Below are positions 1 to 64,000 of a stretch of 64,000 bases of DNA, piece by piece. Numbering within the stretch: the stretch's first letter is position 1; each line of letters starts with the position of its first letter. The notes below the pieces were generated by a model. That model did no database searches. It was not told the DNA's origin and was given only the letters and a program-made list of their open reading frames with translations. Made by a program: the position numbers and the translations under genes. Source of the stretch: Thermanaerothrix daxensis (GTDB taxonomy: Bacteria > Chloroflexota > Anaerolineae > Anaerolineales > Anaerolineaceae); the NCBI RefSeq assembly GCF_001306145.1, contig NZ_LGKO01000002.1, forward strand, positions 1,116,001 through 1,180,000, read 5' to 3'.

Positions 1-363
1 GGCAAGGACCACGAAATGCCCCTGCACGATATCACCTTTGTACCGCCGCGCGAAGAAATTTACATTGAGGATTTCGAAGAGGGAACCGTGCGTGAGGTCC
101 AGCTTCATGACGGGTCGGTGATCATGCTCAAGAAACTGGATCACGATTATGATCCCACTAATCTCTTCGAGGCTCTTCGGGTGCTTGAGGAAGCCAAACA
201 AAATAACTGGCTGGTTACTGGGATCATTTATGTCAACCCGAATGCCCCAACCATTTTTGATGCTTATGATCTCCCCGAGGAACCGCTAAATCGTCTGACC
301 GGAGATCGTTTACGCCCGCCGCGTGAATCGCTGAAGCAGATTAATCAAACCTTTGGGGTTTAG
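1..363 (+). CDS. 2-oxoacid:ferredoxin oxidoreductase beta subunit, C-terminal part (5' truncated by window)
   Basis: The reading frame is open from base 1 and runs to the TAG at 361-363, so about 120 C-terminal residues of a longer protein are seen. The pattern of a DPTNLFEALR segment, then GIIYVNPNAP and a short tail with RLTGDRLRPPR is typical of the C-terminal end of the thiamine-diphosphate (beta) subunit of KorB/PorB-type enzymes, which oxidise 2-oxoacids to acyl-CoA with ferredoxin as acceptor. The ThDP-binding core lies outside the window, so the substrate (2-oxoglutarate, pyruvate or other) cannot be decided. The first ATG in frame (base 16) is internal, not a start. A strong hairpin follows the stop codon. 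Confidence 0.8.
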   Translation, partial: GKDHEMPLHDITFVPPREEIYIEDFEEGTVREVQLHDGSVIMLKKLDHDYDPTNLFEALRVLEEAKQNNWLVTGIIYVNPNAPTIFDAYDLPEEPLNRLTGDRLRPPRESLKQINQTFGV

Positions 364-390
364 GCAACTCAACGTGGTTATCATTAAAAC

Positions 391-414
391 AAGCCCTGGG
401 GTATCCCAGGGCTT
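391..414. terminator. Bidirectional rho-independent terminator between convergent genes
   Basis: A perfect 10-bp stem (AAGCCCTGGG with CCCAGGGCTT) closes a GTAT loop. The minus-strand exit is followed by GTTTTAAT and the plus-strand exit by ATTT, so it probably ends the minus-strand sulfurtransferase operon, whose stop codon it overlaps, and also the oxidoreductase operon on the plus strand. Confidence 0.8.
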
Positions 415-1267
415 ATTTGCTTGCAGTTGCGATGGGATGAGAGGGGTCGCGAATCCATTCGCTCCAGGAGCCTACATACAGGCGAGCACCCCTTAAGCCA
501 GCAATTTCCATGGCTAACAAATGATGACAGGAAGTGACTCCAGAGCCACAATATACCACCACATCATCAGGTGGGGTGCCTTGAAGAAGATCGGTAAATT
601 CTTGCCGTAGCCGATCGGGGGACTTAAATGTACCATCTGGGTTCAGATTATTTTGGTGAAAACGGTTTACCGCACCCGGGATGTGACCGGCAACCGGGTC
701 AATGGGCTCAATTTCTCCCCGATAGCGCTCTGGGGCACGGGCATCAATCAAGAGGAAGCGGGGTTGCCTAATGTGCTGCTCAATCTCTGCGGTGGTGACT
801 ACCCAATGGAGATCCGGTTGGGTGTTAATCTTCACCGTGGGTGGATTGGTGTGGATGCCGCTTTCCGTTGGATAACCCAAGCGTACCCAGTGATCAAAAC
901 CGCCATCCAATACAGCCACGGCTTCGTGATGATAGAGTCGTAGCATCCACCATAAACGAGCCGCGAAAGCCCCTCCAACGGTATCGTAGACAACCACTTG
1001 TTTATTAGGATCAATGCCCCAACGGCACAGCCGTTTCAAAAATTCAGTGGCAGAGGGCAGGGGATGTCGCCCAGTTTGGGGTGTACGTGGGGCAGAGAGG
1101 TCGCGATCCAGGTCCGCATAGACGGCGCCGGGGATGTGGTTTTCTTGATAGGAGCGGAATCCCCACTCGGGTTGTGCCAGGTCAAAGCGGCAATCTACAA
1201 TGATCCAATCCGAACGATGCAGGTGAAGGTTTAGATCCTGAGGGGAGATTAGGGTGGTGTAGGCCAT
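413..1267 (-). CDS. Two-domain rhodanese-like sulfurtransferase (thiosulfate/3-mercaptopyruvate type)
   Basis: The 284-residue protein has two rhodanese domains, the usual architecture and length. The N-terminal domain (about 1-140) has DCRFDL and HIPGAVYADLD segments; the C-terminal domain (about 155-280) has LLIDARAPERYRG, HIPGAVN and the active-site loop CGSGVTS, whose cysteine would carry the persulfide. CGSGVT loops are typical of mercaptopyruvate sulfurtransferases, while thiosulfate sulfurtransferases often have CRKGVT, so 3-mercaptopyruvate is the likelier donor. No signal peptide, so cytoplasmic. It begins 2 bases after the nitroreductase stop and is probably the last gene of a peptidase-nitroreductase-sulfurtransferase operon. 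Confidence 0.88.
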   Translation of the reverse strand: MAYTTLISPQDLNLHLHRSDWIIVDCRFDLAQPEWGFRSYQENHIPGAVYADLDRDLSAPRTPQTGRHPLPSATEFLKRLCRWGIDPNKQVVVYDTVGGAFAARLWWMLRLYHHEAVAVLDGGFDHWVRLGYPTESGIHTNPPTVKINTQPDLHWVVTTAEIEQHIRQPRFLLIDARAPERYRGEIEPIDPVAGHIPGAVNRFHQNNLNPDGTFKSPDRLRQEFTDLLQGTPPDDVVVYCGSGVTSCHHLLAMEIAGLRGARLYVGSWSEWIRDPSHPIATASK

Positions 1268-1268
1268 G

Positions 1269-1925
1269 TTAGCACCCCCGATTTTCAGTAGGGATAGGAT
1301 TTGTGAAAGGTGAGGAAGGAGTCATTTCCAGTTGTGAGAAAGGTTGCCCCCACGTGCCCTCAAAAGCGATAGCCGCAAGGGGGAGCCGCAGGCGTGGAGA
1401 TTGTTCTTTTTCCAGTATATCCTCAGGTATCCCTTCCAAATTTTCGGCAGGATAGCCAATAGCCAGCATAATCACCGGGGTATACCCGGTAGGAATGTTA
1501 AATGCATGACGTGCTTTATCGGCATCAAAGCCACCCATAGGGCGCACATTCAAGCCCAGTGCGATAGCCTGAAGTATGAGGTTTTCATTTGCCAAACCGA
1601 GATCATGCAATGCTTTTGGATTGGGATGGCCGTCAGGACGAATTTCTTCAGCAATAGCCAGAATTAGCACCGGGGCACGGTTAGCCCATCTCTGGTTACC
1701 AGGAGTCAGGCATTCTCGTGCCTTTTGGAGCGCCTCAGGATCTCGCTCATCAAATACGAGGTAACGCCAGGGCTGCAAGTTATTGCTGGAAGGGGCGGAG
1801 CGCGCCGCTTCCAGCAAAAGTCGAATTTTCCAGATCTCTACGGGGCGTTGGGGGTCCATCAAACGAGATGAACGACGTTGGGCTATCAGTGGATGAAGGT
1901 TGGTTGAAGGCTGAAAAGTTTCCAT
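1269..1925 (-). CDS. Nitroreductase family FMN oxidoreductase
   Basis: A 218-residue nitroreductase-fold protein. The N-terminal RRSSRLMDPQRPV and the following ARSAPSSNNLQPWRYLVF segment are the FMN-binding signature of the family, and GLNVRPMGGFD with VIMLAIGYPAE form the typical C-terminal half. Such enzymes use NAD(P)H to reduce nitroaromatics, quinones or flavins; the true substrate is not predictable. An alternative GTG start lies at 1934, but the ATG at 1925 is preferred because AGAGGGTGA sits in front of it at ribosome-binding distance. It lies 21 bases downstream of the P1 peptidase gene on the same strand. Confidence 0.87.
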   Translation of the reverse strand: METFQPSTNLHPLIAQRRSSRLMDPQRPVEIWKIRLLLEAARSAPSSNNLQPWRYLVFDERDPEALQKARECLTPGNQRWANRAPVLILAIAEEIRPDGHPNPKALHDLGLANENLILQAIALGLNVRPMGGFDADKARHAFNIPTGYTPVIMLAIGYPAENLEGIPEDILEKEQSPRLRLPLAAIAFEGTWGQPFSQLEMTPSSPFTNPIPTENRGC

Positions 1926-1946
1926 GAGTTTCACCCTCTTGCGCGT

Positions 1947-2954
1947 TTACCAGGTTGTTGCTGTGGGTAGCCCTGCCGCTGGTTCGGCAAAGTGAACGGC
2001 GTTTATAATGGCCTCTGCCATGACCTGGGCAGCAAAGGCTCCTACTATGTTAACATCAGCATTTCGCTCACCAGTAGCAAGTGCAAAAATGGTATCCCCA
2101 TCTAACATCGTATGGGCAGGTCGGATTGTTTGAGCCAGGCCGTCCTGGGCCATTTGAGCCACGCGGGTAATTTGTTCTCTGTTCAACCGGGCGTTGGTGG
2201 CTACAACCCCAATAACCGTGTTCCGGCGTGTGGCGAAGCGCAAGGCTGAGCGCCCAACCAGACTGCGCATTACAAATAATGTGTTGGCAAACTTCTCGGT
2301 TTCGCCAATGCGTTTGGGGCCTATCTGAAGCGGACGTGCTCCCGCCAGGATTTTTCCACTGCGAGGATCCACTACATCTCCCAAGGCATTAACCGCCACG
2401 AGGGCTCCGACGACAACGCCATTGCCAATGCTAATACTGGCTGTTCCCAGCCCAGATTTCATTGCCTGTTTGATTCCCAGAATTTTTCCCACCGTAGCTC
2501 CCATGCCCGCTCCCACGTTGCCCTGCGCGGTATTGGGAGTCGTGGCATTCAAACATGCCTGATAACCCATGGTAGCATCCGGGCGAACTCTCGGGTCGCC
2601 TACATCCAGATCGAAGAGGATGGCAGAGGGGACGATGGGCACATGGGTAACCCCCACATCGAAGCCAATATTTCGTTCCTCAAGGTAACGCATTACTCCA
2701 CTGGCGGCGTCCAGGCCAAATGCTGAGCCCCCGGCAAGGACAATGGCATGGACTTTTTCAACCAGATGGACTGGTCGAAGAAGATCGGTTTCGCGGGTAC
2801 CCGGAGCGCCCCCTCGCTGGTCAACTCCTGCCGTGGCTCCTTTAGGGCATAAGACAACCGTGCATCCGGTTAAGGCTTCTTCATGCTGAGCGTGTCCTAC
2901 CAGGATACCGGGTACATCCGTAATGGATTGGTGAAAATTGCTCGACATTGTCAT
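1947..2954 (-). CDS. P1 (S58/DmpA-like) family peptidase
   Basis: The 335-residue protein starts with SITDVPGILVGHAQ, a hallmark of the DmpA/P1 peptidase family, and contains VLAGGSAFGLDAASGVM and GNVGAGMGATVGK, both family signatures. Near the C-terminus MLDGDTIFALATGE covers the region where family members self-process to expose the N-terminal nucleophile; here the likely nucleophile is threonine rather than the serine of DmpA, an assignment made by eye. Members are aminopeptidases or amidases acting on small amide substrates. No signal peptide. The start codon lies only 6 bases after a TATAGT box, with no ribosome-binding site, suggesting a leaderless mRNA. Confidence 0.86.
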   Translation of the reverse strand: MTMSSNFHQSITDVPGILVGHAQHEEALTGCTVVLCPKGATAGVDQRGGAPGTRETDLLRPVHLVEKVHAIVLAGGSAFGLDAASGVMRYLEERNIGFDVGVTHVPIVPSAILFDLDVGDPRVRPDATMGYQACLNATTPNTAQGNVGAGMGATVGKILGIKQAMKSGLGTASISIGNGVVVGALVAVNALGDVVDPRSGKILAGARPLQIGPKRIGETEKFANTLFVMRSLVGRSALRFATRRNTVIGVVATNARLNREQITRVAQMAQDGLAQTIRPAHTMLDGDTIFALATGERNADVNIVGAFAAQVMAEAIINAVHFAEPAAGLPTATTW

Positions 2955-2960
2955 TCTTGC

Positions 2961-2966
2961 ACTATA
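2961..2966 (-). promoter_or_regulatory. -10 box six bases before the P1 peptidase start
   Basis: On the minus strand TATAGT is followed by GCAAGA and then ATG. No purine-rich Shine-Dalgarno sequence lies in between. No convincing -35 is present at 16-18 bases, so this is a moderate call that gains weight from similar arrangements elsewhere in the window. Confidence 0.5.
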
Positions 2967-3048
2967 ATTTGGGGTTATAACTCATAATCCATTATAACAG
3001 CCCAGGCACCATCCTGAGCGGCAGAGCAACCTTGTTTGGAGGTAAATC

Positions 3049-4548
3049 ATGGTACCGGCGCGTAATGAGGAGACAGGTAATGGGGTCATTGCTTTTGTAG
3101 TCTTTGGGGTAACGGGTGATCTTACACGGCGTAAGTTAATTCCAGCGCTCTATGAACTGGCAATCAGCGGGCGCCTGCCTCAACCCCTGTATATCCTTGG
3201 GTTTGCTCGGCGGGATTGGAGTGATGAGTTCTTGCGAGAGACCCTGCGCCAGGCGGTTCTGGAGCATGCTCGCACAAAACCGATTAGCATGCCAACTCTA
3301 GAGCGCTTGCTGGCAAATGCTTATTATATCCGTTCAACCTTTGAGGATTTAGAAGGATATCATCGCCTGGCAACAATGCTCAAATCCCTGCGTGTGGATC
3401 ACGTGTTATATTACTTGGCCACTCCTCCCGAAGAGTACGTAACCATTGTGCAACGCATTGGGGAGGTGCGCCTGAACAAGCGAGGGAACGGCTGGACACG
3501 CATTGTGATCGAAAAACCCTATGGGAATGATCTGGAGTCGGCTCAGGCTTTAGAGGCTGAGGTGCATAGCGTCTTTTCAGAGAAGCAAGTGTATCGGATT
3601 GATCATTATCTTGGTAAGGAAACTGTCCAGAACATTCTGGTTTTGCGCTTTGCCAATGCCATCTTTGAGCCTTTGTGGAACCACAAGTATGTAGATCACG
3701 TACAAATTACTGTCGCTGAAACTGACGGAATTGGCACACGAGCCGGTTATTACGACCGTGCGGGTGTAATCCGGGATATGTTCCAAAATCACTTGCTCCA
3801 GTTGCTCGCCTTAACGGCCATGGAAGCTCCTTGGGCCTTTAATGCGGATGCGGTTCGTGATGAGAAGGTCAAAGTGTTGAAAGCCTTACGTCCACTGCGA
3901 GGCAAAGAGGCGTTGGCGAACACGTTTCGGGCTCAGTATGTTTCGGGGTTTATTGAGGGACAACGCGTGCCTGGTTACAAAGACGAACCGGGGGTACCGG
4001 CAAATTCGGTCACCGAAACTTTTCTAGCCGTGCGTCTTTTTGTGGATAACTGGCGCTGGGCGGGTGTGCCTTTTTATCTGCGCTCGGGTAAGCGCTTGCC
4101 AGTACGTTGCACTGAGGTTGTCATTCAGTTCCGTCAGATGCCCCTCTCGCTTTTCAACTGGCACAACGTAGCCGGTGAAGCCCCCAATGCTCTGGTTTTA
4201 CGCTTGCAGCCCAACGAGGGCATTGCACTTGAATTCGGTGCCAAAGCACCGGGTCCAGTAAACCAGATCACGCCGGTCAAACTGGAATTCAGTTACCAGG
4301 AAACTTTCGGTGTGCAACCACCGGAGGCGTATGAGCGGCTTCTTCTGGATGCTCTGCTGGGAGATGCCACACTGTTTACTCGCTCGGATGAGGTGCTGGC
4401 GCAATGGTCGTTCACGTCAGAAATTCTGAAGGCATGGCAAGAATATCCGGTGCGCAACCTGCCCGTCTATGAGTCAGGAACATGGGGACCACCAGGTGCC
4501 GATGATTTTATTCGACAGGATGGCCGGGCGTGGCGAAATCTGGTATAA
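3049..4548 (+). CDS. zwf: Glucose-6-phosphate 1-dehydrogenase
   Basis: Full-length (499 residues) NAD(P)-dependent glucose-6-phosphate dehydrogenase, first enzyme of the oxidative pentose phosphate pathway. The N-terminal dinucleotide fold has [13 protein letters not shown] (GxxGDLxxRK). The catalytic signature [13 protein letters not shown] follows at about 182-194, with the EKPYGND loop before it, and [10 protein letters not shown] in the C-terminal half is also conserved. The start has a good ribosome-binding site (GGAGGT at 3038-3043). No 6-phosphogluconolactonase or gluconate dehydrogenase gene lies next to it. It converges with the zinc-ribbon gene, with only 3 bases between stop codons. 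Confidence 0.95.
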
Positions 4549-4551
4549 GGA

Positions 4552-5145
4552 CTAAGCGGCAGGGAGTTGCGTCCCACATTGAGAGCAACGGTTGGCGTGA
4601 GCCGGAAGGGTTGCACCGCAGTTAGGGCAAACGGGAGAAAAGGTGCCTGGTAAAGGCGCACCACAGGCCACGCAGTGAGAGTGGTCAGGCGTATTTGGAG
4701 TCCGGCAGTATTCACATACAAGGCGACCAAGGGCCTGGGAGATCCTTTCTCCAGCCCCATATAGGCGGGCTGTGGCATCAATGGTTTCCCAAATCTCGCG
4801 GGTCAATTGGAGTGATTCGATATCCTGAGCCAAATCGTCCATACGATCGAGCAACTGCCAGGGATTACGAAGCAAACTGAGCATGGTGACCCCCAAACTG
4901 GCGGCTACATTCCAAAGAGCCTGTTCTCCCACCTGCACAATAAGGCCCTTGGGAGTTCTCTGCAGACTAATGCCCACGGCAGTTTTCCCTCCGGAAGATA
5001 TGTCTTCACGGGTGCAAATCTGCAGGGCAATTTTAGGGCCACTGCCAATCTGGGTGACCCGAAACCCACCGCGATTAAACCGTGCGGTTAGCGCATTGGC
5101 GAGGTCTTCAGGAGTGATTGGCCCATAATAGATGCGTTGTTCCAT
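4552..5145 (-). CDS. Double zinc-ribbon protein of unknown function
   Basis: A 197-residue soluble protein. The C-terminal 55 residues carry two treble-clef/zinc-ribbon units: CEYCRTPNTPDHSHCVACG and CPNCGATLPAHANRCSQCG, each with two CxxC knuckles. The N-terminal 130 residues have no motif I recognise; they contain a short hydrophobic stretch around AALWNVAASLGVTMLSLL and a helix-rich segment. Such C-terminal double ribbons are frequent in small uncharacterised bacterial and archaeal proteins. The start codon is 9 bases from the palindromic -10 sequence shared with the divergent SH3 gene. Confidence 0.75.
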   Translation of the reverse strand: MEQRIYYGPITPEDLANALTARFNRGGFRVTQIGSGPKIALQICTREDISSGGKTAVGISLQRTPKGLIVQVGEQALWNVAASLGVTMLSLLRNPWQLLDRMDDLAQDIESLQLTREIWETIDATARLYGAGERISQALGRLVCEYCRTPNTPDHSHCVACGAPLPGTFSPVCPNCGATLPAHANRCSQCGTQLPAA

Positions 5146-5153
5146 GGTGAATT

Positions 5154-5163
5154 GATTATAATC
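5154..5163. promoter_or_regulatory. Palindromic -10 element shared by divergent promoters
   Basis: GATTATAATC is a perfect palindrome, so TATAAT reads on both strands. On the minus strand it lies 9 bases before the zinc-ribbon start; on the plus strand it lies upstream of the SH3 gene. Clear TTGACA-like -35 boxes were not found on either side. Confidence 0.55.
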
Positions 5164-5203
5164 TGGATCAAATCATTTGGGTTCCAGTTTGGGAAGGAGC
5201 ATA

Positions 5204-5830
5204 ATGACCTTGAAACGTTTCTGGGTGTTAGTGGCCCTGTTGGTAATCGTAGGGCTCTTATTTGTTCAGCCGCTCTTTTCGGATTCAGATGCTCGGGCAC
5301 AAATTCCCACAGTGGATATTCCGACGGTGACCAGTACCCCTAGCGGTCCCATGGTCACAGTTAAGGCCGGATTGGGTGAGGATTTCGTCAATGTGCGATC
5401 CGGTCCGGGTGGGGTTTATCCGCGCATAGGGGTTTTGCTTTTGGGGCAAAAAGTGCCCGCAAAAGGACGCTCTCCAGGGGGGGAATGGATCATGATTGAA
5501 TACCCCGGGGTACCGGGTGGGGTGGGTTGGGTTTATGCGGCTCGGGTGGATGTAACACCAGGAGCTGAATTACCGATTGTGGAGCCGCCCCCCACGGTAA
5601 CCCCACAAACCACGCCAACCATTGACCCCACTCTGGCCGCTCAGTTTGTCTTTACCCCCCAGCCCACACGTCTGCCCACTTTCACGCCGGCCCCTTCTTT
5701 GGTGGTCCCCACTTTCACCGATGCCAGTGCACCGAGCGGCGCCGCTGGGGTGCCAGCGGGGTTGGTGATTATTGTTCTGCTCTCCGTGGGAATCCTGGTT
5801 GGAATTTTTGCTTTCCTCCAAGGGCGCTAG
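5204..5830 (+). CDS. Secreted/membrane-anchored SH3-domain protein
   Basis: About 208 residues. An N-terminal signal or anchor (RFWVLVALLVIVGLLF) is followed by a bacterial SH3 domain (about 45-120) with the typical NVRSGPGGVYPRIG motif and GEWIMIEYPG; then a Pro/Thr-rich linker (about 120-175) and a C-terminal membrane helix (LVIIVLLSVGILVGIFAFL). SH3b domains usually bind cell-wall peptides or mediate surface contacts. The ATG at 5204 is chosen over an in-frame TTG at 5177 because GGAAGGAG (5192-5199) stands directly in front of it. The gene converges with the hydrolase gene. Confidence 0.8.
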   Translation: MTLKRFWVLVALLVIVGLLFVQPLFSDSDARAQIPTVDIPTVTSTPSGPMVTVKAGLGEDFVNVRSGPGGVYPRIGVLLLGQKVPAKGRSPGGEWIMIEYPGVPGGVGWVYAARVDVTPGAELPIVEPPPTVTPQTTPTIDPTLAAQFVFTPQPTRLPTFTPAPSLVVPTFTDASAPSGAAGVPAGLVIIVLLSVGILVGIFAFLQGR

Positions 5831-5842
5831 AGGATAAGACGA

Positions 5843-6517
5843 TCAGACACCCTGGGCATTAAAACCCAAAAACTCTAACATAGCGTGCAGGCAGCGGGCG
5901 CTGACCCGATGCCCCACATTATCCAGACAGGTTGTAACCTTAGCGCCAGTTGTCTCGAGTGCTTCGATGCACTCCTTGGCTCGCTCCAACGGGACAATTT
6001 CATCATTGTATCCGTGGGCGAGAAAGCAGGCTTTCCCTGAGAGCAATCCGGGGCGCAAAGCCTTCTTCCCCCCTTTGGGTAAGAAACCCGCAAGTATCAC
6101 CAGCCGATTAACTCGTTCGGGAAACAGAAGAGTAAAGGTGAGTGCCATGGCTGCTCCCTGGCTGAATCCCATGAGATCTACTGGGATCGCAGGTAAAGAA
6201 AAGCTAGTCAGCCACTCGACCATATCGTCTTTTAGCTTTAGTGCAGATTGAGCAAAGGTTTCCCAAGGAGCAGGTCGTTCGGGAGTAGGGGGTACCCAGG
6301 CGTATCCCCCCGGTTCGGCAGTGTAGGGGGCTTGGGGCGCAAAAATCCAGCGATTGGGGGCCATACGGCGGATAAAGATTTCCATTGAATGTTCGTCGCC
6401 GGTCCATCCATGCAACGCAATAAGAGGCGGTGCCTGCGGATCTTCGGAAGTAGGTCGAACGACTGTTATAGGACGACGATCAAAGAGATGTGTCTGGGCA
6501 TGTTCAAGAGCGACCAT
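5843..6517 (-). CDS. Alpha/beta hydrolase (phospholipase/carboxylesterase type)
   Basis: The 224-residue protein has the fold elements of the small carboxylesterase/dienelactone-hydrolase group: LIALHGWTGDEHSM (oxyanion loop), nucleophile elbow GFSQGAAMAL with the serine, an aspartate in AHGYNDEIVP, and the histidine in NVGHRVSARCL. These form a complete Ser-Asp-His triad. It likely hydrolyses short acyl esters in the cytoplasm; no signal peptide. The start overlaps the end of the upstream small membrane protein gene by 14 bases, so it is the last gene of a three-gene operon with the patatin. Confidence 0.85.
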   Translation of the reverse strand: MVALEHAQTHLFDRRPITVVRPTSEDPQAPPLIALHGWTGDEHSMEIFIRRMAPNRWIFAPQAPYTAEPGGYAWVPPTPERPAPWETFAQSALKLKDDMVEWLTSFSLPAIPVDLMGFSQGAAMALTFTLLFPERVNRLVILAGFLPKGGKKALRPGLLSGKACFLAHGYNDEIVPLERAKECIEALETTGAKVTTCLDNVGHRVSARCLHAMLEFLGFNAQGV

Positions 6518-6725
6518 GTTTTACAATCCAATCCCATAGGGCCAGGGTGAGAAGAATCAATCCAATGGGCAATAAAGCGCTCAGCAGGCAAAGTAAACCA
6601 AGACCTGCTGCGGGTAACCCATACAACCAGGCAACCAGTCCCAGGCCGATTATGAAGAGAATAAGCAGGCTACCAACGATCAACCGAAATGTGGTCTGAC
6701 GGGCGTATTGACGCAGATCACGCAT
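6504..6725 (-). CDS. Small two-helix membrane protein
   Basis: A 73-residue protein with a short basic N-terminus (MRDLRQYARQ) and two or three closely spaced hydrophobic segments covering residues 13-66. No family recognised. It is probably a real gene: it sits 8 bases after the patatin stop codon, has a purine-rich GGAAGAG upstream, and its end overlaps the hydrolase start by 14 bases, the spacing expected of translationally coupled genes. Function unknown; its position between two lipid- or ester-acting hydrolases suggests a membrane-linked role, which is speculation. Confidence 0.65.
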   Translation of the reverse strand: MRDLRQYARQTTFRLIVGSLLILFIIGLGLVAWLYGLPAAGLGLLCLLSALLPIGLILLTLALWDWIVKHGRS

Positions 6726-6733
6726 AGCGGGGT

Positions 6734-7651
6734 CTACTCTTCCAAGGGGCGGATGGATTCGGGAGGGGGTGGGCTTTGAAAGCGGCGGAGCAGACCCTGC
6801 GGCCAGGACAAAGCATGGTGGATAGCTTCCAATGCCTCTTCGACTGATTGTTCGCCTGACTGGATGAGGACTTGAGGGTCTACTTTGTCCAGTATGCCAA
6901 ATTGATTAACATCGGGGCGCAGAATAACATCGGGTTTTTCAACCTGCATGCGAAGTTCTGCTAACATGCGTGAGGTAATATCAATGGATTGGATGTAAAT
7001 ACGAAATGCTTGACTGATGCGCAGGTTGGAGATCTGACTTAGAAGAGGAGGAAGGATGGGGGGCGTGGGGATAGGGTTGAAATCGGGTAATTCCTGCCAC
7101 TTTTCGGGGACGGGGGAAAGACACACGGCGATCACAGGTAATTTAGGGGCTAGCCAGCGGGCTACCGCCACGGGCACGGGATCAAGCACGCCCCCGTCAA
7201 CCAGTTCTGCCTGGCCGATCTTCTGGGGAGGGAAGATGCCGGGAATGGCGATTGTCGCCAGGATGGCATCCAACACAGATCCCCGATTTAACACATATTC
7301 CTGCTTGGTATGGAGATCCACAGCAGTACAGGCAAAGGGAATAAGCAGGCGGTCAAATGTCAGGCCGGCCAGGAAGCGTTCCAGAAAAGGTACAACCTGT
7401 CCCAACCCCAGAAGGGAAGGCCCATCCTGTGGTCGTCGAACAAAATAATTGATGCGATTGAGTTCTTCCAACGCGTCAGAAAGCTGAGACACGGAATAAC
7501 CAGCTGCAAATAAGGCACCAACAACCCCGCCAGCACTGGTACCTGCAATGGCTTTAATCTTGATCCCCTCTTTTTCAAGGCGCTGGATAACCCCCAAATG
7601 GGCGATTCCTTTCACCCCACCGCCGCCTAACGCCAACGCAACCTCGGTCAT
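6734..7651 (-). CDS. Patatin-like phospholipase
   Basis: A 305-residue patatin-family protein of the RssA/YchK type. The glycine-rich oxyanion hole (ALGGGGVKGIAHLG) is at the N-terminus, the nucleophile serine is in AGTSAGGVVGAL (GxSxG), and the aspartate of the Ser-Asp dyad is in VDGGVLDPVPV. These enzymes are lipid acyl hydrolases. The C-terminal 100 residues are less conserved. A good ribosome-binding site (AGGGAGGAG) precedes the start and a TATAAT sequence lies further upstream on the minus strand, near 7700. First gene of the operon with the small membrane protein and the hydrolase. Confidence 0.9.
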   Translation of the reverse strand: MTEVALALGGGGVKGIAHLGVIQRLEKEGIKIKAIAGTSAGGVVGALFAAGYSVSQLSDALEELNRINYFVRRPQDGPSLLGLGQVVPFLERFLAGLTFDRLLIPFACTAVDLHTKQEYVLNRGSVLDAILATIAIPGIFPPQKIGQAELVDGGVLDPVPVAVARWLAPKLPVIAVCLSPVPEKWQELPDFNPIPTPPILPPLLSQISNLRISQAFRIYIQSIDITSRMLAELRMQVEKPDVILRPDVNQFGILDKVDPQVLIQSGEQSVEEALEAIHHALSWPQGLLRRFQSPPPPESIRPLEE

Positions 7652-7817
7652 GCTTGCTCCTCCCTACGTCTCTGAGAAGGTATCGTTGTACCGGATTCAT
7701 TATAATCCGAGTATTGGGGGCGTGCGTGGAGAAGAGGGGAAAGAAATCCGCGGATGAAAAAAACGATTGCGATTAGAATTGAGGGGTTGATCCTGGAATA
7801 TTGAGTTGAGTAAGGTA

Positions 7818-9092
7818 ATGATGATTCGATCCCTCATTTCTCGCTGGTTCAAGCCTGGCGCACTACCTCCAGAGCACCGCCACAACTTTATCCATTTAGT
7901 GGCGGATATAGCCTGGTATGGTGCGCTAAACGGAAGTTCCCTTTCGTTTCTCACCATCTATGCCGCACGGGCTGGGGCTTCGCCAGAACAAATCGGTTGG
8001 ATTAATGCAGCCCCTGCAATCATGACTCTGTTATTCTCATTACCTACGGGTGCCTTGCTAGAAAAGCGCCCAGTTCATTCCATGCTGATACGCACAGCCA
8101 TCCTGCACCGCTCGTTTTTCGTTGCGCTTGCATTGTTACCTCTTTGGGGACCGGCTTCTCTCCAGGTTAAAGTATTGATTGCAGCCGTTTTTCTTTTCTA
8201 TATCCCTGGGGCGGCGCTTTCGGTAAGTTTTAACGCCCTTTTCGTGGAAGTGGTGCCGGCAGAGTGGCGCGCTTGGGTTACCGGGATGCGTAATGCAGCG
8301 TTTGCTGTAGTCACCATCCTTACTTCCCTCCTATGTGGTTATATCCTAAGCGTTGTGCCGTTCCCGACCGGTTACGTAGGGGTGTTCTTAATCGGGGTCA
8401 TTGGTGCGGGGATGAGCACCGTCCATTTATACCTGATTCGCCCTCCATTGAGAGAAGCGGGGGCTATTCCGTCCCAAGGAGCCTCTCAGCCATTAGCGAC
8501 TGCTCTTTTGGGGATTGTATCGGACTACCGGCGAGTTTTTCACTTTGAACTTTTACGTTCACCATTCCGTTACATCCTGTTGATCATGTTGGGATTTCAC
8601 TTGGCCCAATATCTCCCGGTCCCTCTCTTCCCGGTTTATACGGTTAACGCATTGGGAATCTCTGATCAGTATATTAGTTGGGGAAATGCTCTCTTCTTTC
8701 TGGCGGTGTTTGTGGGCTCGACCCAGTTGGTGCAAATCACCCGTCGGTTGGGGAACCGTAAAACCACTGGCTTGGGGCTGGTTTTACTCAGCGCTTTTCC
8801 AGCATTGTTGAGCATTGCGCATTCTCCAGCAGTGTATTTGTTGGCCAATTTGCTCGGTGGAACAGCCTGGTCGCTGGCGGGTGGAGCCCTTTTCAATTAT
8901 CTGCTTGAACGAGTACCTGAAGAGTCGCGAGGGCCGTCGTTGGCCTGGTTCAATGTGGTGGCAAATGCGGGCGTTCTTCTGGGATCGCTGGCGGGCCCCC
9001 TGATTGGACAGTGGCTTGGACTGTCGTTGGCACTTCTGATTCTGGCTGGGGTGCGGTTCGTGATGGGGTGGCTCATCATGCGTTGGGGTTAG
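7818..9092 (+). CDS. Major facilitator superfamily transporter
   Basis: About 424 residues with 12 predicted membrane helices and a central cytoplasmic loop (near residues 215-250), the MFS layout. The first half has SFLTIYAARAGASPEQIGWINAAPAIMTLLFSLPTG, resembling the motif-A region of drug/sugar exporters. Substrate not predictable. Three in-frame starts compete: TTG 7806, ATG 7818 and ATG 7821; a TAAGG at 7811-7815 favours one of the ATGs. The gene is divergent from the patatin operon. smpB follows after 18 bases but appears to have its own promoter. Confidence 0.85.
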   Translation: MMIRSLISRWFKPGALPPEHRHNFIHLVADIAWYGALNGSSLSFLTIYAARAGASPEQIGWINAAPAIMTLLFSLPTGALLEKRPVHSMLIRTAILHRSFFVALALLPLWGPASLQVKVLIAAVFLFYIPGAALSVSFNALFVEVVPAEWRAWVTGMRNAAFAVVTILTSLLCGYILSVVPFPTGYVGVFLIGVIGAGMSTVHLYLIRPPLREAGAIPSQGASQPLATALLGIVSDYRRVFHFELLRSPFRYILLIMLGFHLAQYLPVPLFPVYTVNALGISDQYISWGNALFFLAVFVGSTQLVQITRRLGNRKTTGLGLVLLSAFPALLSIAHSPAVYLLANLLGGTAWSLAGGALFNYLLERVPEESRGPSLAWFNVVANAGVLLGSLAGPLIGQWLGLSLALLILAGVRFVMGWLIMRWG

Positions 9093-9098
9093 ATGTGT

Positions 9099-9104
9099 TA
9101 AAAT
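9099..9104 (+). promoter_or_regulatory. -10 box six bases before smpB
   Basis: TAAAAT is followed by six bases (GCAATT) and the smpB ATG. No Shine-Dalgarno sequence is present. A good -35 is not visible. Same geometry as at the P1 peptidase and several other genes here. Confidence 0.5.
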
Positions 9105-9110
9105 GCAATT

Positions 9111-9569
9111 ATGAGCATTAAAGTCGTAGCGACCAATCGTAAGGCTAAATTTGAATATTTTTTGCTGGACCGCTATGAAGCCGGTATTGCCCTGCAAGGG
9201 AGCGAGATAAAATCGGTGCGGGCGGGCCAGGTTAGTTTGACGGATTCCTATGTCCAGGTGGATGGACGCGAAGCGTGGCTGGTTAACGCCCACATTGCTC
9301 CTTATGATAAGGCCAGCTGTTTTAATCACGATCCCAAGCGACCTCGGCGCTTGCTCTTGCATCGGCGCGAGATTCTGGAACTTTGGAATGCGGTGCGTCA
9401 AAAGGGGGTCACGATTGTGCCGGTCCAGATGTATCTGAAAGATGGGCTGGCAAAAGTGGAGATTGCGGTTGCCAAGGGAAAGAAGTTATATGATAAGCGC
9501 CATGAGATTGCCAAACGAGATGAAGAGCGGGAGTTATCACGCGAGGAAAGCCGCCGTTACCGATTTTAG
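9111..9569 (+). CDS. smpB: SsrA-binding protein SmpB
   Basis: At 152 residues this is the normal length of SmpB, the tmRNA-binding partner that rescues stalled ribosomes in trans-translation. Diagnostic segments include ATNRKAKFEYFLLDRYEAGIAL at the N-terminus, GSEIKSVRAGQVSLTDSY, and the basic C-terminal tail (KKLYDKRHEIAKRDEERE), which enters the mRNA channel. The tmRNA gene (ssrA) is not in this window. The following kinase-like gene starts 21 bases downstream and may be co-transcribed. Confidence 0.96.
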   Translation: MSIKVVATNRKAKFEYFLLDRYEAGIALQGSEIKSVRAGQVSLTDSYVQVDGREAWLVNAHIAPYDKASCFNHDPKRPRRLLLHRREILELWNAVRQKGVTIVPVQMYLKDGLAKVEIAVAKGKKLYDKRHEIAKRDEERELSREESRRYRF

Positions 9570-9590
9570 CCTGTTCATCCGTCATCGGTC

Positions 9591-10301
9591 ATGTTGCCCA
9601 GCAATTTTCTGGCGTTCCTGGTAACTTTTGGATTGGCGTGGGCGTGGCTTCGCTTGAATGACTGGGTAGCCGCCCGGCGATGGATCAGTGGCCCTCTGAG
9701 CCGAAAAGTTATTCATATTGGTACTGGGCCCATTTTCGTCTTATGTTGGCTGTTCCTTGAGGATACCTTTTCAGCCCGCTTTTGGGCAGCTCTGGTACCT
9801 CTGGGGATAACTCTGCAATTTTTGCTAATTGGTCTAGGGGTGATCAAGGATGAGGCTGCAGTCATGGCTATGACACGTCATGGACGGGCAAGCGAAATCC
9901 TGCGCGGGCCGCTCTTTTATGGAATTGTATTTGTCCTTCTCACGCTTGTCTACTGGCATGATTCACCAATTGGTTTAATTGCTTTGATGCTGCTATGTGG
10001 GGGTGATGGACTGGCTGATGTACTTGGCAAGAGGATACCAAGTCCATCGTTGCCCTGGTCGAGGGGAAAGACTGTGGCTGGTTCGCTGGCCATGCTGCTG
10101 GGGGGCTGGATCATGGCCGCACTCGTATTAGGAATTTTCATCCTGGTGGGCGCGATTCGGGCGCCGCTTTCCATCTTGTTGGGTCCGCTTTTTACCATTG
10201 CCACTTTGGCGGCAGTGGTGGAGTCGCTGCCACTCTCTGACCTGGATAATCTCACCGTACCTGCAGCGGCGATCCTGGCAGGCCATTTCCTATTGGGTTG
10301 A
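9591..10301 (+). CDS. Polyprenol/phytol kinase-like (CTP-dependent lipid kinase fold) membrane protein
   Basis: A 236-residue protein with about 6-7 membrane helices. The SRKVIHIGTGPIFVLCW segment near residues 35-55 and LCGGDGLADVLGKRIPS near 137-153 are the conserved motifs shared by dolichol kinase, phytol kinase (VTE5) and related CTP-using enzymes in the phosphatidate cytidylyltransferase superfamily. A role in phosphorylating a polyprenol or other isoprenoid alcohol is therefore likely; the substrate is unknown. hutH begins 8 bases after its stop codon. Confidence 0.75.
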   Translation: MLPSNFLAFLVTFGLAWAWLRLNDWVAARRWISGPLSRKVIHIGTGPIFVLCWLFLEDTFSARFWAALVPLGITLQFLLIGLGVIKDEAAVMAMTRHGRASEILRGPLFYGIVFVLLTLVYWHDSPIGLIALMLLCGGDGLADVLGKRIPSPSLPWSRGKTVAGSLAMLLGGWIMAALVLGIFILVGAIRAPLSILLGPLFTIATLAAVVESLPLSDLDNLTVPAAAILAGHFLLG

Positions 10302-10308
10302 GGTTTGC

Positions 10309-11841
10309 ATGATCGAAATTGATGGTCATCATCTAAGCATTGACGATGTGGTCGCTGTGGCCCGCCACAAAGAGCCGGTATCTCTTTCTGCAGAAGGGAG
10401 GGAAGCAATCCGGCGTTCCCATCGGTGGCTGGAACAGATTCTACAAGATGACAAACCGGTCTATGGGATTAACACGGGGTTTGGAATCTTTGCGGAGCGT
10501 CGTATCAAGCCTGAGGCCAGGGACCGGCTGAGCCGCAATTTGATTCTCAGCCATGCGGTCGCTACAGGATCACCTCTCCCTGAGGATATCGTACGCGCGG
10601 CGATGTTGATTCGAGCCAACACTTTAGCGCGGGGACACTCCGGAGTGCGGCTTGAGGTGGTCCAAACATTACTGGATATGCTTAATCATGGTGTTACCCC
10701 CATTGTGCCGGAACAGGGCTCTCTGGGATCTTCTGGGGATTTGGCTCTGCTTTCTCATCTGGCTCTGGTTTTTACGACCGATGCTGATGATCGCTGGGAA
10801 GACTCGGGATGGGCTTCTTATCAGGGGCAGATCATGCGGGGCAAAGATGCCATGCAGGCAGCGGGTATCAAGCGTCTGATCTTGGGAGCGAAAGAGGGAT
10901 TGGCAATTAACAATGGGGCCACCTTTTCGGCTGCCATTGGTGCGCTGGTCTTGCATGATACAGAGACTTTATTGCGTACGGCCGAAGTAACCCTGGCGAT
11001 GACCCTGGAGGCCATTATGGGGTGTATTGAGGCCTTTGACGCCCGGATCCAGGCTGCCCGGGGACATCCTGGCCAGGTACGTGTGGCCGAGCATGTACGT
11101 CGGCTAACCCACGGCTCCACCCTTCTGGGGCGCGCTCAGCGTGTTCAGGATGCCTATTCTCTGCGTTGTGCCCCCCAGGTCCAAGGAGCAGCGTGGGACG
11201 CCTTTAATTTTGTGACCCAGATTATTGAGCGGGAAATCAATGCTGCAACAGACAACCCGCTTTTGTTTGAAGGTGGAGCGGTTTTGTCAGGAGGAAATTT
11301 TCACGGTGAACCTGTTGGCATGGCCATGGATTTTTTGGGTATTGCGGTAGCAGAGGTGGCTGCCATTGCGGAACGTCGCATCTTTCGACTCACAGATGGC
11401 AAACTTAATGGCGGACTTCCACCTATGCTGGTGGATTTTCCTGATGCCGCTGGGTTAAATTCGGGGTTGATGATGCCTCAATACACAGCGGCTTCTTTGG
11501 TGCTTGAAAACCAGACTCTGGCGCATCCTGATAGCGTGCATTCGCTTCCCACCTCTGGCGAGCAGGAGGATCACAACGCAAATGCCATGACGGCGGCTCG
11601 TCATGCTCGGCAAATTGTCCTTAACACGGCCCATGTGATTGCGATTGAGCTCTATACGGCTGGCCGGGCGCTTGACTTGCGCTTACGTCAGTACCCGGAT
11701 GCCCGTTTGGGCCAAGGCACATATGAGGCTTACAGACTTTTGCGCGAACGGGTGCCATATCAGGCCGGAGACGCCTGGTGGGGGCCGGAAATCGAAACTG
11801 TGCGGATGATGGTTCAGGAAGGACTATTTGCTCAAATTTAG
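10309..11841 (+). CDS. hutH: Histidine ammonia-lyase (MIO-type aromatic amino acid lyase)
   Basis: The 510-residue protein has the expected length and motifs: YGINTGFG (catalytic Tyr loop), LSHAV with the histidine that favours histidine as substrate, YSLRCAPQ, NFHGEPVG and EQEDHN with the glutamate typical of HAL. The MIO-forming tripeptide at residues 141-143 is Ser-Ser-Gly rather than the usual Ala-Ser-Gly, and the following segment is DLALLSH instead of DLAPLAH. A longer frame upstream overlaps the previous gene and is not used; ATG 10309 matches the family N-terminus. No hutU, hutI or hutG lies nearby, so the rest of the histidine degradation pathway must be elsewhere or absent. Confidence 0.88.
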   Translation: MIEIDGHHLSIDDVVAVARHKEPVSLSAEGREAIRRSHRWLEQILQDDKPVYGINTGFGIFAERRIKPEARDRLSRNLILSHAVATGSPLPEDIVRAAMLIRANTLARGHSGVRLEVVQTLLDMLNHGVTPIVPEQGSLGSSGDLALLSHLALVFTTDADDRWEDSGWASYQGQIMRGKDAMQAAGIKRLILGAKEGLAINNGATFSAAIGALVLHDTETLLRTAEVTLAMTLEAIMGCIEAFDARIQAARGHPGQVRVAEHVRRLTHGSTLLGRAQRVQDAYSLRCAPQVQGAAWDAFNFVTQIIEREINAATDNPLLFEGGAVLSGGNFHGEPVGMAMDFLGIAVAEVAAIAERRIFRLTDGKLNGGLPPMLVDFPDAAGLNSGLMMPQYTAASLVLENQTLAHPDSVHSLPTSGEQEDHNANAMTAARHARQIVLNTAHVIAIELYTAGRALDLRLRQYPDARLGQGTYEAYRLLRERVPYQAGDAWWGPEIETVRMMVQEGLFAQI

Positions 11842-11877
11842 TTTTCCTACTTCTAGTCTCCGATTAATGTTGAGGGT

Positions 11878-11906
11878 TTGACAAAACCTTCGGGCTGGGG
11901 TATCTT
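11878..11906 (+). promoter_or_regulatory. Sigma70-type promoter of the L,D-transpeptidase gene
   Basis: TTGACA at 11878-11883 and TATCTT at 11901-11906 are separated by exactly 17 bases. The predicted transcription start (about 11913) falls on the ATG at 11914, so the mRNA would be leaderless. The TTG of the -35 box is in frame with the gene but is unlikely to be a start codon. Confidence 0.7.
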
Positions 11907-11913
11907 TATGGGC

Positions 11914-13023
11914 ATGAATTTCTGGTACCGTCCTATAACACGGCGCGAGTTTTTAAAACTGGGGGTTTTAACCTTGGGGACTGTGGCTTTACGGCCATGG
12001 GTGGAGTGGAAGCAATTGGTAGCAGACTGGCCGGATGCAGAGCGCCTGGGGCGAATTTGTGTGGGTAAAGTTGATATTCGGGCTCGCCCATCGGCGGATA
12101 GCCCTTCGGTGGGGATTCTCTATGAGGATGCCGTGGTGGTTTGGTTGCGTGAAGTGGTAGGCGAAGTACCCGCTGGACGACAGAGTCGCCGATGGGTGGA
12201 AACCCCGGATGGTTATATTTATGCTCCAAGCGTCCAGCCAGTGCGCAATTTACCGAATGAACCAGTTAAGGAACTGCCGGTGACCAGCCTTGGTAAGGGA
12301 ATGTGGGTCGAGGTCACCGTACCGCATGTGCAAATATTCCTGGAGAATCGAGAGCCTGTTTCTCCCTGGCTGAAGTATGTGGTAGAACATGGTTTAATCC
12401 CCCGCTTGTATTACAGTCAGATTTTGTGGGTGGACGGCATCACGACTAATTCGCAAGGCCAGGTGCTTTATCGCATCAATGAGCGGTACGGACCGGGAGA
12501 TATCTTTTGGGCGGCAGCGGAGGCTTTCCGTCCCCTCACTCCTGAAGAAATAGTACCCATTAACCCTGAGGTTGAAGATAAACGCGTAGTTGTGGATGTT
12601 ACACCAACACGTCAAATGCTCTATTGCTATGAGGGCAAGACGGAGGTTTACGCCTGTCAGATTTCTTCGGGGGCAAAGTGGGATGCAGCGGGAAATCTGG
12701 TGGAAAAGTGGGGTACGCCGATTGGGCCACATCCAATCTGGCGTAAAGCCATCTCAATTCACATGAGTGGTGGACAGACCGGTACCGGTTACGATTTACC
12801 AGGAGTTGCTTGGACCACTCTCTTCACGGGGGAGGGAGTGGCTATTCATTCAACTTTCTGGCATAACGACTTCGGGACTCCGCGTTCTCACGGTTGCGTT
12901 AATTGCGCGCCAGAGGACGCGAAATTTATCTTTCGCTGGACCCAACCCGTCGTTCCTTATGATCCGGGAGATGTGACCGTCAGCATGCCGGGCGGAACGA
13001 TTGTTCAGGTCATCGAAGCTTAG
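11914..13023 (+). CDS. Secreted L,D-transpeptidase (YkuD domain) with N-terminal SH3-like region
   Basis: About 369 residues. The N-terminus carries a twin-arginine-like signal (TRREFLKLGVLTLGTVAL). An SH3-like segment follows (KVDIRARPSADSPSVGIL). The YkuD catalytic domain lies in the last 150 residues: VVVDVTPTRQMLYCYEG near its start, then IHSTFWHNDFGTPRSHGCVNC, which contains the conserved histidine and the catalytic cysteine of the SHGCxN motif. Such enzymes form 3-3 cross-links in peptidoglycan or attach proteins to it, outside the membrane. ATG 11914 fits the promoter best; ATG 11908 is an alternative. Confidence 0.85.
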   Translation: MNFWYRPITRREFLKLGVLTLGTVALRPWVEWKQLVADWPDAERLGRICVGKVDIRARPSADSPSVGILYEDAVVVWLREVVGEVPAGRQSRRWVETPDGYIYAPSVQPVRNLPNEPVKELPVTSLGKGMWVEVTVPHVQIFLENREPVSPWLKYVVEHGLIPRLYYSQILWVDGITTNSQGQVLYRINERYGPGDIFWAAAEAFRPLTPEEIVPINPEVEDKRVVVDVTPTRQMLYCYEGKTEVYACQISSGAKWDAAGNLVEKWGTPIGPHPIWRKAISIHMSGGQTGTGYDLPGVAWTTLFTGEGVAIHSTFWHNDFGTPRSHGCVNCAPEDAKFIFRWTQPVVPYDPGDVTVSMPGGTIVQVIEA

Positions 13024-13057
13024 GAGTCATTATCTCTGTTAATTTGAGGGTTTTTAC

Positions 13058-13777
13058 ATGGCAAATGTCAGTGCAGGTTTAGCGTTCTTAGCGGGTTTGG
13101 CTTCGTTTCTTTCGCCGTGTGTATTTGGGCTAATTCCAGCGTATGTGGGTTATTTAAGTGGGCGATCCATTGCCCGCTTGCAACAGGAGGGGGACCCCAA
13201 TCGTCTGGAGACGTTTCTTCATGGGGTAGCATTTGTTTTGGGGTTTAGCCTGGTATTTCTCACCTTGGGCTTAGCCCTCTCTGCAATAGGTAGTGTGTTA
13301 TATGATTTGCGAGTCTGGATTGCGCGCCTGGGGGGAATTATCGTGGTGCTCCTAGGGCTCCACATGACAGGGCTAGTGCGAATCCAATGGTTGGAATACG
13401 ATCTTCGGCCGCGGACGGAACTGGACCGGCGGCGGAGTTTGCTTTCCTCGGCCCTTCTGGGGATTTCCTTCTCGGCGGGTTGGTCACCTTGTATTGGGCC
13501 TGTTTTGGGTATGATACTTACACTGGCGATTAATCAGGGCTCAGTCTCCAACGGACTGTTTTTACTGGGAATGTACTCGCTGGGTTTGGCAATCCCGTTC
13601 CTGGCAGCGGCCTTGGGCATTGGGTGGGTCGTTACTATTTTGCGCCGCTACCGCAAGATGATGCACTATGCAGAGGTCGCTATGGGGGTTGTGATGATTG
13701 GGGTGGGAATTTTGCTCTTTTTGGGCATTTTTAACCAGTTGGCTCAATTCGGTTTCTTTGTGGATTTGGGGCTGTGA
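13058..13777 (+). CDS. ccdA: CcdA-type cytochrome c biogenesis / thiol-disulfide transporter
   Basis: A 239-residue, six-helix membrane protein of the DsbD-gamma/CcdA family, which passes reducing equivalents from cytoplasmic thioredoxin to extracytoplasmic thiol proteins. The two essential cysteines are in FLSPCVFGLIPAYVGY (near residue 21) and GWSPCIGPVLGM (near residue 146), both with the characteristic proline next to the cysteine. Its stop overlaps the GTG start of the TlpA-like gene by 4 bases, so the two are probably translationally coupled and functionally paired. Confidence 0.92.
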   Translation: MANVSAGLAFLAGLASFLSPCVFGLIPAYVGYLSGRSIARLQQEGDPNRLETFLHGVAFVLGFSLVFLTLGLALSAIGSVLYDLRVWIARLGGIIVVLLGLHMTGLVRIQWLEYDLRPRTELDRRRSLLSSALLGISFSAGWSPCIGPVLGMILTLAINQGSVSNGLFLLGMYSLGLAIPFLAAALGIGWVVTILRRYRKMMHYAEVAMGVVMIGVGILLFLGIFNQLAQFGFFVDLGL

Positions 13778-14286
13778 AGCGAGTTTTATATTACCCTTTG
13801 ATCTTGTTTTTGGGGGTGGCTCTTCTTCTGGGCTTGTGGTTAGGAATTCACCTTCTCCTGGGCGCTGTTGGTCGGTCAGCCGGAGTTGAAGTTGGACAAC
13901 CTATCCCGGATTTTAAGTTGGTTGCTTTAGATGGTAAAGTGAAAACCAATGCGGATTATGAAGGGCGCCCGCTGGTATTGAATTTTTGGGCATCCTGGTG
14001 TCCTCCCTGTCGAGAGGAGATGCCTTTGTTGCAGCGTCTTTACGAGACCCGTGCAGGCGAGATTTATGTTGTAGGAATCAACTATGCCGAAACACGCCCG
14101 AAAGTATTGAGCTTTGTTCAGAACTTTGAAATTTCTTTTCCTATTTTGCTGGACGAAGACGGAAAAGTGAATGATCTCTATCAGGTGTCGGGTTATCCGC
14201 TGACCTTATTTGTCAATCAGGAAGGAATTCTTGTTGCCTATCATTTGGGGCAGTTGACGCCAGAGACGTTAGCGAATTACTTATAA
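13774..14286 (+). CDS. TlpA/ResA-like membrane-anchored thioredoxin
   Basis: A 170-residue protein with an N-terminal membrane anchor (LILFLGVALLLGLWLGIHLLL) and a thioredoxin domain with active site FWASWCPPCREEM (CPPC). The GYPLTLFVNQ segment supplies the cis-proline. The type is typical of extracytoplasmic thiol reductants such as ResA, used in cytochrome c maturation or disulfide repair. It starts with GTG overlapping the CcdA stop, so CcdA is the likely electron source. No cytochrome c synthesis proteins (CcsA/CcsB) are in the window. Confidence 0.9.
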   Translation: MKRVLYYPLILFLGVALLLGLWLGIHLLLGAVGRSAGVEVGQPIPDFKLVALDGKVKTNADYEGRPLVLNFWASWCPPCREEMPLLQRLYETRAGEIYVVGINYAETRPKVLSFVQNFEISFPILLDEDGKVNDLYQVSGYPLTLFVNQEGILVAYHLGQLTPETLANYL

Positions 14287-14305
14287 AGGTATTAGGAGTT
14301 GCGCC

Positions 14306-15343
14306 ATGATCATTGTAACGGTATATCGTTCTGCCAATTGTCCCTTGTGTGATGAGGTCATTGCCCATTTGCAAGAACTGCAATCCGCCTACGATCTTCA
14401 AATCGCGGTTGTGAATATCGAAAAAGGAGAAAATTCGCAGCCTCTGGGAGAAGATGCGCTACCCATAGTGGAAGTGGGGCCTTATCGTTTACACCCTCCA
14501 TTCTCGCGTCAAACTCTAGAAATTACCCTGGGCGCAGCTCGAGATCGGCAAGCACAAATACAGCGTGTGGATGAGAAGGCTTATCAGAACCGGGTGCATA
14601 AGACTGAGCATTGGACTGCTGCTGATGCGCTTTCATTATGGCTAAGTCGCCATTATCTGGCATTATTTAATCTTTTCTTGCTCCTGTATGTTGGTCTGCC
14701 CTTTCTGGCTCCAGTGTCTCTGAGAATGGGATGGACAGGCCTGGCTAATGCCATTTACAAGGTGTACAGTCCACTTTGCCACCAACTGGCTTTTCGTTCC
14801 TGGTTTCTTTTTGGTTTGCAACCCTACTATCCCCGTGAGGTTGCTCATTTGCCTGATATTGCCTCTTATGAGGCCGTAACAGGGCTTAACAGTCAGGATC
14901 TGGCACGCGCACGGGCCCTCACAGGTGGCGAGGCCGTGGGTTATGGAGCGGGAGCACTAGGTTATAAAGTAGCACTTTGTGAGCGTGATGTGGCCATCTA
15001 TGGATCTATGCTATTATTCGGCTTGGTTTTTGCGCTTACCGGGCGACGCTGGAAGTCCCTTCCTTGGTATTTGTGGGTGGTGGTGGGTTTACTGCCTATA
15101 GCGGTTGATGGGCTTTCCCAATTGCCGGGTTTGATCCCTTTCTTCTCCCGGTGGGCGCTGGTGCGTGAGAGCACTCCACTTTTGCGCACCATAACCGGCT
15201 TCCTTTTTGGTTGGACAACGATGTGGTATCTTTACCCCATCATTGAAGAAAACATGCGGGAGACGCGAATTGGTCTGCAACGTAAGTGGGGCGTTATTAA
15301 CCAAATCAGGCAACGTCAGCATGCCTCGGATCCGGGTAAGTAG
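14306..15343 (+). CDS. Glutaredoxin-like domain fused to a DUF2085 membrane domain
   Basis: A 345-residue fusion. Residues 1-80 form a glutaredoxin-like domain: VTVYRSANCPLCDEV gives a CPLC active site and EDALPIVEVG the cis-Pro region. After a linker come about 6 membrane segments (about 115-325) with DUF2085 features: SPLCHQLAFRSWFLFG, then ALCERDVAIYGSMLLFG and a conserved cytoplasmic RxxxPLLRTITGFLFG stretch. An insertion around YYPREVAHLPDIASYEAV separates the two conserved cysteine motifs. A ribosome-binding site (TTAGGAG) precedes the start. Position after ccdA and the TlpA-like gene supports a membrane redox role. Confidence 0.8.
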   Translation: MIIVTVYRSANCPLCDEVIAHLQELQSAYDLQIAVVNIEKGENSQPLGEDALPIVEVGPYRLHPPFSRQTLEITLGAARDRQAQIQRVDEKAYQNRVHKTEHWTAADALSLWLSRHYLALFNLFLLLYVGLPFLAPVSLRMGWTGLANAIYKVYSPLCHQLAFRSWFLFGLQPYYPREVAHLPDIASYEAVTGLNSQDLARARALTGGEAVGYGAGALGYKVALCERDVAIYGSMLLFGLVFALTGRRWKSLPWYLWVVVGLLPIAVDGLSQLPGLIPFFSRWALVRESTPLLRTITGFLFGWTTMWYLYPIIEENMRETRIGLQRKWGVINQIRQRQHASDPGK

Positions 15344-15348
15344 CCATC

Positions 15349-16134
15349 ATGGGGTTTGTACAACGGAACGGACTGGTCTTTTATCAATTTGACCTCTTCC
15401 CCACCGAATCGGTGATTCATGGGGTGTTTACACGTTTAGGAGGGGTCAGCCCAGCCCCCTGGGACAGCCTTAATCTAGGGGGAAACCTGGGGGATGTCCG
15501 GGAAAATATTATAGAAAATCGCCGGCGCATTTTCGAGGCGGTTCACCGTGAGGTGGAGACGATTTTCGATGTCTGGCAGGTCCACAGCGATATTGTGATC
15601 AGTACCGATCGTCCTCGCCCGTTAGATGCCCCCCACGTAAAGGCGGATGCCATATTGACCAATCGCTCTGAGGTGACTTTGTTCATGCGTTTTGCCGATT
15701 GTGTGCCGGTTTTACTCTATGAGCCTAACCACAAGGTCGTGGGACTGGTGCATGCTGGGTGGAAGGGTACGGTACAAGCCATTGTCTTTAAAACTGTTGC
15801 AGCAATGCAAGAGATATATGGTTGTCGAGCGGGCGATATTATGGCTGCCATTGGCCCTTCGATTGGTCCGGATCACTATATGATAGGATCCGAGGTAGTA
15901 CAATTGGTTGAGCAATCCTTTGGTGAACGGAGTCGTGAGGTGCTGATCTATCAGGATGGGCGTGCCTACCTAAATTTATGGGAGGCAAACCGTTTGTGGC
16001 TGAATCAGGCAGGTGTAACCCAGGTTGAGGTCGCTGGTTTGTGCACGGCGTGCGACTTAAGGCATTGGTATTCTCACCGAGGGGAAGCCGGACGGACGGG
16101 GCGCTTTGGAGCGCTCATAGCATTGCGGTCCTAA
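15349..16134 (+). CDS. pgeF: Purine nucleoside phosphorylase / peptidoglycan editing factor (YfiH/YlmD, laccase-domain family)
   Basis: A 261-residue member of the YfiH family, zinc-dependent proteins reported as purine nucleosidase/phosphorylases and as PgeF, which affects peptidoglycan stem peptide composition. Metal-binding residues are visible: histidine in VWQVHSD, cysteine in FADCVPVLLY and histidine in GLVHAGWKGTVQ. The C-terminus has the typical CTACD...WYSHRGE...TGRFGALI pattern. It begins 5 bases after the DUF2085 stop and leads into yggS, a common gene order in bacteria. The last codons and the stop are included in a 22-bp tandem duplication. Confidence 0.9.
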   Translation: MGFVQRNGLVFYQFDLFPTESVIHGVFTRLGGVSPAPWDSLNLGGNLGDVRENIIENRRRIFEAVHREVETIFDVWQVHSDIVISTDRPRPLDAPHVKADAILTNRSEVTLFMRFADCVPVLLYEPNHKVVGLVHAGWKGTVQAIVFKTVAAMQEIYGCRAGDIMAAIGPSIGPDHYMIGSEVVQLVEQSFGERSREVLIYQDGRAYLNLWEANRLWLNQAGVTQVEVAGLCTACDLRHWYSHRGEAGRTGRFGALIALRS

Positions 16135-16157
16135 TCTCATAGCATTGCGGTCTTAAT
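16114..16157 (+). repeat. 22-bp tandem duplication across the pgeF stop codon
   Basis: CTCATAGCATTGCGGTCCTA plus AT (16114-16135) is repeated directly at 16136-16157 with one C-to-T change. It copies the last codons and stop codon of pgeF into the intergenic gap ahead of yggS. Probably a local slippage event without a function. Confidence 0.85.
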
Positions 16158-16173
16158 AACGGAGGCGCTGGAA

Positions 16174-16902
16174 ATGGTCCTGGATGCACTTACCATCCGC
16201 CAGAACTACCTCAAGGTGCTCGAGCAAATTTATCAGGCGGCCTTGCGAAGCGGACGTGATCCATCGCAAATTCGCCTTGTAGTGGTGACAAAGGGTCAGC
16301 CTATTGAGGCAATTCGGGCTGTGGTGGAGGCTGGGGCTAAACTCTTGGGTGAAAATTACCCCGAGGAAGCCCTTCCAAAAATAGAGGCTTTGCAGGACTA
16401 TCCGGTGGAATGGCACATGATTGGCCATCTACAAAGCCGCAAAGCCAAATTGGTTGCTCAGTATTTTGATTGGTTTGAAGCGCTGGATAGTGTGCGCTTA
16501 GCGCAAAAATTGGAACGCATACTTTCTGAGCAGGGACGACGTCTGCCAGTGCTACTGGAATTCAATGTGGGGGGAGAAGAGAGCAAGTCGGGTTGGAAGG
16601 CGGAATCCTCAGAGACCTGGCCAGCCCTTCTGTCGGAAATTGAATTGATTCTGAATACTTGCCCGCATCTAGACGTGCGTGGAATTATGACCATGCCACC
16701 ACTTACCGAGGACCCCCACCGGGCGCGCCAGTACTTTGCTCATTCACGCCACCTACGCGATTTTCTAGCCCGGGCTTTTCCAAATGCGTCCTGGGGTGAA
16801 CTCTCCATGGGTACCAGTGTGGATTTTCCATTGGCTATTGAGGAAGGGGCTACTATTGTTCGGGTTGGTCAGGCCATTCTTGGCCCACGTCCTTATCCAT
16901 AA
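16174..16902 (+). CDS. yggS: YggS/PLPBP family pyridoxal-phosphate homeostasis protein
   Basis: A 242-residue protein with the fold-type III PLP barrel of the YggS/PROSC family, which binds PLP without known catalytic activity and affects vitamin B6 and amino acid balance. The PLP-binding lysine is in RLVVVTKGQP, followed by GAKLLGENYPEEALPKI, WHMIGHLQSRKAK and LSMGTSVDFPLAIEEGATIVRVG, all family signatures. A ribosome-binding site (CGGAGG) precedes ATG 16174. Second gene of the pgeF-yggS-yggT-yggU series. Confidence 0.93.
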   Translation: MVLDALTIRQNYLKVLEQIYQAALRSGRDPSQIRLVVVTKGQPIEAIRAVVEAGAKLLGENYPEEALPKIEALQDYPVEWHMIGHLQSRKAKLVAQYFDWFEALDSVRLAQKLERILSEQGRRLPVLLEFNVGGEESKSGWKAESSETWPALLSEIELILNTCPHLDVRGIMTMPPLTEDPHRARQYFAHSRHLRDFLARAFPNASWGELSMGTSVDFPLAIEEGATIVRVGQAILGPRPYP

Positions 16903-16927
16903 TCTTGATTGAGAAAGGGAAAAGTCC

Positions 16928-17191
16928 ATGGTTTGGTTTCTTATTCAGTTGATTCAGGCTCTTTCCACGTTGTTGGTCATTGTGGTTATTGTGGATGTAG
17001 TGCTCTCGTATTTTCTCTCCCCTTTCCATCCAGTGCGGGTAGCACTGGATCGCGTTGTCGAACCTTTATTAACCCCCATTCGTCGAGCGGTTCCGCCCAT
17101 CCAGATGATTGACTTCAGTCCCCTTATTTTGATTATTCTCATTCAGGCGGTTGAGTGGGTGCTAATCACCATTCTCCGTCAGTTCATGTAG
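16928..17191 (+). CDS. yggT: YggT family membrane protein
   Basis: An 87-residue two-helix membrane protein of the YggT family (about 10-30 and 60-82) with the family motif LSPFHPVRVALDRVVEPLLTPIRRAVPP between the helices. It is usually found next to yggS and near division genes and is thought to act in membrane or osmotic homeostasis; the molecular function is unknown. An AAAGGGAAAAG sequence precedes the start. The next gene begins 4 bases downstream. Confidence 0.9.
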   Translation: MVWFLIQLIQALSTLLVIVVIVDVVLSYFLSPFHPVRVALDRVVEPLLTPIRRAVPPIQMIDFSPLILIILIQAVEWVLITILRQFM

Positions 17192-17195
17192 ACAT

Positions 17196-17519
17196 ATGGG
17201 ACGTACAACCAAACCCCACTTTACCCAGCCTGAGGGCGGTGCAGCGCTTTCCATCCTGGTCAGGATCGGTGGATCTCAGAGCCGCGTTGAACGCATTACC
17301 GAGGATGGTGTGGTGGTGATCCGCTTGTCCACTTCCGGAACCGACTCCGATCAGATTAACACTGCCCTGAAGGCTCTCTTGGAGAGTGTTTTGGGGGTTA
17401 AGCGTTCTCAACTGGAAATTGTGGCTGGTGAGATGTCGGCTCAGAAACTGGTAGCCGTCCTTGGCCAGGATCCTGAAAAGGTGGATAAAGCATTAAAGAA
17501 GGCATTGAAGGCCGGCTAA
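17196..17519 (+). CDS. DUF167/YggU family protein
   Basis: A 107-residue protein of the DUF167 (YggU) family, although the N-terminal half is divergent. The C-terminal DSDQINTALKALLESVLGVKRSQLEIVAGEMSAQKLVAVLG matches the usual helix-strand arrangement, where family members have a LA..L.v....i.i..G..sR.K.v.i pattern. It starts 4 bases after the yggT stop, which is the common gene order. It overlaps the convergent STAND gene by 4 bases at the stop codons. Function unknown. Confidence 0.78.
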   Translation: MGRTTKPHFTQPEGGAALSILVRIGGSQSRVERITEDGVVVIRLSTSGTDSDQINTALKALLESVLGVKRSQLEIVAGEMSAQKLVAVLGQDPEKVDKALKKALKAG

Positions 17520-19999
17520 GCGGGGGGTGTTACAGGCGCGTGTAACGAGAGCACCCAGAGGGTATAACGAGCCATGTGGCGAACCTCGGGATTCTCGTGG
17601 CGGAGAAGGATTTTGAGTACCTGTATGTAATCGGGGTGCGGTTGCCAGCGGATCATCAGCATTGCCTTTATCTTTTCCTCGTCATCTCCCTGGATCAGAG
17701 CATGTTGTAGGAGCGAATCCACGGGTTGGCCCGGAGAAATGCCCTGCCCCATTTTGGCTGCAAATGCAATTAACCAGGGGGTTTCATGAGGTGGCGTTAA
17801 GGTCTGAGGAAAGCGAGAATCGGCATGACGGCGGCTTTCCAGCGCCTGGGCAGCAGCATTTCGCACCACCCATTGGCCGTCTTCTACGGCTATGCGTTCC
17901 AACTCGTCAATCACCCAGGGGGCATTGAGGTGAGCAATGCCCAAAACTGCCGCGCGCCGGGTGAGCAGATCCTCCAGAGTGAGGGCTTCCTTTAGATGCT
18001 CTTCGCCTCCGGGGATTACATTCGCTAAAACCTCAGCGGCGGCGAGGCGCAGCGGTTCGTCCCCAAAAGTCAGTGCGCGCAGGATGGCTTCCTCGGCCAC
18101 CGGTTCTCGATACTGTGCCAGACCAAGGCAAGCACCCATCCGGACTCTTTCTTCGGGATCATTTAGAAGGGCAATAAGGTCCTTCAAGGCGGTGGGGTCT
18201 TGCAGGAAACCACATCCTAAAGCGCCATAGAAACGAAAATCTGCCTGGGTGGCTTTAATCCATTGGCGGAAAAGCAAACTCAGTGAAGGATCATTTGACG
18301 TGGCACAGGCCGCGAGGCCCTCAATTGAGTCTTCCGGTTCTTCTGATTTGCCCTGCAGGATGGGTAGCAAGCGCTTCATAAGAATTGAACGCGCGACACT
18401 GTTGCGAGGTGCCAGGCGCGCCCAATAAAATGCGTGGAAAAAGTCTGTATTGGACAAAGACAAAGCCTTATCAACCCAGGCTTCTAGCCAGGTGGCTTCC
18501 GGGCGAGCAGCGATCAGATGGTAACAAAGGGCGTCCTCAGCGCTCCAGAGGAGACGGTGGGGGGCTATCGGTGGTACTGTAAGTTGTTGAGCGGCCAGAT
18601 AAGCCATTATGTATATGTGGTTGAAGGCCAGGCGTTCACCACTGTATTCGCTTAAGAGCCCGGTATCGAGAAGCGCCAAGAGAACACGATTGGCAGGACG
18701 TTCCGTTTTCGAAGCGGGTGAACCGGGGGTCTTTTCTTCTGCCTTCAATTCTTCTGCAGGCGCGGTTATGGTAAGGGTTTTAAGCTCGGTGACACTTTGC
18801 TCGATCTCGCGAATGGTGAGAGCAGGTTTGCGACTTTCTATAAAGGTTCGTGCCAGGGTGATCAGCGAAGGAATGGGAATCTTGGGTCCGCAGAGGCGGT
18901 TCACATAAGCATCCACAGCATGCGCAATATTATCGGAGAGATCACCCGCTGAAAGAGCCCACAAATAGAGTGTCCATTCCAGGGGGGAATAAACCGGTGT
19001 GGGATCAATCCATCCCCGAACTAAAAGATCATCTAGAGGGATGACACCGGTTTTTTGCGCAATCTGCGAACCGAGGTGCTGATTCCACAACCGACTCCAT
19101 CGGGCGATAAATTCTGCTGTTTGATCCCGCGTCCAGGCAGCCAGAGGAAGGGGCTCGATCCCTAAATTCAGCAATCCGTCCAGATATTGGTCCGGGGCTG
19201 CCAGTACCAAGCGTATGTGGGGATATTGCTCGAGCAAGGTCTTAAGGTACGATGTGGCTGCTTCGAGCATTTCCGGAGGAACTTCGTCAATTCCATCCAG
19301 CAGCAGTACGACCTCACCGTCATTGAAGGCGCTCTTGAGAAAACTCCATAGGCGGGGTTGGGCGGTTAATGGCAGGGTGCGGCTGAGTGTTTTGTAAATG
19401 GGCTCCAATGGGTCCTTGATCTCGGGCAAATAAGGTTCAATGTCAAGATAATGTAAAAAAATAGGCGTAAGGCTGTTAGCAAATCCAAGGTCATTTTCGC
19501 GGCGAGCGAGGAGAGAAGCCAGGAATGCCAGGGTAACTGTTTTGCCGCTTCCCGGTTTACCGATAATAGCAATGCGTGCTCGCTGGCGTAGGGCCTGAAG
19601 GGGGGTGAGGGTAGGAGCGCCGAAGCGAGAGGCAAATTCTGGCCATTCTGGGAGTGGCGGAATAATTTGCTCATATATATGCGGTAATCGTGAATCGGTT
19701 TCTTCGAGAGGCGGTGAAGGTGGTGCAAGCAAGCGGGGAGGGATCGCAATCTCGTCTAGCGAAAACAGAGCCGCTGAAAGGTGGCTGCGTTGGGCGCGCT
19801 TTAAGGCGTCCTGCCGAATCGCAAACTCTGTTCCGGCTAATTGGCGCTGCCTGAGGTGTTTGAACCATTGTTTTAAGCCCTCGCGTATGGCTGGCCATTC
19901 TTTACTCAGGCGCGCTAAAACAAGCCAAAACAGTGTCCCGGTCAGGAACCCAATCCAGAAGGAGGGGCGATCAAGTTGCAGTCCAAACAGATTCGGCAT
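17516..19999 (-). CDS. Membrane-anchored STAND/NACHT-like NTPase with C-terminal HEAT repeats
   Basis: An 827-residue protein. Residues 14-31 form an N-terminal membrane anchor (FWIGFLTGTLFWLVLARL). The NTPase core has a Walker A motif GKPGSGKT at 147-154 and a Walker B block VVLLLDGIDEVP at about 230-241, the LDGIDE form typical of NACHT/STAND ATPases. Residues from about 560 onward form HEAT-like repeats (for example DPEERVRMGACLGLAQY and ALTLEDLLTRRAAVLGIAHL). There is no effector domain such as TIR or nuclease. Signal sensing at the membrane is inferred; a defence function is possible but unsupported by neighbours. Confidence 0.82.
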   Translation of the reverse strand: MPNLFGLQLDRPSFWIGFLTGTLFWLVLARLSKEWPAIREGLKQWFKHLRQRQLAGTEFAIRQDALKRAQRSHLSAALFSLDEIAIPPRLLAPPSPPLEETDSRLPHIYEQIIPPLPEWPEFASRFGAPTLTPLQALRQRARIAIIGKPGSGKTVTLAFLASLLARRENDLGFANSLTPIFLHYLDIEPYLPEIKDPLEPIYKTLSRTLPLTAQPRLWSFLKSAFNDGEVVLLLDGIDEVPPEMLEAATSYLKTLLEQYPHIRLVLAAPDQYLDGLLNLGIEPLPLAAWTRDQTAEFIARWSRLWNQHLGSQIAQKTGVIPLDDLLVRGWIDPTPVYSPLEWTLYLWALSAGDLSDNIAHAVDAYVNRLCGPKIPIPSLITLARTFIESRKPALTIREIEQSVTELKTLTITAPAEELKAEEKTPGSPASKTERPANRVLLALLDTGLLSEYSGERLAFNHIYIMAYLAAQQLTVPPIAPHRLLWSAEDALCYHLIAARPEATWLEAWVDKALSLSNTDFFHAFYWARLAPRNSVARSILMKRLLPILQGKSEEPEDSIEGLAACATSNDPSLSLLFRQWIKATQADFRFYGALGCGFLQDPTALKDLIALLNDPEERVRMGACLGLAQYREPVAEEAILRALTFGDEPLRLAAAEVLANVIPGGEEHLKEALTLEDLLTRRAAVLGIAHLNAPWVIDELERIAVEDGQWVVRNAAAQALESRRHADSRFPQTLTPPHETPWLIAFAAKMGQGISPGQPVDSLLQHALIQGDDEEKIKAMLMIRWQPHPDYIQVLKILLRHENPEVRHMARYTLWVLSLHAPVTPPA

Positions 20000-20002
20000 G
20001 GT

Positions 20003-20704
20003 TTATCCTGCGTAGAGAATGCGTCCGCATGAGGAGCAGAAAACCAGCTGATGAGGGAATCGAGCCGCTTGCCGCTCAGCCGGGGTTAGGGTGGAGCCGC
20101 ATGCTGAGCAAGTTTCATCCACTACTGTGGCCACGGCAATCCCACGTTTTCGTGAGCGTAGTTGCTGGTAAATAGCTTGATTTTGGGGATCAATCTGGTT
20201 GAGAATGACCTCGCGTTCACGTAACAAGCGATCTCGGCTACGCGTGAGGGTTTCCAATTCCCCTCGCAGGCTAGCATTCCGCTCGGATTCTTCTGCCTGG
20301 GCGTGGTGAAATTGTGCTTCCGCCTGGCGATACTCTGCCTCGGCTTGTTCAAGATCTATCATGGCTTCTAACTGGCGATCTTCAAGGGTAGCCAGGGCGC
20401 GCTTCAGTGCTTGGACTTCATTTTCCAGGTCGCGCAGTTCCTTAGGAATTTTTACTCGCCCAGAATAAAGATTTTCTTCGCTTTGCTCTAATTTAATTCG
20501 CTTGGCCTGGACCTCGTGCTCTATTTTCTTAAGCGCCAGTTGCTTTTCCTTGAGGAGTGCTTCGACCTGCTGAAGGTGATGTTGGGCTTCTTCCACTTGG
20601 GAATGATTCGAAAGCAGGGCATTAATCTCCTGGAAGCGATTTTCAATTTGATCAAGTTGTGAGTCAATTTTTTGAAGTTGTAGAAGATGAAAGGCCTGAC
20701 TCAT
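20003..20704 (-). CDS. Coiled-coil protein with C-terminal C4 zinc ribbon
   Basis: A 233-residue protein. Residues 5-180 are a long, charged coiled coil (QLDQIENRFQEINALL onward, many Glu, Gln and Arg). Residues 198-228 form a zinc ribbon, CSACGSTLTPAERQAA then FCSSCGRIL, with two CxxC pairs. This matches the widespread family of coiled-coil zinc-ribbon proteins found in Chloroflexota, Cyanobacteria and Actinobacteria, proposed to bind nucleic acid; the function is not established. The STAND gene begins 3 bases downstream, so the two are probably co-transcribed. Confidence 0.87.
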   Translation of the reverse strand: MSQAFHLLQLQKIDSQLDQIENRFQEINALLSNHSQVEEAQHHLQQVEALLKEKQLALKKIEHEVQAKRIKLEQSEENLYSGRVKIPKELRDLENEVQALKRALATLEDRQLEAMIDLEQAEAEYRQAEAQFHHAQAEESERNASLRGELETLTRSRDRLLREREVILNQIDPQNQAIYQQLRSRKRGIAVATVVDETCSACGSTLTPAERQAARFPHQLVFCSSCGRILYAG

Positions 20705-20751
20705 GGGTTCAACATCCGGCGTGAGGGATTGGAGGGATGTGTTAGTTTCTC

Positions 20752-20781
20752 TTTACTCCGATAAACTCATTTTAGTATACT
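20752..20781 (+). promoter_or_regulatory. Promoter in front of the first YfhO-like gene
   Basis: TTTACT (20752-20757), an 18-base spacer and TATACT (20776-20781) are followed after 7 bases by ATG 20789. No Shine-Dalgarno sequence lies between, which suggests a leaderless transcript. It faces the divergent zinc-ribbon gene. Confidence 0.6.
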
Positions 20782-20788
20782 TCATAAC

Positions 20789-22324
20789 ATGGTGAGGTAT
20801 CGTTTCCCCTGGGTTGGCAGTCTGATTGTTCTTGGAGTGGTAGGACTGCCATATATTTTAGCAGCCCTTGTCACACCAGAAGGATATGTTTTCGGGGGTT
20901 TCTTGTTTAACCCTCTGGATGGAAATTCGTATCTGGCCAAGATGTATGAGGGTTTTCTGGGAGAGTGGCGGTTTCGCTTGCCCTACACAGCCGACGCTCC
21001 TTACTCGGGATATCTTTTCACTTTTTATATCGCTCTGGGACATTTAGCGCGGATCTTTCATCTGCCCCTAATTGTCATGTTTCACCTTGTGCGTCTATTG
21101 GCTGGTTGGGTTTTTATGTTAGCCTTATGGCGTTTTCTTAACTCCGTTGTAGAGGGTTCGGAACGAGATTTACATCAAATTTATTATTGGGCTCTCCTTG
21201 GATCGGGCTTGGGATGGCTGGCTAATCTGGGAGGAGGTTTTACAGCCGATTTTTGGCTGGCTGAGGCCTATCCACTGCTTTCCATGATTGCCAACCCTCA
21301 CTTTCCCCTGGGAATGGGCTTGCTTTTGACCTTCTTCTCAATTCTTTTAGCGCCTTTTTCCTCCCAATGGGTCGTTGTTTCATCCATGGTGCTCGGGTTC
21401 GCCCTGGCGATCATCTTACCTTTCGGGGTGGTAATTGGTGCTGTGGTAGGTGGAGGATATTGTGCATGGTTATGGTTCAAGCAACGAAAAGTCGCTTTTA
21501 AAGCAATGCTCGGCTTTCTCTTGGGGGGAGGGAGTGTGTTGTGTTATCAGTATATGACGATTCTCCAGGATGGGTGGCTACGGGGCTGGAATGCTCAAAA
21601 CCTAACCCTTTCTCCACCATTGTGGGACTACCTGGTAGCCTTTTCTCCAGCATTGATTCTGGCCTTATTAGGGCTGATCAAGCTTAATCAGGGTGTTTCC
21701 GTAAATCTCCCCTTTTTAGCCATCTGGTTCATCGCGGGATGGGCCATGGCGTATAGCCCATGGGGACTACAACGACGTCTTCTAACGGGGTTTTATATCC
21801 CTGTGGTGATCCTTGCCGTGCGTGGAGGGAGTGTTCTTGAACACTGGTTGCAAAGGAGCGCAAGGCTTATTGAGCGGACGGCCTTTGTCCTTGCTCTTCC
21901 TACCGGGTTTCTTGTGATCCTACTGGGCCTTATGGGGGTTCGAATGCATCATCCGCTGTTAACCCTGGGTGCAGATGAGTATCAAGCGTTGGGATGGATC
22001 GAAAGACATACCCCTCCAGATGCGTTGGTGTTTGCTGCTCCTGAGACGGGCTTGTTTATTCCTGCCCATACAGGACGACGTGTGATTTATGGACACCCCT
22101 TTGAGACGGTAAATGCCGAAGATCAAAAGCATTGGGTGATCGCTTCGCTCCAGAGTTTTAGCTCGGGAGAGGATTGGGTCCAGCAATTGAGGGAAAGGGG
22201 GGTGGATTTTGTGTTCTGGGGTCCCCGTGAACAGAAACTGGCGCAAGTTGGACAATTGGATTTTCTTCCTGCATCGTTCCAGGCAGGAGATACTACGCTT
22301 TATGTCGTTCCGGCTATCCCATGA
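20789..22324 (+). CDS. Polytopic membrane protein, probable GT-C type glycosyltransferase
   Basis: A 511-residue protein with roughly 10-12 membrane helices and a C-terminal extracytoplasmic domain of about 110 residues (from ALGWIERHTPPDALVFAAPETG). The pattern of many helices followed by a soluble tail beginning 'W I ...TPPDA' resembles GT-C membrane glycosyltransferases and YfhO-like proteins. An N-terminal FNPLDGNSYLAKMYEG loop holds an aspartate in the place where the catalytic Asp of GT-C enzymes usually lies. No specific family assigned. First gene of a five-gene overlapping run that ends with MoxR/DUF58. Confidence 0.7.
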   Translation: MVRYRFPWVGSLIVLGVVGLPYILAALVTPEGYVFGGFLFNPLDGNSYLAKMYEGFLGEWRFRLPYTADAPYSGYLFTFYIALGHLARIFHLPLIVMFHLVRLLAGWVFMLALWRFLNSVVEGSERDLHQIYYWALLGSGLGWLANLGGGFTADFWLAEAYPLLSMIANPHFPLGMGLLLTFFSILLAPFSSQWVVVSSMVLGFALAIILPFGVVIGAVVGGGYCAWLWFKQRKVAFKAMLGFLLGGGSVLCYQYMTILQDGWLRGWNAQNLTLSPPLWDYLVAFSPALILALLGLIKLNQGVSVNLPFLAIWFIAGWAMAYSPWGLQRRLLTGFYIPVVILAVRGGSVLEHWLQRSARLIERTAFVLALPTGFLVILLGLMGVRMHHPLLTLGADEYQALGWIERHTPPDALVFAAPETGLFIPAHTGRRVIYGHPFETVNAEDQKHWVIASLQSFSSGEDWVQQLRERGVDFVFWGPREQKLAQVGQLDFLPASFQAGDTTLYVVPAIP

Positions 22325-24444
22325 GGGCGCTGCGTAAACATTCCCTTTTGATCGGGTTATTAACAGTCCCGCTTCTTCCCTGGCTGCCTGAACTGGGTAA
22401 GTGGGCATTTCCTCCTGATTCACCGTTTACCGATGGGCTGATCGCTCATTTCACAAATGCCTGGCTGATCGCGGATGCATGGCGGCGTTTCGGTGAAATC
22501 CCTTTATGGTCAGATGCCTATTTAGGTGGTTTCCCCCTGATAGCAGATCCACTAAATGGATTATGGTATCCCCTCGGCTGGCTGAGCCTGGTCTGGCCTT
22601 CGCCCTGGAGTTTTAACTTAACGCTACTGGGACATCTCCTTGTGCTTGGCGCAGGAATGTTTCGTTGGTTGAGGTTGAAGGGATATGATCAACGAGCCGC
22701 CTTGTTAGGTAGTTGGACAATGATGCTCCTGCCGAAAATTATTGCCCACTGGGGTGCCGGTCATTTTACTCTGCTCTACGCTTTTGCCTGGACCCCCTGG
22801 GTATTCGTAGCAGAAAAAATGCGTCAAGAACGCATAACGCAGACGTCGCTTTTACCAGGTATGGTTTTAGGATTAGCGTGGCTGGCAGACTTGCGTTGGG
22901 GGATTATCCTGGCGGGCATTTGGTTGGGGTATGCTATCTTTAGAAAGTGGCGAGGTTTTTCGAGCAGGGGATCCTTGCGCCAGGTGGGCGGGTTGATCCT
23001 TCAACCGTTGATTGGTGTATTGATATCAGCACCGTTGTTATTATCGCTTCTTGAGTGGTTACCTCTAACGACGCGGAGTCAATTGCGCCCTGAGGAGGCG
23101 TTAGTTTACTCGTTACCTCCCTATAGCCTAATTGGGATGGTATTTCCAGGATTTGGGCGTTTTCATGAATGGGTCACCTATCTAGGGGTTGTTTCGGTGG
23201 GCATGAGTGTGTTAGTCCTCGCGGTTCCCTCTCTCCGCCGCTCCTTGCGAGGATGGTTGATCCTGGCCGGATTGGCCTTGGTTGGCTCGTTGGGTTCTTA
23301 CCTGCCCGGTTTCGAGAAGGTCGTACAACTGCCAGGACTTGCGTTGTTACGGGTACCGGCACGACTCTGGTTGGGGGTAGGCCTGGTTGCGGCACTGTGT
23401 ACAGCGGCCGGTTTGGACTGGCTGCTCACCTCCCCGCGCATCATGCGCCCGGATGTGGTATTCTGGTTGAGTGGTGTCTGGGGGTTCATGGCTTTCTTAA
23501 CCATCGGATGGGGTGTCCTTTTTGGAGAATTTCCTTGGCTGCTAGCATTTGGAACGCTGCTCTTTGGGCTGGTCATCTTTACCATTGCCCTATGGGAACG
23601 CCGGCGACTTAGTGAGAGAGTGGGTTGGGGAATTCTGGCGGTTATTACTCTGGTGGATCTTGTGGTCGCCGGGAGAACATGGATTACATTCCGACCGGAT
23701 TCGGGGGTTTGGAGGGAGACTTCCAATTTAGTTGGGTTCTTACTTGAACAACCAGGGATATTTCGCGTTTATTCACCTTCGTTTTCGCTACCTCAGTATG
23801 TGGCTGCGCGTTACGGTCTAGAATTGGCGGATGGGGTTCACCCTCTTCAGACAAAAACATACGTGGAGTTTATGAAAGAAGCAACTGGGGTGGTGCAAAC
23901 AGGATATTCAGTGACACTGCCACCCTTTCTCAACGGTGATCCTGAGAATGATAACCGCTTTTTCACACCCCGCCCTGATCTTCTGGGGTGGTGGAATGTC
24001 AAGTATGTGGTTTCTGCATTTCCGCTTCAGGCTAGTGGATTAGAGCTAGTAGCAAAAACAGATAACTCTCTGGTTTATATGAATCGGCTGGCTTTTCCGC
24101 GTGCATGGGTTCAGTCTAACCTGGATTGGCCTCCTCGGGTGGATGGAGAGGTACAAATCATAGAGCGAACCCCTAACCAATGGCGTCTGCGGGTGCATGG
24201 GCCTGGTTGGCTCATTTTGGCCGAATTGGATTACCCGGGGTGGGAAGCCACCCTGGATGGACAGCCCTGGCAAGTGGAATCGCTGGGGGGGGTATTCAGG
24301 GCAGTGGCTATTCCAGAGGGTGAACATCTGGTTGTGCTAAGGTTTAAGCCGCATACCTATGAAGCGGGGGTAAGCCTTGCAGTGTTGGGGTGGGGAGTAA
24401 GTGTTCTGTCCATGGTTGTTGGTCGGCGACAGCGGAAACAATGA
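22321..24444 (+). CDS. YfhO-like polytopic membrane protein
   Basis: A 707-residue protein with about 12 membrane helices and a C-terminal extracytoplasmic beta-rich domain. The first loop, FTDGLIAHFTNAWLIADAWRRFGEIPLWSDAYLGGFPLIADP, has the 'lines of a W-x-P-L-W-N loop' typical of YfhO/GT-C proteins. Near the C-terminus, PGWLILAELDYPGWEATLDGQPW matches the YfhO C-terminal motif in which a 'YPGW' precedes a 'DG' turn. YfhO-type proteins take part in glycosylating cell-wall or lipid-linked polymers. The ATG overlaps the previous stop (ATGA). Confidence 0.78.
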   Translation: MRALRKHSLLIGLLTVPLLPWLPELGKWAFPPDSPFTDGLIAHFTNAWLIADAWRRFGEIPLWSDAYLGGFPLIADPLNGLWYPLGWLSLVWPSPWSFNLTLLGHLLVLGAGMFRWLRLKGYDQRAALLGSWTMMLLPKIIAHWGAGHFTLLYAFAWTPWVFVAEKMRQERITQTSLLPGMVLGLAWLADLRWGIILAGIWLGYAIFRKWRGFSSRGSLRQVGGLILQPLIGVLISAPLLLSLLEWLPLTTRSQLRPEEALVYSLPPYSLIGMVFPGFGRFHEWVTYLGVVSVGMSVLVLAVPSLRRSLRGWLILAGLALVGSLGSYLPGFEKVVQLPGLALLRVPARLWLGVGLVAALCTAAGLDWLLTSPRIMRPDVVFWLSGVWGFMAFLTIGWGVLFGEFPWLLAFGTLLFGLVIFTIALWERRRLSERVGWGILAVITLVDLVVAGRTWITFRPDSGVWRETSNLVGFLLEQPGIFRVYSPSFSLPQYVAARYGLELADGVHPLQTKTYVEFMKEATGVVQTGYSVTLPPFLNGDPENDNRFFTPRPDLLGWWNVKYVVSAFPLQASGLELVAKTDNSLVYMNRLAFPRAWVQSNLDWPPRVDGEVQIIERTPNQWRLRVHGPGWLILAELDYPGWEATLDGQPWQVESLGGVFRAVAIPEGEHLVVLRFKPHTYEAGVSLAVLGWGVSVLSMVVGRRQRKQ

Positions 24445-26825
24445 ATCCGAAGATGAAAATCACCTTTTCTAGAATATTTCGCATAGCCATTACGAATTGG
24501 TTGCGCTTGGGAAAAATTCCGTATTCTGTTGTTTATTTTCTTCTACCTTTGCTTCTGTTGGGAAGAGCGCTTTGCCGGGGCAGGGTGCTTTACTGGGGAT
24601 TGCCTGTTTTGCAATTCATCCCCTGGCGAGTGTTAGCTTATGAGATGATGGAAAAGGGGATTTGGCCGCTTTGGAATCCACTTAATGGGTTGGGATCTCC
24701 TTTGCTGGCTAATTATCAACTAGCGTGGTTTTACCCCCTCTCCTGGGTTTTGGGCCTCTTTTACGGGTTAGGAGGTACGCCTTGGCTGGCATGGGGATTC
24801 ACGATGCTAGCGGCTTTTCACCTGGGATGGGCCGGATGGGGGATGGCACGGTTACTGAAGAGCCTCGGATATGGCGACTTAGCTCAGGCTATCGCTGGGA
24901 TGGCGTTTGGTTTTAGCCAGTATTTTATTGCCCGGATAAACTTTTTCAGCATGATTTGGGCGGGCGCCTGGCTGCCTTGGGTAATATGCGGTGTTGAAAA
25001 CCTGATCAATGCCCCTTCTAGGAGTGCTTTGAAATCACGGCTTCTTTCCTTGGTCTTAGTTCTGGCCATGCAGCTTCTGGCCGGTCACGCTCAGTTGACC
25101 TGGTACACCTGGCTGCTAGCAGGGGCGTGGGGGATTTTACGAGGACGACAGGTTCATGGTAGAAAATGGGGCTATTTGGTTTCGTATGGGAGCATAGCAT
25201 TGATCTGGGCAGTAGGTCTAAGCCTGGCCCAGATTTTGCCCACTGCCGAGTATTTGCTCACCTCTCAACGTTCTACCCAGGTGGATTATGAGCAGGCAAT
25301 GACCTACTCATTGTGGCCTTGGCGCCTAACCGGGTTTATAGCGCCTCATCTGTTTGGAAATCCCGGCACGGATGTATATTGGGGGTACGCCAACTATTGG
25401 GAAGATGCAATTTATATTGGTTTCTTACCCTTCCTGATGGCGTTGACAACCCTCAGAGAGGCCTTTCGAAGTTCACAGGGGGATCGCCGTAAAATCAGTC
25501 GTTCGGTAGTAAGGACAGCGTGGGGGATTGTTTTGGTCAGTATTGTGCTGGCTCTGGGTAAAAATACGCCTGTTTACCCATTCTTATATCACTACATTCC
25601 CACATTTGATATGTTCCAGGCGCCTTCACGGTGGTTGATTTGGACGATTTTTGGACTTGCGGTGCTGAGCGGCATCGGTGTAGAGAACTGGCAAAAACCA
25701 AAAGGGCGGACGCTTTATGTACTGCGACTGAGTGTTATGGCTGCGGTGGCTATCATGTTATCAGCGTGGTTGGCGCGAGAGGTACTTTCAGATCTTAAAC
25801 CCTCATTTGCGACCGCAACTTTTCAGTTTGGTCTGGTGGCATTGGGAGGTGTGGTAGTCTTGCTTGCCACACCCCAAGAATCGGCGAGATCTGGCTGGCG
25901 TTTAGGCTGGGGGTGGTCGCTCCTTGCCTGGGTAATCGTAGACATTTTGCTGGCCGCCAGGGGGTTGCTTCCTACTTTACCCATGAAAATTTATGAATCC
26001 CTGGAAAATATGTCATCTTTGCGCGCTCAAGTTGGAGAAGGCCGGCTATATCTTCCAGAGGAGGAAGAGTATGTGCTGAAATTTAAGGACTTTTTCCGCT
26101 TTGATCGTTATGCGGTTGAGGAAAAGTGGCAAGAATTACGGTATTCCTTATTGCCAAATTTGAATTTATTAGAATCCATCGCAAGTCTGAATAACTTCGA
26201 TCCGTTGCTGCCAGGGTGCTATGTTGCGTTGATGAATGAGATCGAAGCCCAGCCTGAGACCATTAAGACGGCTTGGTTGCAGGATCTCAATGTTTCGCTC
26301 ATCGAACAGCGAGATGAGCGCCTTCAGAGAGTTTCTTATCGGCAGTTAGCTGCCAAAGGACGATGGCAGTGGTTTACTTGTGTGAAAATGGAACCAACCT
26401 TGTTCTCGGTGTTGACGGCGCTAAGGGGTATGATAAACTCAGATACACGTTGTATGATTCTTACCGGTACTCAGCAGAATCTGGAAACAACATGGCCCGC
26501 TTCAGAGGCAAGGGTTGTTTGGGTGGCTGATCAGCCCAATTCCATGCTTTTAGAAGTGGAGACCTCTGGGCCAGGATGGCTAAGGTTATCCGTCCTATGG
26601 TATCCTGGCTGGAAAGTTGTTGTGGATGGCATTTCTCGGGAACCCCTACGGGCGGATGGATGCCTGCAGGCTGTATGGCTTACCTCGGGCAAGCATAGTG
26701 TGCAATTTGTTTATGATCCGCTTTCGTTCAAAATAGGCGCTTGGGGAAGCCTTCTAGCCTGGATAATGTGGATAACTCTAGGACTGAAAAGCCTGAGGAA
26801 CCAGGGACTGAGAAAGGGGTCATGA
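24441..26825 (+). CDS. YfhO-family membrane protein
   Basis: A 794-residue protein. The opening loop has [32 protein letters not shown], the best YfhO signature of the three, and the C-terminus has [19 protein letters not shown], again the YPGW...DG motif. Between them are about 12 membrane helices. A longer frame from 24390 is not used; ATG 24441 overlaps the previous stop codon (ATGA). The three proteins in this run share layout, suggesting successive or alternative glycosyl transfers to a surface polymer. MoxR follows 1 base after the stop. Confidence 0.82.
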
Positions 26826-26826
26826 T

Positions 26827-27804
26827 ATGGAAACGGCTGCGGAAAGAGTTCAGCAGTTTGCTGATAAATTGCTGGCAAATCTGGAAAAAGTGATCGTGGG
26901 TAAACGTCAGACGCTGGAACTGGTAGTTATTGGGCTTTTGTGCCAGGGACACTTACTTATAGACGATGTGCCAGGAGTGGGGAAAACTATCCTGGCACGG
27001 AGTCTGGCTAAGTCCCTGGGTTGCGCTTTCAGTCGTATTCAATTTACGCCTGATATGTTACCCAGTGATGTGACGGGGGTTTCAATTTTCAATCAGGTGA
27101 CGCGGCAATTTGAATTTCGTCCTGGACCGATTGTGGCGCAGGTAGTGTTAGCTGATGAGATTAATCGCGCCACCCCCAAGACCCAATCCGCCTTGTTGGA
27201 GGCCATGGAGGAACGCCAGATTACTGTGGATGGGGTCACGCATCTTTTACCACAACCCTTTATGGTTTTGGGGACCCAAAATCCCATTGAGTATGAGGGC
27301 ACCTTTCCCCTGCCTGAGGCTCAATTGGATCGCTTCCTGATGCGAATTCGAATTGGTTACCCAGCATTAACGGATGAAATCCGGATTCTGGAATTGCAAC
27401 AACTGCGCCATCCGTTGTTGGATTTACAACCGGTTGCCAGCGCGGAAGAGGTTCTGGAGGCTCAGGAAGCGGTTAAAACCATATATGTCTCCCCGGCTGT
27501 ATCGCGATACATTGTGGAAGTGGTACGGGCTACTCGTGAACATAGCGATGTTTATCTTGGTGCCAGCCCACGGGGTAGTTTGGGGCTGTACCGTGCTGGT
27601 CAGGCACGGGCCGCCATAAAGGGACGTGATTACGTTCTTCCGGATGACATTAAGGCATTGGCCGAACACGTGCTGGCACATCGCGTGATCATTCAACCTG
27701 CTGCCAGGCTTAAGGATCTAACCGCTGAACAGATCTTGCGGGAAATTCTGATGACCCTGCCCGTGCCAGGCGGGAGTGTTGTGCAAAGGTTACAAAGCGA
27801 ATGA
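26827..27804 (+). CDS. MoxR family AAA+ ATPase
   Basis: A 325-residue AAA+ ATPase of the MoxR type. Walker A is in [16 protein letters not shown], Walker B in [24 protein letters not shown], the sensor region is [23 protein letters not shown], and the C-terminal lid contains [18 protein letters not shown]. MoxR proteins act as chaperone-like ATPases that activate partner complexes and are usually paired with DUF58 and VWA proteins. Here DUF58 overlaps the end by 4 bases. It follows the YfhO-like genes by 1 base, so it is probably in the same transcript. Confidence 0.93.
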
Positions 27805-29093
27805 TTGTCCGCCGGACTTCCTTGTTCTTTTTGGGCCTGCTGGTTGTTGTGATCATTGCGCTATTTGTGGGTGGGGGTGCTACTGCACGCATTTACTTTC
27901 GTTTAGCCTATGGGATTGGTCTCCTATTGGCTTTTTCCTGGATCTGGACTTCAAGAGTCCTCCGTCACGTTGAAGTTAACCGACATGCTCGGAGTCTCCG
28001 ATATCAGGTGGGGCAAACTTTTGAAGAGCGTTTTGAGATACGTAATCGGGGTCGGCTGCGGATTATCTGGTTAGAGGTACGCGATCTTTCACCCCTACCG
28101 GGCAAAAACTTTTCTCGCGTGCTTTCAGAAATTGGGGGTGGCGAGGAGCGCTTCTTTGTAACCCGGACCATATTGCGTCGTCGAGGGGCTTTTCCGCTTG
28201 GCCCCACAATGTTGGTATCAGGGGATCCTTTTGGTCTGTTCGCCACTCGGCGCGAGTTTCCGGCGGCAAGAACATTGCTGGTTCTGCCCTATATGGTGGA
28301 GATTGCATCTTTTCCTGCTCCTCTCGGGAGGTTGCCAGGAGGGCGAGCGCTTCAACGACGTAGCACAGAAGTGACCCCTTATGCGGCAGGGGTACGGGAG
28401 TATTTACCCGGAGATCCCCTTAATCGCATTCATTGGCGCAGCACTGCCCGTCATGAACGGTTAATGGTCAAGGAATTTGAACAAGACCCCTATGCAGATG
28501 TGTGGCTTTTCTTAGATGCCTGTATGACGGCTCACATTTCCCGGGAGGATACCATTGCTTTGCGGGGGCAACCCTTCTGGATTTGGATGCAACGTCTAGA
28601 AGCCGTGCTCCCGCCAAGTACGTTTGAGTATGCAGTGGCTGCGACGGCCTCTGTGGGGCAATATTACTTGCGGCATGGGCGGGCGGTAGGGTTAGCCTGT
28701 GCCAGTCAATCTCTCAGTGTTTTGCCAGCCGAACGCGGTGAACGCCAGTTGGATAAACTCCTGGAGATGCTGGCTTTCGTCCAACCGAATGGACGTTTAC
28801 CGTTGCTGGGATTGGTGCAAACCCAGGCGAGTTTCCTGGTGCGGGGCACAACGGTGGTGGTGATTACTGCCGCTAATGAGTGGGAAGTTGCCCTGGCTGT
28901 TGAAGAACTACTTCGGCGCGATCTTAACCCCATCCTGATTGTGGTGGATCGCACCTCTTTTGGGGGGCCGGGCGATATAATTCCCCTCCGCGAGCAAGTT
29001 CAGGCATTGGGAGTGCCTGTCTTCACACTCCGCAAGGATGAAGACCTGCGGACTGCGCTTGAATCCCATTTACCAGGGGGGCAGGGCCTTTAG
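27801..29093 (+). CDS. DUF58 (MoxR-associated) membrane-anchored protein
   Basis: A 430-residue protein with two adjacent N-terminal membrane helices (about 8-50), a beta-rich region, and the DUF58 signature near 195-230: [39 protein letters not shown]. The C-terminal half resembles a von Willebrand-like fold. DUF58 proteins partner MoxR ATPases; their substrates are mostly unknown. The ATG overlaps the moxR stop (ATGA). A hairpin terminator follows directly, ending the operon that begins at the YfhO-like genes. No VWA-domain or transglutaminase gene follows. Confidence 0.92.
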
Positions 29094-29094
29094 T

Positions 29095-29119
29095 TTTGGG
29101 ACACCAATGTTCCCAAAAA
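29095..29119. terminator. Hairpin between convergent DUF58 and CDGSH genes
   Basis: TTTTGGGA (29095-29102) pairs perfectly with TCCCAAAA (29112-29119), flanked by A/T-rich sequence on both sides. It can serve as a bidirectional terminator, and the only non-coding gap between the two operons is this element. Confidence 0.7.
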
Positions 29120-29329
29120 TTAATTATTTTGATCCGTTGATTGAGAGGTTTCCCTGGGAGCGTGAACAATAACGGGGCCGACTTCACTCTCCAGAGTTTT
29201 ATGGGTACCATCACAGAATGGGAATTGCTTGGATTTGAAACACCGGCAGAGGGCGACCACTTCTCCGGCTTCTAAATGTACTGTTGTGCGAAGATGACCA
29301 GCTCGATTCTCGGTTGTATGCTCAGCCAT
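29120..29329 (-). CDS. CDGSH-type iron-sulfur protein
   Basis: A 69-residue protein with the complete CDGSH motif: LCRCFKSKQFPFCDGTH supplies the three cysteines and the histidine (Cys28, Cys30, Cys39 and His43) that bind a 2Fe-2S cluster. Single-domain CDGSH proteins of this size are soluble and proposed to act in redox or iron-sulfur handling. ATG 29329 is preferred because AAGGAGGT is 8 bases upstream; a longer TTG frame from 29350 would include the ribosome-binding site itself. It lies 26 bases downstream of the Mog-type gene. Confidence 0.88.
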   Translation of the reverse strand: MAEHTTENRAGHLRTTVHLEAGEVVALCRCFKSKQFPFCDGTHKTLESEVGPVIVHAPRETSQSTDQNN

Positions 29330-29355
29330 CGGGTACAAACCTCCTTGCAAGGGAA

Positions 29356-29871
29356 CTAAGCGGGGATATGATGGCCTTTTTCAGCCTCTGGGTTTTCTCG
29401 GATTAGAGCGATAGCATGGGGCAGAGCTGGAAGCACTGTTTCTAAATTCTCAAGCGCCCCTTTGGGGCTGCCAGGCAAATTAATAATTAGTGTTCGTTTA
29501 CGGATCCCGGCCATTGCTCGAGAAAGCATGGCGTGGGGGGTGATTTGAAGGCTGGCCGTGCGCATGGCTTCTGCTATTCCGGGCAAGGGACGTTCAAGAA
29601 TGCTTTGGGTGGCTTCGGGGGTAACGTCTCTTGGGCTCACGCCTGTCCCCCCGGTGGTTAATATCAGGTCTGCCACATCCTCATCGCACCATTGTTGGAG
29701 TTTTTGGCGAATCATTTCCATGTCATCTGGGACCAGCGCTGTCGCGGTGACCTGCCAACCCAAACTGCGCATGCGTTGTTCTAACTGAGGACCTGAGGTA
29801 TCAGGACGCTCTCCGCGATAGGAGCGATCGGAGATGGTCAGGATGGCCACTCGAGGTTGCGAATCGGTCAT
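29356..29871 (-). CDS. MogA/MoaB family molybdenum cofactor biosynthesis protein
   Basis: A 171-residue protein of the MogA/MoaB fold, which adenylylates molybdopterin before metal insertion. Family signatures: ILTISDRSYRGERPDTSGPQL at the N-terminus, LTTGGTGVSPRDVTPEATQSIL in the middle (substrate-binding GGTG), and LIINLPGSPKGALENLETVLPALPHA at the C-terminus. No other moa, mob or moe gene is in the window. Its start overlaps the stop of the receiver gene by 4 bases (ATGA). Confidence 0.92.
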   Translation of the reverse strand: MTDSQPRVAILTISDRSYRGERPDTSGPQLEQRMRSLGWQVTATALVPDDMEMIRQKLQQWCDEDVADLILTTGGTGVSPRDVTPEATQSILERPLPGIAEAMRTASLQITPHAMLSRAMAGIRKRTLIINLPGSPKGALENLETVLPALPHAIALIRENPEAEKGHHIPA

Positions 29872-30239
29872 AGAGAATCCCGTGCGTTCAGTTTCTGGAT
29901 GAGATAGAACAGTTGTTGGGGTGCAAAGGGTTTCAGGAGAAATGCATCGGCACCGGCCAGTTCCGATTCTAGCCCCAAGTCTTCTCCGGATGTCAAAATG
30001 ACCTTGGGTCGCCGATTGGGATCTAACTGCTGTAGGGAAGCCAGAACGTCGAAGCCGCTGAATTCCTGCAAGTGAGCATCGAGGATCATAAGGGGTGGGT
30101 GCTCCGCCTGAACAAGGCTCAGGATGCTCTGAGGATTTGGAGCGGGTGGTATAATGACGTAATAGCCTTCCATTTCAAGCAGTGTGCGCAATAACTGGCG
30201 CGTGTGGGTGTGATCTTCGACGAGAAGTATTTTTATCAT
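29868..30239 (-). CDS. Stand-alone response regulator receiver
   Basis: A 123-residue protein that consists of one CheY-like receiver domain: acidic pocket in LLVED (Glu8, Asp9), phosphorylation site Asp54 in MILDAHL, threonine/serine in ILTSGED and the conserved lysine in LLKPFAP. There is no output domain. ATG 30239 is preceded by AGGAGG; a longer frame from 30314 lies inside lon. No histidine kinase is next to it, so the partner is unknown. It lies 7 bases downstream of lon, in the lon-receiver-mog run. Confidence 0.88.
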   Translation of the reverse strand: MIKILLVEDHTHTRQLLRTLLEMEGYYVIIPPAPNPQSILSLVQAEHPPLMILDAHLQEFSGFDVLASLQQLDPNRRPKVILTSGEDLGLESELAGADAFLLKPFAPQQLFYLIQKLNARDSL

Positions 30240-30246
30240 GGGCCTC

Positions 30247-32820
30247 CTAAGATGCCGGAGAGGAGGCGGGTTCGGCGACGGCTTGCTCAAGGGCATGCTG
30301 GAGTACCTCATCAACGGTCTCTACCAGCACGAAGTCAATAGCCTGGCGGATTTCTTCACTCAGGTCTTCAAGGTCTCCTTCGTTGTCCTTAGGTAGGATA
30401 ACCGTTTTAAGCCCGGCACGATGTGCGGCCAACACCTTTTCCTTGATGCCGCCAACTGGCAAAACCTGGCCACGCAGGGTAATTTCTCCGGTCATGCCCA
30501 CGTCGTGCCGTACCAGCCGCCCCGTGAGGAGGGAAACCAAGGCCGTAGCAATGGTCACCCCCGCTGAAGGACCATCTTTGGGTTGGGCACCGGCAGGTAC
30601 ATGAAGGTGAATATCGGATTTCTCGAATATATCGGGATCAATGCCCAGTTCTACAGCATGAGAGCGGACATACGAGAGGGCGGCTTGAGCCGATTCTTGC
30701 ATCACCTTCCCCACAGAACCGGTGGTGATGAAGCCCTTACTGCCCGGCATCCGCGTGGCTTCCACGAAGAGAATTTCACCTCCCACGGGGGTCCAGGCTA
30801 ATCCAATGGCAACGCCGGGGATTTCCGTCCGACGGATGATTTCCTGGGTGGCCAGGTACTTTGGCCGACCCAAAAACTCACGTACCCGCTCCGGGTCTAC
30901 GCGCACCTGAGTTGCCTTGCCTTCTGTTATTTGGACGGCTACTTTCCGACAAACACCGCCAATCTCGCGTTCCAGATTGCGCACCCCAGCCTCACGCGTG
31001 TAATGGCGAATGATGTTCAAAATGGCTTCGTCCGTGAACTCGATCTCCTCGGGTTTCAGGCCGTTTTCGCGAATTTGGCGTGGGATGAGATAGTAACGGG
31101 CAATGTTTAACTTCTCGTTCTCGGTATACCCTGATAGTTGAATGACCTCCATGCGATCAAGCAAAGGAGCCGGAATGGTTTCAAGAGTGTTGGCGGTGGT
31201 GATAAACATGACCTGGGAAAGGTCGAAGGCAACTTCGATGTAGTTATCCCGGAATTCGGCGTTTTGCTCGGGATCAAGCACTTCTAACAAGGCGGAAGCC
31301 GGGTCACCCCGGAAGTCGACGCCGAGTTTATCAATTTCATCCAGCATGAAAACAGGATTGCGCGACTCCACCCGTCGCAAAGCCTGGATGATGCGTCCGG
31401 GCATTGCCCCAATATACGTTCGGCGGTGACCACGGATCTCTGCTTCATCCCGCATCCCCCCCAGCGAAATACGCACAAATTTGCGTCCAAGGGCGCGGGC
31501 GATGGATTGTCCTAGAGATGTTTTGCCAACACCGGGAGGCCCCACAAAGCACAGGATCACCCCTTCGCGTTCCCGGCGGATATAGTCGGTAGAATCCTCG
31601 GCTTGCAGGGCTTCACGTCGATCCTGGCGCAATTTACGCACGGCCAGAAACTCCAGGATGCGCTCTTTGATGTCTTCCAATCCGTAGTGATCTTCATCCA
31701 ATACCCGACGCGCATTTTGAATATCCAGGTTGTCAGGGGTGGTAATTGACCAGGGCAGAGAAACCAACCAATCCAGATATGTGCGGATAACACCGTATTC
31801 AGCAGCGGCCGTAGGAAGTTTAGCCAGGCGATCCAGTTCACGCCGAGCCTGTTTTTCGGCTTCTTCGGGCATTTTGGCCGCTTCAATACGTTTTCGAAAT
31901 TCCTCAATTTCCGCCGCCTGTTCGTCCCCCTCGCCCAGTTCGCGTTGAATGGCCTTTAATTGCTCTCGCAAGAAGTACTCGCGCTGTACTTTGTCAATTT
32001 CTGAACGGGCTTCTTTCTGGATTTTCTGGCTTAATTCTAGAACTTCAATTTCGCGTGCCAGGATGGTTACCAATTTCTGGAGCTTTTCGCTGATACGATT
32101 GAGTTCCAAAATTTCCTGGGCATCGTTGATATCCATACGCTGGATATTCGCAATGTTGTAAACCAGTTGGAGCGGATCGGGAATGGCGGCTATGGTGGCA
32201 ACCAGTTCGCGCGGTATGGAGGGAATCAGTTCAGCCATGCGCATGAACTGCTCGCGCACATTGCGTTCCAGCGCTTCGACTTGCAGGCCCGTTTCCAGAA
32301 TTTCGGGGAGGACCTCAACTCTGGCCATTAAGTAAGGTTCGGTGGTGGTGAATTCAGTGATACGAAAACGAACCAGTCCTTGAACCAGAAGACGGATGGT
32401 GCCATCAGGTGCCCGAAACATGCGATGGATGATAGCGGCGGTTCCCACCTGGAATAGATGTTCTGGGCCTGGGGTTTCAATATCAAAAACCTTGGATGCC
32501 ACCAGACCAAAGAGGCGCTCACCGGCTACAATATCGTCTATTAGGCGGATACTGCGGGGTTGACCGATGGTAAGCGGCACCATGGTCTGGGGATATACCA
32601 CCAATCCCCGCAGCGGTAGGATGGGAAGAATTTCAGGGAGCTTAAGCATCCCCTCTCCGCTATTTTGAGCCTGGGGGTCGGAAGAGGAGCTGGTAGGCGG
32701 CTCGTTGGAAGGGTTGAGATCATCGGGGGGCAAGAGGATTTCCTGAAGGTCCTCTTCCGAGTCAAAATTGTCTGCGTATTCTTCCCAGGGTCTGAAGGTG
32801 GACCAGCGGTAGGCTCCCAT
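30247..32820 (-). CDS. lon: ATP-dependent Lon protease
   Basis: An 857-residue LonA-type protease that degrades damaged or regulatory proteins in the cytoplasm. An acidic N-terminal extension of about 60 residues precedes the LON substrate-binding domain ([19 protein letters not shown]), followed by a coiled-coil region, the AAA+ module ([11 protein letters not shown], then [19 protein letters not shown]), and the protease domain with the catalytic dyad Ser752 (PKDGPSAG) and Lys795 (GGIKEK). ATG 32820 is chosen: GAAGGGTGA is 8 bases upstream. A GTG at 32832 overlapping the hsp20 stop is an alternative. Downstream of hsp20, so a proteostasis operon. Confidence 0.95.
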
Positions 32821-32828
32821 GGTTAGTA

Positions 32829-33257
32829 TCACCCTTCGGATGTAATCTCGATGGACTTGGGCTGACGTTTGGGCAACTCAATACGCAGAAAGCCATTTTC
32901 GTAAGTTGCCGTGATCTTGTCCAAATCGATCGGTGTAAGGATTTCAACTTCGGTAGCAAATTCACCAAATGGGATTTCCATTTGGTGAACAGCCCGGCGC
33001 TCGTCCAGGGGTTGAGAACGGACTCCTGAGACGCTCAATCGGTTACGGTCGAATGAAACCATGAAATCCTTTTCATGCATTCCAGCAATTTCAATGAGAA
33101 CTACAATTCTGTCCTCCATTTCGTAGATATCTGTGGGTGGGCGCCAGGCACGAGAATGAATCGTAAAGTGGTAGGACACCCCACGAGCAATCAACAGAAG
33201 AGTCTCACTCTCGGTTGAGGGTTTATGTGGGCTCGAGCGAAAAACAATCGGGATCAT
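32829..33257 (-). CDS. Hsp20 (alpha-crystallin) small heat-shock protein
   Basis: A 142-residue protein with an alpha-crystallin domain: [33 protein letters not shown], then [37 protein letters not shown], the family's final strands. The C-terminal tail lacks a clear IxI motif, since it ends [11 protein letters not shown] (with IEI at the end, a plausible variant). Small heat-shock proteins hold unfolded proteins. It overlaps or abuts lon by its stop codon, so both are probably expressed together. A AAAGGAT lies before the start. Confidence 0.9.
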
Positions 33258-33287
33258 GGTGAAATCCTTTCCGTGGCAAAAAGAGCC

Positions 33288-33830
33288 TTACGAGGTCACC
33301 AGGGCGGTTCTGGCTGCCTGGAGGACAGCCTCATAATCGGGTTCCTGGCCTAGCACGGGCATGTAGTCAGCATATACCACCTTGCCGTTGCGGTCAACCA
33401 CAAAGACTGCCCGACGAAGAATGCGTCTTTCTTTGATCAGGCAGCCGTATTTTTTACCAAACTCGGCATCCATATGGTCAGAAACCACAAAGACGCGGTT
33501 AATTCCCGCTGCGCCGCACCAGCGTTTTTGAGTGTATGGTAGGTCGGTACTGATGACAATGACCACAATGTCTTCGCTGAGCGCGGTGGCTTCCTGGTTG
33601 AAACGGCGGGTCTCACGGTCACATACGGAGGTTTCCAGTGAAGGGACGGCCGCGATAATGCGCACTTTGCCCTCAGTCGAAGCAAGGATGGGAATGGGCT
33701 GCCAATCCTGAGTGTGGGCGATGAATTCTGGAGCCACATCTCCCGCCCGGACATCTGCGCCAATGATGGTGGCATCTTGTCCAGCCAGTTGAAGCACTCC
33801 CTTTCTTTCGGGCCATGTTTGGTTGTTCAT
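33288..33830 (-). CDS. tpx: Thiol peroxidase (Tpx-type peroxiredoxin)
   Basis: A 180-residue atypical two-cysteine peroxiredoxin. The peroxidatic cysteine is in VPSLETSVCDRETRRFN and the resolving cysteine in QKRWCGAAGINRV, the arrangement of Tpx proteins, which reduce lipid and organic peroxides with thioredoxin. Length is slightly above the usual 165. The start has AGAGGTG at proper distance. It lies 30 bases upstream of hsp20 in the same direction, so it may head the tpx-hsp20-lon stress cluster. Confidence 0.92.
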   Translation of the reverse strand: MNNQTWPERKGVLQLAGQDATIIGADVRAGDVAPEFIAHTQDWQPIPILASTEGKVRIIAAVPSLETSVCDRETRRFNQEATALSEDIVVIVISTDLPYTQKRWCGAAGINRVFVVSDHMDAEFGKKYGCLIKERRILRRAVFVVDRNGKVVYADYMPVLGQEPDYEAVLQAARTALVTS

Positions 33831-33880
33831 GATGCACCTCTAAAAACAAGTGATCAAGGCTTTTTCTCCAACCAATCCAG

Positions 33881-33953
33881 TGCCCCTGGTGCGACTCGAA
33901 CGCACAACCAACGGATTAGAAGTCCGCTGCTCTGTCCTTTGAGCTACAGGGGC
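33881..33953 (-). tRNA. tRNA-Arg (anticodon TCT)
   Basis: On the minus strand a full cloverleaf folds: acceptor GCCCCTG with CAGGGGC, D-stem GCTC/GAGC, anticodon stem GCGGA/TCCGT with loop CTTCTAA (anticodon TCT), T-stem GTGCG/CGCAC with TTCGAGT loop, discriminator A. The CCA end is not encoded. Reads AGA codons. Confidence 0.93.
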
Positions 33954-33978
33954 ATTGGGCTCCATGATTGCTAAAATA

Positions 33979-34008
33979 ATTCTACTGCAAGAAGGGAGTG
34001 CCGGGCAA
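33979..34008 (-). promoter_or_regulatory. Promoter of the tRNA-Arg gene
   Basis: Minus strand TTGCCC (34008-34003), an 18-base spacer and TAGAAT (33984-33979) lie upstream of the tRNA, about 25 bases from its 5' end. Moderate match to the sigma70 consensus. Confidence 0.5.
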
Positions 34009-34030
34009 GCCTTCGAAAAGAAATGGACAG

Positions 34031-34057
34031 CCGGGAGGAGGCTTTGCCTCCTCCCGG
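34031..34057. terminator. Hairpin downstream of the ABC/NEW3 operon
   Basis: CCGGGAGGAGGC pairs perfectly with GCCTCCTCCCGG around a TTT loop (12-bp stem). It lies 10 bases beyond the minus-strand permease stop. The T-rich tail is better on the plus side (TACTTTCTTTTT), but the minus exit (TGTCCATTTCTTTTC) also contains T runs. Confidence 0.7.
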
Positions 34058-34067
34058 TACTTTCTTT

Positions 34068-35051
34068 TTACGCACGAATTTCTTGTCGTTGGAAAAGAAC
34101 GTAAGCCAGAGCAAACAGGAGGATCGTTGCCGCGATTAGGCCAGTTAGATGGGGCCAAATTAGCAGAACACTCTGGTGCAGCGGTAAAGGCGTGCCCAGA
34201 ATGGCTCCTTCCAGTTGAAACGGCAAGACAAACCCTAGCGAGCGCACCGTTGGATTGAGCAGGGCGATGGCGATCTCAGCGTAAAGTGTATTGGGTGAAA
34301 TACGCGTCAGGGCTAGTTCGAGTTCTGCCTGGGCCAGTGCTTCCTGGAGGAAACCATACTGGATCGGGCGCAAGGATTGGGCAAGGAGGCTGGCCAGGAT
34401 GTTCCAGAATACGGTGAAAAATAGCCAGGTTGCAATGGCTGCCAGGGCAGCCGTGGCGGGCTGCCGGAAAACCACCGAAAACATCTGGGCGAGCACCAGC
34501 CAGATGCCACCGTAAAAAATTGTTGCCAGCAAGAACCAGAGTAAGCGCCCCACTTCCTCGCTATTAGGTGCTACTCCCAGTCCAATCAACCCCATGCCAA
34601 AAATGAGCAACCAAATCGCCGAAAAGACGAGCGCCAGCGTGAAAAGCCCTGCTAAAAACTTGCCTGACAAGAGCGCGTCGCGGTAAATGGGTTGAGCAAG
34701 AATGCGCGAAAGGGTTTTGCGGTTAAATTCCCCGTTGACAGCGTCGAACCCCAAGGCAATGGCGATCAGCGGAACCAGAAATCCCAAAAAACCGATTAAG
34801 GAAGGTAGCGGATCCTGAGATAGGGTAAATAGTTTCAGGTAGATAAAACGATCACTGCCAATTGAGGCGCGAATTTGTTGCATAGCCACGTAGACCGTCC
34901 CGCCTGCGGTAAGCAGGATCAACAGTTCCAGGATGCGCATGCGCGCGCTGGTCAAGTGATCCGCCATTTCCTTAGCCACCACTGCCCAGAGACCTGTCCA
35001 GGGAGATCCCTCGCGCAGACGTTGAATCTCGGCTCTTTCAAGCGCGGACAT
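34068..35051 (-). CDS. ABC transporter permease (ABC-2 type, NosY-like)
   Basis: About 327 residues with six membrane helices and an N-terminal cytoplasmic region. [19 protein letters not shown] at the start and the [35 protein letters not shown] stretch are typical of ABC-2/NosY-type permeases. ATG 35051 has AGGAGGTGG in front; a longer frame from 35087 is not needed. The start overlaps the ATPase gene's stop by 14 bases. With the ATPase it forms an exporter; the NEW3 protein encoded upstream in the same operon is a probable partner outside the membrane. Confidence 0.85.
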
Positions 35052-35982
35052 GTTCCACCTCCTGGAAGTATTGAGCGTAGATTTCATCCAGGCTTTGGGC
35101 TTCCATGCTCAAACCTCGTAACTGTCCGCCCGCCGTGATGAGGGTTTTGGCGACCTCATGGCGGATATCAGAAGTTGCTTCAACCTCGATAGTTGTCGTG
35201 TTTAAGGCACGAACATTGACGGCTTCAGGTACCTGTTTCAGGGCTTCGATGATTTCGGGGGTTGTATTGGGGGTTTCCACGTAGATGCGAAAAGCCTTGC
35301 CCAGTACCTTCCGCCCTAATTCGTCAACGGTGCCCACCAGCATCATTTTTCCTCGATGGAAGAGCCCCACCCGGTCACAGACGGCCTGGACCTGGTGCAG
35401 AAGGTGTGATGAAAGCAGGATCGTTATCCCTTCGGCGCGCAAGGTACGGATGATCTCTAGAAATTCCCGCGCCCCCTCCGGATCCAGACCTTGGGTTGGT
35501 TCATCCATGATGATGATCTGTGGCTGTTTAATGAGAATTTCGGCCACTCCCAGGCGCTGGCGCATCCCGCGCGAAAATGTGGAAACCGCTTTATCACGCA
35601 TTTCAACCAGGTTGACTTTCTGCAAGGCGGATTCGATGCGCCGATCAGCCTCTTCGCGTGGCAGGCCGTTCAATTTGGCAATGTAGATCAGATTCTCATA
35701 GGCTGTGAGTTCATCGTAGAACCCAACCTGGTCCGGCAGGTATCCCACATGCGCTTTAACCGTTAAGGGCTGTCGGGTGGGATCGAAGCCTAAAACTCGA
35801 ATGCTTCCGGAGGTTGGCTCAGTAAGCCCCAGAATCATGAGGATGGTGGTGGTCTTCCCGGCGCCGTTTGGGCCGAGAAGACCGAAGACCTCGCCTTTGT
35901 GAACGATCAGATTGAGGTGATCAACAGCGACAAAATCCCCATATTTCTTCGTCAGGTCTTTGGTTACGATGACCTCGCTCAT
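35038..35982 (-). CDS. ABC transporter ATP-binding protein
   Basis: A 314-residue ATPase: Walker [19 protein letters not shown]-loop GYLPDQVG, signature [15 protein letters not shown] (variant of LSGGQ), Walker [15 protein letters not shown] and a switch histidine in [11 protein letters not shown]-terminal extension of about 90 residues is of the DUF4162 type ([18 protein letters not shown]), seen in ATPases of drug/gliding-type exporters. ATG 35982 has AGGAGGCTC at proper spacing; a longer frame from 36081 lies within the NEW3 gene. Confidence 0.92.
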
Positions 35983-35999
35983 GGTTGAGCCTCCTAAGA

Positions 36000-37184
36000 T
36001 CACCGACGACCAAAGCGAATCACCGCCAGCATCACGACCCCAACTGCGATTGCAATTAAAACGACGCCAGTAATCCCCCACAGTGTGGAGGTCAATACCG
36101 TGACTCGAAAATCTACGGATTTGGAAGCACCCTGGCTAGGAGTTGCCCGCAGAGTTAGCATGTAGTCTCCCGCGATGGCATTATCTGCTGGTTTGATCTT
36201 GAGCGTTACCTCGCTCTGGGCATTTGTGGCGATTTCATCCAAGACCTCTGGATCAAAAGTCACCGTCCACCCACTGGGGGCGCTGGCTGAGAGTTTCACC
36301 CCCTGGGCAGAAGCACTGCCCGTGTTCTGGACTACCAATTTGAGTGAGGTTTCACGCCCCGTGTAGACCTGCCCGGAGAGACGACCATCTGGAGTGGTGA
36401 TGCTTAAGGAGGGCTGTCCAGTCACTTCTGCGGTCAGGTCAAGCGATGCCTGGACATCATCTCCCTGGGCTGTGATGGTAATGGGGTAGCTACCCGCGGT
36501 AATATCTACCAGGGGCTGGGCCTCCACAGTAATGGATTTGCTTTCCTTCGCTCCTAATGGAAGGGAGGTGACATCCTGTCCGCCGTATCGGAAGTTCACC
36601 TGGAACCCACGTGGCGCGTTGGCACTCAGGTTGACCGTTATCTCATCATCCCCTTCGTTTTTGAGGGTCACACTGTAACGAAAAGTAGTGGTGGGAGAGC
36701 CCCGCAGTACGGGAAGATCGACATCAAAGGAAAGCCGTGAGGGCTGTTTTTCTTTTATTGTGATCTCAATTGGCAGTTGAGCACTGGCAGTAGCCGTGCG
36801 CCCCGTGACTACCACGCGGTAGGTACCTGCCTTGATGGCTTTAGGCTGATCCAGGCGCAATTCCAAATTGGCTTCGCTTTCTGCCTGAACATAGACCGCC
36901 TGCACAGTTTTACCGCCTCCCCGTATTGTTGCAGTCCACCCCTCTGGTACCTCGCTGACCTCGAGACGCACCACTTCGGGTTGCGAAGCCACCCGAACAT
37001 GTACATCCACGGAGATGGTTTCACCAGGTCCGACGACAACACTCGGATAGGTTGTGTAGAGAATCGGGTTAGAAGAATTGCTATTGGGGGTAATATCTTG
37101 TGCATTAGCGGGGATCACCAGCGCCAACGCGGTGATCAATACTGACACGAAAGCAAGAAAGAGGGTAAAGCCATGGCGTTTCAT
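36000..37184 (-). CDS. Secreted NEW3-domain protein with C-terminal membrane anchor
   Basis: A 394-residue protein: signal peptide ([21 protein letters not shown]), then three NEW3-like beta domains ([12 protein letters not shown] near 55, [27 protein letters not shown] near 165, [28 protein letters not shown] near 275), and a C-terminal helix ([18 protein letters not shown]) followed by a positive tail. NEW3 domains are beta-sandwich domains often found beside ABC-2 exporters. ATGGAGG upstream is a ribosome-binding site. The ATPase gene starts 17 bases downstream of its stop. Confidence 0.85.
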
Positions 37185-37354
37185 CGGTTCTTGCCTCCAT
37201 GTAATATGGATTTAGAGTTGAAATGCGGGTTTACTGTCCTGCTTTTTGGATTGGGGTAATTAGGGCATACTGCCCCGTTACAAACCGTTCTGAACTATAT
37301 CACGATCGTATAAGAAAAGTATTAAAAAACCATTCAGAAGCGGTTAATGCTCGA

Positions 37355-38023
37355 TTACGGCTCAAAAACCTGGCACTCGAGAGATGGCCCTGGGGTGGCT
37401 TCCAGTTTATGACGAATTTCAAGAGCGGTTTCAAGGGTTAGGCTGGAATGGAAATGCTCGGAAATTTGGATTTGCTGTTCCATCAGATCAGCAAGGGCCT
37501 CTATTGAACCCTGCAAACGGTTGCAAATTTGAGCAAAGGCTTTCTCAGGGGATATTTCCGGTGTACTGGAACTAGCGGGATTCCGCACTTGTGCCCAGTG
37601 GCTTAGAGAGATTAAGGCGATGTTATCCAGGACCAAGTAATCTTGCCAGGGAATACGGTAGGCTTGGGTAGTCTGTTGAAGAAAAAGCGACGAGATATTA
37701 CCATCCTCTGTGCGGATGTTAACGAAATTGGGCGGGCTTTTTTCGGGAAGCAGCACTGGAGGGAGAGGTTGAAAGATTAGTTTGTGCTGGGGGTAATAAA
37801 TGATTAGCGCCCAGAGACTTTGAATTTCTGGGCGTGAATGGGTGAGGTCATCAACGATAATCACCAAAAGGTTACGCTGGTTCGGTAATGTGGGAAGAGG
37901 CGGGGTTGTAGGCCGAGCAATTCCAGCACGGGAATTCTGAATGAGGTAACGGTTTGTTAGATATCCTAAAACCAGGCAGACAAGGAAGACAAGAGGGAGC
38001 AGGATGCCAAGTCGTTTTCCCAT
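37355..38023 (-). CDS. Membrane-anchored protein with remote LCP-like features
   Basis: A 222-residue protein with an N-terminal anchor (GILLPLVFLVCLVLGYLTNRYLI). The segment NLLVIIVDDLTHSRPEIQSLWALIIYYPQHKLIFQPLPP recalls the start of LytR-CpsA-Psr (LCP) domains, where D and the 'S-D-T' region precede a 'iPRD' motif; here the arginine motif is missing, so the similarity is weak and may be coincidence. The rest (WQDYLVLDNIALISLSHWAQ) has no known family. Last gene of the six-gene run that includes ftsZ, 3 bases behind the previous gene. Confidence 0.6.
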   Translation of the reverse strand: MGKRLGILLPLVFLVCLVLGYLTNRYLIQNSRAGIARPTTPPLPTLPNQRNLLVIIVDDLTHSRPEIQSLWALIIYYPQHKLIFQPLPPVLLPEKSPPNFVNIRTEDGNISSLFLQQTTQAYRIPWQDYLVLDNIALISLSHWAQVRNPASSSTPEISPEKAFAQICNRLQGSIEALADLMEQQIQISEHFHSSLTLETALEIRHKLEATPGPSLECQVFEP

Positions 38024-38026
38024 TTT

Positions 38027-39133
38027 TCAAGGTCGGTCGCGGTTTTTAGTAAGGGCCTGGTCTTTAGGGCGGCCTAATTGTGGTCCCTCAGCACTGCTTT
38101 GCTGGAGAAGCCACCTAATCCAGGGGTAAAGGGGATGTCTTTCATGGGTTCCCAGGATGAGGCTTCTCGTCGGTGTAGAATTCGTTGATGCTGGGTTTAG
38201 ATCATAAATGAAAAGGGTTCCGATATACAACTGTGATCGAATTTGCACCAATGCTTGGCGCCACCACTTGATCTCGTTCTCAGTTGCCAGGTAGATACGA
38301 TCCTCTGGGTTTATTTTACCATCAGGGACAACCAGACAGGTGAGCCAGAGGATGCCCTCTGTGTGATGGTGGGAGAGCATGACTTGACGCACCTGTTCGT
38401 AGTGGCGTAAAACCCAGGGGAACTGAGGATTGGAAGGTTTGAGAGGATCCCCACTCAATAAGGGGAATTGAAGGCTCAAAATCGGCATAAAGGAAGCCGC
38501 CCCATTTTGGTATAAACCTTCCAGGAACTGAAGGTCATTCATGGCGCCGTTCGCAATTTGTGTGGATGTGGGAGGCTGAAGACCGCCAGCGATAAGATAA
38601 AGCGGGATTCCCTTATCCCGAAGCACTTCCTGAACCTCGAGGTATAAATGCGCATAATTGGAAGGATTGGGTAGACTTCCCCACTCTTCCATTACGTTTG
38701 CCCCAGGAAATAATTCTACTGCTTGTATAGCCCCTGGATAACGCTGGACCAGAGTGAGAACGAGCTGAGCCGTCAGGGTTGCATCGGGGCCACCAGGAGT
38801 CAGCGCCCAAGGCGGGGGCTGAGTCAGGCTGACCATCACGGCGATGCCTTCTTTGGCCGCTGTTTGCATAACCGGGTCCAGGGTGCTCAAATCGGGTGCG
38901 GTGTCGGGATTGGGTTGAAGGCGTTGCCATGCAATTGGAACATTAACCCAGTGAGGTTTGAGCGTTGAGAGACTCTGGAGAGCCACCTCGGAAAGGCTGC
39001 CATCGGGATAATAAGTGACGCCTAGAGCCAAATCTGGCGAGCCTGGAAGACCCGATGCAGCGTGGCTGGGATAGGTGATCAGAATACCCAATGCCAGGGC
39101 GAGGATCCAGGTTAGACAGAACCAACGTTTCAT
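38027..39133 (-). CDS. Secreted TIM-barrel (glycoside-hydrolase-like) protein
   Basis: A 368-residue protein with a signal peptide (WILALALGILITYPSHAA). The mature part starts LALGVTYYPDGSLSEVALQSLSTLKPHWVNVPIAW and continues with alternating strand/helix elements (GIAVMVSLTQPPPW, IQAVELFPGANVMEEW, LYLIAGGLQPP), the pattern of a TIM-barrel glycosidase. The 'ELFPGANVMEEW' strand is where family 5/39 enzymes carry the acid/base glutamate, but no specific family or activity can be stated. It is 9 bases downstream of a 70-residue protein in the ftsZ run. Confidence 0.65.
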   Translation of the reverse strand: MKRWFCLTWILALALGILITYPSHAASGLPGSPDLALGVTYYPDGSLSEVALQSLSTLKPHWVNVPIAWQRLQPNPDTAPDLSTLDPVMQTAAKEGIAVMVSLTQPPPWALTPGGPDATLTAQLVLTLVQRYPGAIQAVELFPGANVMEEWGSLPNPSNYAHLYLEVQEVLRDKGIPLYLIAGGLQPPTSTQIANGAMNDLQFLEGLYQNGAASFMPILSLQFPLLSGDPLKPSNPQFPWVLRHYEQVRQVMLSHHHTEGILWLTCLVVPDGKINPEDRIYLATENEIKWWRQALVQIRSQLYIGTLFIYDLNPASTNSTPTRSLILGTHERHPLYPWIRWLLQQSSAEGPQLGRPKDQALTKNRDRP

Positions 39134-39142
39134 GATTTTTCA

Positions 39143-39355
39143 TTAGCGCAGCGAAAATTGAGCCAGGAGCATACCAGCCGCAAAGCCACCGATGGCTGTG
39201 ACTAGCAACATTTTTGCTTCCTTGGTTCGAAGAAAACCTGGCCAGAAACGGTAGACCATGCGTATGGCGTACTTGAGAGGCGTGAATCGGCTCAGGGCGT
39301 TGATAATAAGGTCCCACCAAAGGATTTCGACACGCTGTAAGAAGGGGGCAAGCAT
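39143..39355 (-). CDS. Small basic protein with one membrane helix
   Basis: A 70-residue protein: N-terminal amphipathic and basic part (APFLQRVEILWWDLIINALSRFTPLKYAIRMVYRFW) and a C-terminal hydrophobic helix (LLVTAIGGFAAGMLLAQF). A very strong ribosome-binding site (AAAAAGGAGG) precedes ATG 39355, supporting a real gene. No family recognised. It sits between ftsZ with its small neighbour and the secreted TIM-barrel gene, gap 18 bases to the former. A membrane-linked role is possible but not shown. Confidence 0.7.
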   Translation of the reverse strand: MLAPFLQRVEILWWDLIINALSRFTPLKYAIRMVYRFWPGFLRTKEAKMLLVTAIGGFAAGMLLAQFSLR

Positions 39356-39373
39356 ATAAACCTCCTTTTTGTG

Positions 39374-39592
39374 CTAGCGAGATGTGCTGGTTTTGATGAT
39401 TTTTCCGGTTTTTGTTACGGTAGCCCGGACGGTGTGATGCAGGGTTTTGCCATCAGCGGTGGTGGCGCGGCTTTCAAAAACTAAAAGGTAAATCTCTTCG
39501 GCCTGGGGTTTGACTTTGGGTTTTTGCCCCTGGACCTGGGGAAAGCGAGCATAAATTTGCCGACAGACTTTCTGTAAGATTTGGGGGTCCAT
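39374..39592 (-). CDS. Small conserved-looking protein downstream of ftsZ
   Basis: A 72-residue protein, MDPQILQKVCRQIYARFPQ at the start, then a Lys/Pro/Gln stretch and a beta-strand pair YLLVFESRATTADGKTLHHTVRATVTKTG. Compact alternation of charged and aliphatic residues suggests a small folded protein. AAAGGA is 7 bases before ATG 39592; a longer frame from 39664 overlaps ftsZ and is rejected. No family recognised. It lies 10 bases behind the ftsZ stop codon, so is almost certainly co-transcribed with it. Confidence 0.72.
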   Translation of the reverse strand: MDPQILQKVCRQIYARFPQVQGQKPKVKPQAEEIYLLVFESRATTADGKTLHHTVRATVTKTGKIIKTSTSR

Positions 39593-39602
39593 AAGAGATC
39601 CT

Positions 39603-40748
39603 TTAGCGAGTGCGGCGGCGCAAGAAAGCCGGAATATCCAGGTTATTGGCAGATGGAATCTCACTCTCTGAGCCCAAAGAAGGAGCCGTCATCACAGGTT
39701 GAGGCGTTGAAGGGACCTCAACAGGGCGTGAAGCGCCCGTGCGGGCGGTTTTAGGCATTTCCACAGGAGTCGCACCAAGACCGGTAATCACCATAATGAC
39801 CTGTACCCGGTCTTCCATCGCTGCATTGGTTACCACACCGGGAATAATTTCAATTCGGTTGTTGGTGCGTGACTGTAAGTCGTTGAGGGCTTCCACGACT
39901 TCCATGAAAGTCAAATCGGGGCCGGCTGTAAAGTTTACAATAAGGGCAGAGGCATTTTCCAGGTTGATTGAGTCCAATAGGGGGTGGTGTAAGGCCTGTT
40001 CAATGGCTTTCTGAGCTTTGTGTTCGCCTTGCCCAAAGCCGATTGAGAGCACAGATCCCCCACCTGATTGCATAACTTGGCGAATGTGGGCAAAATCAAT
40101 ATTGATCAAACCGGGTTCGGTAATTAACTCAGAAATCCCCTGAATCCCCTGGCGCAGCACATCGTCGGCCAGGCGGAAAGCCAATTCTAACGGCAGATTC
40201 TCAGGAGCAATGGCCAGCAAGCGGTCATTGGGGATGGTAATCAACGTGTCGGTGTAGGGGCGAAGGCGGGCCAAGCCCTCAGAGGCATTGATCTGACGAC
40301 GCCCAACTTCCCACATAAACGGTAGGGTGACTACGGCGACGGTCACTGCCCCAAGCGAACGGGCCACTCTGGCGGCGATAGGGATTGCACCCGTACCGGT
40401 GCCACCCCCCATGCCGGCAGTAAGAAAGACCATGTCTGCGCCGCTTAAGGCGGCGTTGAGTTCACGGTAACTTTCTTCGGCAGCCGCTTCGCCGATGCTG
40501 GGATTCCCGCCTGCTCCAAGGCCTCGAGTGAGGCGAGGGCCCAGTTGAATCTTGGTGTGGGCCAGTGATTGTTGGAGAATTTGGGCATCGGTGTTGGCAG
40601 CAATGAACTCCACACCGTTGATACCCAACTCAATCATGCGGTTGACTGCATTACAACCTGCGCCACCCAGGCCAATGACCTTGAGTACGGGTTTAGGGGC
40701 GCTAATCTCGGTGGTTTTAGGTGCGGTCTCTACAAATCGGAGATTCAT
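39603..40748 (-). CDS. ftsZ: Cell division protein FtsZ
   Basis: A 381-residue tubulin-family GTPase that forms the division ring. GTP-binding motifs: [14 protein letters not shown] near 25-38, and the tubulin signature [10 protein letters not shown] near 115-124; PNDRLL marks the T6/T7 region and [16 protein letters not shown] follows. The C-terminal conserved peptide ([10 protein letters not shown]) that contacts FtsA/SepF is intact. The T5 region reads FMWEVGRRQ, where FEGxxR is usual. The gene is not beside ftsA, ftsW, mur or mraW genes but inside an operon with TIM-barrel and small membrane proteins. It starts 3 bases behind the TIM-barrel gene. Confidence 0.96.
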
Positions 40749-40751
40749 GGT

Positions 40752-42107
40752 TCACCTCGCCAGATATTTCGAAAGATGGGAAACTTGGTTTAGAGTGATC
40801 GTATCAACGACACAGCCGCTAGCTCTTAATTGTTCAATAACTTCCGGGGCAAACTTTTCCGGTTCTACCAGGGTAACACGTTGGGCGAGCACGGCCTCAG
40901 ACAGGGCGGTGCCCAGGGTAGGGGTATCCCCTGTCGGCATTTGTGAGAGCAGAATGGGGATCAGTTCGGGTTGGGTAGTCCAGTCTGGGGGTAAAAGGAT
41001 GTAATGACCAATTGGGCGTTTCAGATGTTCAAATATCCCTGGGGAGCCGGGGGTAAATTGGGAATGGGGGTGCGTAGCATCTGGGCTTATTAATTGCATC
41101 ACGGCGTCATTAGCCGGCTTTCCTTCGTGAAACCAGGCTTGAGCCGCGAAAGGAGTGTTAGGAGATGCAGATAGAAGCCAAAAATTACAGGAGAGCAACG
41201 ATGGAGGATATTCTGCTGCTAGGGGAACGGTGGCAATGCCCTTGGGCGCTAGTGATGCATAGAGATGCTGAACGGCGGGCATCGCAGCTGGATGGAATCC
41301 ATCGGATTGACTGAAAAGAATCTGGGGATCGCTGGGCAAACCAACATGAAATAGATGAATAGGCAGAGAACGCTCGAGCACGGATTGGGCAATTGCTTCA
41401 TACCATTCAAAGATGCGGAAACCGCGCTGATCTTGAGTATCGGGAGATTGACAGTAGGGACGTGCCTCAGGCCAGGCCAGCGGCCCCCCCTGTCCCCACT
41501 CAAGGGGATGATTGTGTGTCCAGGCATAAGCGGAAAGGTGGAGGTTCTCGATAATGCTGGTTTGTTGGCGACGTTCTAGAATAGTGAGCACGTTCTGTAG
41601 GAAGGCGGTATCCCAGTAGTCTCCCCCTGGCTGCAAGGGTGGAAGAATGGGATAACCACCGCAGCGGACAATCCACTGCGCCCAGGGTAAGAAAGCATCC
41701 ACAAACGCCTCGGCTAAATCGGGATGAGACCAGAATGCCGGTCCCCAGGTTCTTCGAAGGTTAGGGCGGTCAAATATCTGAATATGAAGGGCCCCCCACT
41801 TAATGTAAGCCTCAATGATAGGGGCTACTTCTCTCAATTCGGGGGGATCAACGAGAGAAAAGGGAAACTGAATGAGAGGTGAAATACCTTGTTTGAGTAA
41901 ACCGCGGATAAATGCTTCTGGGATGGCTCGAGTTGCCGGGGACTCCATCGCTAACCAACCCACGTTGAGACGCGAAAGAAGAGGCAACCAAGTTTGAAGG
42001 TCTTGGGCAGTGTAATGTAGTGAGTCGGGGTAATAGTGAAACCCCAGACGATTGATTTGGAGGGTTTGTGGGGAGGGCGCGGACTTGGAATGCTCAGAGC
42101 GTTTCAT
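40752..42107 (-). CDS. Glycoside-hydrolase-like TIM-barrel protein upstream of ftsZ
   Basis: About 451 residues with no signal peptide. The first part, RLGFHYYPDSLHYTAQDLQTWLPLLSRLNVGWLAMES, parallels the start of the secreted TIM-barrel protein encoded downstream (HYYPD/TYYPD...LGV), and the sequence continues with GISPLIQFPFSLV, GALHIQIFDRPN, AQWIVRCGGYPILPPLQPGG and a barrel-like alternation. The last 90 residues form another small domain. No catalytic residues can be assigned. ATG 42107 is the plausible start; a longer frame from 42215 runs towards the tRNA region. It is followed by ftsZ after 3 bases. Confidence 0.68.
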   Translation of the reverse strand: MKRSEHSKSAPSPQTLQINRLGFHYYPDSLHYTAQDLQTWLPLLSRLNVGWLAMESPATRAIPEAFIRGLLKQGISPLIQFPFSLVDPPELREVAPIIEAYIKWGALHIQIFDRPNLRRTWGPAFWSHPDLAEAFVDAFLPWAQWIVRCGGYPILPPLQPGGDYWDTAFLQNVLTILERRQQTSIIENLHLSAYAWTHNHPLEWGQGGPLAWPEARPYCQSPDTQDQRGFRIFEWYEAIAQSVLERSLPIHLFHVGLPSDPQILFSQSDGFHPAAMPAVQHLYASLAPKGIATVPLAAEYPPSLLSCNFWLLSASPNTPFAAQAWFHEGKPANDAVMQLISPDATHPHSQFTPGSPGIFEHLKRPIGHYILLPPDWTTQPELIPILLSQMPTGDTPTLGTALSEAVLAQRVTLVEPEKFAPEVIEQLRASGCVVDTITLNQVSHLSKYLAR

Positions 42108-42238
42108 GGTGTTAGACCGGGTAACAGCAGGATTATCCTCTCTAAATGCAAGAAACGTGCCAATTAGGCCGAAGTCCTGAATTCTCCATGTTTTCAGGGT
42201 TCGTGGTGGGAACACGGATTTGCGGATTTGCGCTTAAC

Positions 42239-42267
42239 TTGACAGCCTAAGCCCTTCCGATTAGAAT
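42239..42267 (+). promoter_or_regulatory. Strong promoter of the tRNA-Ala pair
   Basis: TTGACA (42239-42244), a 17-base spacer and TAGAAT (42262-42267) lie 17 bases before the first tRNA-Ala. This is the best sigma70 match in the window. The expected transcription start is about 42274. Confidence 0.8.
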
Positions 42268-42284
42268 TTGATTACCCTTGATGA

Positions 42285-42360
42285 GGGCCTGTAGCGCAGT
42301 TGGGAGCGCGCTTCAATCGCACTGAAGAGGTCAGGGGTTCGAATCCCCTCAGGTCCACCA
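42285..42360 (+). tRNA. tRNA-Ala (anticodon CGC)
   Basis: Cloverleaf: acceptor GGGCCTG with CAGGTCC (one G-T pair), anticodon stem CTTCA/TGAAG with loop ATCGCAC giving anticodon CGC, T-stem with GGTTCGAATCC. The CCA end is encoded. Reads GCG codons. Confidence 0.95.
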
Positions 42361-42400
42361 GGCGCATGCCAAAAAGGTAGCGCACCTTAAAAATCCATAA

Positions 42401-42473
42401 GGGCCCATAGCGCAGTTGGGAGCGCGTCTCAATGGCATTGAGAAGGTCGGGGGTTCGAATCCCCCTGGGTCCA
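42401..42473 (+). tRNA. tRNA-Ala (anticodon GGC)
   Basis: Cloverleaf: acceptor GGGCCCA with TGGGTCC, anticodon stem TCTCA/TGAGA with loop ATGGCAT (anticodon GGC), T-arm GGTTCGAATCC, discriminator A. Unlike the preceding tRNA-Ala, CCA is not encoded. Reads GCC and GCT codons. It is 40 bases after the first tRNA and has no promoter of its own visible. Confidence 0.95.
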
Positions 42474-42481
42474 CACGAGAT

Positions 42482-42509
42482 GTGAGCCAGGAGCCATCTC
42501 CCGGCTCAC
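42482..42509 (+). terminator. Hairpin after tRNA-Ala, weak or leaky terminator
   Basis: GTGAGCC pairs with GGCTCAC, with an inner GGAG/CTCC stem and CCAT loop. Only three T's follow (TTTG), so termination is probably incomplete, allowing read-through into the T-box leader, which has no clear promoter. Confidence 0.5.
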
Positions 42510-42514
42510 TTTGT

Positions 42515-42782
42515 AAGACCAGGGCAGGAGTAGTAGATCATCCGCCAGCGAGTCAGGGAGGGTGAGAGCCTGGCAGGGCCTTTGCGGAGGGCCTATCAAG
42601 ATCGAACTCGCCTGTCGCTCCAAGTGTTGGGGCAGGTTGCCCGGGTGAAGATCAGTAGCCAGGGACGGGTGATGCCCGTTAGCGCATCAAAGAGTGGTCC
42701 GGGTGTGGGTGTGCCCGGGCAATCGGGGTGGTACCGCGGAGAGCAACCTTCGTCCCTGTAGTGACGAAGGTTGTTTTTATTA
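42515..42782 (+). promoter_or_regulatory. T-box leader of leuS (leucine-specific)
   Basis: Stem I has a specifier loop: CAGG-AGTAGTA-GATC on the 5' side pairs with GATC-GAACTCG-CCTG (42600-42614), leaving an S-turn AGTA and GAA followed by CTC (42607-42609), a leucine codon. The conserved T-box GGGGTGGTACCGCGG is at 42725-42739. A terminator follows: CAACCTTCGTC (42744-42754) with GACGAAGGTTG (42763-42773) and a T run. Uncharged tRNA-Leu with anticodon GAG would bind and stabilise the antiterminator, turning on leuS. Confidence 0.92.
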
Positions 42783-42816
42783 TGAACAAATTGTCTTTTG
42801 GCAGGAGTGATCGAGG

Positions 42817-45288
42817 ATGAACATCTCGGTTCCAACTTATAACCCCGCAGAAATTGAACGGAAGTGGCAGGAAAAATGGGAAGCAGATGGGCTGTATCAT
42901 GCGAATATTGATTACAGCCGCCCTAAACATTATGCACTTACCATGTTACCTTATCCCTCTGGCGATTTGCACATTGGCCACTGGTATGCGATGACACCCT
43001 CTGATGCCCGAGCGCGTTTTATGCGCATGCAGGGTTATAACGTGCTTTTCCCAATGGGGTTTGATGCATTTGGGTTACCTGCGGAAAATGCCGCCATTAA
43101 ACACAATATTCATCCCAAGCAATGGACCTACCGCAATATCGAGCGCATGCGGAAGCAACTAAAAAGCATGGGGGCCATGTTTGACTGGCGGCGCGAAGCC
43201 ATCAGTTCGGATCCTGAGTATTATCGCTGGACCCAATGGTTCTTCTTACAGTTCTATAAACACGGCTTAGCTTACCGGAAAGGGGGAATGGTTGATTGGT
43301 GCCCTTCTTGCAACACCACCCTGGCGCGTGAACAGGTTGTGGGAGAAGAGCGTGTTTGTGAACGCTGCGGGACACCGGTGATCAAGAAGAACCTGGAGCA
43401 GTGGTTCTTCCGGCTGACCAAATACGCAGAGGAGTTGCTTTCTTTTGAAGGTATTGACTGGCCGGAGCGCGTGCGCACGTTACAAATTAACTGGATTGGT
43501 CGGTCTGAAGGAGCAGCAGTGACCTTCAGGACTGAGCAGGGTGATCCGATTGAGGTCTTTACCACCCGTCCGGATACTCTGTGGGGCGCTACTTTTATGG
43601 TACTGGCTCCGGAACACCCCCTGGTCGAGAAAATCACTACCCCCGAACAGAAACCCGAGGTTGAGGCTTATGTTTATCAGGCTTTGCGCCAGTCAGACAT
43701 TCAGCGTGAGGCTGCAGACCGGGAGAAAACGGGGGTATTTACAGGTGGGTATGCGATCAATCCGGTCAATGGGGAACGCATTCCTATTTGGATTGCTGAT
43801 TATGTACTAATGAGTTATGGTACTGGCGCCATCATGGCAGTGCCTGCTCATGATGAGCGCGACTTTGCTTTTGCGCGAAAGTACGGGCTGCGCATTATCC
43901 CGGTGATTCAGCCGGAAGGGGTCGTCATGGATGGTGATACCATGGAGGCCGCATATACGGGCCCTGGTTACATGATCAATAGCGGACCCCTCAACGGCAC
44001 TTATATTAACGGGAAGGGGCATGATGACCCCGGTATTCGAAAGGTAATAGCCTACCTGGAAGCCAATGGCCTGGGACGAGCAGAGGTTTCCTATAAGTTG
44101 CGGGATTGGTTAATCTCGCGCCAGCGTTACTGGGGGGCTCCCATCCCGATCATCTATTGTCCGCATTGTGGCACAGTTCCGGTGCCAGAAGATCAACTTC
44201 CAGTGCTGCTCCCCGAAGATGTGGAGTGGCGACCGACGGGCGAAAGCCCCCTGAAACTGCATCCAACCTGGCGGTTTACCACCTGCCCATCCTGTGGCGG
44301 TCCAGCGGAACGAGAGACAGATACCATGGATACATTTATGTGTTCTTCCTGGTATCACCTGCGTTATCTGAGCCCGCACTATGATCAGGGCCCCTTTGAT
44401 CCCCGTGAGTACGATTATTGGATGCCGGTGGATACCTATACGGGGGGGATCGAGCATGCTACCATGCATCTCATTTACACGCGCTTTTTCCATAAAGCCT
44501 GTCGGGATATTGGGATTACCAAAGGGAACGAGCCCATGCTTCAACTCCGCAATCAGGGGATGGTGTTGGGTGAGGACTCGGAGAAAATGTCAAAAAGCCG
44601 GGGAAATGTGATTGCTCCAGACGATCTGGTAAGTCGTTATGGGGCGGATACTGTGCGGGCTTATCTGATGTTTTTCGCTCGTTGGGATCAAGGTGGACCG
44701 TGGAACAGCGGGGGTATCGAGGGGGTGCATCGGTGGCTTAAGCGAGTATGGTCGGTTGTCCTGGAGCCCGCTCCTGAGGCAGGCAGGGCAGACGAAGCGA
44801 CTTTGCGTCAATTGCGGCGAAAGGCGCATCAGACGCTTCGGTCGGTCACGCGCGACTTTAGAGAGTTTGAGTTTAATACGATTATTTCCTCGCTGATGGA
44901 ATTACTAAATGAAATGAGCAGAGCCAAACAGAATGGAGCCTGGGGCAGTCCGGCGTGGGAAGAAGCGGTGGACATTTACTTGCGGATGCTGGCACCTGTG
45001 TGCCCGCACATCAGCGAGGAGATGTGGGCGTTGCTGGGCAAGCCATATTCCGTACATACTCAGGCGTGGCCTCAGGTGGATGAAGAGGCTGCCAAAGAGG
45101 AGATGATCACGATTGTAGTACAGGTGAACGGCAAGGTACGCGATCGCCTGACTGTGAATGCTGAAATTGGCGAGGAAGAAGTCAAAGCCCTGGCACTTCA
45201 GAGTGAAGCCGTTCAGCGCCACCTTGGGGGAAAAACCCCACGCCAGGTCATCTACGTACCGCGACGTTTGGTCAGCATTGTGGTTTAA
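42817..45288 (+). CDS. leuS: Leucyl-tRNA synthetase
   Basis: An 823-residue bacterial LeuRS. Class I signature HIGH at 52-55 ([11 protein letters not shown]) and KMSKS at 590-594 ([10 protein letters not shown]); the CP1 editing domain (about 220-420) has [21 protein letters not shown] and [16 protein letters not shown], both conserved in editing-competent LeuRS. Zinc-type CPxCG knuckles are seen (CPSCNT and CERCG near 165-185, CPHCG and CPSCG near 450-495). The C-terminal domain ends with [13 protein letters not shown]. Ribosome-binding site GGAG lies upstream. Regulated by the T-box leader and ended by a strong terminator. Confidence 0.97.
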
Positions 45289-45302
45289 GGGGATTGATAA
45301 GG

Positions 45303-45336
45303 AGGTGCTGCTCGGAGACCTGAGCAGCACCTTTTT
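45303..45336 (+). terminator. Rho-independent terminator of leuS
   Basis: AGGTGCTGCTC (45303-45313) pairs perfectly with GAGCAGCACCT (45322-45332), loop GGAGACCT, then TTTTTATTATT. An 11-bp G/C-rich stem, very strong. Confidence 0.9.
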
Positions 45337-45341
45337 ATTAT

Positions 45342-45347
45342 TATAAC
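45342..45347 (+). promoter_or_regulatory. Putative -10 box before the creatininase gene
   Basis: TATAAC is followed by six bases (TAGCAA) and ATG 45354; no good -35 is visible because the leuS terminator occupies that place. Same spacing as at smpB. Confidence 0.4.
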
Positions 45348-45353
45348 TAGCAA

Positions 45354-46046
45354 ATGGAGGCGGGTGTGCGTTTCGAAAATCTCAACTGGATGGATGTTGA
45401 GCAATATTTGCGACGAGATGATCGGGTGATCCTGGTTTTAGGAGCCTGTGAGCAGCATGGTTATTTGAGTCTTCTAACGGATGTGAAGATTCCACTGGCG
45501 CTTGCAGATGCTGCCAGCCGCCAAAGTGGGGTCCTGGTTGCGCCCCCTCTCAATTTTGGGGTTTCCCCATATTTCCTAAGTTATCCGGGTACGATTTCGC
45601 TGCGCACCGAGACATTTATCAAAGTGGTTGAAGATGTTGTTCAAAGTCTTTACCATCAGGGATTTCGCCGCTTTCTGGTATTAAATGGGCATGGGGGAAA
45701 TGCAGCGGCACAGAACGTTCTGATTGAGATGGCTAACCGCTATGCCAGTATGCGAGTGGCTTGGTATGCGTGGTGGCAGTCACACAGCGTTGAAGCAGTA
45801 GCGGCTCGCTATGGACTAAAGATTTATCACGCTGGCTGGGCAGAGGCATTTTCGTTTACCCGAGTAGCCGACCTTCCTACGGGAGAGAAACGAGTGGAAG
45901 GTTATCAGGGGTTGCTTAATGCCGAGGAAACGCGGGCTACGTTTGGAGATGGCGTGTTTGGGGGAGCCTACGAGGTATCTGAGGTCATCTTGCAGGAGTT
46001 GTTTGACGCGGCTCTTCAAGACGTGTTGGCGCTATTGAATTTCTGA
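45354..46046 (+). CDS. Creatininase family amidohydrolase
   Basis: A 230-residue protein of the creatininase superfamily, which holds metal-dependent hydrolases acting on cyclic or formamide amides, for example riboflavin-pathway and mycofactocin proteins. Metal-site motifs: LGACEQHGYLSLLTDVKI, with the Glu-His...Asp ligands, LVLNGHGGN, and HAGWAEAF, where the usual HAGE is replaced by HAGW. That replacement may affect metal binding or specificity. The start ATG 45354 is 6 bases from a TATAAC; a GTG at 45366 preceded by GGAGG is an alternative. Not co-transcribed with leuS. Substrate unknown. Confidence 0.82.
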   Translation: MEAGVRFENLNWMDVEQYLRRDDRVILVLGACEQHGYLSLLTDVKIPLALADAASRQSGVLVAPPLNFGVSPYFLSYPGTISLRTETFIKVVEDVVQSLYHQGFRRFLVLNGHGGNAAAQNVLIEMANRYASMRVAWYAWWQSHSVEAVAARYGLKIYHAGWAEAFSFTRVADLPTGEKRVEGYQGLLNAEETRATFGDGVFGGAYEVSEVILQELFDAALQDVLALLNF

Positions 46047-46114
46047 CAGTTCTCTAAAATTTGAAGTAGTATTTTCCTAATCTATATTCGACTTTGCCAT
46101 GTTAAGGAATCGTG

Positions 46115-46120
46115 TATAAT
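46115..46120 (+). promoter_or_regulatory. -10 box of the promoter for the structured RNA upstream of recX
   Basis: A perfect TATAAT, with TTGCCA 15 bases upstream (46094-46099), a short spacer. The expected start is near 46127, just before the 5' strand of the RNA's closing helix. Confidence 0.6.
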
Positions 46121-46126
46121 TAGTTA

Positions 46127-46460
46127 ACAAATTCTGATATTCTCTTCGCTGCTGTGCCTGGTCAAGAAGGCTCTGTGTGCCCTAAAAAGGCTACACAGTT
46201 GAGTTTTAGGGTTTTGATAACTAGAAACGGGAATCTGCTCACCGACCAGAAATGGGAAATGGATGGGTAACAGGATAATGGACGTGATAGAGGACACCTC
46301 TCGAAAGATTAGCGCTTTACCGCGCTGTGGGCCGAGTGTGTGACAAAGACACTAAGGTCTGCGCCTTTTTGCACGTCTATTACCCATTCAGATGGTTAGA
46401 TCTGGTCAACCCGCTGGCAAGACGTGAGCGAGCCTACAAGACGGGCGAAGCAGCGCACTG
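46127..46460 (+). ncRNA. Unidentified highly structured RNA, about 330 nt
   Basis: The 426-base gap between the creatininase gene and recX has no ORF, but folds well. Closing helix: CGCTGC (46147-46152) with GCAGCG (46450-46455), then GCC/GGC and GTC/GAC inside. A hairpin CTGTGTGCC...GGC-T-ACACAG (46173-46198) has a loop CTAAAA (46182-46187) that can pair with TTTTAG (46204-46209), an H-type pseudoknot. Three further nested helices follow: GACCAGA/TCTGGTC (46244/46401), ATGGGTAA/TTACCCAT (46263/46380) and GACGTG/CACGTC (46281/46372), enclosing three small hairpins. It lacks the diagnostic sequences of RNase P, tmRNA, SRP and 6S RNA. Confidence 0.7.
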
Positions 46461-46472
46461 ATATTTGACAAA

Positions 46473-47114
46473 ATGGAGCACAAGATCACGGCGCTGCGTG
46501 TACAAAAACGCAACCCTAACCGGGTTAACGTTTACCTAGACGGATCCTTTGCTTTTGGCCTGTCACGCATTGTTGCTGCCTGGTTGCGAGTTGGACAAAC
46601 GCTTAGCGATGAGAAGATCGCAACCTTGCAGGCTGAGGAAACGCGGGAGGCGGCCTATCAATCCGCTTTGAGGTTTTTGAATTATCGCCCGCGTTCCGAA
46701 GCCGAATTGCGGAGTAAATTAGAGGGCAAAGGATTTGAGCCGTCGGTTATTGATGCAACCCTACAACGCCTGGTTGAAGAGGGTTGGGTATGCGACGATC
46801 GCTTTGCCCGTGCTTGGGTGGAGAGTCGGAAGGCATCTCGTCCGCGCAGCCGGCGCTTGCTTGCCCTGGAACTCCGGCGCAAGGGAATATCAGAAGAGAA
46901 CATTCAACGAGCGGTGGCCGATCTCGAGGATACCGAACTGGCATACCAGGCTGCTTTGCGCTATGCGCGTCGGCTTGAGGGCCTGGATTATGCCACGTTT
47001 TATAGGCGACTGGCGGGTTTTTTGGAACGGCGTGGTTTTGCCTATGGAACCGTCGTAGCAACTGTACGGCGAGTTTGGGAAGAGATTCGGGCCACCCACG
47101 ACACTACGACATAA
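46473..47114 (+). CDS. recX: Regulatory protein RecX
   Basis: A 213-residue RecX-family protein, which binds RecA filaments and limits recombinase activity. It starts with ITALRVQKRNPNRVNVYLDGSFAFGLSRIVA, typical of the N-terminal part, followed by the three-helix repeats: ALRFLNYRPRSEAELRSKLEGKGFEPSVIDATLQRLVEEGWVCDDRFARAWVESR, then RRKGISEENIQRAVADLED. recA is not in the window. ATG 46473 follows GATATT by 7 bases with no Shine-Dalgarno sequence. rny is 14 bases downstream, a frequent order. Confidence 0.94.
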   Translation: MEHKITALRVQKRNPNRVNVYLDGSFAFGLSRIVAAWLRVGQTLSDEKIATLQAEETREAAYQSALRFLNYRPRSEAELRSKLEGKGFEPSVIDATLQRLVEEGWVCDDRFARAWVESRKASRPRSRRLLALELRRKGISEENIQRAVADLEDTELAYQAALRYARRLEGLDYATFYRRLAGFLERRGFAYGTVVATVRRVWEEIRATHDTTT

Positions 47115-47128
47115 GAATGAGGTAAGAA

Positions 47129-48673
47129 ATGGGTGCAAATGGAAATTTTCTACTAATGGCATTGTTGCTTTTACTGGGGGATGTGATACTGGTGGGGGTG
47201 GTAATTTACTTTGTGCGGCGTTCATTGATTGCACGTTTACAACGGGAACAGAAAGAGATTGCGGATAGCCTGATAGCCAACGCCACTGAGCAAGCTAAGT
47301 TGATTGAGATTGAAGCCCGCGACAAGGCTCTAAAAATTCTGCAAGAGACTGAGGCTGAGGTCAACCGCCGGCGTTCTGAGATTGCCCGCGAAGAAGACCG
47401 CTTGCAGAAGCGTCGCCTGGAACTGGATAATCGCATTGAACGTCTGGAACAGCGCGAACAAGCCCTAAATAAACGGCAATCCTCCCTGGATAAGCGCGCC
47501 AATGAAATTGAGCGGCTTTACGAACAGCAGGTGGCTGAATTGCAACGCATTGCCCAAATGAGTGTTGAGGAGGCGCGCAACCTGCTCTTGGCGGAGGTTG
47601 AGAAGGAAGCGCGTGCGGATATGGCCCGTGTCATTCGACAAATCGAAGCCGAAGCGCGGGCTGAGGGAGAAAAACGCGCACGCGAGTTGATCGCCGAAGC
47701 CATTCAGCGAGTGGCCTCTGATCATGTGGCAAGTGTCACAACCTCGGTAATTTCGTTACCTAACGAGGAGATGAAGGGTCGCATTGTGGGCCGCAATGGG
47801 CGAAATATTCGCGCGTTTGAGCAGGCGGCGGGGGTAGACGTCATCGTGGATGACACACCGGAAACCGTTACCATTTCGTGTTTTGACCCAATCCGACGTG
47901 AAATTGCCCGACGCTCGCTAGAACGCCTTATCAGCGATGGCCGCATCCATCCTGCCCAGATTGAGAAAATCTTGAACGAGGAGCAGCGGGAGGTAGAGAA
48001 GGCAATTGTAGAAGCAGGGGAACAAGCGGCCTATGATGCGGGTGTGACGGGATTGCATCCTGAGGTCATTAGAATGCTGGGACGGTTGAAATACCGCACG
48101 TCCTATGGGCAAAACCAGCTTGCTCATGCTGTTGAGGTGGCAAAACTGGCGGCTGTCTTGGCGGCTGAACTTGGAGCCGATGTGGAGGCAGCCCGCATGG
48201 GAGGGTTGCTCCACGATCTGGGCAAGGCCATGGATCATAACACGGATGGTACCCACGCCATGATCGGCGCCGAATTTGCGCGTCGGTATGGTGTGCCGCC
48301 TAAAGTCGTCAATATCATTGCCTCTCACCATCATGAGGTTGAACAAGAGAGCCTTGAGGCGGTAATTGTAGAAGCAGCGGATGCCATCTCGGGAGCCCGG
48401 CCGGGGGCACGCCGTGAGGATTTGGAGCAATATATCAAGCGTCTGCGTGCATTGGAAGAAATCGCCAACTCGTTCAAGGGAGTAAGCCAGAGTTATGCCA
48501 TTCAGGCGGGGCGTGAGATTCGCATCATTGTGCGCCCAGAGGAAATTGACGACCTGGCTGCGCTCCGGCTGGCGCGTGATGTGGCTAAGAAGATTGAAGA
48601 GACAATGCAGTATCCGGGCCAGATTAAGGTTACCGTCATTCGCGAAACCCGGGCGGTAGATTACGCCAAATAG
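47129..48673 (+). CDS. rny: Ribonuclease Y
   Basis: A 514-residue RNase Y, the membrane-anchored endoribonuclease that begins mRNA decay. The N-terminal helix (LLMALLLLLGDVILVGVVIYFV) is followed by a long coiled coil (about 30-200), a KH domain with SLPNEEMKGRIVGRNGRNIRAFEQAAGVDVIVDDTPETV, and an HD domain with the catalytic GLLHDLGKAMDHNTDGTHAMIG. All typical. It follows recX closely and is followed by a polysaccharide-type oxidoreductase after only 4 bases, an unusual link between RNA decay and surface sugar genes in one transcript. Confidence 0.96.
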   Translation: MGANGNFLLMALLLLLGDVILVGVVIYFVRRSLIARLQREQKEIADSLIANATEQAKLIEIEARDKALKILQETEAEVNRRRSEIAREEDRLQKRRLELDNRIERLEQREQALNKRQSSLDKRANEIERLYEQQVAELQRIAQMSVEEARNLLLAEVEKEARADMARVIRQIEAEARAEGEKRARELIAEAIQRVASDHVASVTTSVISLPNEEMKGRIVGRNGRNIRAFEQAAGVDVIVDDTPETVTISCFDPIRREIARRSLERLISDGRIHPAQIEKILNEEQREVEKAIVEAGEQAAYDAGVTGLHPEVIRMLGRLKYRTSYGQNQLAHAVEVAKLAAVLAAELGADVEAARMGGLLHDLGKAMDHNTDGTHAMIGAEFARRYGVPPKVVNIIASHHHEVEQESLEAVIVEAADAISGARPGARREDLEQYIKRLRALEEIANSFKGVSQSYAIQAGREIRIIVRPEEIDDLAALRLARDVAKKIEETMQYPGQIKVTVIRETRAVDYAK

Positions 48674-48677
48674 CGTC

Positions 48678-50837
48678 ATGAAGCAGGTACTCAAAGATTT
48701 ACGCAGTGGACGCACGATGGTGGCGGATGTTCCGGTACCGGTGCCGGGGCCCGGTATGGTATTGGTCCGCAACGTGGCTTCTCTGGTTTCAGTAGGCACC
48801 GAGAGGATGGTAGTCTCTTTTGCCGAAAAGAGCCTTTTAGGCAAGGCGCAATCTCGCCCCGATCTGGTGCGTCAGGTGTGGGAAAAGGCACGCCGTGAAG
48901 GTGTGCTCACCGCCCTGGAAGCCGCACTTAACCGTCTCAATCAACCCATTGCCCTGGGTTATTCCTCAGCCGGAATTGTGGAGCAGGTAGGTGAGGGAAT
49001 CAACGACCTGCGTCTGGGTGATGCGGTGGCGTGTGCCGGGGGAGGGTATGCCGTTCATGCTGAGTACGTTGTTGTGCCTCGTTTGCTGGTAACCCCTCTT
49101 CCAGAGGGGGTGGATTTTGAAAGCGGAGCATTTGTTACCCTGGGTGCCATCGCGTTACACGGCTTTCGTCTTGCCGAACCGCAGATCGGGGAGTATGTGG
49201 CCGTTATTGGATTAGGGGTATTGGGTCTTTTGACGATGCAATTGGCCAGAGCAAATGGGTGTGAGGCTCTGGGCATTGATATTAACCCCTGGCGGGTGGA
49301 AAAAGCCAGGTCACTGGGGCTACAAGCATGCTTGCGTTCAGAAGCCGAGACATTTGCGACTGCTTTTACTCAGGGGCGAGGGTTTGACGCGGTAATTATT
49401 TGCGCCGATACTTCTGCAAACGATCCGGTTCATTTAGCGGGGAGGCTGGCACGCGATCGAGGGCGTGTGGTAGCTGTGGGGGCGGTAGGCCTGGAACTGC
49501 CACGCAAACTTTATTATGAGAAGGAACTTGCTTTCATGGTTTCGCGCTCTTACGGGCCAGGGCGATATGATCCTAATTATGAGGAGAGGGGACAGGACTA
49601 TCCCTATGGGTATGTGCGCTGGACCGAGGGGCGCAATCTGGAAGCAGTTGCCCGTTTGATTGGTGAAGGGCGTTTGACGGTAAAACCCCTGATTACCCAC
49701 CGATTCCCCATTGAAGCGGCAGAACAGGCCTACGCACTAATTACGGCTAAAAATGCTCCTCCAAGCCTGGGTGTGCTGATCACTTATCCTCAGGTGGAAG
49801 AGCCATCTCTGACCCGACGGATCGTTCTTCCCCGGTCTGTTGTGAACCTCTCGCCCACGGGAAAAGTACGGTTAGGGGTCCTTGGAGCCGGCAATTATGC
49901 CACAGCAGTATTTCTGCCGAATTTGAGGTCTTTGCCGGAAGTGGAAAAGGTTGGAATTGTCTCAGCAAATGGGTTACACGCGCGTCGCGCGGCTGAAAAG
50001 TTTGGTTTTGCTTATGCGGGCTCGGACGAGACTGAAATTTGGAACGATGATGCCATAAACGCCGTGGCAATTCTGACCCGTCATCAGCACCATGCCCGAC
50101 AGGTTGAGAGTGCTTTGAGAGCGGGAAAGCATGTGTTTTGTGAGAAGCCCCTGGCAATTCATTGGGATGAGATTGAACGGATAGAGTCGTTGCTTCAGTT
50201 GGAGGGGATGCCCTTATTAACAGTGGGCTTTAACCGCCGATATGCCCCTCTTGCTCAACGGCTGAAAGCCTTTTTTGAGCCTCGGGCTCAGCCCATGCAC
50301 ATATATTACCGGGTCAATGCTGGGTACTTGCCGCTGACGCACTGGTTGCACGATCCTCAGCAAGGGGGCGGGCGCATAGTCGGTGAGGGGTGTCATTTCA
50401 TAGATTTTCTGGTGTTCCTGGTAGGAACTATGCCGATAAGGGTGTGGGGAAAAGCCCTACCGGATCAGGGGGTGTATTGCGAAGACAATGCCACTTTGGT
50501 ATTTGAGTTCCCGGATGGTTCAATAGGGGTTGTGTCCTACCTGGCAAATGGCGATAAGGCTTATCCCAAGGAGCATGTAGAAGTATTTTGTGAGGGGAAG
50601 GTAGCTGAACTGGAAGATTTTCGATCGCTGCAATTGGTTGCCAACGGTCGTCGCCAAACCTTTCGGCACCGGTTGCGTCAAGATAAAGGGCATCGTGGCT
50701 TGCTGGAGGCGTTTGTCAATGCTATTACAGTCACAGGTGTCCCCCCAATTCCTTACGAGCAGATCATCGGTGTTGCCAAAGCGACCCTGACTGCCCGGGA
50801 ATCCCTGAGGACTCAACGCCCGGTTGAAATTGCGTAA
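48678..50837 (+). CDS. Bi-domain oxidoreductase (zinc-ADH-like plus Gfo/Idh/MocA)
   Basis: A 719-residue fusion. Residues 1-365 resemble medium-chain alcohol dehydrogenases: LGYSSAGIVEQVGEGINDLRLGDAVACAG is the conserved core and VIGLGVLGLLTMQLARANG the Rossmann fold. Residues about 395-719 form a Gfo/Idh/MocA domain with GVLGAGNYATAVFLPNL (NAD-binding), HVFCEKPLAI (catalytic lysine motif) and a C-terminal substrate domain. This fused arrangement is characteristic of surface-polysaccharide clusters, and the next two genes (heparinase-like and a glycosyltransferase) fit that role. Reaction unknown; probably modifies a nucleotide-linked or glycosidic sugar. Confidence 0.85.
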   Translation: MKQVLKDLRSGRTMVADVPVPVPGPGMVLVRNVASLVSVGTERMVVSFAEKSLLGKAQSRPDLVRQVWEKARREGVLTALEAALNRLNQPIALGYSSAGIVEQVGEGINDLRLGDAVACAGGGYAVHAEYVVVPRLLVTPLPEGVDFESGAFVTLGAIALHGFRLAEPQIGEYVAVIGLGVLGLLTMQLARANGCEALGIDINPWRVEKARSLGLQACLRSEAETFATAFTQGRGFDAVIICADTSANDPVHLAGRLARDRGRVVAVGAVGLELPRKLYYEKELAFMVSRSYGPGRYDPNYEERGQDYPYGYVRWTEGRNLEAVARLIGEGRLTVKPLITHRFPIEAAEQAYALITAKNAPPSLGVLITYPQVEEPSLTRRIVLPRSVVNLSPTGKVRLGVLGAGNYATAVFLPNLRSLPEVEKVGIVSANGLHARRAAEKFGFAYAGSDETEIWNDDAINAVAILTRHQHHARQVESALRAGKHVFCEKPLAIHWDEIERIESLLQLEGMPLLTVGFNRRYAPLAQRLKAFFEPRAQPMHIYYRVNAGYLPLTHWLHDPQQGGGRIVGEGCHFIDFLVFLVGTMPIRVWGKALPDQGVYCEDNATLVFEFPDGSIGVVSYLANGDKAYPKEHVEVFCEGKVAELEDFRSLQLVANGRRQTFRHRLRQDKGHRGLLEAFVNAITVTGVPPIPYEQIIGVAKATLTARESLRTQRPVEIA

Positions 50838-50860
50838 AAAGTAGGTACTGCATAGAATCC

Positions 50861-52822
50861 GTGAACCGGTTGACAAAAGCCTGGAAAATCCTCAGAACCC
50901 TCGGGCCGACCCAGGTGGCTCTTTATGGGGTTTATCGTGCCGGTTTGGCTTCAGGGTGGTGGCGTTGGGCAACACGCTTCCGGGACTTGGAACTAACCAA
51001 GGCGCCACCCGTACGAGGGAGACTTTTCGAAATCCCCGACCCCCAACATCTCAGGGCGGTTTTAGGGGCAGATGGATCGGCGCAGGTGATGACCCTGGCT
51101 GATGAAATCGTGCAGGGACAGCATCGTCCCTTTGGAGGTGAACCTGTTTCATTGAGCTTAGAGCCTCCCCAGCCGCTGATGCCATGGGATAGATATGGGA
51201 ATACCGTTGGAGGCAAGGATATCAAGATTTTTTGGGAGTCTGCCCGCCTGGGTTGGGTCTTTACTCTGGGGCGTGCCTACATTTTGACCGGAAACGAGGG
51301 TTATGCCCGGGCGTGCCAACATTACCTTGAGCGTTTTCTACGTGCCAATCCTGTTGGCTATGGGCCTAACTGGGCTTCAGGACAAGAGGTTGCCTTGCGC
51401 ATTCCGGCCCTGCTATTTGCTTTACAGGTTTTCGAAACGTCTCCAGTTTTTGAGGCAAGGTTCCGGCATCAATTAGTCATCGCTCTCCTTGAACATGCAC
51501 GGCGAATCCCGCCAACGCTGATCTATGCGCGGGCTCAAAATAATAATCACCTGCTAAGCGAAGCGCTGGGGCTGTATGTGGCAGGTGTCATGTTCCCTGA
51601 GTGGCCTGAAGCCCCTAAATGGCGAAAGATGGGATGGTATTGGTTGAATCGAGCTCTTCAGCGTCAGATTTCCCCGGATGGGTGTTATGTCCAGAATAGC
51701 CTGAATTACCATCGTCTGATGCTCCATTTGGCGCTTTTGTTCGCTCGCGCGGCTGAAATTGAGGGGTGTAAGTTGCCAGCGCTAACCGTGGAGCGACTGG
51801 CCAAGGCAGTTGGCTGGCTGTGGGAACGAATGGACGAGGCTTCGGGCAAAGTGCCCAATTACGGGCACAACGACGGAAGTAACGTGTTGCCCTTTGGCAG
51901 TTGCGACATTGCGGATTATCGCCCCACCCTTCAGGCGGTAGGGAATGTATTTTTGCGAAGTCGGCTCCTCTTGCCTGGAATTTGGGATGAATTGAGTCTA
52001 TGGCTAGGAGTAAACCCTGGGGGAATAAACGTTTCCCTTCCCCGGTCTCTCTCTCCGGGCATTATAAAACCTCGTGGTGTCACCACATGGGCTTTAATGC
52101 AGGGAGGGCCGTGCAGGGGACGGGTGGCTCATGCAGATTTTATGCATGTGGACCTCTGGGCCAACGGGGTGAATCTTCTCCTTGACCCTGGAACATACGC
52201 CTACAATCTTTTGGCGCCCTGGGATAATGGTTTGGCGGGAACTCCGGTTCATAATACCCTAAGCGTGGACGGACGAGATCAATTATGCCGCCTGGGGCGG
52301 TTTCTGTGGAGCCGTGATGCAAAGGTGAGGTTTCTACCTGCTCTTTCCAAGCCCAATCAAAGTTGGGTGGCAGAGCACGATGGTTACCGAGCACTTGGTC
52401 TTATTCACCGACGAACGCTCTCCTGGCTGGGCGGTGGGCATTGGCAGGTTGTTGATGATCTGATCCCTGTTAATTCGAAAGGTCAGCAGGTACACCGCTT
52501 TGACTTACACTGGCTTATTCGGATGGGGGAGTGGCAATGGGATGGTAAAAAGACAAGGATACGAGTAACGTACCCAGAACTGAGGGAGCAAATGAATCTG
52601 GAGGTGAGATGGGAAGCGGAGGGGGATCAAATCCAGGTAATGGCGCAGCGGCTAATCTGTCAGGGCAGGGTAGTGGCTGGGCCTGAGAGTGAATTTGAGC
52701 ACTTGGGCTGGTTTTCACCATCTTATCTTGTCCGTTTGCCTGCCCTTTCGTTTCTGATCACTTGGACCGGGCGTGTGCCATTCAAACTTGTGACGGATAT
52801 TGAGGTGGGGGTGCAAGGATAG
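50861..52822 (+). CDS. Heparinase II/III family protein
   Basis: A 653-residue protein starting with GTG. An alpha/alpha-toroid N-terminal half (about 90-370) includes GRAYILTGNEGYARACQHYLERFL and NNNHLLSEALGLYVAG; the C-terminal beta-sandwich contains ADFMHVDLWANGVNLLLDPGTYAYN and NTLSVDGRDQ, the family signatures of heparinase II/III-like polysaccharide lyases. There is no signal peptide, as is common for members encoded in polysaccharide-synthesis clusters, where they act during assembly or modify intermediates. Follows the bi-domain oxidoreductase by 23 bases, and precedes the glycosyltransferase by 24 bases. Confidence 0.88.
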   Translation: MNRLTKAWKILRTLGPTQVALYGVYRAGLASGWWRWATRFRDLELTKAPPVRGRLFEIPDPQHLRAVLGADGSAQVMTLADEIVQGQHRPFGGEPVSLSLEPPQPLMPWDRYGNTVGGKDIKIFWESARLGWVFTLGRAYILTGNEGYARACQHYLERFLRANPVGYGPNWASGQEVALRIPALLFALQVFETSPVFEARFRHQLVIALLEHARRIPPTLIYARAQNNNHLLSEALGLYVAGVMFPEWPEAPKWRKMGWYWLNRALQRQISPDGCYVQNSLNYHRLMLHLALLFARAAEIEGCKLPALTVERLAKAVGWLWERMDEASGKVPNYGHNDGSNVLPFGSCDIADYRPTLQAVGNVFLRSRLLLPGIWDELSLWLGVNPGGINVSLPRSLSPGIIKPRGVTTWALMQGGPCRGRVAHADFMHVDLWANGVNLLLDPGTYAYNLLAPWDNGLAGTPVHNTLSVDGRDQLCRLGRFLWSRDAKVRFLPALSKPNQSWVAEHDGYRALGLIHRRTLSWLGGGHWQVVDDLIPVNSKGQQVHRFDLHWLIRMGEWQWDGKKTRIRVTYPELREQMNLEVRWEAEGDQIQVMAQRLICQGRVVAGPESEFEHLGWFSPSYLVRLPALSFLITWTGRVPFKLVTDIEVGVQG

Positions 52823-52833
52823 GGGGGATTGAT

Positions 52834-52839
52834 TAAAAT
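52834..52839 (+). promoter_or_regulatory. -10-like box before the glycosyltransferase
   Basis: TAAAAT is followed by seven bases (TAGGCTG) and ATG 52847. The -35 position (GTGCAA) is a weak match. The arrangement resembles the other leaderless-type starts, although the gene may also be reached from the upstream operon. Confidence 0.4.
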
Positions 52840-52846
52840 TAGGCTG

Positions 52847-54067
52847 ATGCATATCCTGTTAATCCATCAAGCCTATGCCTCTTTGGATGAGGCTGGCGGC
52901 ACCCGCCATGAAGAAATGGCAAGGTTTCTGGTTGCCCATGGGCATCGGGTTACCGTTATCGCCAGTCCCCTCAACTACCTGAGTGGGAAACCCTCTCCCG
53001 AGGCGAGTCAATGGGTTAATCGAAGAGAGGTTGAACCCGGGCTAACAATTTTACGCTGTTATACCTACCCGGCGTTCCATCGCAGTTTCTTTCACCGAAC
53101 ATTGGCCTTTATCAGTTTCATGCTTTCTTCGTTCCTGGTTGGCCTGGGGGTATCTAAAGTGGATGTAGTCTGGGGAACCTCCCCTCCGATTTTTCAGGCG
53201 CTAACCGCGTGGGGGCTGGCATTTCTTAAACGAGTGCCGTTTATATTTGAAGTACGCGATCTTTGGCCGGAATTTGCAGTCGCTGTAGGGGTTTTGCGTC
53301 AACCTATCTTGATCTGGGCATCTGAGAGGTTGGAGAAGTTCCTTTATCGGCGGGCGGAACGGGTCGTTGTCAATTCGCCGGGATTCATTAATCACGTACA
53401 GGCTCGTGGTGCCAGATGGATTGAACTGGTCCCTAATGGGGCTGATCCTCAAATGTTTAATCCGCACTCCCGGGGCGATGAAATCCGTCAACGATATGGA
53501 CTACAAGATGCCTTTGTGGTTCTATATGCGGGTGCCCATGGGCTTTCCAATGATCTGGGGGTGGTGTTGGATGCTGCTGCGTTGCTGAAAGATTATCCCC
53601 AGATCCGGTTTGTACTGGTGGGAGATGGAAAAGAAAAACCCGCATTGATGCGTGAGGCTCAAAGCAGAGGGCTGGGAAATGTCCTTTTTTTGCCTCCGTT
53701 CTCTAAGCGTGAGGTGTCGCAAGTTCTGGCCGCTGCCGATGCTTGCATCGCGATTTTGAAACCCCTGGAAGCCTATAAGACCACTTATCCCAACAAGGTG
53801 TTCGACTATATGGCTGCGGGGCGTCCTGTGATTCTTGCCATTGATGGGGTTATTCGGCGGGTTGTGGAGGAAGCAGGGGCGGGTATTGCGGTTACACCGG
53901 GCGATCCTCAGGCTATGGCGGAGGCCGTCTTACAATTGGCAGAGAATAGAGATCTTGCCCAGCGCATGGGAGCGGCAGGGCGTAGATGCGTGGAAACCAA
54001 TTTTCGACGGGATCAGATGGCATGGCGCATGATGCGCATTTTTGAGGAGGTGACAAGGCATGGGTGA
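52847..54067 (+). CDS. Glycosyltransferase family 4 (WbuB-like)
   Basis: A 406-residue GT-B fold transferase with the layout of WbuB-type sugar transferases. Near the N-terminus are [38 protein letters not shown] (Gly-rich donor loop) and [12 protein letters not shown]; the C-terminal half has [34 protein letters not shown], a [25 protein letters not shown] motif (Glu and sugar-nucleotide site). It adds a sugar to a lipid-linked or surface polymer. ATG 52847 is chosen; a TTG at 52829 is an alternative. It overlaps the response regulator by 8 bases at the stop. Confidence 0.88.
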
Positions 54068-54773
54068 GAAAATATTGATTGTTGAGGATGAAACAACATT
54101 GCAGGAGGCACTGGCGTATAACCTGCGTCGGCAGGGGTACGATGTAGAAGTGGCTGGTGACGGTCCTGCCGCTTTGAATGTGGCGCGGCGCTCTCGTCCG
54201 GACTTAATTATTTTGGATATTATGCTACCGGGAATGGATGGGTTTGAAGTTTGCCGCATCTTGCGTCAGGAGATGACCACACCGGTGCTGATGCTCACAG
54301 CACGGGATGATGAGATTGATCGGGTGGTGGGGCTCGAAGTTGGTGCAGACGATTACCTCACAAAACCCTTTTCAATGCGCGAATTGCTGGCACGCGTTAA
54401 GGCTCTGCTGCGCCGGGTGCGTATGGTTCGTGAGGAAGTAGGTAGTGGGCTCATTCAGAGCGAAGCCCCGCAACCGGTTCTCCGATATGGTAATCTTTTG
54501 ATCAATATGGGGCGGCGAGAAGTTTTGTTAGATGGTAATCCTCTTCCTTTGAAACCCAAAGAGTACGAACTCCTGCTTTATCTGGCACAACATCGAGGGC
54601 AAGTATTGACACGTGAGCAAATTCTCGAGCGAGTTTGGGGGTGGGAGTATATTGGCGATTCGCGAACGGTGGATGTTCATATTCGCTGGTTAAGAGAAAA
54701 GATTGAACCTGAGCCAGCTAAACCTCGACGCATTGTTACAGTACGTGGAGCGGGTTATCGTTTTGAGGGGTAA
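54060..54773 (+). CDS. OmpR/PhoB family response regulator
   Basis: A 237-residue regulator: receiver domain 1-120 with VEDE acidic pocket, phosphorylated Asp53 ([12 protein letters not shown]), TARDDE and TKPFSMREL (Lys); winged-helix DNA-binding domain about 140-235 with [32 protein letters not shown] and [26 protein letters not shown] precedes the start. The kinase gene begins immediately after its stop codon. No phosphate transport genes are near, so the regulon may be other than Pho. Confidence 0.92.
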
Positions 54774-56540
54774 ATGCGTGGTTCCTTAATGTGGCGTATT
54801 GCATGGCCTTTTGTAATATGGGCCCTTCTGGTGGTGACTGGCGTGCTGGTCATCATTCGCATCTCATTTGAGCGACAGTATTTAGAGCAACAGCAACATC
54901 ATTTACTGGCAGAGGTGCGGATCCTTGCAAATCACCTGGCGCCGTTGTATCAGGCTGGACAAATGGTTGAGGTTCAAACCGATTTACAAGCATTTGCCCA
55001 TGCGATGGATGCGTGGGTAGCAATTTATGACCTCCAGGGTGGGTTGGAGGTTGAGACCTGGGGAGAAAGGTGGCTTCCGCAAAGGCTCGGACAAGTACGC
55101 TCCGTTACCTTACCAATGAAGGGGCTCGAATTGGGGGAGATTACCATCGTCAATGGCGGATCAGAACGCTTTATGGTGGCGACGGTGCCTTTGGGTCGCC
55201 AGGACAGCGAACAAATATCTGGTATATTTCGTGTAGCAATATCATTGACCTCGATAGATCAAGCGTTAAGGCAATTGACACTTCATTTGACTCTCATTGG
55301 CTTGGCAGCAGTCCTGCTTGCAGGGGGCATAGCGCTCTTAGTTTCGCGGTTGGTTGTTCAGCCTTTGCGCTACCTAACTGAAGGCATTTCTCAATCACCC
55401 CACAGCGAGGCTTTGCTGGCATCGGTTCAATCTCGGAACGATGAGATTGGTCAGTTGGCTCAAGCATTTTCGGCCATGGCTGGCGAATTGCGCTCACAAA
55501 TTGAGGCCTTGGCAGCAGAGCGAGTTCAATTTGATGCTGTACTGGAATATATGACGGATGGCGTAGTCATTGTTGATGCAGAGGGAAAAGTGCGCCTGAC
55601 AAACCCGGCGGCAGAGCGTTTGTTTGGCACTCCAGCGGCGGAAGGGGGGGAGAGGTCCCTGATTGAGGTGGTGCGTCATCATCAATTGGTAGAACTCTGG
55701 CGCAAGGCTCTGAGCAATGATCGTCAGTATAACACTACCTTGGAAATGACTCCCAACCGTTTGTTTGTTCAGGCCATTGCCACTCCTTTGGGGGGAGCGC
55801 TCCGGGGAAATGTTCTGTTGGTTATTCAGGATTTGACGCGTGTTAGACGTTTGGAGACGGTACGCCGCGACTTTATCAGCAATGTGTCTCATGAATTGCG
55901 CACGCCTCTGGCCACTTTGAAGGCGCTCACAGAAACCCTGCAGGAAGGCGCGTTAGAAGATCAACTCATGGCGCGGCGTTTTCTGGAACAGATGGATAAA
56001 GAAATTGATAATATCACCCAATTGGTACGGGAGTTATTGGAACTTTCACGCATTGAATCGGGTAAAGTTCCGCTTAATCGCCAACCGATCTCGCCTGCCG
56101 ATTTAATGGAAAGCGCTGCTTCACGGATGCGTTTGCAAGCCGAGCGCGGGGGGCTAACACTGGAAGTGCATGTGGATCCTGCTTTGCCCATGGTGCTGGC
56201 AGATCGTGAGCGAATTGAACAGGTGCTGATTAATTTGCTCCACAATGCTATTAAGTTCACACCGCCAGGTGGGCGCATTGATTTGACGGCTCGGACGGAA
56301 GAGAAGGAGGTGATTTTCAGTGTAAAGGATACCGGCGTCGGTATCAGCCCTGAAGCCTTGCCGCGGATTTTTGAGCGTTTCTATAAAGCAGATCAATCCC
56401 GATCAGGCGGTGGAACGGGTTTGGGCCTTTCGATCGCACGTCACACAGTTGAGGCTCATGGCGGGCGGATTTGGGCGGAAAGCGAGGTAAATGTTGGGAG
56501 CACGTTCTTTTTCTCGCTTCCCCTAGCCACTCAGAGGTAA
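54774..56540 (+). CDS. PhoR/VicK-type sensor histidine kinase with HAMP and PAS domains
   Basis: A 588-residue membrane kinase. N-terminal helix (IAWPFVIWALLVVTGVLVIIRI), an extracytoplasmic sensor region to about 165, second helix (LTLIGLAAVLLAGGIALLVSRLVV), HAMP near 190-245, PAS with YMTDGVVIVDAEGKVRLTNPAAERLFG near 258-285, phosphoacceptor His373 in SNVSHELRTPLATL, and a HATPase domain with NLLHNAIKFTPPGG, VKDTGVGIS and GTGLGLSIARHTVEAHGG. Pairs with the preceding response regulator. The stimulus is unknown. Confidence 0.94.
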   Translation: MRGSLMWRIAWPFVIWALLVVTGVLVIIRISFERQYLEQQQHHLLAEVRILANHLAPLYQAGQMVEVQTDLQAFAHAMDAWVAIYDLQGGLEVETWGERWLPQRLGQVRSVTLPMKGLELGEITIVNGGSERFMVATVPLGRQDSEQISGIFRVAISLTSIDQALRQLTLHLTLIGLAAVLLAGGIALLVSRLVVQPLRYLTEGISQSPHSEALLASVQSRNDEIGQLAQAFSAMAGELRSQIEALAAERVQFDAVLEYMTDGVVIVDAEGKVRLTNPAAERLFGTPAAEGGERSLIEVVRHHQLVELWRKALSNDRQYNTTLEMTPNRLFVQAIATPLGGALRGNVLLVIQDLTRVRRLETVRRDFISNVSHELRTPLATLKALTETLQEGALEDQLMARRFLEQMDKEIDNITQLVRELLELSRIESGKVPLNRQPISPADLMESAASRMRLQAERGGLTLEVHVDPALPMVLADRERIEQVLINLLHNAIKFTPPGGRIDLTARTEEKEVIFSVKDTGVGISPEALPRIFERFYKADQSRSGGGTGLGLSIARHTVEAHGGRIWAESEVNVGSTFFFSLPLATQR

Positions 56541-56615
56541 CTGATAACCCTTAGAGGGGTTGTAATTTAGTGAGGTTTAGTTTAATGGGTAAGGTATCGA
56601 GAAGGTGGTGAGACA

Positions 56616-57041
56616 ATGTTTGTCACGATCGAGATGGGTGTAGAAATCCCGGTTTATCCGGAGAGAATTTATCGGGCCTGGCTAGATAGTTTTGAGCACA
56701 GTCAATTTACTCAGAAATCCGCCCGAATAGAGGCGCGAGTCGGGGGAGCATTTTGGGCGCTGGATGGAGGTGTTCAAGGCACATTTAACTGCATGGTTCC
56801 CCATAATTACATTGCCCAGAATTGGCAGATTCGGGATGAACCACTTTCGGCTGACTCAAGCATTGAAATCCGAATCGAGCCTACCTGCACCGGAAGTTTG
56901 TTTCGAGTCTGGCATCATGGGGTGAGGGCGGATAGCACCAGGGCTATGATGCATTGGTGGGAAACCAATTATTTGCGTCCTTTGCAGGCTTACTTTGAGG
57001 CATTGGTCGGAGAATATATCGCTGATTTGAGTGATGGCTAG
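56616..57041 (+). CDS. SRPBCC (AHSA1-like) domain protein
   Basis: A 141-residue protein with the START/SRPBCC fold of the Aha1-like type: the opening GVEIPVYPERIYRAWLDSFEHSQFT and EARVGGAFWALDGGVQGTFNCMVPHNYIAQNWQIRDEP give the typical helix-grip pattern, with LRPLQAYFEALVGEYIADL as the C-terminal helix. Proteins of this group bind hydrophobic ligands or assist chaperones; function here is unknown. Ribosome-binding site GGTGGTGAG upstream. It lies 75 bases after the histidine kinase and before tRNA-Val. Confidence 0.82.
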   Translation: MFVTIEMGVEIPVYPERIYRAWLDSFEHSQFTQKSARIEARVGGAFWALDGGVQGTFNCMVPHNYIAQNWQIRDEPLSADSSIEIRIEPTCTGSLFRVWHHGVRADSTRAMMHWWETNYLRPLQAYFEALVGEYIADLSDG

Positions 57042-57065
57042 GAACACAACTGGAGCGGGTTAAGT

Positions 57066-57071
57066 TATAAT
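57066..57071 (+). promoter_or_regulatory. -10 box of the tRNA-Val gene
   Basis: TATAAT lies 10 bases upstream of the tRNA-Val 5' end, giving an expected start just before the tRNA. The -35 lies inside the end of the SRPBCC gene and is not clear. Confidence 0.55.
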
Positions 57072-57081
57072 TGGAACGTGC

Positions 57082-57155
57082 GGGCGGATAGCTCAGTAGG
57101 TTAGAGCGCCTCCCTTACAAGGAGGAGGTCATGGGTTCGAGTCCCGTTCCGCCCA
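57082..57155 (+). tRNA. tRNA-Val (anticodon TAC)
   Basis: Cloverleaf: acceptor GGGCGGA with TCCGCCC, D-arm GCTC/GAGC, anticodon stem CCTCC/GGAGG with loop CTTACAA (anticodon TAC), T-arm ATGGG/CCCGT with loop TTCGAGT. CCA is not encoded. Reads GTA and GTG codons. Confidence 0.95.
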
Positions 57156-57180
57156 CTCAACTTGGTGAGTTATTTTTAAC
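57155..57180 (+). terminator. Weak hairpin terminator of tRNA-Val
   Basis: ACTCA (57155-57159) can pair with TGAGT (57166-57170), followed by TATTTTTAAC. The stem is only 5 bp, so the call is weak. The element overlaps the -35 of the promoter for the fluoride riboswitch. Confidence 0.4.
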
Positions 57181-57190
57181 AACTTATACT
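57162..57190 (+). promoter_or_regulatory. Promoter of the fluoride riboswitch / MutS-like operon
   Basis: TTGGTG (57162-57167), 17-base spacer, and TATACT (57185-57190). The predicted start at about 57195-57197 coincides with the first base pair of the aptamer, so the transcript would begin directly with the riboswitch. Confidence 0.6.
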
Positions 57191-57194
57191 TGGT

Positions 57195-57270
57195 GGCGAT
57201 GAGGCTCGCCGTAAGTGTCGGTATGACTAATAGCCTCTACTTGAACGGTTGGTTCAGTAGAGGCTTTTTT
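57195..57270 (+). promoter_or_regulatory. Fluoride riboswitch (crcB motif) with overlapping terminator
   Basis: The aptamer matches the crcB consensus closely: stem GGCGA (57195-57199) with TCGCC (57206-57210), loop TGAGGC, GTAAGT joining segment, stem GTC/GAC (57217-57227), then TAATAGCCTCTAC (57228-57240), whose GCCTC pairs with the loop GAGGC to form the pseudoknot. A terminator GCCTCTACTTGAAC/GTTCAGTAGAGGC (57233-57264, one bulge) followed by T6 reuses the same GCCTCTAC, so fluoride binding should prevent termination. Same sequence layout as the Thermotoga petrophila crystal-structure aptamer. Confidence 0.92.
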
Positions 57271-57342
57271 GTTGGGTTATTGTGACGAATGTTTAATCTT
57301 GAAAACTTAGGAAATTTTTAGCGCTTCTGGAGAATAACAGAG

Positions 57343-58875
57343 ATGGTCTGGACTAGCATGCTTTTCCCAACAGGTGCAGTGGATGAAATACCCAATGTCA
57401 TCTCAAGGCCCGATTTTTTTGAGGATCTGAACCTTGGGCAGGTGATTGATGCCATCACAGAACAAAAACAGGAATATGATCTAAAACCGTTTTTCTATTT
57501 GCCTTTGCATGACATTGAAGTTATCCGTTATCGCCAGGAGATCTTCAGGGATCTTGAAAACGCAAATACACTGAATGCCATCAAGACTTTTGCAGAGAAG
57601 ATATCTCTGGTTCGTAGATATCTGAACCTGGCCCAAAAGCTGTATTACAAGCGCCAACAAGAAGGATGGTTCCTGGAAGCCGCTGTGGCGTATTGTCAAG
57701 CTGTTAGTGGCTTGGTTGGGGATCTTGAGGGAGCACCTTTACGATCAAGAGGATTTTTGGATTTCCAGACTTATCTGACCACCTACGTCGCTTCTCCCGC
57801 TTTCCGCTCGCTCCATGAAGAGGCGCGGGCTCTGAAACATGATTTGGCTTCCATCAAATATTGTGTGATCATCAGGGGGAACTGGGTGGGAGTTCGAAAA
57901 TATGAATCTGAGATTGATTACAGTAGTGAAGTGGAACGCACTTTTGAAAAATTCAAACAGGGGGATACTAAGGGTTACCGAATTGATCTCCCCATTCTCT
58001 CGGGTGTAAGCCATGTAGAGGCTCAGATCTTAGATTGTGTGGCAAAGCTGTACCCGGACATTTTCAAAAGAGTGGAGGCTTACTGCCTTAACCACCAGAA
58101 CTTTGTTGACCCCGTCATTTCGACCTTTGACCGCGAAATCCAGTTTTTTATCTCCTATATCGATTTTATGGCAAACCTGGAGGCAAAGGGACTTAACTTC
58201 TGCTACCCTCAGCTAACCAAGACTAAGTCCATTCATGCAAAAGACGCTTTTGATATTGCTCTAGCCCACAAACGGTTGTCTGAGCCCGGCCTCGTGGTTC
58301 CCAATGATTTTTATCTGGAAAGAAAAGAAAGAATTATTGTGGTTTCTGGGCCTAATCAGGGTGGTAAGACAACCTTTGCAAGAATGTTTGCTCAACTTCA
58401 TTATCTGGCAAGTCTAGGATGCCCGGTACCGGGTACAGAGGCGACGCTCTTTCTTTACGATCAAATCTTCACACATTTTGAGAAAGAGGAATCCGTTCGT
58501 AATCTGCGCGGAAAACTGCAAGACGATCTGGTGCGCATCCATGCCATTCTCGAGGAGGCAACTTCAGAGAGCATTCTTATATTGAATGAAGTTTTCACTT
58601 CAACCACCCTGAACGATGCAATATTTCTCAGCAAGGAAGTTCTTAAGAGGGTGATAAGCCTGGATGCTTTCTGCGTGTTCGTTACTTTTATTGATGAACT
58701 ATCCACCCTGAGCGAACAAACGGTGAGCATGGTGAGTACGGTTGTGCCGGAGAATCCGGCTTTGCGCACATTTAAGATTGTGCGTAGGCCCGCTGATGGA
58801 CTTGCGTATGCTATTTGTATTGCTGAAAAATATCATCTCACCTACGACCTAATCAAGGAGCGGATCAAAGAATGA
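57343..58875 (+). CDS. MutS-like ATPase, first of a pair under fluoride riboswitch control
   Basis: A 510-residue protein with the MutS core and ATPase domains but no mismatch-recognition (domain I) or connector. The N-terminal part has LPLHDIEVIRYRQEIFRDLE, as in MutS-like proteins where a DxxTIxYRQxV segment opens the core; the ATPase has Walker A GPNQGGKTTFARM at 336-343, FTHFEKEESVRNLRGKL (the MutS FTR..GA.D region), and Walker B ILILNEVFTSTTLNDA, with Asn instead of the usual Asp. A purine-rich TGGAGAATAACAGAG precedes the start. The next gene overlaps it by 4 bases. Confidence 0.85.
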   Translation: MVWTSMLFPTGAVDEIPNVISRPDFFEDLNLGQVIDAITEQKQEYDLKPFFYLPLHDIEVIRYRQEIFRDLENANTLNAIKTFAEKISLVRRYLNLAQKLYYKRQQEGWFLEAAVAYCQAVSGLVGDLEGAPLRSRGFLDFQTYLTTYVASPAFRSLHEEARALKHDLASIKYCVIIRGNWVGVRKYESEIDYSSEVERTFEKFKQGDTKGYRIDLPILSGVSHVEAQILDCVAKLYPDIFKRVEAYCLNHQNFVDPVISTFDREIQFFISYIDFMANLEAKGLNFCYPQLTKTKSIHAKDAFDIALAHKRLSEPGLVVPNDFYLERKERIIVVSGPNQGGKTTFARMFAQLHYLASLGCPVPGTEATLFLYDQIFTHFEKEESVRNLRGKLQDDLVRIHAILEEATSESILILNEVFTSTTLNDAIFLSKEVLKRVISLDAFCVFVTFIDELSTLSEQTVSMVSTVVPENPALRTFKIVRRPADGLAYAICIAEKYHLTYDLIKERIKE

Positions 58876-60377
58876 AAGCCCATTTAATGTTTCGCGATCA
58901 GGATTTTGATCCTCTCGCGCCTTTGCCGATCCATAGCCCGGATTTAATTCATGATCTTGAGCTGGAGGTCTTGTTCAATGCAATGGCACGCGGGGATAAA
59001 TTTTTGTATGAAATCTCAAAGGCGGCCGTATTATCAAGCCTCAAGGACGTTGACTCGGTTCTATATCGGCAAGAGATCTTAAGGGATTGCTTGGAGCATT
59101 CCTCGGTGATCCGGGAGATCTACCAGATTCTCATTGAGGCAATTGAGCGCAAACGGCGCAGTTGGTTGGGAATCTTTACCCATTACCCAAGTGGTGTTCT
59201 CAGCGGAGCTGTAGATATTATTTCGATGTTCATACCCTCGCTTGAGCAACTCCGAAAGATTGCAGATAAGCACATGGGCATGTTTCACTCAGAAGGGCTG
59301 ACACGTTTTTTTGCCATGCTCCAAAGCGAGTTGAGTGATGAGTATCTAAGCATGGTCAAGTATCATCTTCAACAGTTGAAGTTCCCCAGGGGTGTGTTGA
59401 TCAGTGCTGAATTGGGCATGGGAAATGAGGGTATGAATTACACATTACGCCTTCCCAATACCAAAAACAAGAACTGGATCAAAGAAGCTCTCAGTAAAAA
59501 ATCTCCCACATTTTCCTTCACAATTAGTGAAAGAGATGAGGCAGGGGCACGCGTGCTAGGAGCCTTAAGAGATGTGGGAGTCAGTTCATGTGCCAATGCG
59601 TTGGCTCAGGCTGCAGAGCACATTGAGAGTTTTTTCAACATGCTCCGTACGGAGCTGGCTTTTTACCTTGGATGTATCAATCTCAAGGAACAACTTGAGC
59701 AAATAGGTAATCCAATCGCATTTCCCGTTCCTGCGGTCATGGCCGAACGAAAACATAATTTTAAAGGACTTTATGATGTCAGTTTGGCCTTGACGATGAA
59801 ACGAGAGGTTGTTGGTAACGATATCAACGCTGATTCCAAAGACCTGATAATGATTACTGGGGCCAATCAAGGAGGTAAATCAACATTTCTTAGAAGCATT
59901 GGGCTGGCCCAATTAATGATGCAAGCAGGTATGTTTGTTCCGGCTCAGGAATTTTGCGCCAACTTGTGTAGTGGTGTCTTCACTCACTACCGACGCAAGG
60001 AAGACGCTTTAATGAAGAGCGGTAAGCTAGATGAAGAACTTAGTCGGATGAGCGCTATTGTGGATCGGATCAAACCTAATGCCTTGATGCTGTTTAACGA
60101 GTCATTCGCTTCTACCAACGAGCGGGAGGGATCTGAGATTGCCCGCCAAATTACCAGCGCTCTACTGGATCGGCGCATCAAAGTCTTTTTTGTAACTCAC
60201 CTGTATGAGTTTGCACGGGTATTCTACGAAAAACAGATGGAAAATGCCCTCTTCTTACGAGCGGAAAGAAGTAGAACCTTCAGGTTGCTGTTAGGTGGGC
60301 CATTAGCGACCAGTTTTGGAGAAGACGTATTCAAAAGCGTGTTTGGTAAACAACGGGATCAGGTGTCTATCTCATAA
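58872..60377 (+). CDS. MutS-like ATPase, second of the pair
   Basis: A 501-residue paralogue of the previous protein. KDVDSVLYRQEILRDCLEHS parallels the first; Walker A is ITGANQGGKSTFLRS at residues 330-337, followed by QLMMQAGMFVPAQEF, FTHYRRKEDALMKSGKL and Walker B ALMLFNESFASTNEREGSEIA, again Asn for Asp. As in the first, no mismatch-binding domain. The ATG lies in the last codons of the first gene (ATGA overlap), so both are made together and may form a heterodimer. A terminator-like inverted repeat follows only weakly. Confidence 0.85.
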   Translation: MKAHLMFRDQDFDPLAPLPIHSPDLIHDLELEVLFNAMARGDKFLYEISKAAVLSSLKDVDSVLYRQEILRDCLEHSSVIREIYQILIEAIERKRRSWLGIFTHYPSGVLSGAVDIISMFIPSLEQLRKIADKHMGMFHSEGLTRFFAMLQSELSDEYLSMVKYHLQQLKFPRGVLISAELGMGNEGMNYTLRLPNTKNKNWIKEALSKKSPTFSFTISERDEAGARVLGALRDVGVSSCANALAQAAEHIESFFNMLRTELAFYLGCINLKEQLEQIGNPIAFPVPAVMAERKHNFKGLYDVSLALTMKREVVGNDINADSKDLIMITGANQGGKSTFLRSIGLAQLMMQAGMFVPAQEFCANLCSGVFTHYRRKEDALMKSGKLDEELSRMSAIVDRIKPNALMLFNESFASTNEREGSEIARQITSALLDRRIKVFFVTHLYEFARVFYEKQMENALFLRAERSRTFRLLLGGPLATSFGEDVFKSVFGKQRDQVSIS

Positions 60378-60418
60378 CGGCAAGGATTGGATCAGCATAA
60401 TTACCCTTGCGATGGTCT

Positions 60419-61585
60419 CTAAAACTGGCCTTGCATCGAGCCTGCATAGCCCGTCAGCTCAACGTAACCCACCCCACGGATGGGCATGCTAGCGCGGAAA
60501 CCTTCAACTTTTACTGCTCCTTCCCAGTAGGTAAAAGAGACGCGTAGTTCTTGATCTTCGATATAGGGTGAGACCCGAAGTGCGAGTTCCTGGCTGGGAA
60601 GGCGAATATACCATTGACTGGGATAGATGGCACCAGAGTGAGGGCTGGTCCAGTGGTGCAATACCTCAATTTGCACATCCTTCATCCCAAGGGGTTGAAC
60701 TTCACCATCAGGGGTGATCAGGCTACCCGAGGAGTAAGGTGTGGGGTTCCCCTGATTATCTCTCAAAATAAAAAACATCAGGTCGCTACCATCGTCCAGT
60801 TGAAGGGCGAACCAATCCCACCCCACCTGATCTTTCCCTAGGGCGCTGGTGCTGAACTCATGGTCCATCCACCCTACTCCCTGCACTGAGTAGGCTTGCT
60901 TGCCGCTTCGGATTTGGCCGGAGATCGTCAGGCGGGTCTGGCTGATGTAATAGGAGGCGTTCCCGGGTTCTTCTCCCTTGCGACTCAATCCCTGATCTCC
61001 CTGAAGGATGAACCCTTTCTGATCCTGTAGAATAAGGTCTAATCCAATCTCAGATGTTCTAGCCAGCAGTTGGTAGCGGTGCTCGTCCAGTTGCACTACC
61101 GACCAATCCTCCAGCCATACGCCGAAGCGAGGTTCACCCTGGGCGCCTGCTAGCCCCAAGGCTTCTCGACTAAAACGTTCTTGGAATCGAAAGCGCTTTT
61201 CACTTACGTCGGTCAAGGCCAGATGCCCCATATATACCTGGGTGGTTGCCCAGGCAGAAGATCGTTGGGGTTTGGACTGAGGGGGTAAAAGGGAGCGTCG
61301 GAAAAAGGTGAGTTGAAAACCAAAATGATGCCCTTCAGGTGTTTCGAGGTTACCGGTGTAGTACCACCATTCGGTTTGAAAGTTGGGATGAGGGCCTTGA
61401 TCTAGCGGGAAGTGAAAAATACGCGGTTGGATGGCTTTCTCGAAGCCAGCCTGAGGAAGGGGAAGATCGGCTTGGGGTGGGGGTGTAGGGGACAGAAATG
61501 AGCGAGGTTGGCATCCTGTTATGCTCAGTGCCAACGCTAAAAAGGAGAGCATCATAAAAGGGTAGTATCCGAATCTAGGAGTCAT
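60419..61585 (-). CDS. AttH/CrtC-like (carotenoid 1,2-hydratase fold) lipoprotein
   Basis: A 388-residue lipoprotein: the signal ends LSITGC, so Cys25 is the lipidated residue. The body has LDQGPHPNFQTEWWYYTGNLETPEGHHFGFQLTFFR, a typical start of the AttH/hydroxyneurosporene-synthase fold, and later GVGWMDHEFSTSALGKDQVGWDWFALQLDDGSDLMFF. Members next to FtsX/MacB-type ABC genes, as here, act with an ABC system rather than in carotenoid synthesis. The start overlaps the permease stop by 11 bases. Function unknown; probably lipid or ligand binding outside the membrane. Confidence 0.88.
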   Translation of the reverse strand: MTPRFGYYPFMMLSFLALALSITGCQPRSFLSPTPPPQADLPLPQAGFEKAIQPRIFHFPLDQGPHPNFQTEWWYYTGNLETPEGHHFGFQLTFFRRSLLPPQSKPQRSSAWATTQVYMGHLALTDVSEKRFRFQERFSREALGLAGAQGEPRFGVWLEDWSVVQLDEHRYQLLARTSEIGLDLILQDQKGFILQGDQGLSRKGEEPGNASYYISQTRLTISGQIRSGKQAYSVQGVGWMDHEFSTSALGKDQVGWDWFALQLDDGSDLMFFILRDNQGNPTPYSSGSLITPDGEVQPLGMKDVQIEVLHHWTSPHSGAIYPSQWYIRLPSQELALRVSPYIEDQELRVSFTYWEGAVKVEGFRASMPIRGVGYVELTGYAGSMQGQF

Positions 61586-64000
61586 AGCGAATAGTTTCTG
61601 CCACGGACAAATGACTGAGCCGGAAGGCCGGGAAGATACCCGCTAGAATGGCCGCCAGAAGGGAAATAACCATTCCAATCCATAAAGCACTGGGGTCAAG
61701 GGCAAAGCGGAGACTCCAACCAAAAGAGCGTACGTTGATAACTTGAATCAAAACCAGAGCAATGATGAGACCACTGGGGATCGCCAGCAGTCCCGCAGAG
61801 AAGCCCATAAGCCCTGTTTCCAGAATCATTAATCGCCATAGTTCATGCCGAGAAAACCCTAATGCCCTTAGCACCCCAAACTCGCGCTGGCGTTCCAACT
61901 GTAAAAGGAGTAGCGCGCTCAAAATACCAATGAAAGCGACTAATGTGGCCAAAACGCGCAAAGCCGAAGTAATGGCGAACGTCTGGTCGAAGACGCGGAG
62001 CACTTCCTGCCGCAATACACGATTAGGGCGGATCGTAAGGCGTTGCTGAGTAGGCAAGGAGCGTTGAAGGTCGTTGGCTACGCTTTGTGGATCATAACCG
62101 GGTTTGAGGCGTAGGCCAATAGCGGTAATGGCCGAATCATCCCAATATTTACGGTAAACTGGCAGCCACATCATGACAATTCCACTGTTGGAGGCGTAAT
62201 CGTGATAAATGGCTGCAATTGGAAACTCATGGAGGCCTTGAGGGGTTTGAAGTTGAAGAGCATCACCCACCTTGAGATTGGCGCGATTCGCCAGCGGTTC
62301 TGAGATAAAAACCCATCCCTCCTGAAAGCGAGAAAAAAGGGTGGCATAAGAGCCTAGCGTGGCCTTAAAGTAGCGCTCATGCCCAATATCGGGGTTGTCA
62401 GTGGCTGAAAGCTGGATCGGCCCCCATGCACTATCAATCATGAGGGAACGTAAAACATCAGCCCGAGCGACACCGGGCCAATTGCGGACAAAGGGGAGCA
62501 CCTGAGGGTCAATCGGGGTCAAAAGACGGTTGGCTGAGAATCCGGGTGCAGAAATGTAGATGTCGCCTTGTAAGGATTGTTCGAGCCAGGTAATCACTGT
62601 TTGACGAAAACTGAAAATCATGATACCCATGCCAATTGATACGGCTACTGCTACCATCAGGGACATAGAAGCCACACCAGTGCGACTCAGGGCGCGCAGA
62701 AGGTTACGAGGTGCCATTTTGCCCACATATCCGAGTATATGCCCCAATAACGTTTCACCTAATTGCACCATTTTTTGGAAAATGAAAGCGGAGATCGCGG
62801 CCATGCCCAAGATAACCAGAGATAGTCCTAAAAATCCCCCTGCCCAGGTATGGAGCACCCACATGATCAGCAACCCTGTGCCGAGTAGACCTACGCCTGC
62901 CAGCGTAATTGTGTTCAGTGAAAGCCGGGTTTTTCTTTCCAGAAATGCCCGACTTATGACATTCCGCGGCGCAGTTCGCGCTGCTTCCAGGGCAGGGGGG
63001 ATCGCCGTAAGCAGGGTGGCGCCTAACCCGACAAAAAAGGCTTTGCTTAGGCTGGCCGGATAAAGGGGTACATCGCGAACAGTGGTTGTAAAATAAAGGT
63101 CATTGATGGTTTGAGAGACAACTGCCACAGTGTACCTGGCCAGGCTTACGCCAATTATCAATCCCAGCAGAGCGCCCACCATTCCCATCAAAGCAGCCTC
63201 GCTAAGTACAATGGCAAAAATTTCTTTCTGAGTTACACCCAGACTCCGCAATAAACCAAAGAGAGGACGGCGCTGTACAACCGAGAAAGTCATGGTGTTG
63301 TAGATCAGGAAAAGCCCCACGATAAGCGCCAAAAGGCTGAGTGCGCTCAGGTTAAGCCGAAAAGCCGCCGTCATATTTTCGATAGCACCCTGACGGGCAG
63401 TTACGGGTGCGATCTGCATCCCTGCAGGGAGGATCTGGCGGAGAGCAGCAATCTGGGCGGTTGCCTGAGTAGTTTCCAGAATCAGGTCAATCCGCTCGAT
63501 TCTTCCGATCTTACCGGTGACCTCTTGCACGGTGGCTAAATCAGCAATCAATATGTTTTCTTGATAAGGTCTGGAAGAGGGAAAACTGCCCACTATCTTC
63601 ATTTCAACAGGACGGCCCTCGATTTCAAGGTGCAGAACATCTCCGATCCTAAAGTTTCTCGAGTCCATCAGGGCTTGTGGAACTAAAAGGGTGTTGGGCT
63701 GCGTGAGCAAGGCGGTGAATTCGTTGAGGGGAACGGAGGTCCCCCAGTAATTGCGAACTTGTGTGTCCACAAGAGGATCAATGCCCATAAGGTTGAAAAC
63801 CGTTCCCCCGGCTTCTTGCACACTTACCAGTGTTGTCAGAATCGGCGCTGCGGTGGGCAACAACCCCTGGCGGCGCAAGTCTACATAAATTTGTTCGTCG
63901 AGATCTTGTCCGGAGATATAGATCTGGTGAGTGGCACTTCCGACCACGGACTCAACGCTCAGTTCGTAGGCATGTAAGGCATTCTGGTTGGCCAGGTCAA
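61575..64000 (-). CDS. FtsX/MacB-type ABC transporter permease (5' end beyond window)
   Basis: The frame is open to the window edge, so about 808 C-terminal residues are seen and the N-terminus is missing; the GTG at 63947 is internal. The protein shows two FtsX domains with four-helix arrangement (MTFSVVQRRPLFGLLRSLGVTQKEIFAIVLSEAALMG and LLLQLERQREFGVLRALGFSRHELWRLMILETGLMG), each after an extracytoplasmic MacB_PCD-like region. The end IFPAFRLSHLSVAETIRYDS is typical. Such double-FtsX permeases work with an ABC ATPase, which would lie beyond the window, and the AttH-type lipoprotein gene downstream. Confidence 0.92.
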   Translation of the reverse strand, partial: DLANQNALHAYELSVESVVGSATHQIYISGQDLDEQIYVDLRRQGLLPTAAPILTTLVSVQEAGGTVFNLMGIDPLVDTQVRNYWGTSVPLNEFTALLTQPNTLLVPQALMDSRNFRIGDVLHLEIEGRPVEMKIVGSFPSSRPYQENILIADLATVQEVTGKIGRIERIDLILETTQATAQIAALRQILPAGMQIAPVTARQGAIENMTAAFRLNLSALSLLALIVGLFLIYNTMTFSVVQRRPLFGLLRSLGVTQKEIFAIVLSEAALMGMVGALLGLIIGVSLARYTVAVVSQTINDLYFTTTVRDVPLYPASLSKAFFVGLGATLLTAIPPALEAARTAPRNVISRAFLERKTRLSLNTITLAGVGLLGTGLLIMWVLHTWAGGFLGLSLVILGMAAISAFIFQKMVQLGETLLGHILGYVGKMAPRNLLRALSRTGVASMSLMVAVAVSIGMGIMIFSFRQTVITWLEQSLQGDIYISAPGFSANRLLTPIDPQVLPFVRNWPGVARADVLRSLMIDSAWGPIQLSATDNPDIGHERYFKATLGSYATLFSRFQEGWVFISEPLANRANLKVGDALQLQTPQGLHEFPIAAIYHDYASNSGIVMMWLPVYRKYWDDSAITAIGLRLKPGYDPQSVANDLQRSLPTQQRLTIRPNRVLRQEVLRVFDQTFAITSALRVLATLVAFIGILSALLLLQLERQREFGVLRALGFSRHELWRLMILETGLMGFSAGLLAIPSGLIIALVLIQVINVRSFGWSLRFALDPSALWIGMVISLLAAILAGIFPAFRLSHLSVAETIRYDS

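Follow-up and report, generated by a model that had tools for sequence, protein, structure and literature searches.

Fluoride resistance in bacteria has so far been attributed mostly to export, to spare enzymes and to control of pH. In the FRM island of Enterobacter cloacae, a fluoride riboswitch governs crcB, gpmA, eno, uspA and ppaC, and Table 1 of that description includes no MutS-like gene (PMC5533749). Fluoride operons in general often contain enolase and pyrophosphatase genes (PMC5533749, PMC11139923). A 'mutS' gene next to the RNA was noted in 2010, before the ligand was known, and was read as 'DNA repair (mutS)'; the word MutS is absent from the main text of a 2024 review. The locus of Thermanaerothrix daxensis described here differs from the FRM island in that the riboswitch is followed by two MutS-like genes, A and B, and the FRM gene set itself adjoins such a pair on an E. 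coli plasmid. All coordinates are positions within the window, the 64,000-nt stretch of DNA that was analysed, and every listed part lies on the + strand.

The leader aptamer (57186..57246) was matched by cmscan to RF01734 over model positions 1-64, with 34.5 bits versus a gathering score of 34. The margin is narrow, and the aptamer scores 51.7 bits with R1, a model of 33 Chloroflexota riboswitches whose training set includes it. The P1 hairpin (GGCG/CGCC, 57195..57210, with 57195-57198 paired to 57207-57210) and the pseudoknot (GAGGCT/AGCCTC, 57201..57237, with 57201-57206 paired to 57232-57237) can be read directly and are helices 1 and 2 of an alignment of 84 sites, this aptamer included. 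In that alignment 98.9% of cells are paired, and 141 are changed on both sides versus 48 in shuffles. Since the pseudoknot guided the alignment, P1, with 31 cells changed on both sides, is the fairer test of covariation. R1 and a second model, R2, hold six pairs each, because the automatic fold of the underlying alignment gave the pseudoknot only. An intrinsic terminator (57232..57270) consists of a hairpin (57232-57265) and TTTTTT; the folded stretch (57225-57272) has a free energy of -21.5 kcal/mol and a z of -5.56, with 0 of 200 shuffles as good. The whole 3' strand of the pseudoknot sits inside the 5' arm of the terminator. The crcB-type aptamer with overlapping terminator that an earlier note had reported is thus borne out, and the overlap fits an ON switch, for which fluoride-responsive switching is predicted. 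The promoter in that note stands in part: TTGGTG, 17 nt and TATACT are present as a possible promoter (57162..57190; boxes at 57162-57167 and 57185-57190), but it is weak, with a -35 element that matches the consensus at 3 of 6 positions and was missed by a promoter scan.

Gene A (57343..58875, 510 aa) and gene B (58872..60377, 501 aa) have reading frames that share 4 nt and encode homologous proteins (BLASTP E 4e-21), as the earlier note had described. By Pfam, PF00488 (MutS_V) is the sole family past cut-off in each, at 3.3e-20 in A and 1.4e-20 in B, and no other MutS domain is matched in either at E <=0.1; the claimed lack of mismatch-recognition and connector domains is therefore supported. 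No Smr domain is matched in A or B. Protein A is predicted to combine a MutS lever with a degenerate ATPase, and B a lever with an ATPase that keeps the switch His. Motif reading places Walker A at 58348..58374 in A (GPNQGGKTT) and at 59859..59885 in B (GANQGGKST). The Walker B Asp is replaced by Asn in both, again as claimed: Asn415-Glu416 of A (LNEV, 58585..58590), with Asn in 92 of 94 A proteins and two unread, and Asn409-Glu410 of B (FNES, 60096..60101), with Asn in 105 of 111 B proteins, Asp in one and five unread by the pattern. The MutS 'ST' signature is replaced by a GKLDEEL-type sequence.

An Asn at the same place is found in E. coli MutS D693N, for which a structure has been solved (3k0s). 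Together with the replaced 'ST' signature and the near constancy of Asn in A and B, this would suit a sensor of fluoride or Mg-fluoride, in which the Asn sites bind ADP plus metal fluoride and signal instead of working. Such a role is quite unlikely, given that the riboswitch already senses fluoride and that the same Asn occurs in eight single MutS-like genes of Chloroflexota (L100-L102, L209-L213) that have no tie to a riboswitch. In view of these singles, the idea that the Asn is an adaptation to fluoride was rejected. The singles group with A and B in a tree, apart from MutS1 and MutS2, and have an Asn-Glu Walker B; unlike A and B, each stands as a lone gene whose open frame spans 551-665 aa, never seen paired and with no riboswitch near. 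A scan with stricter filters found no RF01734 match in 7 of their 8 genomes, and the two sites in the eighth lie elsewhere.

Single-chain AF2 models were obtained for A (pLDDT 88.0, with residues 208-218 below 50) and B (pLDDT 85.0). The best fold match of A is 8omo_A (Z 32.2, 5.3 Å over 460 aa) and that of B is 8rz9_A (Z 30.1, 3.8 Å over 367 aa), and the best 50 matches listed for each are MutS-family chains. With MutS_V past its cut-off and the lever fold predicted, both proteins belong to the MutS family in the wide sense, and each is predicted to be lever plus ATPase only. Most alignments of B to E. coli MutS, among the matches listed, run from residue 260-268 on, and some alignments of B to other chains and several of A have earlier starts (E. 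coli MutS residue 171). Because these starts vary, the absence of the mismatch and connector domains is argued from protein length and Pfam.

The mismatch-repair ATPases of the MutS1/MSH type share the predicted lever and ATPase fold with A and B, which differ from them by the missing domains, the Walker B Asn, the replaced 'ST' signature and, in A, the loss of the switch His. Identity with mismatch repair was rejected, given the missing domains and scores of 89.6 (A) and 72.9 bits (B) with the curated MutS1 model PRK05399, far below its cut-off of 480. The pair might still serve as a clamp on DNA or RNA that keeps fluoride-linked damage in check, as the MutS fold and the 2010 reading would suggest. 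The models, however, can be read as having the clamp region shrunk to a hairpin and loop, in these proteins of about 500 aa Pfam detects neither the mismatch nor the connector domain, and repair genes were not found among the recurrent annotated neighbours, all of which makes a nucleic-acid clamp unlikely. MutS2 has a core like that of A and B, several fold alignments beginning at its residue 1 or 2 among the matches listed, and MutS2 chain 9a5o_B is among the top fold matches (Z 31.1 for A, 29.4 for B). Rescue of collided ribosomes, as by MutS2, is nonetheless very unlikely for the pair: A and B have no Smr or C-terminal extension, score 63.6 and 78.2 bits versus a MutS2 cut-off of 400 and branch separately, and MutS and MSH proteins match the models about as well. 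For want of the extra domain, a MutS2-type identity was rejected. In short, protection of nucleic acid or ribosomes, as the earlier note had supposed, found no pointer in its favour, and the recurrent neighbours that were annotated comprise transporters, stress proteins and metabolic enzymes sensitive to fluoride.

KamC (NF052383) is a model of 508 positions for a MutS-related ATPase named for a metabolic enzyme, its NCBIfam title being 'lysine 5,6-aminomutase reactivase ATPase'; a literature search found no paper on it. A and B match it weakly (54.7 and 75.9 bits), far below the cut-off of 300, and so are not placed in the KamC family. The comparison with MutS subfamilies that the earlier note had called for thus leaves both proteins below the cut-offs of MutS1, MutS2 and KamC. 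Searches by sequence in the PDB returned MutS-family ATPases and chance matches, and no close relative. In the tree, made from random samples of 25 of 93 A and 25 of 111 B proteins, the two form groups separate from MutS1 and MutS2; its bootstrap is unsettled and long branches meet, and it is used solely for that separation. The most KamC-like protein compared (L184) scores 289.7 bits, just under 300, and has the usual DE at Walker B. Anti-phage defence was also rejected, as PADLOC gave no match for A and two marginal ones for B (E 4e-4 and 8e-4).

The two proteins are not equivalent. The switch His is retained in B (His443, 60198..60200; His in 110 of 111 B proteins), and A has Phe at that position (Phe449, 58687..58689; Phe in 92 of 94, two unread). 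Two genomes have, each downstream of a fluoride riboswitch, a single hybrid gene in which an A lever is fused to a B ATPase. Taken with the His/Phe difference, the hybrids point to B as the engine and A as the recognition arm. Residues 187-216 of A (57901..57990), at the lever tip, are a candidate client-binding loop, with a mean identity of 0.71 versus 0.62 over residues 21-300. Among loci having both genes, the 4-nt overlap recurs in 67 of 77 in one set and in 23 of 30 in another. From this overlap, the constant pairing and the asymmetry, A and B probably form a heterodimeric ATPase. The anatomy of the family, its asymmetry, the hybrids and its spread are contributed anew here; the earlier note was silent on the switch His, on the hybrids and on CrcB in the operons of relatives.

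The family occurs in 33 of 301 Chloroflexota genomes. RF01734 is matched in 27 of the 33 versus 68 of the 268 others (Fisher p 3.5e-10), in a genome-wide scan of the phylum with stricter filters, by which weak sites are lost. In 19 of 32 Chloroflexota loci, the 450 nt upstream of A or a hybrid contain a riboswitch (13 if six weak matches are left out; none detected in 7), as do those upstream of A in 43 of 70 testable loci among 80 from many phyla. With R1 none was detected in 18 of these 70, or in 17 after a weak R2 match (L182). The Rfam model by itself supports 13 of 14 loci picked for their R1 match. Seen from the RNA, the family is a frequent riboswitch target in the phylum: 7 of the 30 best-scoring Chloroflexota sites, taken one per genome, have A as the first or second gene after them. 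The association with riboswitches in related genomes, which the earlier note had wanted counted, is therefore found and, as judged from sequence, the pair is a recurrent fluoride-riboswitch target across lineages, and hence part of a fluoride-resistance regulon. That the genes are passengers of mobile islands with no fluoride role is most improbable, as the riboswitch often stands directly before A in many phyla and beside differing neighbours; the distribution is patchy, however, the family is also plasmid-borne, and some loci have no detectable riboswitch. On a Rhodococcus plasmid, the riboswitch precedes crcB only, and none precedes A. Annotations often call family members 'DNA mismatch repair protein MutS', which means that the family has been misfiled. 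Gene calls at the compared loci are mechanical open reading frames, of which some starts are surely wrong; at L144, for example, the riboswitch overlaps the predicted start.

The absence of an exporter near the pair, claimed in the earlier note, extends to the whole T. daxensis genome (97% complete), in which neither CrcB nor CLC was found; yet four relatives of the same order (G028, G055, G248, G255) have CrcB directly 3' of B. A rule by which the pair accompanies or replaces CrcB was rejected, given that CrcB is about equally common with and without the family, at roughly 45%: it is found in 15 of the 33 genomes that have the pair or hybrid and in 121 of the 268 that do not. CLC is in 19 of the 33, and 7, some of them incomplete assemblies, have neither. 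T. daxensis has two further RF01734 sites above cut-off, and a weak match (22.7 bits) precedes a gene for an MFS-CBS transporter.

The recurrent neighbours of the pair are fluoride-resistance genes, for CrcB, MFS transporters, Na+/H+ antiporters, Usp, extra enolase and pyrophosphatase. Within 6 kb per side, or less at contig ends, raw counts without a random-locus baseline are, per 80 loci, 20 for MFS, 15 for enolase, 10 for CrcB, 9 for the antiporter and 4 for pyrophosphatase. This company and the riboswitch control uphold the place in fluoride resistance that the earlier note gave the pair. MFS, the most frequent neighbour, lies directly next to the pair and in the same orientation in 6 loci (gaps of -34 to 36 nt) and overlaps the hybrid gene of L093 by 4 nt. 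Together with the MFS-CBS gene that a weak riboswitch match precedes in T. daxensis, where neither CrcB nor CLC was found, this raises the prospect that the pair drives or gates the MFS transporter of the island, or a dynamin-like GTPase, for export of fluoride or a counter-ion. Such a membrane partner is improbable, since MFS is missing from 60 of 80 loci and neither the models nor the Pfam matches suggest a membrane part; MFS transporters usually work without an ATPase partner. Enolase adjoins the pair in several loci, before A in L145, L149 and L179 and after B in L158 and L081, and at least two enolase genes are present in 16 of 16 genomes checked for extra copies. Enolase is, however, missing from 65 of 80 loci, and both MFS and dynamin-GTPase/DUF6062 genes are commoner. 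As enolase and pyrophosphatase are frequent in fluoride operons anyway, these neighbours need not be clients.

The explanation preferred to nucleic-acid repair is an ATP-driven protein remodeller, perhaps one that frees fluoride-blocked Mg enzymes. It builds on features read from sequence, namely the RNA, the operon, the predicted fold, the asymmetry, the hybrids and the fluoride-island context, and we infer a fluoride response in vivo. Fluoride, with Mg2+, would stabilise the aptamer, such that the pseudoknot blocks the terminator and A-B is transcribed. The products would assemble into an asymmetric heterodimer of lever-plus-ATPase subunits, in which B, keeper of the switch His, hydrolyses ATP, and A, a degenerate ATPase with Phe at the switch position, lends its lever as recognition arm. 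ATP cycling would then shift the levers and remodel a bound protein. This fluoride-induced remodeller is proposed tentatively, at a little less than balanced chances, and the chances that the client is a protein at all are about balanced. The likeliest clients would be Mg-dependent enzymes, above all enolase, that Mg-fluoride-phosphate holds in dead-end complexes. The pair would then be an enzyme reactivase, a role suggested by analogy only. Counted in favour of the remodeller are also the name and the weak matches of the KamC model and a ClpB-type gene that lies about 0.5 kb past B in five genomes, with Pfam run on one. An enolase-type client is itself doubtful, and it is rather unlikely that the heterodimer is the first MutS-fold reactivase for inorganic poisoning, one that releases enolase, pyrophosphatase or other Mg enzymes of this sort from such a frozen state.

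If the pair does remodel proteins, defence against an inorganic poison would gain a repair step powered by ATP, and the MutS fold one more role away from DNA. If the reactivase reading is true, cells mend blocked enzymes besides exporting fluoride and making spare copies. The single-gene hybrids offer a simple starting construct for tests.

Gene A (57343-58875) and gene B (58872-60377), two MutS-like genes, follow a tRNA-Val gene (57082-57155) in a genome of 3.0 Mb that is 97% complete and of which the window is a part. The leader between the tRNA and gene A had been read as a fluoride riboswitch in an earlier note, and it does match the Rfam model, RF01734, with 34.5 bits against a gathering score of 34. 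The match is weak by Rfam, and the same place in relatives holds stronger ones. The promoter that the same note had placed before the riboswitch is weak. Across 84 related sites, 98.9% of the cells in P1 and the pseudoknot are paired, and 141 cells show changes on both sides, versus 48 in shuffles; because the pseudoknot guided the fit of the alignment, the 31 such cells of P1 alone make a fairer test. A terminator (-21.5 kcal/mol) includes the 3' strand of the pseudoknot in its 5' arm, an overlap that, judged from sequence, is the arrangement expected of an ON switch.

The gene family is present in 33 of 301 Chloroflexota genomes (protein search, E 4e-80 or better). A separate B gene is found in 31 of these and follows A in 30, the exception (L072) being at a contig end; the other two genomes carry one hybrid gene. 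At least 584 relatives of the pair were listed, and the best 80 of these were taken as loci from many phyla. A is recognised in 77, while two loci lacking it are contig ends and in one (L177) none was recognised. The overlap between the two genes measures exactly 4 nt in 67 of the 77 loci and in 23 of 30 Chloroflexota loci.

How often the pair follows a riboswitch was counted with R1, a covariance model whose training set consists of Chloroflexota sites, some of them preceding A. Ten of the 80 loci were left out, seven with the start of A less than 130 nt from a contig end and three without A. The association seen in the window recurs in 43 of the remaining 70, where a same-strand site lies no more than 450 nt from A; in 9 the site is further upstream, and in 18 none is found. 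With a second model, R2, L182 gains a weak direct site. Within Chloroflexota, the riboswitch is direct in 19 of 32 loci, more distant in 6 (two of them, L086 and L088, being weak sites) and not found in 7; six direct sites are weak (L076-L080 and L083; R2 E 0.013 to 0.33), and 13 of 32 are left without these. When Rfam's own model was run on 14 loci picked for their R1 match, 13 had a site immediately upstream of A. By genome, RF01734 occurs in 27 of the 33 with the family versus 68 of the 268 others (p 3.5e-10, optimistic because the genomes are related). No clear fluoride riboswitch was found in L088-L092, five genomes of one family, where A is immediately preceded by a proton-antiporter-type (complex I/Mrp) gene and B is followed, at a distance of about 0.5 kb, by a ClpB-type gene (Pfam run on L089).

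AlphaFold2 models of A and B (pLDDT 88.0 and 85.0) have MutS-family proteins as best fold matches over nearly their whole length: 8omo_A for A (Z 32.2, 5.3 A, 460 aa) and 8rz9_A for B (Z 30.1, 3.8 A, 367 aa). The replacement of the Walker B Asp by Asn, noticed earlier in both window proteins, extends to the relatives, with NE in 92 of 94 A proteins (2 unread) and 105 of 111 B proteins (1 Asp, 5 unread by pattern), in contrast to DEIGRGTS of MutS1. In place of the MutS GxST signature, most aligned A and B proteins have a GKL-acidic stretch. In MutS, D693N interferes with the nucleotide switch and with the way Mg2+ is handled. Structure 3k0s is of E. coli MutS D693N, exactly the Asn of A and B (available part of PMC3848065). 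The two proteins differ at the position of the MutS switch His (ATH), which is Phe in 92 of 94 A (2 unread) and His in 110 of 111 B. The tip of the A lever (187-216) is conserved more than the A lever (0.71 versus 0.62), whereas the B tip is conserved less than its lever (0.51 versus 0.65). Given this extra conservation in A only and a predicted partial disorder of the A tip (AlphaFold2), the tip is a candidate binding loop.

The one-gene form occurs in L095 (G104, of the same taxonomic family as T. daxensis) and L093 (G062). In 50-residue blocks, the first seven of L095 are 36-58% identical to window A and the next two 78-80% to window B; L093 is alike, with its junction elsewhere. L093 comes from a fragmented assembly of 440 contigs and L095 from one of 30. 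No second family gene was among the matches listed for either genome (to E 3e-15). Both hybrids lie directly behind a riboswitch (50 and 123 nt). As read from these genes, an A lever on a B ATPase is thus a persisting form, and the design is in accord with A as a putatively degenerate ATPase.

Neighbour clusters in the 80 loci, named from one or a few members each, comprise MFS transporters (20), dynamin-GTPase/DUF6062 (18), enolase (15), CrcB (10), Na+/H+ antiporter (9), Usp (8), P-type ATPase (7), histidine phosphatase (6) and pyrophosphatase (4). Of the genomes whose island includes enolase, 16 were tested (all 15 among the 80 loci, plus G058), and each has at least two enolase genes. An island in G116 (L066, L096) has seven RF01734 matches and carries antiporter, dynamin-GTPase/DUF6062, A-B, CrcB and DUF190-CBS genes. 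In L158, the neighbourhood of the pair includes, besides enolase, an S-adenosylmethionine synthetase and an acid phosphatase (1213-1977 and 3641-4375).

B relatives, often annotated as MutS, are also on 48 PLSDB plasmid records, 21 predicted to be conjugative, with Klebsiella (18), Rhodococcus (6), Citrobacter (6) and Enterobacter (5) as the most frequent hosts; among 5426 complete E. coli genomes, just 1 has the E. coli version. A riboswitch above the Rfam cut-off precedes A on an Alicyclobacillus record and, via antiporter and Usp genes, on the E. coli plasmid. On a Rubrobacter record only an R2 match precedes A, and on a Rhodococcus record the above-cut-off riboswitch is before crcB only, with none before A. 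The E. coli plasmid p027_SK3a has the order antiporter, Usp, A, B, beside P-ATPase, crcB, gpmA, eno, uspA, DHHA2 protein, PAP2, CLC and DUF190 genes. In the available part of PMC5533749, crcB-gpmA-eno-uspA-ppaC is the core of an Enterobacter cloacae FRM operon that is induced 8 to 177 fold and whose deletion abolishes high fluoride resistance; Table 1 of that paper lists no MutS-like gene.

In the proposed mechanism, fluoride would open the switch as in the tested riboswitch family, A and B would then be produced, B would burn ATP and A would be the recognising partner. Where the earlier note had proposed protection of nucleic acid or ribosomes, the preferred client is a protein, because A and B lack the DNA parts of MutS, their neighbours encode transporters and fluoride-blocked enzymes, and NCBIfam names a MutS-related ATPase as an enzyme reactivase. 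A first guess would be fluoride-locked enzymes of the enolase type, and a second an MFS transporter. In 2010, before the ligand was known, a paper already named 'mutS' among the genes behind RF01734-type RNA (PMC2864571, in part); this was the only paper found to join the fluoride/crcB riboswitch or fluoride resistance with MutS or mismatch repair. The list in the accessible part of a 2024 review gives exporters, antiporters, pyrophosphatase, HAD and enolase (PMC11139923). Relative to the passages found, mostly from papers outside subscription and not from the original 2012 riboswitch paper, the pair with its asymmetry, the hybrids and the breadth of the coupling appear to be new.

CrcB and CLC were both looked for in the T. 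daxensis genome and neither was found. In L098 (8172-9470 and 9491-9567), an MFS transporter ending in a CBS domain has a weak match to RF01734 (22.7 bits, E 0.003) just upstream, and this match, in a genome where no CrcB or CLC was found, makes the transporter a candidate fluoride exporter. Weak upstream R1 matches (E 0.02 to 0.22) accompany members of its MFS cluster in L064, L067 and L069. The genome's two other fluoride riboswitches above the cut-off each precede a DUF6062 protein (L098, 7283-8146; L099, 10298-11725), one of which comes after a short protein with no Pfam match. DUF6062 is recurrent in fluoride islands, in one instance fused to a dynamin-like GTPase.
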